From a virus, in the IMG/VR virus record IMGVR_UViG_3300018405_000064, positions 1-23,132 of that record: a stretch of 23,132 bases of DNA, one strand, 5' to 3'. The notes beneath the pieces are model-generated. The model saw only the letters and a list, made by a program, of their open reading frames with translations. It had not been told where the DNA came from and ran no database searches. Of this stretch, positions 1 to 23,132 are shown piece after piece (position 1 is the first letter of the stretch; every line of letters starts with the position of its first letter). The position numbers and the translations under genes were made by a program.

Positions 1-32
1 CGGCGCTCTTTCCACTCTCGTAAAGTCGGCAT
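1..32 (-). CDS. Tail-tip gene, first codons only (partial)
   Basis: An ATG at 32-30 overlaps the TAA of the preceding tail gene by one base (TAATG), a coupling arrangement seen elsewhere in this window. Only about ten codons (MPTLREWKER) lie inside the window before it runs off the left edge. The N-terminus recalls small tail proteins (DUF1833-like) that follow the tape measure in enterobacterial phages, but ten residues are too few for a firm family call. Position and coupling are the main evidence. Confidence 0.45.
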   Translation of the reverse strand, partial: MPTLREWKER

Positions 33-508
33 TAATCAGCCCTCGGCATAACGGCAGTGACCAGATAATCCAGCCAGTAGCCGTAGTTCTCTGGCGCCTC
101 GACGATCCAGTCGTCGTAGTCCTCGGTGATGTCCTCGATACCGTTGCAAATGACGCTGGCGGTCCAGATGACGATATTGCCGTTTTTACTGGTCTGTACC
201 GGCATGCTGATGAAATGCAGGGTCTGCAGCTGCACGCCCTGCGTATCGCCGAGGTCAATGCGCATCTGGAACCAGTTACGTCCACGGTCGCAGTACGTCG
301 GTGATCGGAGCCACGATTTAAACCGTTCAGCCTGCTGCAGCGTGAATTTCCACTGCAGAGACCAGGTCGATTTCAGGTCAGTGGTTAGCGGCGTGAAGAT
401 AGCGGGCCCAATTGCCGGCTGCGTTGTCTGCCACGCAGTATCCTGCGTCATGTTCTGGTCTGCGCGCTGAGGAAGCGGCAGCATATCCGGGTATGAAACT
501 GTTGCCAC
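32..508 (-). CDS. Minor tail protein after the tape measure
   Basis: A 158-residue protein encoded two small genes beyond the tape measure, where siphophages place distal-tail and tail-tip proteins. The start chosen is GTG at 508, not the ATG at 523, because GGAGG lies a few bases before the GTG and inside the codons that the longer reading would use; the ATG at 523 falls in the T-tract of a terminator. No signal peptide or membrane segment is visible. The sequence is rich in Trp and Tyr (for example the stretch DDWIVEAPENYGYWLDYL), as in beta-rich structural proteins. The exact role (distal tail or tip) is inferred from position only. The end overlaps the next gene by one base. Confidence 0.75.
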   Translation of the reverse strand: MATVSYPDMLPLPQRADQNMTQDTAWQTTQPAIGPAIFTPLTTDLKSTWSLQWKFTLQQAERFKSWLRSPTYCDRGRNWFQMRIDLGDTQGVQLQTLHFISMPVQTSKNGNIVIWTASVICNGIEDITEDYDDWIVEAPENYGYWLDYLVTAVMPRAD

Positions 509-523
509 GTTTCCTCCGAGCAT

Positions 524-544
524 AAAAAAAGCCGCGGCTGCGGC
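524..544 (-). terminator. Intrinsic terminator upstream of the minor tail gene
   Basis: Read on the minus strand, GCCGC-AGCC-GCGGC forms a 5-bp GC stem with a 4-nt loop, followed by seven T. It ends the segment holding the antisense gene pair and lies directly before the start of the tail gene at 508, so late transcripts must read through it. Confidence 0.75.
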
Positions 545-587
545 ACTGATCGAATATCAGGATGTTGCTAAATGTGTACCACTGTTA

Positions 588-606
588 CTGTGTGTTTTTC
601 ACACAG
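588..606. repeat. Perfect inverted repeat before the zinc-ribbon gene
   Basis: CTGTGTG, five T, CACACAG: 7-bp perfect arms placed just upstream of the ribosome binding site of the plus-strand gene at 623. It could be an operator or a hairpin in the 5' leader. The spacing (CTGT-N11-ACAG) does not fit a LexA box. Confidence 0.5.
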
Positions 607-622
607 AGAAAGGATGGGGTAT

Positions 623-835
623 ATGTCAGAGAAATTCAGAGTCAAACTCTCCTGCCCTGATTGCGGCAGTGAGCAATTCATATTTAGCGCCGAACCGCAC
701 ACCATAGACAATGTCGAGTCCTGTGCATCCTGCGGAAGGGCTATCAGCAAAAACGATGTCTTTCGCCACAGCAAAGAGTTCCTGGTTGATACGCTCAGAG
801 ACAGGTTGAAGGGAACCAAATTTAAGCTCAAGTAA
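623..835 (+). CDS. Small zinc-ribbon phage protein, opposite strand
   Basis: A 70-residue plus-strand ORF. The start is ATG 623, with AAGGA about 9 nt upstream. Two CxxC knuckles, C11/C14 and C34/C37, form a treble-cysteine or ribbon-type zinc site; the C-terminus is basic (KGTKFKLK). Small proteins of this layout (MSEKF..., CPxCG..., CxxCG, basic tail) are familiar accessory genes of enterobacterial prophages with no settled function. It opposes the late operon, so it must have its own promoter; I could not pick a convincing one upstream, though an inverted repeat sits at 588-606. All 70 codons are antisense to the minus-strand ORF 626-913. The zinc motif makes this the better supported of the two. 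Confidence 0.72.
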   Translation: MSEKFRVKLSCPDCGSEQFIFSAEPHTIDNVESCASCGRAISKNDVFRHSKEFLVDTLRDRLKGTKFKLK

Positions 836-913
836 GGAGATTAGGCTATCAAGTTGCGATTGAGCCTCGCTGGTGTCGACCGATATGGATGCCAGCAATT
901 TTTTATCTTCCAT
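626..913 (-). CDS. Small phage protein of unknown function, antisense to the zinc-ribbon gene
   Basis: A 95-residue minus-strand ORF. ATG 913 has GGAG 7 nt upstream, a good ribosome binding site, directly after a terminator at 928-949. The N-terminal part (DKKLLASISVDTSEAQSQLD) is hydrophilic and helical-looking, and the codon choice looks ordinary for an enterobacterium. Its last 70 codons are the exact reverse complement, codon for codon, of the plus-strand zinc-ribbon gene, and its TGA (628-626) abuts that gene's ATG. Either both are translated, or only the first 26 codons are an old gene start and the rest is a fortuitous antisense frame. No function recognised. Confidence 0.5.
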   Translation of the reverse strand: MEDKKLLASISVDTSEAQSQLDSLISLLELKFGSLQPVSERINQELFAVAKDIVFADSPSAGCTGLDIVYGVRFGAKYELLTAAIRAGEFDSEFL

Positions 914-927
914 TTGTCTACTCCAAT

Positions 928-949
928 AAAAAACCCGCCGGAGCGGGTT
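928..949 (-). terminator. Intrinsic terminator after the post-tape-measure gene
   Basis: On the minus strand AACCCGC-TCCG-GCGGGTT is followed by a T-tract: a 7-bp stem with a TCCG tetraloop. It lies between the stop of the 81-residue gene (955) and the start at 913. Its sequence closely resembles the terminator at 4706-4729. Confidence 0.85.
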
Positions 950-954
950 GGTTT

Positions 955-1200
955 CTATTCGACAACTTGTGGCGACTTAGGAATATCTTCGATTATGACA
1001 TCGAATTTTTTGATATCCCCATCCTGAGGCGTAACCTTAAATTCCGAATTGGCCGGAATGATTCCTTCCACGATCGTGCCGTTAGTCAGTTCAAGCCTAA
1101 ACTTTACCAGCCTGTTGTATCGGAATATTGTTGTTTTACCAACATCAATACCCATACTGTATCCGTCTACTGGCCCTGAAAACCTCTTTATTTCATCCAT
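955..1200 (-). CDS. Small protein coupled to the tape measure gene
   Basis: An 81-residue protein. ATG 1200 overlaps the tape measure TGA as TGATG, implying translational coupling; the TTG three bases earlier is a less likely start. The sequence is beta-rich and soluble (KFRLELTNGTIVEGIIPANS) with an acidic end and no signal peptide, membrane segment or recognisable motif. A terminator follows directly. Position suggests a tail-associated or accessory protein co-translated with the tape measure. Function unknown. Confidence 0.7.
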   Translation of the reverse strand: MDEIKRFSGPVDGYSMGIDVGKTTIFRYNRLVKFRLELTNGTIVEGIIPANSEFKVTPQDGDIKKFDVIIEDIPKSPQVVE

Positions 1201-4200
1201 CAAAAGTCCCCATTTGCTCTGCGAGATACTCCAAACGTCGATTGTAGCGTACTGATATATGGTCCGTTACGCTCTGCATCAGAAACCAGAAACTCAATTA
1301 TATAGTTACCATCAACCTGATTAGCCCCCATGTATTGAGGCTTAGCGTTCGACACCTGATTGTTGATGACCACCTGCACGTTTAACCCCTGGTTTGAGTT
1401 CGATATTCCAGAAACATTACCCGAATCGCTTTTTTGGCTTTGATACTCACTACCGGTCGATGCCTTTTTGATACTCGGAGAACCAGTAACCTCTTTGTTA
1501 CTGAATACCTTCCCGCTATCACCTGGAATCATGAACAGGCCTTTGCTGGTCTGCATGAATTCAGGAAGGTTCCCCTCACCGACCGGATAGACACTGCCCG
1601 CAGTTACAGGGCCACCATTCTTACGGCCCAGCGCTTTAGTTAGAGCAAACGCGCCAACCAGCGCAGCACCACCGATGATAGCCGCTGCACCAAACGAGCC
1701 CACAGATGCAACCAGAGCAGCAGGAAGCCATGCGGCCATTGTCGTACCGGCAGAGGCTGTGCTCGCCGCAGTGGTAGTGGCAAGGCCACCTACCTGCGCC
1801 GCGGTCGTGGTAGCTATCGCCGCATTCTGAGCTGTTGCACCCATGATGGCGGATTTGGCTTGTTGGATACCCATTTGCACGAACGTATCAATTACGTCGT
1901 TCAGAATGGTATTGCCGATTGAGCGGAGTGCGTCGTTAGCTGACATACTGCCCGTTATTACTCCAGTTAACGCATTGGATGCTTGACTACCAAACGCATC
2001 AACCGCAGCGCCCAAAGCTTCATAACCGATGCTTTGCTGAGTGAAGAGCGCCCACTGAGCCGCGATACGCTGCTGCTCGTACTGAGTATTAGCAGCATTC
2101 ATCAATGCAAGTCCATTAGCAGTGATCTGGCCCTTTTGGGTTTCAAACTGTTGGATGAGCGCTAATTCTTGAGCGTGCTGGTTGGCAAGGCGTCGCACCG
2201 GATCTACCTCACCTTGAGCCTGTTGCTGTGGTGTCACCACCTGCCCTGCACGTATTTTTGCTAAAGCGACCTGGTGCTTCTGTTCTAACTCCTCGCTAGC
2301 CTGATTATATTGCTCTTGAGAAATTATAAGCTGACCATTGGTATCTTTTTGGTCTTTCAGACTATCAAGCGCCTTTCTCTCAGCGGCGTAATCAGCATTC
2401 TCTTTTAGGATTGGGACTGCATTCTGCGCCTTAAGCGCAGCAACTTTATCCCAAGCGGCCGCAGCATCACGCTCAACCTGTGCAATCTGCTGTGGCGTGG
2501 CATTTGTTAACTTCTGCTTTGCTGCAAGAATCGCCTGCTCGCGTGAAAGGTCGCTTGTTGAGTCAGCCGATAAATTTGCTTTTTGGCTATATTCTTCAAG
2601 AACTTTCACGTTCCGTTGCTCTTGAGTTTCAGCTTTCTTAGCCTCCGCGGTTGCGTCCTTGGTGGCCTTTTTATTGTTTTGCTGCGCCTGTTGAGCATCA
2701 AATTCAGCGGCGGCCCTGTCACGAGCAAGGTTAACATCCGCCTCTGATCCACCGAGTTTCCTAATATCCTGCTCAGCCCTTAATTGCGCTCGCTTCCTGT
2801 CATTAAGTTCGCTCGGAAGTGTTACCTGATCCTGTAGCTTATCCAGATACTCCTGAACATCTTTCGGGCGTTCAACCATGAGGCTGCTGGAGTTGAATTT
2901 GTCTTTTGCCTTGGCAGCAAAATTAATCATATCTCCCAACTTGCTCATCATGCCGGCAGCAATTCCCGCTTCCTGTCCATCCCTGCGGAGCAAATCAATA
3001 CCTTGCTTCATCGTTCCGTTCAGCGTAGCGCGACCAATGTTAATAGCGTTTTGGGTCTGGCTTAGCCTGTTCTGGGCCTTCTCCAGCTCAAGGGTGGCTA
3101 TAGCTAGGTTATCCTGTGCGCCGCCAAGTGCCTCGGCAGCCTGCCGCCCTCTCGTTGTATTCGTACCCCAGTTTGCAATTTCTCTCTGTTGTCGCTGGAC
3201 AGCAGATGTCGCGTCATTGAATTCCTTTTGTGCGTCAGATACCGCGTCACTTAATTCAGGCAGGCTTTGGCTTAGCTTTCCTATCGTTGCCGCCAGCTCT
3301 GTATGCGACATCGTCTGGAATTTTGAGCTCAGATCGTTAACGCTATCTGCAAGGACATTAGCGTCATTCCTGGCCTCTTTTGCGCGCTGTGAAAAGTAAA
3401 GGATTGCACTAGCAGCAAGCATTGCCGCTCCGGCAGGCCCACCAATTAACCCGAGAGCCCTGCTAGCCAGGCTGGCACCAGATGAGAGAGCAATTTGAGC
3501 AGCCCTGTTTGCCGCCAGTGCTCGATTATAATTATCAACCGCACCGGCAGCCGCAACCCTTGCAACGGACAAGCGCTGTTCAGCTGCCGCAGCGTTGGTT
3601 TCGCTGATAGCAGTAAGCCGCATCATTTCTGCGAGCCTTATCTCATCCAAGGCCCGTTCTTTTGCGACCGCTGCAGCCCTGAGGTCTGCCGCTGCTTTAT
3701 TCGCGGCAGCCTGAGCCGCTAATGATTCTTCTGCTGAAAGCGTGCGAGATGCGGCAGCTGCTTTGATTTTAGCCGCAGTGGCCATAGTTAAGGCGCCGAC
3801 ATACCGACTCCCAAGAATAGCCGCGACACCAGTCAGCAACGCGCTCAGTCCGCCAATATTTTCACTGATGGTGACGACTGCATCACTGAAAATTGCCGCG
3901 CCTGTTTTAACCGTAGAATTTTCACCAAAAAACTTAGTGATGTTGTTGCCAGCAACCTGAAGAGCCTGGCTGATAGTCGTAGTTGTGTTGGCAAATTCAG
4001 CACCGATTACAGTCCCCTGAGAAAGAAGCCCATTCACCACAACGTCGGTGGTCAACTTCCCTTGCGCAGCCATCGCCCGCAGTTCGCCGATTCCAACACC
4101 TAAAGAATCAGCCAGTGCAACCATGAGACGGCTGCCTTGCTCGGCTACTGAGTTGAATTCCTCCCCCCTCAGAACGCCAGAAGCAATGCCTTGGGATAGC

Positions 4201-4688
4201 TGAATGATTGCGTTCTCAGCCTCCTGAGCTGTGGCACCGGAAACAACAAACCCCTGGTTAATGATTGTCGTGAGCTTGGCCAGATCTGCAGCCGACGTAT
4301 TGTACTGCCGCGTCCCTCTTTCCAGTCTGGCGTAAAGTGTTGCCGTAGCATCAAGGCTGCTTCTGGTTGCCTGAGTAACATCAAATACACGCTGAGTTAC
4401 ATCAGCTAATTGTTCTGTCGGCCTTACTGAGTTTGAGAGTTTATTGTTTACTGTCGCCCATGCATCAGCATATTCAGCCACCTGCTGAACGGAAAGAGCA
4501 GCAGTAAGTCCAACAGCTACGCGCGATAAACTCGACATCGATCGCTCTGTAGTATCAATAGAACGTGTTGTTTTATCAAAGCCACGCTCCATCAGATCAA
4601 GGCGCTGATTTACACGCTGCTGCGAAGTCAGCAGACCTTGCACATCCATCTCAATGTCGTAATAAATGCTGCCAGCGTTCTCTGCCAT
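1200..4688 (-). CDS. Tail tape measure protein
   Basis: A 1162-residue protein, the largest in the window, which sets tail length and is threaded inside the tail tube. Residues about 70-260 fit the conserved tape-measure N-terminal domain of lambdoid phages (VAEYADAWATVNNKL; later SQGIASGVLRGEEFNSVAEQ). Residues about 310-400 are Ala-rich helix, followed by long Gln/Lys/Glu-rich coiled-coil stretches. Residues about 890-945 resemble the lambda tape-measure C-terminal segment (ANDALRSIGNTILNDVIDTF). A Gly/Ala-rich hydrophobic stretch covers about 950-1015, and the recurring tape-measure motif GGPVTAGSVYPVGEGNLPEF follows it. By the lambda rule of about 0.15 nm per residue, the tail would be about 170 nm; this is an inference. 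A GGAGAAAGG ribosome binding site precedes ATG 4688. Confidence 0.97.
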   Translation of the reverse strand: MAENAGSIYYDIEMDVQGLLTSQQRVNQRLDLMERGFDKTTRSIDTTERSMSSLSRVAVGLTAALSVQQVAEYADAWATVNNKLSNSVRPTEQLADVTQRVFDVTQATRSSLDATATLYARLERGTRQYNTSAADLAKLTTIINQGFVVSGATAQEAENAIIQLSQGIASGVLRGEEFNSVAEQGSRLMVALADSLGVGIGELRAMAAQGKLTTDVVVNGLLSQGTVIGAEFANTTTTISQALQVAGNNITKFFGENSTVKTGAAIFSDAVVTISENIGGLSALLTGVAAILGSRYVGALTMATAAKIKAAAASRTLSAEESLAAQAAANKAAADLRAAAVAKERALDEIRLAEMMRLTAISETNAAAAEQRLSVARVAAAGAVDNYNRALAANRAAQIALSSGASLASRALGLIGGPAGAAMLAASAILYFSQRAKEARNDANVLADSVNDLSSKFQTMSHTELAATIGKLSQSLPELSDAVSDAQKEFNDATSAVQRQQREIANWGTNTTRGRQAAEALGGAQDNLAIATLELEKAQNRLSQTQNAINIGRATLNGTMKQGIDLLRRDGQEAGIAAGMMSKLGDMINFAAKAKDKFNSSSLMVERPKDVQEYLDKLQDQVTLPSELNDRKRAQLRAEQDIRKLGGSEADVNLARDRAAAEFDAQQAQQNNKKATKDATAEAKKAETQEQRNVKVLEEYSQKANLSADSTSDLSREQAILAAKQKLTNATPQQIAQVERDAAAAWDKVAALKAQNAVPILKENADYAAERKALDSLKDQKDTNGQLIISQEQYNQASEELEQKHQVALAKIRAGQVVTPQQQAQGEVDPVRRLANQHAQELALIQQFETQKGQITANGLALMNAANTQYEQQRIAAQWALFTQQSIGYEALGAAVDAFGSQASNALTGVITGSMSANDALRSIGNTILNDVIDTFVQMGIQQAKSAIMGATAQNAAIATTTAAQVGGLATTTAASTASAGTTMAAWLPAALVASVGSFGAAAIIGGAALVGAFALTKALGRKNGGPVTAGSVYPVGEGNLPEFMQTSKGLFMIPGDSGKVFSNKEVTGSPSIKKASTGSEYQSQKSDSGNVSGISNSNQGLNVQVVINNQVSNAKPQYMGANQVDGNYIIEFLVSDAERNGPYISTLQSTFGVSRRANGDF

Positions 4689-4705
4689 ACCTTTCTCCGG
4701 GCAAT

Positions 4706-4729
4706 AAAAAACCCCGCCGGAGCGAGGTT
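4706..4729 (-). terminator. Intrinsic terminator before the tape measure gene
   Basis: On the minus strand CCTCGC-TCCG-GCGGGG and a T-tract: a 6-bp GC stem with one G-T pair and a TCCG tetraloop. It ends the lipoprotein gene and stands 17 nt before the tape measure ATG, separating the moron genes from the tail operon. Confidence 0.85.
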
Positions 4730-4743
4730 GTTATTATTTATCT

Positions 4744-5148
4744 TTAAGGTGCTCGCTTTACACGGCCATATTGAAAGTTTGCCGTAGAGTCGTACATGAC
4801 GCCATTGGCGAACATGAACACATAAAGCTGATTCCCTGTGTAACCACCATAACTGTTTTTGGCATTGACCTGCACACCAACGACTTGACCATACGTTACA
4901 CCACCACCCGTTGAAGAAAGGGAGCCATCTTGCGAATAACCTTTGAATGGAGGCTCAAACGTATATCTGGCTGACTCCGGGTCTTTCAGAATGGATGTCA
5001 TGTGATTTTTAATTTGCTGCTGATAATCAGTCGGCAAGGTGCCGTAATTTGCAGTTGATATTGCCACTTGAGAAGGTGGCTTTGGTGCGCATCCAGCAAT
5101 AACAAACGACGACGCGGCTAAAACCGCTGCCAATAAAATCTTTTTCAT
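4744..5148 (-). CDS. Prophage lipoprotein (moron)
   Basis: A 134-residue lipoprotein. ATG 5148 is preferred over the longer frame because it begins a clean signal peptide: MKKILL, a hydrophobic core, then lipobox VIAGC with the acylated Cys at residue 19. The mature part begins APKPPS and contains YGTLPTDYQQQIKNHM, KDPESARYTF and NAKNSYGGYTGNQLYVFMF, a pattern recalled from small lipoproteins of enterobacterial prophage tail regions. A promoter-like site (TTGTCG-17-TACGAT) lies 30-60 bp upstream and a terminator directly downstream, so this looks like an independent unit expressed in the lysogen. The residue after Cys is Ala, so outer-membrane sorting is expected. A surface role such as superinfection exclusion is a guess. 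Confidence 0.85.
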   Translation of the reverse strand: MKKILLAAVLAASSFVIAGCAPKPPSQVAISTANYGTLPTDYQQQIKNHMTSILKDPESARYTFEPPFKGYSQDGSLSSTGGGVTYGQVVGVQVNAKNSYGGYTGNQLYVFMFANGVMYDSTANFQYGRVKRAP

Positions 5149-5179
5149 ATCCCTATCCCCATCAGTAAATGATGCGGCA

Positions 5180-5208
5180 ATCGTAGCAGGGATGCGGGGG
5201 AACGACAA
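5180..5208 (-). promoter_or_regulatory. Promoter candidate for the lipoprotein gene
   Basis: Minus-strand -35 TTGTCG (5208-5203) and -10 TACGAT (5185-5180) with an exact 17-nt spacer; four of six consensus bases in each box. It sits about 30 bases before the lipoprotein ATG. Divergent from the plus-strand promoter candidate at 5229-5257. Confidence 0.55.
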
Positions 5209-5228
5209 AAGAGTGTCATTGGAACGCT

Positions 5229-5257
5229 ATTTCCCATGGCAAAATTCAAGCTATAGT
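5229..5257 (+). promoter_or_regulatory. Promoter candidate for the plus-strand wHTH-like gene
   Basis: A good -10 box TATAGT at 5252-5257 lies about 45 bases before the start at 5302. The -35 region is weak (TTTCCC at 16-nt spacing). A promoter is required somewhere here because the gene opposes all its neighbours. Confidence 0.4.
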
Positions 5258-5301
5258 AGACTTTTCTTGTTCCTGAGCAAAAACAACTTACGGGATTGAA
5301 A

Positions 5302-5769
5302 ATGATAAAACTTGAAAGGGAAAAGCAAAAAGAGCTTCTCCAGATACTGTTTAATGCTTACCCAAACCATCTGCAAAACAATGCATATGTTGAGTTGAAA
5401 TCAATGTTTGATAGTGATGATACCTTTGTAGCAAACCTGCTTTACCTCGAAGAACACGAGCTGATTCACAGCGGGTTACGGCATCACCTTAACGGCTATA
5501 GCATAAACCCCGGAGCGATTATTATTACTGCTAAGGGTATTGACTTCATTCAACAAGATGGCGGCCTCTCTGCAATCTTGAACGTCCAGACCATCAAGTT
5601 TCATCGTGATGCTGTTGTCGTCCTGGAGGACCTCATTGCAATTTCAAACATGAACGATGAGCAGAAGGAAAAGGCCAAATCAACCCTCGGCGAAATGTCG
5701 ACGGAAGCCATTAAAGCCGTGGTACAAGCCGTGACTACCGCAGGATTATCAGCGCTGATTGGGAAGTGA
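5302..5769 (+). CDS. Winged-helix-like prophage protein, opposite strand (moron)
   Basis: A 155-residue protein. ATG 5302 is chosen over the TTG two codons earlier; GGGA lies a few bases upstream. The N-terminal 75 residues look like a winged helix (helices around LQILFNAYPNHLQ and FVANLLYLEEHELI, then a beta wing ending IIITAKGIDFI). The linker carries QDGGLSAIL, a motif I associate with a family of prophage proteins of unknown role, and the C-terminus is an amphipathic helix ending AVVQAVTTAGLSALIGK. It is the only gene of its size here transcribed against the late operon, so it is likely expressed from the integrated prophage. A DNA-binding or host-modifying role is inferred, not shown. 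Confidence 0.8.
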   Translation: MIKLEREKQKELLQILFNAYPNHLQNNAYVELKSMFDSDDTFVANLLYLEEHELIHSGLRHHLNGYSINPGAIIITAKGIDFIQQDGGLSAILNVQTIKFHRDAVVVLEDLIAISNMNDEQKEKAKSTLGEMSTEAIKAVVQAVTTAGLSALIGK

Positions 5770-5785
5770 GCAAGGACCAGAAATC

Positions 5786-5809
5786 AAAAAACCCGCCAAA
5801 TGGCGGGTT
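5786..5809 (-). terminator. Terminator between convergent moron genes
   Basis: AACCCGCC-ATTT-GGCGGGTT and a T-tract on the minus strand, an 8-bp stem. It ends the minus-strand 57-residue gene. The palindromic stem could also weakly stop the convergent plus-strand gene ending at 5769, but the T-tract is good only in the minus direction. Confidence 0.85.
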
Positions 5810-5829
5810 CCAAAAAGCACCAGCTAGGA

Positions 5830-6003
5830 TCATGCTGCCTTGCGGCGACGCGGCTTACCTTGCTGTTCTTTACCCACGATGGTTGCATGGGTAAACGCGT
5901 TAGGCGCAGCCTTCATCAGCACTTCAACAGCAGCACCCATTCCTGCGAATGCTTTCATAGTGTCGAATTTAACTTCTGGCTTGGTTGCTTTTTGAGCTTT
6001 CAT
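5830..6003 (-). CDS. Small basic protein of unknown function
   Basis: A 57-residue protein. ATG 6003 (MKAQKATKPEVKF) has GAGG 5 nt upstream; the in-frame start at 6042 lacks support. It contains a helical Ala/Met-rich middle (FAGMGAAVEVLMKAAPNAF) and ends in a basic tail (GKEQQGKPRRRKAA) that could bind nucleic acid or membranes. It lies between a terminator (5786-5809) and a repeat-rich non-coding stretch (6004-6186) that may carry its promoter. I do not recognise a family. Confidence 0.6.
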   Translation of the reverse strand: MKAQKATKPEVKFDTMKAFAGMGAAVEVLMKAAPNAFTHATIVGKEQQGKPRRRKAA

Positions 6004-6070
6004 AAGTACCTCGGAGACTTGTAGTGTGTCTCTAACTTTCAAATTAAGAGTAGTTGTTGCCTCTACTCAT

Positions 6071-6149
6071 TACCAATCGGGTATACCAATCAGTACTATC
6101 AACTTCAGATTGCCGTCTGTATTGATAACCCTCATTACCTGAAAGGTAA
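6071..6149. repeat. Short direct and inverted repeats upstream of the 57-residue gene
   Basis: TACCAATC occurs twice (6071-6078 and 6084-6091, 13-bp period). An inverted repeat TTACCT-GAA-AGGTAA lies at 6135-6149. These fall in the non-coding stretch between the GNAT-like gene and the small basic gene, where an operator would be expected. No matching regulator is evident. Confidence 0.4.
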
Positions 6150-6174
6150 GGGGTGACACATCGTACAACCTGTA

Positions 6175-6186
6175 ACGGGATCCCGT
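6175..6186. repeat. 12-bp perfect palindrome after the GNAT-like gene
   Basis: ACGGGATCCCGT is a perfect palindrome that abuts the TAG stop of the GNAT-like gene (6189-6187). It has no loop and no T-tract, so it is not a standard terminator. It could be a protein binding site. Confidence 0.45.
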
Positions 6187-6726
6187 CTAGCTTAATTGTG
6201 CGAATTTGTTGAACACATCTTCAATATCAGAAAGGTCTGCTTCCATGATATACCCGCATGATAACATGTTAAATCCAAAGCTTCCGTAGAAACCAAGCAG
6301 CTCTGGAACAGGTTCAATGATGCGTACGGTTGGGCATTCTACAGCCATACAGAACAAATATGCACTCATTAACGTGATAAGAACCATACGACCTTTAAGT
6401 GGGTGCTCTGCATCATCTCTTACAAAGCTTTCAATCATATGGATGCTGAATGTGTGCTCTTCAACCCCGAAGATACACAAAGCTGCCCCTGATGGAACGC
6501 TTTCCATCACCTCATGGTTGACCAACTTGATACAAAATTCATAACGCTCGGGAGAGTTTCCATGCGTAGCAAGGACGTAGTCCCATTCCAACTCTCCAAA
6601 GCCGCCAGAGAGAACTTTGTAATCCTCATCACTTATAGGACCGACAGCTAGAGGCAATCCGAAATTATCCAATACGAGTTGAATGTTATTACGGACAGAT
6701 TGGCCTATCTCTTCAATTGTAAGCAT
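6187..6726 (-). CDS. GNAT-like acetyltransferase-fold protein (moron)
   Basis: A 179-residue protein starting at ATG 6726 with GAGG 5 nt upstream. The second half looks like a GNAT fold: a hydrophobic strand and helix (RMVLITLMSAYLFCMAVECP), then a strand (VRIIEPVPELL) and the characteristic terminal FYGSFGF, which occupies the place of the GNAT fYeklGF motif. The acetyl-CoA loop (Q/RxxGxG/A) is not clear, so activity is uncertain. It appears more AT-rich than the flanking tail genes, and a promoter-like site lies at 6757-6785, both signs of a moron gained by transfer. Substrate unknown; modification of a host or phage protein is possible. Confidence 0.6.
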   Translation of the reverse strand: MLTIEEIGQSVRNNIQLVLDNFGLPLAVGPISDEDYKVLSGGFGELEWDYVLATHGNSPERYEFCIKLVNHEVMESVPSGAALCIFGVEEHTFSIHMIESFVRDDAEHPLKGRMVLITLMSAYLFCMAVECPTVRIIEPVPELLGFYGSFGFNMLSCGYIMEADLSDIEDVFNKFAQLS

Positions 6727-6756
6727 CTATGCCTCAAGCCAGGTTAAGAATCGACT

Positions 6757-6785
6757 ATTTTAACCATAAATACGTGAAGTGTGCA
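6757..6785 (-). promoter_or_regulatory. Promoter candidate for the GNAT-like gene
   Basis: Minus-strand -35 TGCACA (6785-6780) and -10 TAAAAT (6762-6757), 17-nt spacer; four and five of six consensus bases. It lies about 30 bases before the start at 6726, in an AT-rich gap after the tail chaperone gene. Confidence 0.5.
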
Positions 6786-6837
6786 TAAAGAGTTGGACTA
6801 GCAATCTATAAAAATAACAGTCCTGATCCGAGGTCCT

Positions 6838-7542
6838 TTAGCTGTCTTTACTGGTTCGCTCTTTATCCATCATCGCCTGCCACCGGCGATCGTCTTCGTC
6901 CATAACCGTGTCGTACTCTTCGCGCGTAAAGCCTTTCTGGTTCGGGTATTTGGCGTTGAGAAGTATTGCAAATTCCGTCATCGTCAGGTTTTCGGCCTCA
7001 TCCCGGCTTATGCCGAAATGGTTGCGGGCCGCCATGATGTAGTCAGTTGCGCGGAATTCCGAGGTGGTCTCGTTCGTTTCGTAGCGCTGAAGCTTACGCA
7101 CCTTCGCCTTGCCGACGATGCCGTGCATCATCAGGTTTCGCGCGATGATGACCATGTTCTCCGGCGGCATGCTGCCCGGGCGCCAGACAAAGCCACGCTT
7201 ACGGGTCTTCCCAGACTTCATCCAACCAACCAGCGCGCCAATGTCGTCATCGCAGCATGCCGTAAGCACCGTATGCGCTGCCATTATTGCTTTGCGGGTC
7301 AGCAGTCCGCTCTGGATATATCGCAGCACACAATCAGGAAGGCGGCTGTATTCGTCACGTATATAGGCCTCGGCCGCGCGCTGTATTAGTGGGGTAGCCT
7401 CATCGTTGCACAGGTCATAGAACGTCTGAACGATTTCCTCTGGCTCGCCGATGCGCGCCATGTTGCGAAACGACGGTCGGAAAAAGAATTCCCGGTCATC
7501 GGTACCGATAAGGCACTCACCTAATTCTTTAATGGGGGTCAT
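6838..7542 (-). CDS. Tail assembly chaperone-like protein
   Basis: A 234-residue soluble protein between the tail tube and tape measure genes, the slot of lambda G/GT. The start ATG 7542 has GGAG 5 nt upstream. The sequence is helical and charged; the C-terminal part (MTEFAILLNAKYPNQKGFTREEYDTVMDEDD) resembles the T-like end of two-part chaperones. Here both parts seem to be one continuous frame, and no second overlapping ORF follows, so the programmed frameshift of lambda is apparently not used. It recalls the DUF6246 family from memory. Expected role: coating the tape measure and recruiting tube subunits during tail assembly. Confidence 0.75.
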   Translation of the reverse strand: MTPIKELGECLIGTDDREFFFRPSFRNMARIGEPEEIVQTFYDLCNDEATPLIQRAAEAYIRDEYSRLPDCVLRYIQSGLLTRKAIMAAHTVLTACCDDDIGALVGWMKSGKTRKRGFVWRPGSMPPENMVIIARNLMMHGIVGKAKVRKLQRYETNETTSEFRATDYIMAARNHFGISRDEAENLTMTEFAILLNAKYPNQKGFTREEYDTVMDEDDRRWQAMMDKERTSKDS

Positions 7543-7557
7543 AGTCGCTCCATAAAC

Positions 7558-7588
7558 AGTATCAAGGGCGCAGAACGCCCTTTGTACT
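7558..7588. other. Hairpin between tail tube and chaperone genes
   Basis: Arms AGTATCAAGGGCG (7558-7570) and CGCCCTTTGTACT (7576-7588) pair over 11 of 13 positions with a 5-nt loop. No T-tract follows on the minus strand, so it is more likely an mRNA-stability or partial-termination element after the abundant tail tube message than a full terminator. Confidence 0.6.
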
Positions 7589-7601
7589 ATTCACGACGTG
7601 G

Positions 7602-8366
7602 TTAGCTGATCGTGACCGTGCATGCCACTGAGGTAATTTTGACTGGCGTCGCTGAGGAGTCGGTGACCTCACAGGTGTAAACCCCGGCGTCTCCAGACAC
7701 GGCGCTCGCTTTGTTAAACGTTGCAGTGGTTTGCCCGCTGACGACGGAGCCGTCTTTTTTCCACACGTAGGTGTATGGAGACGTGCCGCCTTCAACCACC
7801 ACCGGCATGTTAAGAGCGGAGCCGGTAGCAACGGATTTAGTCGGTGCCAGGTTCGTGGTGAACGCCAGCGCCGGCGGAGCAACTTCAAATACCACGGTAT
7901 CCGCGTCGGCAACTTTCCACTCACCGGAGAAGGTCGAGATGTCGGAAGTACCGAAGTCACCAGACCATGAAGTGGTGTTGAAATACCCCATGATGTAGGT
8001 GCCGGCGTCTTCGCCAGTAAAGTCGAAGCGAACCCAGATCGTCGGCTGGCGGCCCGCCTGCATTTCATCGAAAATATATTTCGAGATAGCGATGGCGCCG
8101 ATTTCAGTCGTTTTATCCTTTTTGCGGAACTCACCTTCCCCAGAGATGGTGAAGTCCATGTTGTTAACCAGGTTCTCCACCAGACCTTTCGTATCGTCAG
8201 CCTCAGAGGTGACGGTATTCATGGAGTAGTCGAAGCCCTTAGTCGTCAACGCCCCCAGGCGTTTCCATTCAGAAAGCGCAGGGACCGTATCCGCACAGCC
8301 CATAGCCATGCGGAGCACGGCCGCCTTCCCAATCAGCTTGCCGGTATCATTAGCGCAGCCTTGCAT
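7602..8366 (-). CDS. Major tail tube protein with C-terminal Ig-like domain
   Basis: A 254-residue protein starting at ATG 8366 with GAGAGG 5 nt upstream. Residues 1-160 form a tail-tube type domain (NMDFTISGEGEFRK; TIWVRFDFTG; TYIMGYFNTTSWSGD). Residues about 163-254 form an immunoglobulin-like domain with the usual signature: YTYVWKKDGSVV for the Trp strand and GDAGVYTCEVTD for the Tyr-Cys strand. Lambda gpV has the same architecture, with the Ig-like domain on the outside of the tube, where it may bind cell-surface glycans (known for the family, not shown here). A terminator lies just upstream and a long hairpin just downstream, as is typical for a very abundant product. Confidence 0.9.
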   Translation of the reverse strand: MQGCANDTGKLIGKAAVLRMAMGCADTVPALSEWKRLGALTTKGFDYSMNTVTSEADDTKGLVENLVNNMDFTISGEGEFRKKDKTTEIGAIAISKYIFDEMQAGRQPTIWVRFDFTGEDAGTYIMGYFNTTSWSGDFGTSDISTFSGEWKVADADTVVFEVAPPALAFTTNLAPTKSVATGSALNMPVVVEGGTSPYTYVWKKDGSVVSGQTTATFNKASAVSGDAGVYTCEVTDSSATPVKITSVACTVTIS

Positions 8367-8381
8367 GTATGCCTCTCAAAT

Positions 8382-8406
8382 AAAAAAGGCCGCCAGATGG
8401 CAGCCT
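8382..8406 (-). terminator. Intrinsic terminator before the tail tube gene
   Basis: On the minus strand AGGCTGCC-ATCT-GGCGGCCT followed by a T-tract: an 8-bp stem with one G-T pair. It separates the tail terminator gene (stop at 8425) from the tail tube gene (start 8366). Confidence 0.8.
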
Positions 8407-8424
8407 GATGGGTGATTCTGGCGA

Positions 8425-8808
8425 CTATTCGCCGTATGTGCAGGAGATGAGCAGTCGGGTAACTAACCGGCCCTCTTCGGTGGTTATTGGCGCCGGAACG
8501 TTGCCGACAAGGCTCAGCGCGCCGACGCAATCATCGGCACCGGATTGAGCACTGACGTATTCAACGATAGCGTTCACCGCGGCATCAGCAGCATCAGGAT
8601 TCGATTTCGACGAGACGACATCGACCATCACATACCAGTCGCCGCCGCGGTCGTATTCGATATTAGTTCCGCCGGAAGGCCGGAACACGATGAACTGATC
8701 GGCTGCCTTCCCGGTATCGCGCCACTGCCGCCATTGCACCTTAAACCCCGCGGTCAGCCCTTCTTCCATAAACAGGTCTTTCAGGCGCATGTACATCGGG
8801 GGAGTCAT
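8425..8808 (-). CDS. Tail terminator protein
   Basis: A 127-residue protein just upstream of the tail tube gene, the usual place of lambda U or its analogues. Its ATG (8808) overlaps the previous stop as ATGA. The fold suggested by the sequence (FIVFRPSGGTNIEYDRGGDWYVMVDVVSS, then helix AADAAVNAIVEYVSA, then LVTRLLISCTYGE) is the alternating strand-helix-strand of tail terminators. Role: caps the finished tail tube and joins it to the head. Assigned from position and general shape. Confidence 0.75.
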   Translation of the reverse strand: MTPPMYMRLKDLFMEEGLTAGFKVQWRQWRDTGKAADQFIVFRPSGGTNIEYDRGGDWYVMVDVVSSKSNPDAADAAVNAIVEYVSAQSGADDCVGALSLVGNVPAPITTEEGRLVTRLLISCTYGE

Positions 8809-9173
8809 AGTGCGAGCTCCTTCTTAACCGCGGCGTCTATCTGGTTGCGGGTATCCTCGAAGCCCTTCGTTAAGAACTCTTTCTGCGCCGTTGTGCGCCT
8901 GAAGGTCTGCTTCACCTCAGGGTCGTGAACGAATACGGCATAGTTAGCCGTGTAGCCTACGCGCCCGGTCACCCGCACACCATTAGCAGTGATTTCCCGG
9001 AACTGGCTATTGATGAGAGTGGACGTGTCGATCGGGGTATATAGCGCCGCCTGCGCGCTACCGATAAGCATCGCCGACTGCAACGCGCGCACAACCTTGC
9101 GCCCATGCACGTCCTTAATGATGCGGTCAAGATTGGCCTTGGCCTGGCGGATGCCGCGAACTTTAGCGCCCAT
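8805..9173 (-). CDS. HK97 gp10-like tail completion protein
   Basis: A 122-residue protein of the HK97 gp10 family, which lies between head-tail connectors and tail terminator and completes the top of the tail. The N-terminus is a basic helix (IRQAKANLDRIIKDVHGRKVVRALQSAM). The middle matches the family hallmark of a P-x-D-T-S-x-L turn and a Y-A-x-F/V-V-H motif (YTPIDTSTLINS; GYTANYAVFVHDPEVKQTFR). It ends four bases into the next gene, and starts three bases after the stop of the previous one. Confidence 0.85.
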   Translation of the reverse strand: MGAKVRGIRQAKANLDRIIKDVHGRKVVRALQSAMLIGSAQAALYTPIDTSTLINSQFREITANGVRVTGRVGYTANYAVFVHDPEVKQTFRRTTAQKEFLTKGFEDTRNQIDAAVKKELAL

Positions 9174-9175
9174 GC

Positions 9176-9538
9176 CTATACTCCCGTGATTATTGCGAAA
9201 TCATCCGCCAGTCGCTCGAACGTATCGGCGAATTGAACGATCTGCCGTATCTCGTCGGCCTCGTCCGGCGGTTGCAGCGCGGTTGATGCGCCAATAAGAA
9301 TGGAATCCCCATCCCTCGCCGCTGCGTACTCGGTCCATATCGTGTTTTTGACCACGATTTCCCGGCCAAGGTCACCGATTTTCGCAGAGAGTCCACCCTG
9401 GTAGTCGCAGAGAATGGCGATCGGCGCTTCCCATCCGTACGGCTGACCTCCGCCGTCGGTATCACTACCGTCGGCATCGCGTATGCGCCGCCAGATTGTC
9501 GCCGTCGCGGTGTATGACCAATTAGCTACCGATGACAT
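9176..9538 (-). CDS. Head-tail joining protein, probable
   Basis: A 120-residue protein in the head-closure slot between connector and gp10-like protein. ATG 9538-9536 overlaps the stop of the 57-residue gene as TGATG. The sequence is mostly beta with Gly turns (WSYTATATIWRRIRDADGSD; GREIVVKNTIWTEY; ILIGASTALQPPDEADEIRQ), which fits a small barrel-type joining protein that plugs the portal end. No catalytic motif. Assigned from position, size and general character. Confidence 0.65.
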   Translation of the reverse strand: MSSVANWSYTATATIWRRIRDADGSDTDGGGQPYGWEAPIAILCDYQGGLSAKIGDLGREIVVKNTIWTEYAAARDGDSILIGASTALQPPDEADEIRQIVQFADTFERLADDFAIITGV

Positions 9539-9711
9539 CAGTCATCCCTCCATCGCAGCACAACAGCGCCTGTGGCGCGTATGCGGTCGCAGTTGATGAA
9601 CCACTCTCCGTCGCTTTTCACGTACGCCGTCGTTTGCTCACCGGTATCGGTGATCACCCACACCCGGGTAAACGTCCGCGGCAGTCGTTGCTGAACTGAA
9701 ACCCATGCCAT
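9538..9711 (-). CDS. Small DUF551-like protein
   Basis: A 57-residue ORF fills the gap between two structural genes: ATG 9711 overlaps the upstream TAA (TAATG), and its TGA overlaps the next ATG (TGATG). One-base overlaps on both sides argue strongly that it is translated. The start MAWVSVQQRLPRTFTRVWVI, with Trp-x-Ser then Leu-Pro, resembles the DUF551 family of small phage proteins. Later features are YVKSDGEWFIN and a basic-acidic end LRWRDD. DUF551 genes usually lie in early regions, so this site is unusual. Function unknown; it could be an accessory protein rather than part of the virion. Confidence 0.75.
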   Translation of the reverse strand: MAWVSVQQRLPRTFTRVWVITDTGEQTTAYVKSDGEWFINCDRIRATGAVVLRWRDD

Positions 9712-10091
9712 TAACAGCCCCCGACCACCATAAACAGCCCCACACTGTTGCCGGCGCTGATCGGGAGTTCACTGGTGCAGCCGCTGGTATCGAGTCGGGA
9801 CAAGGAGTCGCGTAGCCAGGTGATGCTGTCGTCGCCATACTCAAACGAGCGGGAAGCGCCGGACGGAGCACCCTGCGATTTGATGCGGCGGGCGCCGGAT
9901 GACGTCGCCATGAGTGCAGCGGCATACATCAGGATGAGCTTTGCGCTGCAGTCGTCATACCCCGCACCATCGAGGCACGGGATAATCTTGTTCACCACGC
10001 AGAGAATCGGATCGAGCAGAGCGCCGGGAATGGCGTAACCCAACTCACCGAGGAACGCCTGCACGTCTGCCGCCGTGATTGGGTCAGCCAT
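9711..10091 (-). CDS. Head-tail connector-like protein
   Basis: A 126-residue protein immediately after the capsid block, the usual place of the gp6-like adaptor. The N-terminal half is helical (ITAADVQAFLGELGY; LDPILCVVNKIIPCLDG; AKLILMYAAALMAT), followed by a loop rich in Ser/Gly and a second helix (ITWLRDSLSRLDTSGC). This helical bundle plus loop suits proteins that sit under the portal ring. The gene is coupled by TAATG to the small gene downstream. Six Cys residues are present, which is more than usual for such a protein. Confidence 0.65.
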   Translation of the reverse strand: MADPITAADVQAFLGELGYAIPGALLDPILCVVNKIIPCLDGAGYDDCSAKLILMYAAALMATSSGARRIKSQGAPSGASRSFEYGDDSITWLRDSLSRLDTSGCTSELPISAGNSVGLFMVVGGC

Positions 10092-10093
10092 GG

Positions 10094-10351
10094 TTATTTT
10101 GCCTTCTTCGATTTGCTGGCAGATTCTTCCTGCTGCTCTGCCTGCTCTGCCTGCTCTGCCTGCTCTGCAGCATCATCAACAGGCGTAGCCACTTCCAGCA
10201 CCTGATCTTCATCGCTAATGATTTCAACCAGACCGGCGGCCGCCCAACGTTTAGCGACATCACCGCTTACCGAGACCTGCGCGCCAACCTCCAGCTTCTG
10301 GAGATTGGCACCGGAAAGCAGGTTGTCTCGAACCACTTTTACCAGTGCCAT
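10094..10351 (-). CDS. Small acidic protein with AEQ repeats
   Basis: An 85-residue protein between the major capsid and connector genes, with AGGGG 5 nt before ATG 10351. Residues 1-46 form a compact domain (MALVKVVRDNLLSGANLQKL; GDVAKRWAAAGLVEII), similar in style to small head-region proteins of other phages (DUF7210-like, from memory). The second half is disordered: an acidic linker, four perfect AEQ repeats and a Lys/Ser tail (SASKSKKAK). The repeats come from a 9-bp tandem array at 10133-10168 that could change length by slippage. Function unknown. Confidence 0.7.
   Translation of the reverse strand: MALVKVVRDNLLSGANLQKLEVGAQVSVSGDVAKRWAAAGLVEIISDEDQVLEVATPVDDAAEQAEQAEQAEQQEESASKSKKAK
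10133..10168. repeat. 9-bp tandem repeat, four perfect copies
   Basis: CTGCTCTGC repeats four times without mismatch on the plus strand. On the minus strand it reads as Ala-Glu-Gln codons inside the 85-residue gene. The unit is a multiple of three, so slippage would alter the linker length without breaking the frame. Confidence 0.95.
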
Positions 10352-10360
10352 AAATGCCCC

Positions 10361-11458
10361 TTAGCTGTGTGCGTAGATAACGGATTTGCGATTGTTGATG
10401 TCAGTCTTAACCATCAGGCCCATCGCACCCCAGGTGCGCCAGACGTAGTCGCTGTTGTAGAACTGGCGTGGGTCCGCAACGGTACCAACGGCCTGACCTA
10501 CAATCGGAGCGATAACGCCGGCAGTAAGCGGGACAATAAGGATCTGGTTACCGGTCAGCTGCGCATCTTCTTTGATGGCAGCAATACCGGAGAGCTTCAA
10601 CAGCTCCAGCAGAATGGTGTCGGACTGGTAGTTATCGCTGAAGTAGCGTTCAAGGTTGGTGATGATCTGACCGGAAACATACCAGGTCTGCTGCGCATAC
10701 TGCAGGTTGGTAAGCTTCATCACGCCACGTAGTGCGATGGCCGCGTTGCGGATTTGCTCCGCCGTTGCGCTTGCGCTGGTGAAGTCGATATTTAGGCCGG
10801 AAGCGCTGAGATCGACAATCTGTACCCGCTCATCGGCTTTCACCCCCTTCCAGGTCTTGCCATCAAAGGCGATATAGTTGCCAGCGGAATCTCGGAAGCC
10901 ATTGAAGACGTAATCCACGTACTGACGACGAACATCATCAACAGAGCCGCGCTGAGCGTCGGCCAGAGAAGCCAGAGCGGAGCCTTTGTTGAAAATAGGG
11001 TCACGCCACTGGAATTTGAAGCCAGAGTCGTGGATCGGAACCATCGTACCGTCGAAGGTGTACGCGCGCGCATCAAGCGCCGCACCAATCTGGCCGGACA
11101 TGGAGGTATGCGCCCAGCCGCGGCCACCGGTGCGAGCATACTCGTACACGGACTCTTCAAGACGGACAGAGCGGGACAACGGGATCAGGTCGTTAAGCAG
11201 AGTGAATTCAGTAGTTGGTTCGAATTCAGCCAGCACAGTCTGATCATAAGCGCGATACAGGCGGCGGATATCGTCGACAGCGTTCGTCGCGTCCAGCGCC
11301 GGAGTGTTTGCCGCATCACCACGCCAGCGGGTGCGGGATACGAAATCAGCAACGGCCTGAGCACTCATATTGCGCGCCAGTTGCAGCTCATTGAACTGCG
11401 CCTGGTTCGCTTCGAGGTTGCCCGTCTCAGTCGCGCGTCGGGTGGAAAATACAAACAT
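10361..11458 (-). CDS. Major capsid protein
   Basis: A 365-residue protein with a strong ribosome binding site (AAGGAGA) before ATG 11458. It lies after protease/scaffold and decoration genes, the standard position of the coat protein. The sequence has the alternation of helix and strand expected for an HK97 fold: a long N-terminal helical arm (about residues 15-75), a central region with WAHTSMSGQIG and YTFDGTMVPIHDSGF, a domain with QYAQQTWYVSGQIITNLERYF, and a C-terminal end with DYVWRTWGAMGLMVKTDINN. From memory it belongs with the DUF6260-type coats of enterobacterial phages. No N-terminal prodomain is evident, consistent with a separate scaffold. Confidence 0.88.
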   Translation of the reverse strand: MFVFSTRRATETGNLEANQAQFNELQLARNMSAQAVADFVSRTRWRGDAANTPALDATNAVDDIRRLYRAYDQTVLAEFEPTTEFTLLNDLIPLSRSVRLEESVYEYARTGGRGWAHTSMSGQIGAALDARAYTFDGTMVPIHDSGFKFQWRDPIFNKGSALASLADAQRGSVDDVRRQYVDYVFNGFRDSAGNYIAFDGKTWKGVKADERVQIVDLSASGLNIDFTSASATAEQIRNAAIALRGVMKLTNLQYAQQTWYVSGQIITNLERYFSDNYQSDTILLELLKLSGIAAIKEDAQLTGNQILIVPLTAGVIAPIVGQAVGTVADPRQFYNSDYVWRTWGAMGLMVKTDINNRKSVIYAHS

Positions 11459-11469
11459 TCAGTCTCTCC

Positions 11470-11901
11470 TTACTTGAACACGACGCGAACCAGATCGCCT
11501 GCTGTGGCGGTCAGGGACTTGTCTTCTTCGACATAGGCAAAGATGGTTTCACCCTCTGCCAGTGCTTTAATTTGGCCATTGGCCACAGAAACCGGCTGGC
11601 CCTTGGTGTAGGTACCAGCGGCAGCGCGAACGTTGAGGAAAACGCCAGGCGTTGGCTGGATGTTTACCACCCAGTCACCGATCGCATAGGCATCGTCAAC
11701 CGTTTTGCAGCGCAGATAGTCGTAGTTAGCGACGTAGAGAATCGCGTCTTCAGTGCCGTCAACAGAGGGTGTCGGCTTGGCTGCGCTGAAAAAGATAACG
11801 GTACCCGGCAGAAACGCTGCGGCCGCAGAACCTTCACGATTAAGTTGCGGGTTGGGGAAAATCCCGCCCGCGTGAATTACGTGTTTCCCGTCTTTAGCCA
11901 T
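11470..11901 (-). CDS. Capsid decoration or cement protein
   Basis: A 143-residue protein directly upstream of the coat gene, with GGAG 6 nt before ATG 11901. It is beta-rich and soluble, with two typical patches: a loop plus strand AAAAFLPGTVIFFSAAKPTP and a later barrel-like part AGTYTKGQPVSVANGQIKAL ending LVRVVFK. This recalls small cement proteins that bind the capsid surface and stabilise the expanded head. The role is inferred from position, size and beta character. Confidence 0.75.
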   Translation of the reverse strand: MAKDGKHVIHAGGIFPNPQLNREGSAAAAFLPGTVIFFSAAKPTPSVDGTEDAILYVANYDYLRCKTVDDAYAIGDWVVNIQPTPGVFLNVRAAAGTYTKGQPVSVANGQIKALAEGETIFAYVEEDKSLTATAGDLVRVVFK

Positions 11902-11904
11902 TTT

Positions 11905-12351
11905 TTACTCCGGCATTTCGCTGAAAGAATCGTTGTTGTTGACCGGACGGAATGCACCATTCAGGCCGGTAGAGGTCTGGCACTGAGCAAACAGGCCATC
12001 AAGGGCGGCGCCGTCAAGCGCATTCACCGCGAGGTCGTCCAGCCCGAATTTCGCTTTTACGACCGCGCGCTTTTCGCCCTTCTCTTTGTCAGAGTTGGCG
12101 GTAAGGCCAGACTTAACCGCGGCGAGATCGTCAGCAAAGGGCTTAAACCATGCCGGCGCTTCTTCGCTGTTGCTGGCCTGTTCTTTTTTCTTAGGCTTTC
12201 CGGTGGCGGGGTCAATTTCGTCATCACCTTCTTTCTTGGCTGCCGCCTTCTCTGCCGCTAACTGGTTGTAAGCGTCCATCAGTTCGGCATCGGACTTGCC
12301 TTCAGTCGGCTTACCCGCGGCTTGCAGCGCATTGATAATCAGTTCTTTCAT
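11905..12351 (-). CDS. Possible nested scaffold protein from an internal start
   Basis: An in-frame ATG at 12351 (Met314 of the protease/scaffold fusion) has GGAGAG at 12366-12361, 9 nt upstream. Translation from here would give a 148-residue protein equal to the charged helical scaffold domain, in the manner of lambda Nu3 inside C. The start sits exactly at the domain boundary. This is inferred from the sequence only. Confidence 0.5.
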   Translation of the reverse strand: MKELIINALQAAGKPTEGKSDAELMDAYNQLAAEKAAAKKEGDDEIDPATGKPKKKEQASNSEEAPAWFKPFADDLAAVKSGLTANSDKEKGEKRAVVKAKFGLDDLAVNALDGAALDGLFAQCQTSTGLNGAFRPVNNNDSFSEMPE

Positions 12352-13290
12352 CGGATCGTTCTCTCCGTTGGTTTTAATCTCGTACTCAATGGGTTTGCGC
12401 ACGACTTCTACAGGTTCGCCGACGAACACGGCTTTGCCGTCGTCATCGATGAGGTACTTCTGTTTGAAATACTTGGCTTCATCGCGGTAGATGAAGTTGT
12501 CCGGCCATACCGATTCGGGCCAGAGCCATTTATCATCAGCACGGCCTTCGTGAAGTTTGTCGCTAATGGCACGCTGGATATCGTCGAAAGAGAAATTCGA
12601 GGCGTTGGTGAAGAAGAATCGGGTTTTGTTCAGCAGCCCTTCGCGGGTGCAGTCGGCGGCATCAGAGAGCAGAGCAACTTCAATCTCTACCTCTTCGCCT
12701 TCGGAGTTCACGAAGATCCCAACGCCTTCACTTGGCGTCCCGGCCCCGGGTTCATCGAGCAGCACGGCTGTATGGTCGAAAACCATGTTGGTGACAATTT
12801 CGTTGTACTTCTTACCCTTCGATTCGCCGTTGGCCGCGATGCCTGAATACAGCAGGCCCGTGGAGATGTGGATCGGGTCGGTGTTGGTACCGGCTGCCAT
12901 CTCATCCAGACGGTTAACCAGGCGCTTGCCCTTATCGCTGGATTCGGCGTACTGGCGGTTGACGTACATGTCGCCCGTCACCTTCCCGTCTTTGTGGCTG
13001 ACGTTCTGCAGCCATGCGCCGACGTGATATTCATTCACCGCCCGGACATCGCGCGCCGAAACATGCTTACCATCCACTTTCGGGTGGCCCAGCGGCATCG
13101 GGTTACGCTCAAGCGTGTTGTAGGCTTTTTCGATTTCTGCTGCCGGGTACAACTTCCGGTTCATCACAATATCGTCCACGACAGGCGTGATGCCGCGAAC
13201 CACGATATGTGGCTTGCCGTCGATGGTTTCAGTGGTGATGTTTGAAGCGGAGTTGACGACGGTCAGCACGTTAACGCGGTTGCGTTTCAT
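11905..13290 (-). CDS. Capsid maturation protease fused to scaffold (DUF2213-like)
   Basis: A 461-residue protein. The N-terminal about 200 residues resemble DUF2213-type prohead proteases: NPMPLGHPKVDGKHV with candidate catalytic H69, and DPIHISTGLLYSG with candidate S143. A spacer of about 100 residues follows (WLWPESVWPDNFIYRDEAKY). The C-terminal part (314-461) is a highly charged, helical, scaffold-like domain (MDAYNQLAAEKAAAKKEGDD; APAWFKPFADDLAAVKSGLT). The fused layout matches lambda C/Nu3. An internal start at 12351 may make free scaffold. The gene follows a terminator at 13322-13344 and the inserted HNH gene. Confidence 0.85.
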   Translation of the reverse strand: MKRNRVNVLTVVNSASNITTETIDGKPHIVVRGITPVVDDIVMNRKLYPAAEIEKAYNTLERNPMPLGHPKVDGKHVSARDVRAVNEYHVGAWLQNVSHKDGKVTGDMYVNRQYAESSDKGKRLVNRLDEMAAGTNTDPIHISTGLLYSGIAANGESKGKKYNEIVTNMVFDHTAVLLDEPGAGTPSEGVGIFVNSEGEEVEIEVALLSDAADCTREGLLNKTRFFFTNASNFSFDDIQRAISDKLHEGRADDKWLWPESVWPDNFIYRDEAKYFKQKYLIDDDGKAVFVGEPVEVVRKPIEYEIKTNGENDPMKELIINALQAAGKPTEGKSDAELMDAYNQLAAEKAAAKKEGDDEIDPATGKPKKKEQASNSEEAPAWFKPFADDLAAVKSGLTANSDKEKGEKRAVVKAKFGLDDLAVNALDGAALDGLFAQCQTSTGLNGAFRPVNNNDSFSEMPE

Positions 13291-13321
13291 GCTGGGTCCT
13301 CATTGGTGGATTTCAGGCAAT

Positions 13322-13344
13322 AAAAAAGGCCGCCTGAGCGACCT
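13322..13344 (-). terminator. Intrinsic terminator between HNH and protease/scaffold genes
   Basis: On the minus strand AGGTCGC-TCAG-GCGGCCT and a T-tract: a 7-bp stem with one G-T pair. It follows the HNH gene and precedes the protease/scaffold start by about 30 bases. Confidence 0.8.
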
Positions 13345-13356
13345 TGTTGTGTTTGA

Positions 13357-14124
13357 TTAAGCTGGTATGTATTTGCTGCCCTTGATGGCATTTTCCTCTT
13401 TCCAGAGGGGCTGGAGATTATCCAGCGCATTAATGACCATCAGATCGGTCACCCCTTCAGCGATAAAGGCTGATATGGGCTTACGGTGGTCAATCTCCCA
13501 TTCGCCCCTATTGTTCCATTTCATTCCGGGCTGGAATTGAGACTGTATACGCTCGCGCAGTTCGTCAGAGGTGTAGCCAATCGCCATTTTCACCTTTCCG
13601 CTATTCCAGGTGAGAGCATTATTGATTTCGTCATAGGCCTTGCGGCGCAGCTTATAGCAAGGGTCATGCTTTAAAACATTGCCGTAGTACGCCCTGCTCT
13701 TGGCCCGACCAACTCGACTACGTCTGGCTGCGTTCAGCCTGTTTTTCGCCGCCTCACTTAATATCTGCGGAGCATCTTTACGATCCCGCAAGGATAGGCA
13801 TTCAGTACATTGCCTCGTCGACACAAGTCGGGTGGCGATGTGGCCACGCTTGCATGCCACGCCTGTGAAATAGTGTGTTTTCCCCAGGTTGAGGGCTGTA
13901 TTTTTCTTCACTCTTGATGATTTCGACTGGGGAACCCCATCTGCTTTACGCATGCCACGCTTTCTTAATTCGAGGCACTTGCAGCATTGCTGGGTTGATA
14001 CCAGCCTGTCAGAAACATGCCCATGCTTACACGGAACATAACCACGGTAGTGTTTTTCTCCGCTGAGTCTCGCGGCTGCCAAAGATTGCTTTTGAAGCAA
14101 TTTCAGCTCATCGATATTGCTCAT
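13357..14124 (-). CDS. HNH homing endonuclease with duplicated zinc modules
   Basis: A 255-residue protein. ATG 14124 has GAGG 6 nt upstream; the longer open frame to 14217 lacks a binding site. Two copies of a zinc module lie at residues 25-52 (C32, H36, C47, C50) and 84-111 (C91, H95, C106, C109), both with spacing C-x3-H-x10-C-x2-C. After a basic linker comes a C-terminal HNH nuclease: D212-H213 in EWEIDHRKPISAF, then N236 in LDNLQPL and N245 in KEENAIKG. All expected HNH residues are present, so it is probably active. It is a free-standing gene inserted between two head genes, as homing endonucleases often are, probably cutting related phages that lack it. Confidence 0.88.
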   Translation of the reverse strand: MSNIDELKLLQKQSLAAARLSGEKHYRGYVPCKHGHVSDRLVSTQQCCKCLELRKRGMRKADGVPQSKSSRVKKNTALNLGKTHYFTGVACKRGHIATRLVSTRQCTECLSLRDRKDAPQILSEAAKNRLNAARRSRVGRAKSRAYYGNVLKHDPCYKLRRKAYDEINNALTWNSGKVKMAIGYTSDELRERIQSQFQPGMKWNNRGEWEIDHRKPISAFIAEGVTDLMVINALDNLQPLWKEENAIKGSKYIPA

Positions 14125-14226
14125 TTCAAACCTCACAGTAGGCTTCACAGATGATGGTGTCCGGCGCGCAGTCTGTGTTCTGCGTTTTCGGGAGCTACCC
14201 GAGCCGGACATGACCATTTTACCGCT

Positions 14227-15228
14227 TTACTCTCCCGGCTTCCACGCTTTGCGCTCGGCTGCGAGCTTATCTGACAGCCCTTCGTTAAAGAGCTTGCCGT
14301 TATCATCAATTAGGGCCGGAACCTGAGCACAATAACAGGTATATCTGTTACCGTTTTCTGCATAAAAGTCCCTGACTTCTTCCGTCGTAAAAACTTTACC
14401 GTGCCTGGCCCGATGCCACTCCCTCGTCGTAGGCTTTAGCGCCGACAGCCACAGAAGGCCGGTATTCAGCCCAAGCCGATCAGCCGCCCAGTCCGTTTCG
14501 TTCCATTGTGCCTGCCGCAGCGTGCCTACCTGCTCGGTCTGGGCGATGGTCTTAGCTTTACCCATCGACACATCAAGGCGCTTGCTGATAATGCTGGCTG
14601 TTTCCCGGGGGTTAATTCCGCGGCCTATGGCATCGGCAATAACGTTAGCGAGATCGGCGCGAACAGCATCACTTATCCCCTTCCAGTCGCTGTATGTACT
14701 GATGTAAGCACTGGCGATCTGGTTCTGGTATGCAGGGCTGGACAGCAGTTGCTGCAGCGACGTCTGGCTGGAGTAGACCGTCGACTGTACAGACAGGTTA
14801 GTGAAGGCCCGCTGCGTTCCTCTCTCATACTCTGAGGAGACATAATCCAGCGCCCAGAGGTTCTGGCTGCCACCATCGAGCAGAGCATCATCCAGAATCG
14901 TTTGCACAATCTGGAGAAGGTCGGCCAACTGCGCCGCCGTCATGTCGTAAATGTAGGTGCCGGCGTTAACTTGGTAGAGCGACAGCTCAGCGCCTTCGTT
15001 ATTGCACATCAGCCATGATCGCTCACCGTTAGCCTCCCTCTGCCGGCCAGTTAACCGCTGGTCAAACAGTACCTTCAGCCGGCGCTTGATATCCAGATAT
15101 CTGCCTTCGATATCCTGAAACATCTTGCTAACGGGCTTTGCTGATTGCGTGGGGTCGACTTTGCTGCGGGGGATTATCGGTGTGCCGACTTTACTCTTTT
15201 GCTCCTGAGTCATCGGAAAGAGGATCAT
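14227..15228 (-). CDS. Minor head protein, SPP1 gp7 / Mu F-like
   Basis: A 333-residue protein next to the portal gene, the usual place of the head morphogenesis protein that is injected or aids DNA exit. ATG 15228, with AAGGTG 7 nt upstream, is preferred over the Met at 15213; the gene then overlaps the portal by 38 bases. The C-terminal half contains the family pattern: INPRETASIISKRLDVSMGK, AKTIAQTEQVGTLRQAQWNE, then LKPTTREWHRARHGKVFTTE and the Cys-containing YTCYCAQVPALIDDNG near the end. Confidence 0.87.
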   Translation of the reverse strand: MILFPMTQEQKSKVGTPIIPRSKVDPTQSAKPVSKMFQDIEGRYLDIKRRLKVLFDQRLTGRQREANGERSWLMCNNEGAELSLYQVNAGTYIYDMTAAQLADLLQIVQTILDDALLDGGSQNLWALDYVSSEYERGTQRAFTNLSVQSTVYSSQTSLQQLLSSPAYQNQIASAYISTYSDWKGISDAVRADLANVIADAIGRGINPRETASIISKRLDVSMGKAKTIAQTEQVGTLRQAQWNETDWAADRLGLNTGLLWLSALKPTTREWHRARHGKVFTTEEVRDFYAENGNRYTCYCAQVPALIDDNGKLFNEGLSDKLAAERKAWKPGE

Positions 15229-16612
15229 CGGTTGTCACCTTGTTATCTGGGTTGGGCGGAGTCACCTCCTTGCGAGGCTCCAACTCACCAACTGCCCTCA
15301 CCTCGTTTTCATCAACCGCCGGGGTGCCGTAGGCTTGCTGCGTTTTCTGCGCCACATCCGCCATCGTCGCCATATTAGCGAGTTTTTCTTTCTCACTGGG
15401 TGCCAGCAAGTCGGACCATGCCAGAGTGACCTCACCAGACTTCGGCGGGTCGATAATGCCGATGGTCCAAAATCGCTCTATCACTCGCGTGATGACGTCG
15501 GACATAAAGCCCCAGCGTCTCTCATTGCAACGGTTAGCCCACGCCGTTTTATCTTCCTCTGAAGCGAGGTTGCCGGTCTGCTTGCCAAACAGGATGTTAA
15601 ACGGGCACTGAATCGTCGACGCGAATGAGTTTGCAGAAACCGTCCACGTTGGTGTCGGATCAGCTGCCGCAACAGAAAGAACGCTCGCCTTCCCTGCCTG
15701 CATGGCTATTGCCGCATCCGTACCGCGGTTAAGCTTATTTACCTTGTCATTCATCGCATCACCAAGGCTGTTATATCCAGCATCCTTGGCTTGCTTGATG
15801 AGCGTATCAATCTGGGTTGCAGCATCGAATTCCATAGCCAGTTGGCGGCTGGCGTTCTTCAGGAACCCCTCAGCACTGCCGCCTTTCGTCTTCTCGATAT
15901 CGAGGAGGTCATTGTAGCCGGCCTCAAGAAGAGGGATTCCCGACAGGATATTTTCATCTTCGGAACCTTCACAGAGCAGAATGATGCGGTCCGGATGCAC
16001 CTGAACCGAACGAGGGCTGCTATACGTGCCCTCGTCGCCTATCGGTTGTTCATTGAACTGATAGCTGACCGGCTGCCCGTAGGTTTCTGACCAAGTATCA
16101 ATATCAAGATTACCCGGCTTAACTTGTTGCTCCCATGCCGGAATGAGTTTAACCAGCGCAGCACTGCCAAGCTTTTGGACCAGCTCCACATCAACAGGCT
16201 CGCTCCAGTCACGGCTATCCTTAACCTGAATCAGGAGCGCTGAGTAACGCCCGACCATATTGCGGCGATCGGCGTCTTTAATTTTCGCCCAGTGCTTTTT
16301 CATCAGCTTGGTAACTGACTTTTCCCAGGGAGTAGTTTTGGTCGACTCCTTGTCTTCGTCACCATCGATAATGGTCGGCCTGTCCATCCAGCAGGAATCC
16401 AGCAACTTATGGACAGCTGCAAAACCGGTTGAGCCGCGGCGATACTGGCGATAGAAATTGTCGAACGTCAGAGTGTCCGGGTAACCGAACTCATCCCATA
16501 ACTTGGTCCGTTTGACGTTGCCATTACGCCCTGCATAAAGCATGCGCTGGCGCCCGATAGCATCAGCAAGGGCATTAACGAGGAATTGTTCCCCGGTGCT
16601 TAATTCACTCAC
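15191..16612 (-). CDS. Portal protein (DUF1073-type)
   Basis: A 473-residue protein directly after the large terminase. The start is GTG 16612, with AAGGAG 7 nt upstream. Sequence features suit the DUF1073 portal family: FYRQYRRGSTGFAAVHKLLD, then RNMVGRYSALLIQVKDSRDW, then LPxxW-like PAWEQQV, VHPDRIILLCEG and the C-terminal CPFNILFGKQTGNLASEEDK. It forms the dodecameric ring at one head vertex through which DNA enters. The C-terminus is acidic and disordered. Database names for this family sometimes mention the anti-CBASS protein Acb1, which refers to a separate nuclease-like part that I do not see here. Confidence 0.9.
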   Translation of the reverse strand: MSELSTGEQFLVNALADAIGRQRMLYAGRNGNVKRTKLWDEFGYPDTLTFDNFYRQYRRGSTGFAAVHKLLDSCWMDRPTIIDGDEDKESTKTTPWEKSVTKLMKKHWAKIKDADRRNMVGRYSALLIQVKDSRDWSEPVDVELVQKLGSAALVKLIPAWEQQVKPGNLDIDTWSETYGQPVSYQFNEQPIGDEGTYSSPRSVQVHPDRIILLCEGSEDENILSGIPLLEAGYNDLLDIEKTKGGSAEGFLKNASRQLAMEFDAATQIDTLIKQAKDAGYNSLGDAMNDKVNKLNRGTDAAIAMQAGKASVLSVAAADPTPTWTVSANSFASTIQCPFNILFGKQTGNLASEEDKTAWANRCNERRWGFMSDVITRVIERFWTIGIIDPPKSGEVTLAWSDLLAPSEKEKLANMATMADVAQKTQQAYGTPAVDENEVRAVGELEPRKEVTPPNPDNKVTTDDPLSDDSGAKE

Positions 16613-16623
16613 TGATGAGCTCC

Positions 16624-18183
16624 TTAGAAGAAGACTGCGCCAACCTTTTTCGGTGAGTGCAGTACGCGGTAACGTGTGCCATCCCAGTCATGATCTTCCT
16701 GCTGGGTGTCTACGTCGTCAGGGTTTTTATCGTCGCGGACAAGCACAGGGATACGGCTAATCCAGCCTCGGCAGTAGTCGAAAACGTAGAAGGCTGGCTT
16801 CTCAGGCACGCCTGCTTCCAACCTCTTACCTTCGATTACAGCTTCCAGCATGTCAGCGAATATCGACGCGCCATTGATGCGAGAACCGGGCTTTTTGTCG
16901 GCTGCAAGCCATTCAACGCCTTGACTCTCCATCTTCTGAGCGATCGATAACTCGTTATCCCCGGTGTTGAATATCGAGCCGTCAGCCGGCCCAGGAATAA
17001 CCTCGCTGCAGATGCCAGGCATAATGTGCAACTGGCCCTGCGTAACCCCGTCGAGTTGAATCTCTTCCGGTTCGTCGACGTCTTCGCCCACTAACCGCTT
17101 GTCTATCCACGCCACGCCTTTAGCGACGTTCGTGGACGACATATTCAGGCCCTTGTTCAGCTCATCCGGCGGGCAGCCGTACCACTCACCAATCAAGATC
17201 AGCGAGCCGGCCGGCGGGCAGAACTGGCGGCCATCAGGCAGCTCGGCGACGGTGCCATCTGCTTGCGCCCACCACAGGTTGGAGAACGGCTTTGACTCGC
17301 CCCAGTCATGGGACCGGTCAACGGTCCAGCTATCCGGTATGCGAAACGGCTTTATTACGTGCAGCGATTCATTCCACAGATGGTCGAAACGGCCGCCGCT
17401 GGTGACGTCCCATGAACCTTCTACCCACGCTTTACGCCGGTTCGGGTCTTTGATAGCCATCAGGGTCGCGATGTACTGCGGATCAAGATACGGGTTCTCT
17501 TTGAATGAGCCGTGGATTGCAACGCGGGTTAGCGTCACATCCTCTTCTTTCTCGGTCTGAGGGTTAAAGACCCGCTGAGTTTCGCGAATGATGGTTCCGC
17601 GAGGCGCTGGCTCTATGAAGCGCTTCTTCACCCACGTATGGCCGATACCAAAGGGGTTAGTCGTGCTGAACGTTTCAAGCGGGATCGGCCTAAGCAGAGA
17701 GCCGTTAGCAAGCGGATAATTCTCAGGCCTGAACGATGAGCGCCTGCAGGAGAACATCATTTCGTAGAACTCGGCTGATTGTTGCTTTGTCAGTTCGTTG
17801 AACCCGATGAACGGGAATTCCTGCCCGTGATAGTCCCAGTAGTCGCTCTCTTCTTTCCCGAAGCGGAAGAGCAGCTCTTCGCCCGTAGGCCATACCCAGC
17901 GCAGCTCTGACGCAGACGCGAGATAGCGTGCCCCGTCGTTGAACAGGCGATACATACGCTTCGACTGCGTGATGATGTCGGTGAGGTTTTTATACTCGGT
18001 ATCGAAAATCACCCCACGCCAGAATGAGCCATAGCCCAGACCTACCAGCCGGCGAAAGCGAGCCAACTGCGCCGCTGTTTTTCCGGGGCCGCGCGTTCCC
18101 TCGTAGAGGATCTCATTACATGGACAGCTAAGTGAGAGCGATTGCGAGCCAGGTAGAGGCTTCCATACTGCTTTGTAATTCAT
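16624..18183 (-). CDS. Terminase large subunit
   Basis: A 519-residue motor and nuclease of DNA packaging. Walker A GTRGPGKT is at residues 29-36 and the Walker B-like FPFIGFNE at 123-130 with catalytic Glu130. The nuclease domain begins near residue 280, with DRSHDWGESKPFS carrying a candidate metal-binding Asp at about 290. ATG 18183 overlaps the small-subunit stop as ATGA. The N-terminal Trp and the Cys pair at 20 and 22 are ordinary for this group. Together with the small subunit it recognises and cuts the concatemer and drives DNA into the head. Confidence 0.95.
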   Translation of the reverse strand: MNYKAVWKPLPGSQSLSLSCPCNEILYEGTRGPGKTAAQLARFRRLVGLGYGSFWRGVIFDTEYKNLTDIITQSKRMYRLFNDGARYLASASELRWVWPTGEELLFRFGKEESDYWDYHGQEFPFIGFNELTKQQSAEFYEMMFSCRRSSFRPENYPLANGSLLRPIPLETFSTTNPFGIGHTWVKKRFIEPAPRGTIIRETQRVFNPQTEKEEDVTLTRVAIHGSFKENPYLDPQYIATLMAIKDPNRRKAWVEGSWDVTSGGRFDHLWNESLHVIKPFRIPDSWTVDRSHDWGESKPFSNLWWAQADGTVAELPDGRQFCPPAGSLILIGEWYGCPPDELNKGLNMSSTNVAKGVAWIDKRLVGEDVDEPEEIQLDGVTQGQLHIMPGICSEVIPGPADGSIFNTGDNELSIAQKMESQGVEWLAADKKPGSRINGASIFADMLEAVIEGKRLEAGVPEKPAFYVFDYCRGWISRIPVLVRDDKNPDDVDTQQEDHDWDGTRYRVLHSPKKVGAVFF

Positions 18184-18668
18184 CCACCCAATACCTCGCC
18201 CTGCTGTTTTTGTGCCGCCTTTTCCCAGTCATCAACGTTATCGCAGGACGGGACCGGCATAACGTTATGAGTCGCAACCACGCTTTGCTCTACTTTCTGC
18301 TTGTTCGTGTAGACGTCGCCAACATCCTTAGCGGCTTGCTCAAGCAGTTGTGCGGTCATGCCGTAGTTATTCATGTTTTCAGCATTTACGGCCATGCGGT
18401 TAAGTACGCGGAGACGGTACGCTTTATTGGCGATCGGTATATCGGATATCTCATTAAGGAATCGGTCTCGGGTGGCATTGAAAAGGTCTACCCACTTTTT
18501 GGCGAGTCCTTTCCCGCTAACCTTCGTTGGATCGTTTTGATCCACCTGCTGCCGGGTTATTTTTACCCCAAATTCTTTTAGGACGGCATCGGCTACTTGT
18601 GATGGGGCTTCGTAGCACGCAACAGATTGAATTATGAAAGCTTTAACCTCTGGTTTTAATGCCGCCAT
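18180..18668 (-). CDS. Terminase small subunit (DUF2280-type)
   Basis: A 162-residue DNA-binding subunit. The N-terminus MAALKPEVKAFIIQSVACYE with a following helix-turn-helix-like segment (PSQVADAVLKEFGVKITRQQ) is typical of DUF2280 small terminases. The central part is helical (VDLFNATRDRFLNEISD; MAVNAENMNNYGMTAQLLEQ), suited to ring formation; the C-terminus is polar and probably contacts the large subunit. It overlaps the large-subunit gene by 4 bases. Confidence 0.88.
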   Translation of the reverse strand: MAALKPEVKAFIIQSVACYEAPSQVADAVLKEFGVKITRQQVDQNDPTKVSGKGLAKKWVDLFNATRDRFLNEISDIPIANKAYRLRVLNRMAVNAENMNNYGMTAQLLEQAAKDVGDVYTNKQKVEQSVVATHNVMPVPSCDNVDDWEKAAQKQQGEVLGG

Positions 18669-18699
18669 AATTCACCATCCGTCCTAACCAGTCCTAAAT

Positions 18700-19347
18700 T
18701 TACGCCAGCTTCAGCATGCAAGTCCCGCAAGCCCTGGCAACATCGATATGAGCAACCTCCGCCGGCCTGTTCGCCGCATCAACCATTTCCTGCACGTCTT
18801 TGCTGGCGCCGTAACGCCGGACCACTCCAACGAACTCTTCGACATCGTGACCGCGAAGTTTCAACACCGGCATACCGGTCTCTTTATTGAATTTCGGCGC
18901 GCCGTAGTCATCGGTAGCCTGGGCAATGTGGTAAAGCTCATGCTCAACCAGTGCGCAGAATTCGAGGTCGCTGCATTGCTCGCAGTAGTCTGCAGCCAGC
19001 GTGATGATGAACTTCGGTATACGACCGAACCATTCATGCATCTGCTGTTCCATGCGGGACTTCTGCCAGCCGCCGGCGCGCATCATTACCTGCTCACACT
19101 GGCCCATCACAACGCGGCCACTTTTGGCGAATGCACCCGACGCCCACATAAACGCGATATCAGCGTCAGCGAGTGCATTAGCGAGGTGCTCGTGGTCAGG
19201 GTTATGGAGCCGGCCTTCGTCAGAGAGTATGTGCTGATTTACCCACTCTCCGACTTCAGTAGCCGGGATAATCCGCGTATACGGTAGCCAGTTTTCGCCA
19301 ATGAAGTTGACGGGAGGGAATGGTCGGCGGTCTTCAACTTCAGCCAT
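18700..19347 (-). CDS. Putative phage zinc metallopeptidase
   Basis: A 215-residue protein just before the terminase genes. ATG 19347 is chosen because AGAGGA lies 9 nt upstream of it but abuts the earlier ATG at 19356. It carries the gluzincin-like motif HELYH at residues 136-140 (CALVEHELYHIAQATDD); H167 or E170 in the downstream GHDVEEFVG may be the third ligand. This arrangement is that of the putative phage metallopeptidase family found beside terminase genes in enterobacterial phages. Substrate unknown. No signal peptide or membrane segment, so cytoplasmic. Confidence 0.85.
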   Translation of the reverse strand: MAEVEDRRPFPPVNFIGENWLPYTRIIPATEVGEWVNQHILSDEGRLHNPDHEHLANALADADIAFMWASGAFAKSGRVVMGQCEQVMMRAGGWQKSRMEQQMHEWFGRIPKFIITLAADYCEQCSDLEFCALVEHELYHIAQATDDYGAPKFNKETGMPVLKLRGHDVEEFVGVVRRYGASKDVQEMVDAANRPAEVAHIDVARACGTCMLKLA

Positions 19348-19377
19348 ACAGAACATTCCTCTGGGTTGTTCGGATAC

Positions 19378-19632
19378 TTGCCGGGGAATTATTTAACCGG
19401 CAACTCATGAAACTTACATAAAACTCTGCCAATGGCACTTTACAGGCACCACCTGCAGAATCTTATAAACGCAACATTGCCACTTCTTCTCAGAGTTGCT
19501 CAGTCACTTCTCGTCTTTGCGAGCCGTCAAGATGTGGATCACCTCTTTGGTCGACACCAGATCTATGCTTCTTGTCGGGTAAGCATTATCGAAGCCACTC
19601 GGAGAATGGCTCCTGTAATGCAGGCTCTTATC
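19378..19632. other. Non-coding gap before the packaging genes
   Basis: About 280 bases between the metallopeptidase gene and the small hydrophobic ORF hold no supported gene. An inverted repeat TTGCCGG / CCGGCAA (19378-19384 and 19397-19403, 12-nt AT-rich loop) lies near the left end. The position, upstream of the terminase genes, fits a packaging recognition site, but no cos-like motif can be identified from sequence alone. Confidence 0.35.
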
Positions 19633-19770
19633 TCAGCGCAGCCCCTTACTGCGTGCCGGATGCTCATCTTCGAGCGCCAGCATTGAGATATTTGGCCTAA
19701 CCGCTAGCCAGGCCGTCTTCTCCGGTAGTCGACAGAGCCATATCGACAGGAGAATGAAGAGTAGAAGCAT
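19633..19770 (-). CDS. Small membrane-anchored protein after Rz
   Basis: A 45-residue ORF starting at ATG 19770, two bases after the Rz stop, with GAGG 5 nt upstream, inside the end of Rz. The N-terminus MLLLFILLSIWLCRLPEKTA is a single hydrophobic segment ended by Arg and charged residues. The rest is soluble (NISMLALEDEHPARSKGLR). It looks translationally coupled to the spanin genes and could be a lysis accessory or a membrane accessory protein. No family recognised with certainty. Confidence 0.55.
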   Translation of the reverse strand: MLLLFILLSIWLCRLPEKTAWLAVRPNISMLALEDEHPARSKGLR

Positions 19771-19772
19771 GA

Positions 19773-20261
19773 TCACCTCAGGCACTGCGTGCTGATGTAT
19801 TCATGCAGCGCCCTCAGGGCTGTTTGGTCACTGAGGATTCCGGACCGGATACCGAGAACGTTTCGTCCAGCAACTGAAGAGAGTTCGACGGTGGCATCAT
19901 CGCCCACGCTGGCGGCGCCGGCGGTTTGGGTTGCGGCTGACACTGGACACTTGCCTTTGACGAGCACCCGACCACCCTTCTCACGCTTGCGCTGCAGAGC
20001 ATCCTTTTCAGCTTTTGCATCGGCTAATTCCTTCGTGTATTTGGCATCCAGTGCAGCTACATCGCGCTGACGGGTCTGCATGTCGGTGATGGTGGCGTTA
20101 GCCAGCTTCAGGTTATGCTCGGCACCATCGGCTCTCTGTCTTTCCTGCTCGGCTTTGCCTTTGTAGTGACTGGCCGCGATAGCCAGCGCGCAAATCAGCA
20201 CAGCAATGAGAGCCGGAAGACAGAACTTTTTCACCAGCGTCAGAATGGCTTCGGCTGTCAT
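19773..20261 (-). CDS. Rz: Rz inner-membrane spanin
   Basis: A 162-residue i-spanin subunit. A signal-anchor segment (CLPALIAVLICALAIAASHY) lies at about residues 14-33. A long periplasmic coiled coil follows (ERQRADGAEHNLKLANATIT; YTKELADAKAEKDALQRKRE), then a variable part and the end STQCLR. ATG 20261 overlaps the endolysin stop as ATGA. With Rz1 it joins and fuses the inner and outer membranes at the end of lysis. Confidence 0.92.
   Translation of the reverse strand: MTAEAILTLVKKFCLPALIAVLICALAIAASHYKGKAEQERQRADGAEHNLKLANATITDMQTRQRDVAALDAKYTKELADAKAEKDALQRKREKGGRVLVKGKCPVSAATQTAGAASVGDDATVELSSVAGRNVLGIRSGILSDQTALRALHEYISTQCLR
19814..20020 (-). CDS. Rz1: Rz1 outer-membrane spanin lipoprotein, embedded in Rz
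   Basis: A 68-residue ORF wholly inside Rz in another frame. It aligns by eye with lambda Rz1: start MQKLKRMLC, lipobox VVGC with Cys19, then SSKASVQC and a Pro-rich stretch (QPQPKPPAPPAWAMMPP) typical of the mature protein. The hydrophobic core is unusual: it contains SASVRR, with two Arg just before the lipobox, where lambda has only hydrophobic residues. This could weaken export. The embedded arrangement and the Pro-rich body still make this Rz1. Confidence 0.8.
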   Translation of the reverse strand: MQKLKRMLCSASVRRVVGCSSKASVQCQPQPKPPAPPAWAMMPPSNSLQLLDETFSVSGPESSVTKQP

Positions 20262-20707
20262 GATAAAAACAACGCTCTTTCAGCCTTGCGGCGATTCGTA
20301 AGGCCGGCCATTACTTTGCCGCCAGACTTATTCCAACGCAGGAACTCATCGGCAGCGCCTTTGATGTCGCCGGTGTTAAGCTTCTTCAGCAAAGTGGAAG
20401 TTGAGAGTGCGCGGGAGCCGACGTTGTAGGCAAACGATACCAGAGCATCAAATTGATTCTGAGTCAGCTTTACTTTAACGAGCTTCAGCACATCGTTTTC
20501 GTAGCTCACCAGTCCTGTTTTCAACAGCCGGTCAGCGGTAGCCTGGTCAATCTTCATTCCTGGCTTAATTGGCTTTCCGTCAACGGGATACGTCCAGCCA
20601 TAGCCAATAGTCCAGGGCGCACCGCCAGTCCCCGGGTCGGGGTATGCGGTCAGGCGACAGCCTTCAAAGCCCTTTATCAGAGCAATGCCGTTATTGCTTA
20701 TCTGCAT
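20258..20707 (-). CDS. Endolysin, GH24 lysozyme
   Basis: A 149-residue muramidase that cleaves the glycan chain of peptidoglycan. ATG 20707 has GGAGG upstream; the longer frame to 20734 is not supported. The catalytic triad of the T4-lysozyme family is visible: E15 (IKGFEG), D24 (YPDPG) and T33 (PWTIGYG). A three-residue insertion lies between Asp and Thr relative to T4 lysozyme. There is no signal peptide or SAR segment, so the enzyme needs the holin lesion to cross the membrane. The gene overlaps the holin end by 17 bases and Rz by 4. Confidence 0.93.
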   Translation of the reverse strand: MQISNNGIALIKGFEGCRLTAYPDPGTGGAPWTIGYGWTYPVDGKPIKPGMKIDQATADRLLKTGLVSYENDVLKLVKVKLTQNQFDALVSFAYNVGSRALSTSTLLKKLNTGDIKGAADEFLRWNKSGGKVMAGLTNRRKAERALFLS

Positions 20708-21035
20708 TTCCGCCTCCGAAACGATTGCCGACATAACCGGACAGGAATGTGCTGAGCTTCTTCACGCCAATAAAGCCAATGAAGCCACCGATCCCTACAG
20801 TCAGGGCTTTTGGTACATCAAAGTAATCAAGCGCAGAGTAAGTTGTCAGCGCCAGAGCGCCGCACATCAATCCTTCAAATAAGGTTTCCTTCCAGCTGCT
20901 ACCTGAGTAGGCCATTCTCAGGACAGCCATCACGATTGCCATAATGACGCCACCGATGGGCACGTCACCGCGCCACCAGGACGCAAGGATCTCGCTGATG
21001 TCCGCCCAGCCATGCGGTGTGTTAGGCATCTTCAT
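20691..21035 (-). CDS. Lambda-type holin with dual start
   Basis: A 114-residue class I holin with three membrane segments (about residues 26-41, 52-68 and 78-91) and a charged C-terminus (NADKQ). It begins Met-Lys-Met-Pro, as lambda S does. Two ribosome binding sites are present: GGAGG 8 nt before ATG 21035 and GGAGA 8 nt before ATG 21029. In lambda the two starts give antiholin (longer, with the extra Lys) and holin (shorter). The GTG three codons before 21035 is not needed. The gene starts the lysis cassette after the late leader. Confidence 0.9.
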   Translation of the reverse strand: MKMPNTPHGWADISEILASWWRGDVPIGGVIMAIVMAVLRMAYSGSSWKETLFEGLMCGALALTTYSALDYFDVPKALTVGIGGFIGFIGVKKLSTFLSGYVGNRFGGGNADKQ

Positions 21036-21145
21036 AGTCTCCACCTCCGAATTACCCGGGGTGATGTCTGTAGTAAGGGGTCAGGCTCTCGGGCTGGATT
21101 TATCAACAAAGCACGTCGAGGATGATTCCCGTGAGCCTGAAATAG

Positions 21146-21169
21146 AAAAAGCCAGCACGATGGCTGGCT
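21146..21169 (-). terminator. Second late-leader terminator
   Basis: On the minus strand AGCCAGC-CATCGT-GCTGGCT followed by a T-rich run: a 7-bp stem. It lies in the leader between the Q-type gene and the holin. A transcript from near 21360 to here would be about 210 nt, close to the size of lambda 6S RNA. It shares loop and flank (GCACGATGGC on the plus strand) with the terminator at 21297-21322. Confidence 0.8.
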
Positions 21170-21296
21170 GAGGGTAAGCAAGTGTTGCTTAGAAATTGGT
21201 GTGCGGGCCGAGCGCTCATCTCTCGATTAACGATGCAATCACTCACTGCTTTCGTTATTGGCCGGTGTTAACCGACATGTTCTCTCACCACAAATG

Positions 21297-21322
21297 AAAA
21301 AGCCCCGCACGATGGCGAGGCT
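21297..21322 (-). terminator. First late-leader terminator
   Basis: On the minus strand AGCCTCGC-CATCGT-GCGGGGCT followed by a T-rich run: an 8-bp stem with one G-T pair. It lies about 60 bases after the Q-type gene and would end its message unless Q acts. Confidence 0.82.
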
Positions 21323-21366
21323 TTGGTGTTCTGATAGGTCAAACGCAAATACGCCAACCTACACTA

Positions 21367-21390
21367 AATATATTGCTCATTTGTTCATTG
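21367..21390 (-). promoter_or_regulatory. Weak candidate for the late promoter (pR'-like)
   Basis: A -10-like TATATT (21372-21367) overlaps the end of the Q-type gene, upstream of both leader terminators, where a lambdoid pR' would lie. No good -35 is seen at 16-18 nt; TTGCAT is at 20 nt. Placement is the main support. Confidence 0.3.
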
Positions 21391-21885
21391 AAATGCAAGC
21401 ACGTTATGACTATTTTTTGCAATTTTCCTCACACTTTCGCGATCGTTAAACGCATTTTGCAGCGGCTGGTACAGGCAGAAGAGCGCCGCGTTGATAACCT
21501 GCTTAACTTCCCGGCGGATGGTTGAAATGCTCGGGTGCTTATACTGGTTTCCGGCGCGTGTCTTCATCAGGCGAGGTTTGCTCACAGCATGCTGCCATGA
21601 GGCGATCCTTATCTCGCTTGAGTTACAGACGTAATAGGCAAAAATTACCTTCCATGCGTTCTCATCTACGTCTTTCAGGTAATGCCGGATAACGGCATCA
21701 ATCAGCATCCCGTCATCATCGCTGCATACAGGCCTTGATGGTGCTTGCGGTTCAACCGTGGCCATGAATTTGGCAATCATATTTATCATCGCCTTGTCTA
21801 TCTTCCCTGTCTGGCACCATGCGCCCCAAAGCTGGAGCCACTGATCTATCCACTGGTGCTGTTCGTTGGTTAATTCCAGTTTCAT
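21385..21885 (-). CDS. Q-type late antiterminator (DUF1133-like)
   Basis: A 166-residue protein. Features match DUF1133-type antiterminators of lambdoid phages: WLQLWGAWCQTGKIDKAMIN near the start, then SDDDGMLIDAVIRHYLKD and a helix-turn-helix-like end region (YKHPSISTIRREVKQVINAA). It would load on RNA polymerase at the late promoter and make it read through the leader terminators and the many hairpins further down. ATG 21885 overlaps the ylcG-like stop as ATGA. The leader with its terminators follows directly, as in lambda. Confidence 0.82.
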   Translation of the reverse strand: MKLELTNEQHQWIDQWLQLWGAWCQTGKIDKAMINMIAKFMATVEPQAPSRPVCSDDDGMLIDAVIRHYLKDVDENAWKVIFAYYVCNSSEIRIASWQHAVSKPRLMKTRAGNQYKHPSISTIRREVKQVINAALFCLYQPLQNAFNDRESVRKIAKNSHNVLAFQ

Positions 21886-22022
21886 GCTTTCTCTCCCAGG
21901 GTCTGATAGATGCGAATGAAATTCTTGAGAATGCGGTAGTCAACCAGTACGGTGCCGCTGCTGCGTAAAAGACGGAGCTTTATCCAGCGGTCGCGGATGC
22001 GTTCGATAACGTCACGGCTCAT
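21882..22022 (-). CDS. ylcG: YlcG-like small protein
   Basis: A 46-residue ORF tied to both neighbours by ATGA overlaps. The segment IRDRWIKLRLLRSSGTVLVD followed by YRILKN is very close, from memory, to E. coli YlcG of the cryptic DLP12 prophage, including the conserved RWxxLRLxR and DYRILKN parts. It is basic and helical. Function unknown; genes of this kind lie just before Q in many lambdoid phages. Confidence 0.8.
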   Translation of the reverse strand: MSRDVIERIRDRWIKLRLLRSSGTVLVDYRILKNFIRIYQTLGEKA

Positions 22023-22402
22023 TCGTCAACCCTCTCGTTCTGCCAGAGAGGAAGTGGAGACTTATCCCCGGCACGGCGAATTCGGGACTTTGCGTTCTTC
22101 TCAATCTGAATGAGTTTCTCGATGTTCTGGCGGCGCTGCTTTTCTTCCCGTCGGAGATATTTCACGCTCTCCATGTAGCGAGACTCCTGGTCACAGAGCG
22201 TCATCAAGAAGTCAAAAGGTTCGATCAATGTTTCGCACTTCCTGCAGCGTAAGGTCCGGTCCTTTTCGTTAACCCAAACGGTGGAGTGCAGACACATCAC
22301 CTTCTTACCTTCGCGCTGAATAACGAGCCCATCCTGCAGGTCGTTATTCTTCGCTGGGAAAGCTATAACCTTTCCCAGTTCAATTTCGGTTTCTGTGCTC
22401 AT
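22019..22402 (-). CDS. Small zinc-ribbon nin-region protein
   Basis: A 127-residue protein between ninG and the ylcG-like gene, with ATGA overlaps on both sides. C37, H39, C53 and C56 (VMCLHSTVWVN; RCRKCETL) form a likely zinc knuckle. The C-terminal half is a basic coiled coil (RREEKQRRQNIEKLIQIEKN). The mix suggests nucleic-acid binding, but no function is known to me. Confidence 0.75.
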   Translation of the reverse strand: MSTETEIELGKVIAFPAKNNDLQDGLVIQREGKKVMCLHSTVWVNEKDRTLRCRKCETLIEPFDFLMTLCDQESRYMESVKYLRREEKQRRQNIEKLIQIEKNAKSRIRRAGDKSPLPLWQNERVDE

Positions 22403-22980
22403 GCAGCCTCCCGTTGTTTTATGAGCGCACGGCGTAGCGCGCTGTAATGGCGCCTGATGCCTTCCAGTTCTTCGATGGTGTATCGGTGAGGGGTGTTGTT
22501 GTTTTCGAGCGCCTCGACGCGCTCAGTGCCGATTTTCTCTACCAGGCCGATGCGGTACTGCTGCTGGTTGCCCGACAGCTGCACGTTGCAGTGATGGCAC
22601 TGCTTATTGATATTGTCTTCGTTGTAGCGCAGGTGCGATGCCTTGCCGCGGGAACGGTAATGTCCTGCTTCCCATTGGACCGTTTCGAATGTGCCGCAGC
22701 TGATGCACGGCAGGTCAAAGTCCCGCTCGCGAATGTAGTCATTAACGACGCGCTGGGTCATGTCTTCCCAGTGCCGGAGAGGTTTCACAGCTGCTTTGCG
22801 CTTCCGCCAGGCCGCGCGCTCTTTCTTCTCTTTCGCCTGGGCCTGCTTCTCTCGCTTCTTCTCCAGTTCCTGCATGGCAAATTCTGCCCCATGCTCAGGG
22901 CAGCACCAGCGCTGATTTTCAAAGGCCGCGGTAAACTTCGCCCGGCAGATTTTGCACCGCCGTTGAGTTCGGTTAAGCAT
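22399..22980 (-). CDS. ninG: NinG (Rap) recombination protein
   Basis: A 193-residue protein matching lambda NinG. It has an N-terminal zinc finger ([18 protein letters not shown]), a Lys/Glu-rich coiled region, and a C-terminal treble-clef part ([34 protein letters not shown]) like that of the lambda protein. ATG 22980 is chosen; the GTG codons before it are less likely. In lambda the protein is a structure-specific endonuclease that helps recombination between partly matched DNA. It overlaps the phosphatase gene by 8 bases. Confidence 0.92.
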
Positions 22981-23132
22981 GACCACCACCCTGCACCTTC
23001 AGCAAAGTCAGGCAGCCACCAAACACCGCGCCGGTATCAATATAAATCTGGTTCGCGTATTTGAGCAGCTGACGCGCCGGAGTATGCTCGAAAAGAAACA
23101 GCTGTGCACAGATAATCTCCAGCCCGATGCAG
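22973..23132 (-). CDS. Ser/Thr protein phosphatase, C-terminal end (partial)
   Basis: The window begins inside this gene; about 53 codons are visible before TAA at 22975-22973. The end reads [10 protein letters not shown] then [20 protein letters not shown], which matches the C-terminus of lambda-type PPP-family phosphatases (His-Thr-Pro, then IDTGAVFGG). The rest lies beyond the right edge. It is a nin-region gene in lambda. Confidence 0.85.

Follow-up and report, generated by a model that had tools for sequence, protein, structure and literature searches.

Positions 623 to 913 of a 23,132-nucleotide viral sequence (IMG/VR record IMGVR_UViG_3300018405_000064, positions 1 to 23,132; termed the window below) very probably form a dual-coding cassette, in which two genuine protein genes occupy opposite strands of the same DNA in exact codon register. 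This reading is based on the comparison of related loci. The plus strand encodes a putative zinc-ribbon protein, the minus strand a protein with a confidently predicted alpha/beta fold, and each of the two frames appears to be under selection of its own.

Layout of the locus

A preliminary description of the window had noted two ORFs on opposite strands, at 623–835 (plus) and 626–913 (minus), each preceded by a good ribosome binding site. It further listed an overlap in exact codon register, a minus stop abutting the plus ATG, and bounding minus-strand terminators at 928–949 and 524–544. All of these elements were recovered in our analysis; the register holds over 626–835, and the terminators were located at 949–932 and 544–531. 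The features of the locus are as follows.

32–523, minus strand: flanking tail gene (phrog_384, virion structural protein), which adjoins the terminator in a cassette-free relative
531–544, minus strand: terminator downstream of the minus gene, ahead of the next tail gene
545–622, plus strand: leader of the plus gene, a presumed promoter region
588–606: inverted repeat CTGTGTG-TTTTT-CACACAG in the plus leader
609–614, plus strand: Shine-Dalgarno sequence AAAGGA of the plus gene, 8 nt upstream of the ATG
623–835, plus strand: plus gene, start ATG at 623, encoding a 70-aa putative zinc-ribbon protein (CPDC...CASC) that matches NCBIfam NF047912
626–913, minus strand: minus gene, ATG at 913–911, encoding a 95-aa protein that matches phrog_29546
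626–835, both strands: dual-coding overlap of 210 nt in exact codon register (-0 antisense frame)
836–913, minus strand: portion of the minus gene beyond the plus gene, 26 codons (78 bases), with the motif V-D-T-S-E...Q-L..L..LL
921–924, minus strand: Shine-Dalgarno sequence GGAG of the minus gene
932–949, minus strand: terminator upstream of the minus gene, with its hairpin also found at the empty site of Klebsiella phage 2 LV-2017
955–1203, minus strand: small flanking gene between the tape-measure gene and the cassette, retained in the empty-site phage
1200–4688: tape-measure gene (PF20155)

The minus stop TGA is the reverse complement of the second plus codon (TCA, 626–628), and the plus stop TAA (833–835) is read as TTA (Leu) in the minus gene. 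The neighbours of the cassette in the window are phage structural genes. A consensus scan of the window yielded no sigma-70 promoter, terminators being present, and an Rfam search of the window matched no family.

The open antisense frame

An open -0 antisense frame is, taken alone, unremarkable. With a probability of about 0.16, this zinc-ribbon protein would be encoded without any in-register antisense stop; the longest in-register antisense runs of 14 other genes of the window span 56–221 codons. Such a frame is easily open, and the case had to be decided by means of relatives. Within the phage group (group 1), 72 distinct plus sequences were compared, and none contains an in-register antisense stop; the other two antisense frames of the same sequences contain 557 and 44 stops. 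In the relatives, the minus frame extends at least 25 codons beyond the plus stop. According to the preliminary description, the minus ORF would be spurious if its frame were often broken while the plus frame was kept. Such breaks are confined to degenerate relatives on Rahnella plasmids.

Selection on both frames

For 15 representatives that are less than 75% identical, the plus amino acids were held fixed and the synonymous codons were redrawn in 1000 resamplings. No antisense stop was observed in the representatives, whereas about 15 were expected (minimum 5 in 1000). The minus proteins are more similar to each other than under this null model (z 7.6–9.8; z 5.0–6.3 with eight deep clades only), and the plus proteins are more similar than under the corresponding minus-fixed null (z 20–30); the model assumes independent lineages and shared codon ancestry could inflate z, but the plus-only control given below argues against such an effect. 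The minus-frame codons opposite the four plus-frame Cys residues are GCA or ACA in 60 of 60 cases, even though GCA makes up only 21% of the Ala codons and ACA 11% of the Thr codons in this genome.

Within the overlap, dN/dS is 0.15 for the plus frame and 0.96 for the minus frame. By this measure the plus constraint dominates there, because the minus frame gives a value near 1. The synonymous divergence of the plus frame amounts to 0.29–0.31 in the overlap, compared to 0.48–0.86 in well-covered flanking genes.

Judged by their codon substitutions, the 78 bases read by the minus gene alone evolve in a protein-like manner. Ten disjoint pairs, compared over 23 codons past the plus stop, yielded a pS of 0.63 and a pN of 0.34 (p=3e-11), whereas the same DNA read in the plus register gave 0.39 and 0.40, respectively. 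The pooled dN/dS of this region is 0.32 versus 1.12 in the plus register (286 pairs, which are not independent). Between the window and its relative L016, pS is 0.76 and pN is 0.15. The motif hydrophobic-x-V/I-D-T/A-S/T-E...Q..L..LL of this region recurs across lineages.

A plus-only control was provided by zinc-ribbon relatives from plasmids and islands (L166, L168, L169 and L259–L272), which lack the minus gene. They are homologous end to end, through the C-terminus (profile match 99.3%, E 9e-21). In this group 20 antisense stops were seen and about 20 were expected with its own codon usage, and the antisense similarity was not above the null (z -0.7 to -2.5). Since the control lies at the null level, the signal of the phage group does not simply follow from the zinc-ribbon sequence or the genetic code. 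The preliminary description had proposed to examine whether both frames are constrained and whether each gene exists without the other. On the first point, the resampling z values, dN/dS and pS/pN support the notion that each frame has its own selection; on the second, the zinc-ribbon gene does occur without the minus gene.

The minus gene product

The minus protein matches phrog_29546 with E 3.3e-11 (residues 7–92 on positions 2–87 of the 95 in the profile), and the corresponding protein of phage KP12 matches the same family with E 8.9e-61. AlphaFold2, supplied with 26 sequences, predicted a compact alpha/beta protein with confidence (pLDDT 82.6, pTM 0.69), in which the elements follow the order strand-helix-helix-strand-strand-helix. 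The PDB and viral fold libraries contained no convincing match for this model (best VIA Z 4.2), which does not imply that the fold is novel.

In L016, L017 and L037 (KY271395), the minus ORF forms a single reading frame with an upstream domain of 60-odd residues. Most of this domain is also found in Klebsiella phage ST13-OXA48phi12.5, which does not contain the cassette. Searching 395 genomes of the order with phrog_29546 gave no match and is uninformative; our alignment A4 did detect the minus gene in two of them, both times together with the plus gene, and besides gave one weak match inside an 882-aa frame.

These data bear on the proposal that only the zinc-ribbon gene is real and that the minus ORF is an antisense shadow, held open by the codon bias of the -0 register. 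The long open in-register runs in other window genes and the dominance of the plus constraint in the overlap (dN/dS 0.15 versus 0.96) are in line with it. It is nevertheless largely refuted, and we consider it very improbable: stops are missing (0 versus about 15 expected), the minus proteins show excess similarity, the plus-only control is clean, and the minus-only region is under purifying selection. Moreover, the minus protein has a confident predicted fold, and its ORF has been fused in frame to an upstream domain.

The plus gene product and its leader

The plus protein is a putative zinc-binding member of the ECs_2282 family. It scores 57.8 bits (E 7.2e-16) with NCBIfam model NF047912 (ECs_2282_CxxC), for which the curated cut-off is 37 bits, and the four Cys residues of its two CxxC pairs are invariant in all 26 aligned relatives. 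A relationship to Lar restriction alleviation proteins was considered and rejected, as the scores are below the cut-offs of both TIGR03655 (16.1 vs 39.6 bits) and PF14354 (14.9 vs 28.6 bits). PADLOC gave weak sub-domain matches only. The AlphaFold2 model, which lacks the zinc and is derived from a shallow alignment, is poor (pLDDT 54.9) and shows a hairpin and a C-terminal helix. A literature search found no paper naming ECs_2282, and the gene beside the plus-only zinc ribbons on plasmids gave no family match hinting at a function. As a guess, the zinc ribbon might serve as an accessory factor that binds nucleic acid or protein.

Three loci contain a damaged plus gene next to an intact minus gene: L131 and L132, which lie on the same contigs as L007, L008, L032, L033, L058 and L059, carry a nonsense mutation (after SA), and L313 has a Cys to Ser exchange. 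In phage PPompW (L161), the plus frame is shortened and the minus gene is intact. These broken genes indicate that some phages can do without the plus gene. The relatives on Rahnella plasmids (L167, L372–L374) possess a degenerate zinc ribbon, whose first pair is changed to CSICR or CYVCR, and no open minus frame.

Many early-region relatives carry a direct repeat of constant spacing (33–34 nt) ahead of the plus ATG; its unit is CCCCAACAG or CCACAG(TCA), and AAGGA follows. Scanning for CCCCAACAG-N25-CCCCAACAG identified 73 viral contigs. In 67 of these the leader is followed by the zinc ribbon, and three more are cut inside the zinc ribbon by the contig end. The remaining three (L384, L398, L400) encode a proline-rich ORF of 29–37 aa and then a membrane protein of 154–164 aa (phrog_6315), with no minus homologue. 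As the leader stands before the zinc ribbon as well as before another plus-strand ORF, it belongs to plus-strand genes; it seems to mark a position whose cargo can be exchanged. In the window's clade, the inverted repeat at 588–606 takes the place of the direct repeat and is a candidate promoter element. A LexA-type operator at this position was rejected, because the CTGT-ACAG spacing is 11 and not 8.

Distribution and annotation of the pair

Viral contigs, phages, plasmids and genomes were scanned for the pair. It occurs in diverged phages and prophages of Escherichia, Klebsiella, Enterobacter, Edwardsiella, Yersinia, Pantoea, Xenorhabdus and others, and in three settings. The first is the late tail region (window and close kin), the second the early left region (HK639 and many prophages), and the third a position beside antirepressor genes (KP12). 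In the pL operon of HK639, the minus gene directly follows the putL RNA. Two RNA-like elements were seen near the cassette in related contigs: an Rfam isrB sRNA match at L204:451–535 (80.8 bits, approximately 1 kb from the cassette), and 47 nt at L235:1316–1362 that resemble bacterial 16S rRNA (37 bits, below the gathering score).

A readable zinc ribbon is present on the opposite strand in 111 of the 114 loci fetched with minus queries. The preliminary description would have regarded the minus ORF as spurious if its homologues were never found without the plus gene, and this is nearly the case. Near-constant co-occurrence is, however, what has to be expected if the minus gene was overprinted on the plus gene, and it does not make the minus gene spurious.

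The minus gene is the annotated one in the phage records of KP12, HK639, Edno5, Evi, PPompW and others. In the RefSeq entries of E. coli, the plus gene is mostly listed; for strain TC24 it is the minus gene, though both frames are open there. This is an annotation fault: pipelines retain one strand or the other, inconsistently between records.

The many phage records that list the minus gene alone, the better predicted fold of its product and the plus frames broken in a few loci could be taken to mean that the minus gene is the sole real one and that the zinc ribbon is an accidental antisense reading of it or a dead relic. We give little credence to this explanation. The similarity of the plus proteins exceeds the minus-fixed null by a z of about 30, the Cys codons are kept in 60 of 60 cases, and zinc-ribbon relatives exist without a minus gene. 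Furthermore, the plus leader is conserved and also precedes another plus-strand gene.

Origin, mobility and possible use

The zinc-ribbon gene also occurs where the minus gene is absent. Judged from this distribution, the zinc ribbon is most likely the older gene, on which the minus gene was overprinted. The preliminary description had offered as alternatives that both proteins are made or that one gene was laid over another. The comparison supports both at once: the overlay is the most likely origin, and both proteins are presumably produced. In a tree of the plus proteins, which is based on few columns and weakly resolved, the dual label changes twice. One gain of the dual state and a later loss in the Rahnella plasmid relatives (two antisense stops) would fit.

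In Klebsiella phage 2 LV-2017 (KY271396), the small gene, the terminator and the tail gene are joined, and the same site is free of the cassette. This empty site shows that the cassette is an insertion, and it is a feature expected of a moron, i.e. an accessory gene inserted among phage structural genes. Between L016 and the window, the tape-measure genes are 52% identical and the plus proteins 91%, which fits a moving module.

We propose that the cassette is a mobile dual-coding moron. Members of its plus family also occur, with no antisense partner, on plasmids and genomic islands. In temperate phages of enteric bacteria, the minus gene would have arisen by overprinting on the reverse strand of the zinc ribbon, and it would have gained about 26 codons past the plus stop. 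Transcription of the plus gene may start in its own leader, probably in the prophage state, whereas the minus gene may be read within a lytic operon, which would be that of pL in most relatives and the late tail operon in the window phage. Plus transcription would then run against the operon, pL or late, in which the minus gene is read, and each transcript would disturb the other, so that the two products would largely exclude each other. The most likely use, although of rather low probability, is that a long-lived pair serves opposite life states: the zinc ribbon would be needed by the prophage and the alpha/beta protein during lytic growth, and convergent transcription over the shared DNA would form a mutual-exclusion switch.

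Convergent transcription across a prophage regulatory region would be expected to yield antisense RNA, and the leader repeats appear regulatory. Both points are compatible with a locus in which one strand codes for protein and the conservation of the other strand is due to an antisense RNA or a DNA element. This explanation is hardly probable, however, since the constraint tracks the codon positions of both frames, stops are avoided totally and in the exact register only, and the minus-only part is conserved at the level of amino acids. Avoidance of stops in a single frame is not to be expected of an RNA element, and the window is without an Rfam match.

Comparison with known systems

The cassette combines two properties of an antisense overlapping pair, namely a long overlap of ORFs on opposite strands (210 nt) and selection on both frames. 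Antisense overlapping genes have been reported for E. coli O157:H7: laoB (PMC5810103), pop (PMC7103648), ano (PMC5960689) and three more (PMC9927249). These cases resemble the cassette in that protein genes on opposite strands share DNA and that overprinting has been proposed. They are accompanied by expression or phenotype data, whereas the cassette is known from sequence comparison. At least some of them lie in other antisense frames (ano: -3), whereas the cassette keeps the exact register in many genera. The antisense overlapping genes found so far have been described as typically relatively young (PMC7457138). Most proposed antisense protein genes of bacteria and phages are based on few genomes or weak signals and are called young.

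In a survey of annotated viral ORFs, -0 overlaps were the longer antisense overlaps (PMC8903798). Their frame relation is that of the cassette; they rest on annotated ORFs, whereas selection on both frames was tested here, at one locus. The sense/antisense pair of Rodin and Ohno (PMC4082485) is similar with respect to the codon-by-codon complementarity of two unrelated proteins. It is, however, a hypothesis on an ancient ancestor, whereas the cassette is a present-day phage locus.

NF047912, to which the plus protein belongs by its score above the cut-off and its four Cys residues, is also the name used by RefSeq at the same locus in E. coli prophages. This family covers the plus strand alone and leaves the antisense gene undescribed; likewise, phrog_29546 (95 aa) resembles the minus protein and holds the minus strand only. 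Two separate database families are thus the two strands of the same DNA, and neither mentions the other. Together with the natural control group that does not contain the second gene, the pair is a good test bed for the birth of a gene atop another gene, and also for writing two proteins in complementary codons.

A further ORF among the structural genes

A free-standing ORF at positions 13357–14217 of the window contains two copies of a Cys/His-rich unit (GEKHYRGYVPCKHGH and GKTHYFTGVACKRGH) and has an HNH-like end (EIDHRKPISAF). It perhaps encodes a homing endonuclease among the structural genes.
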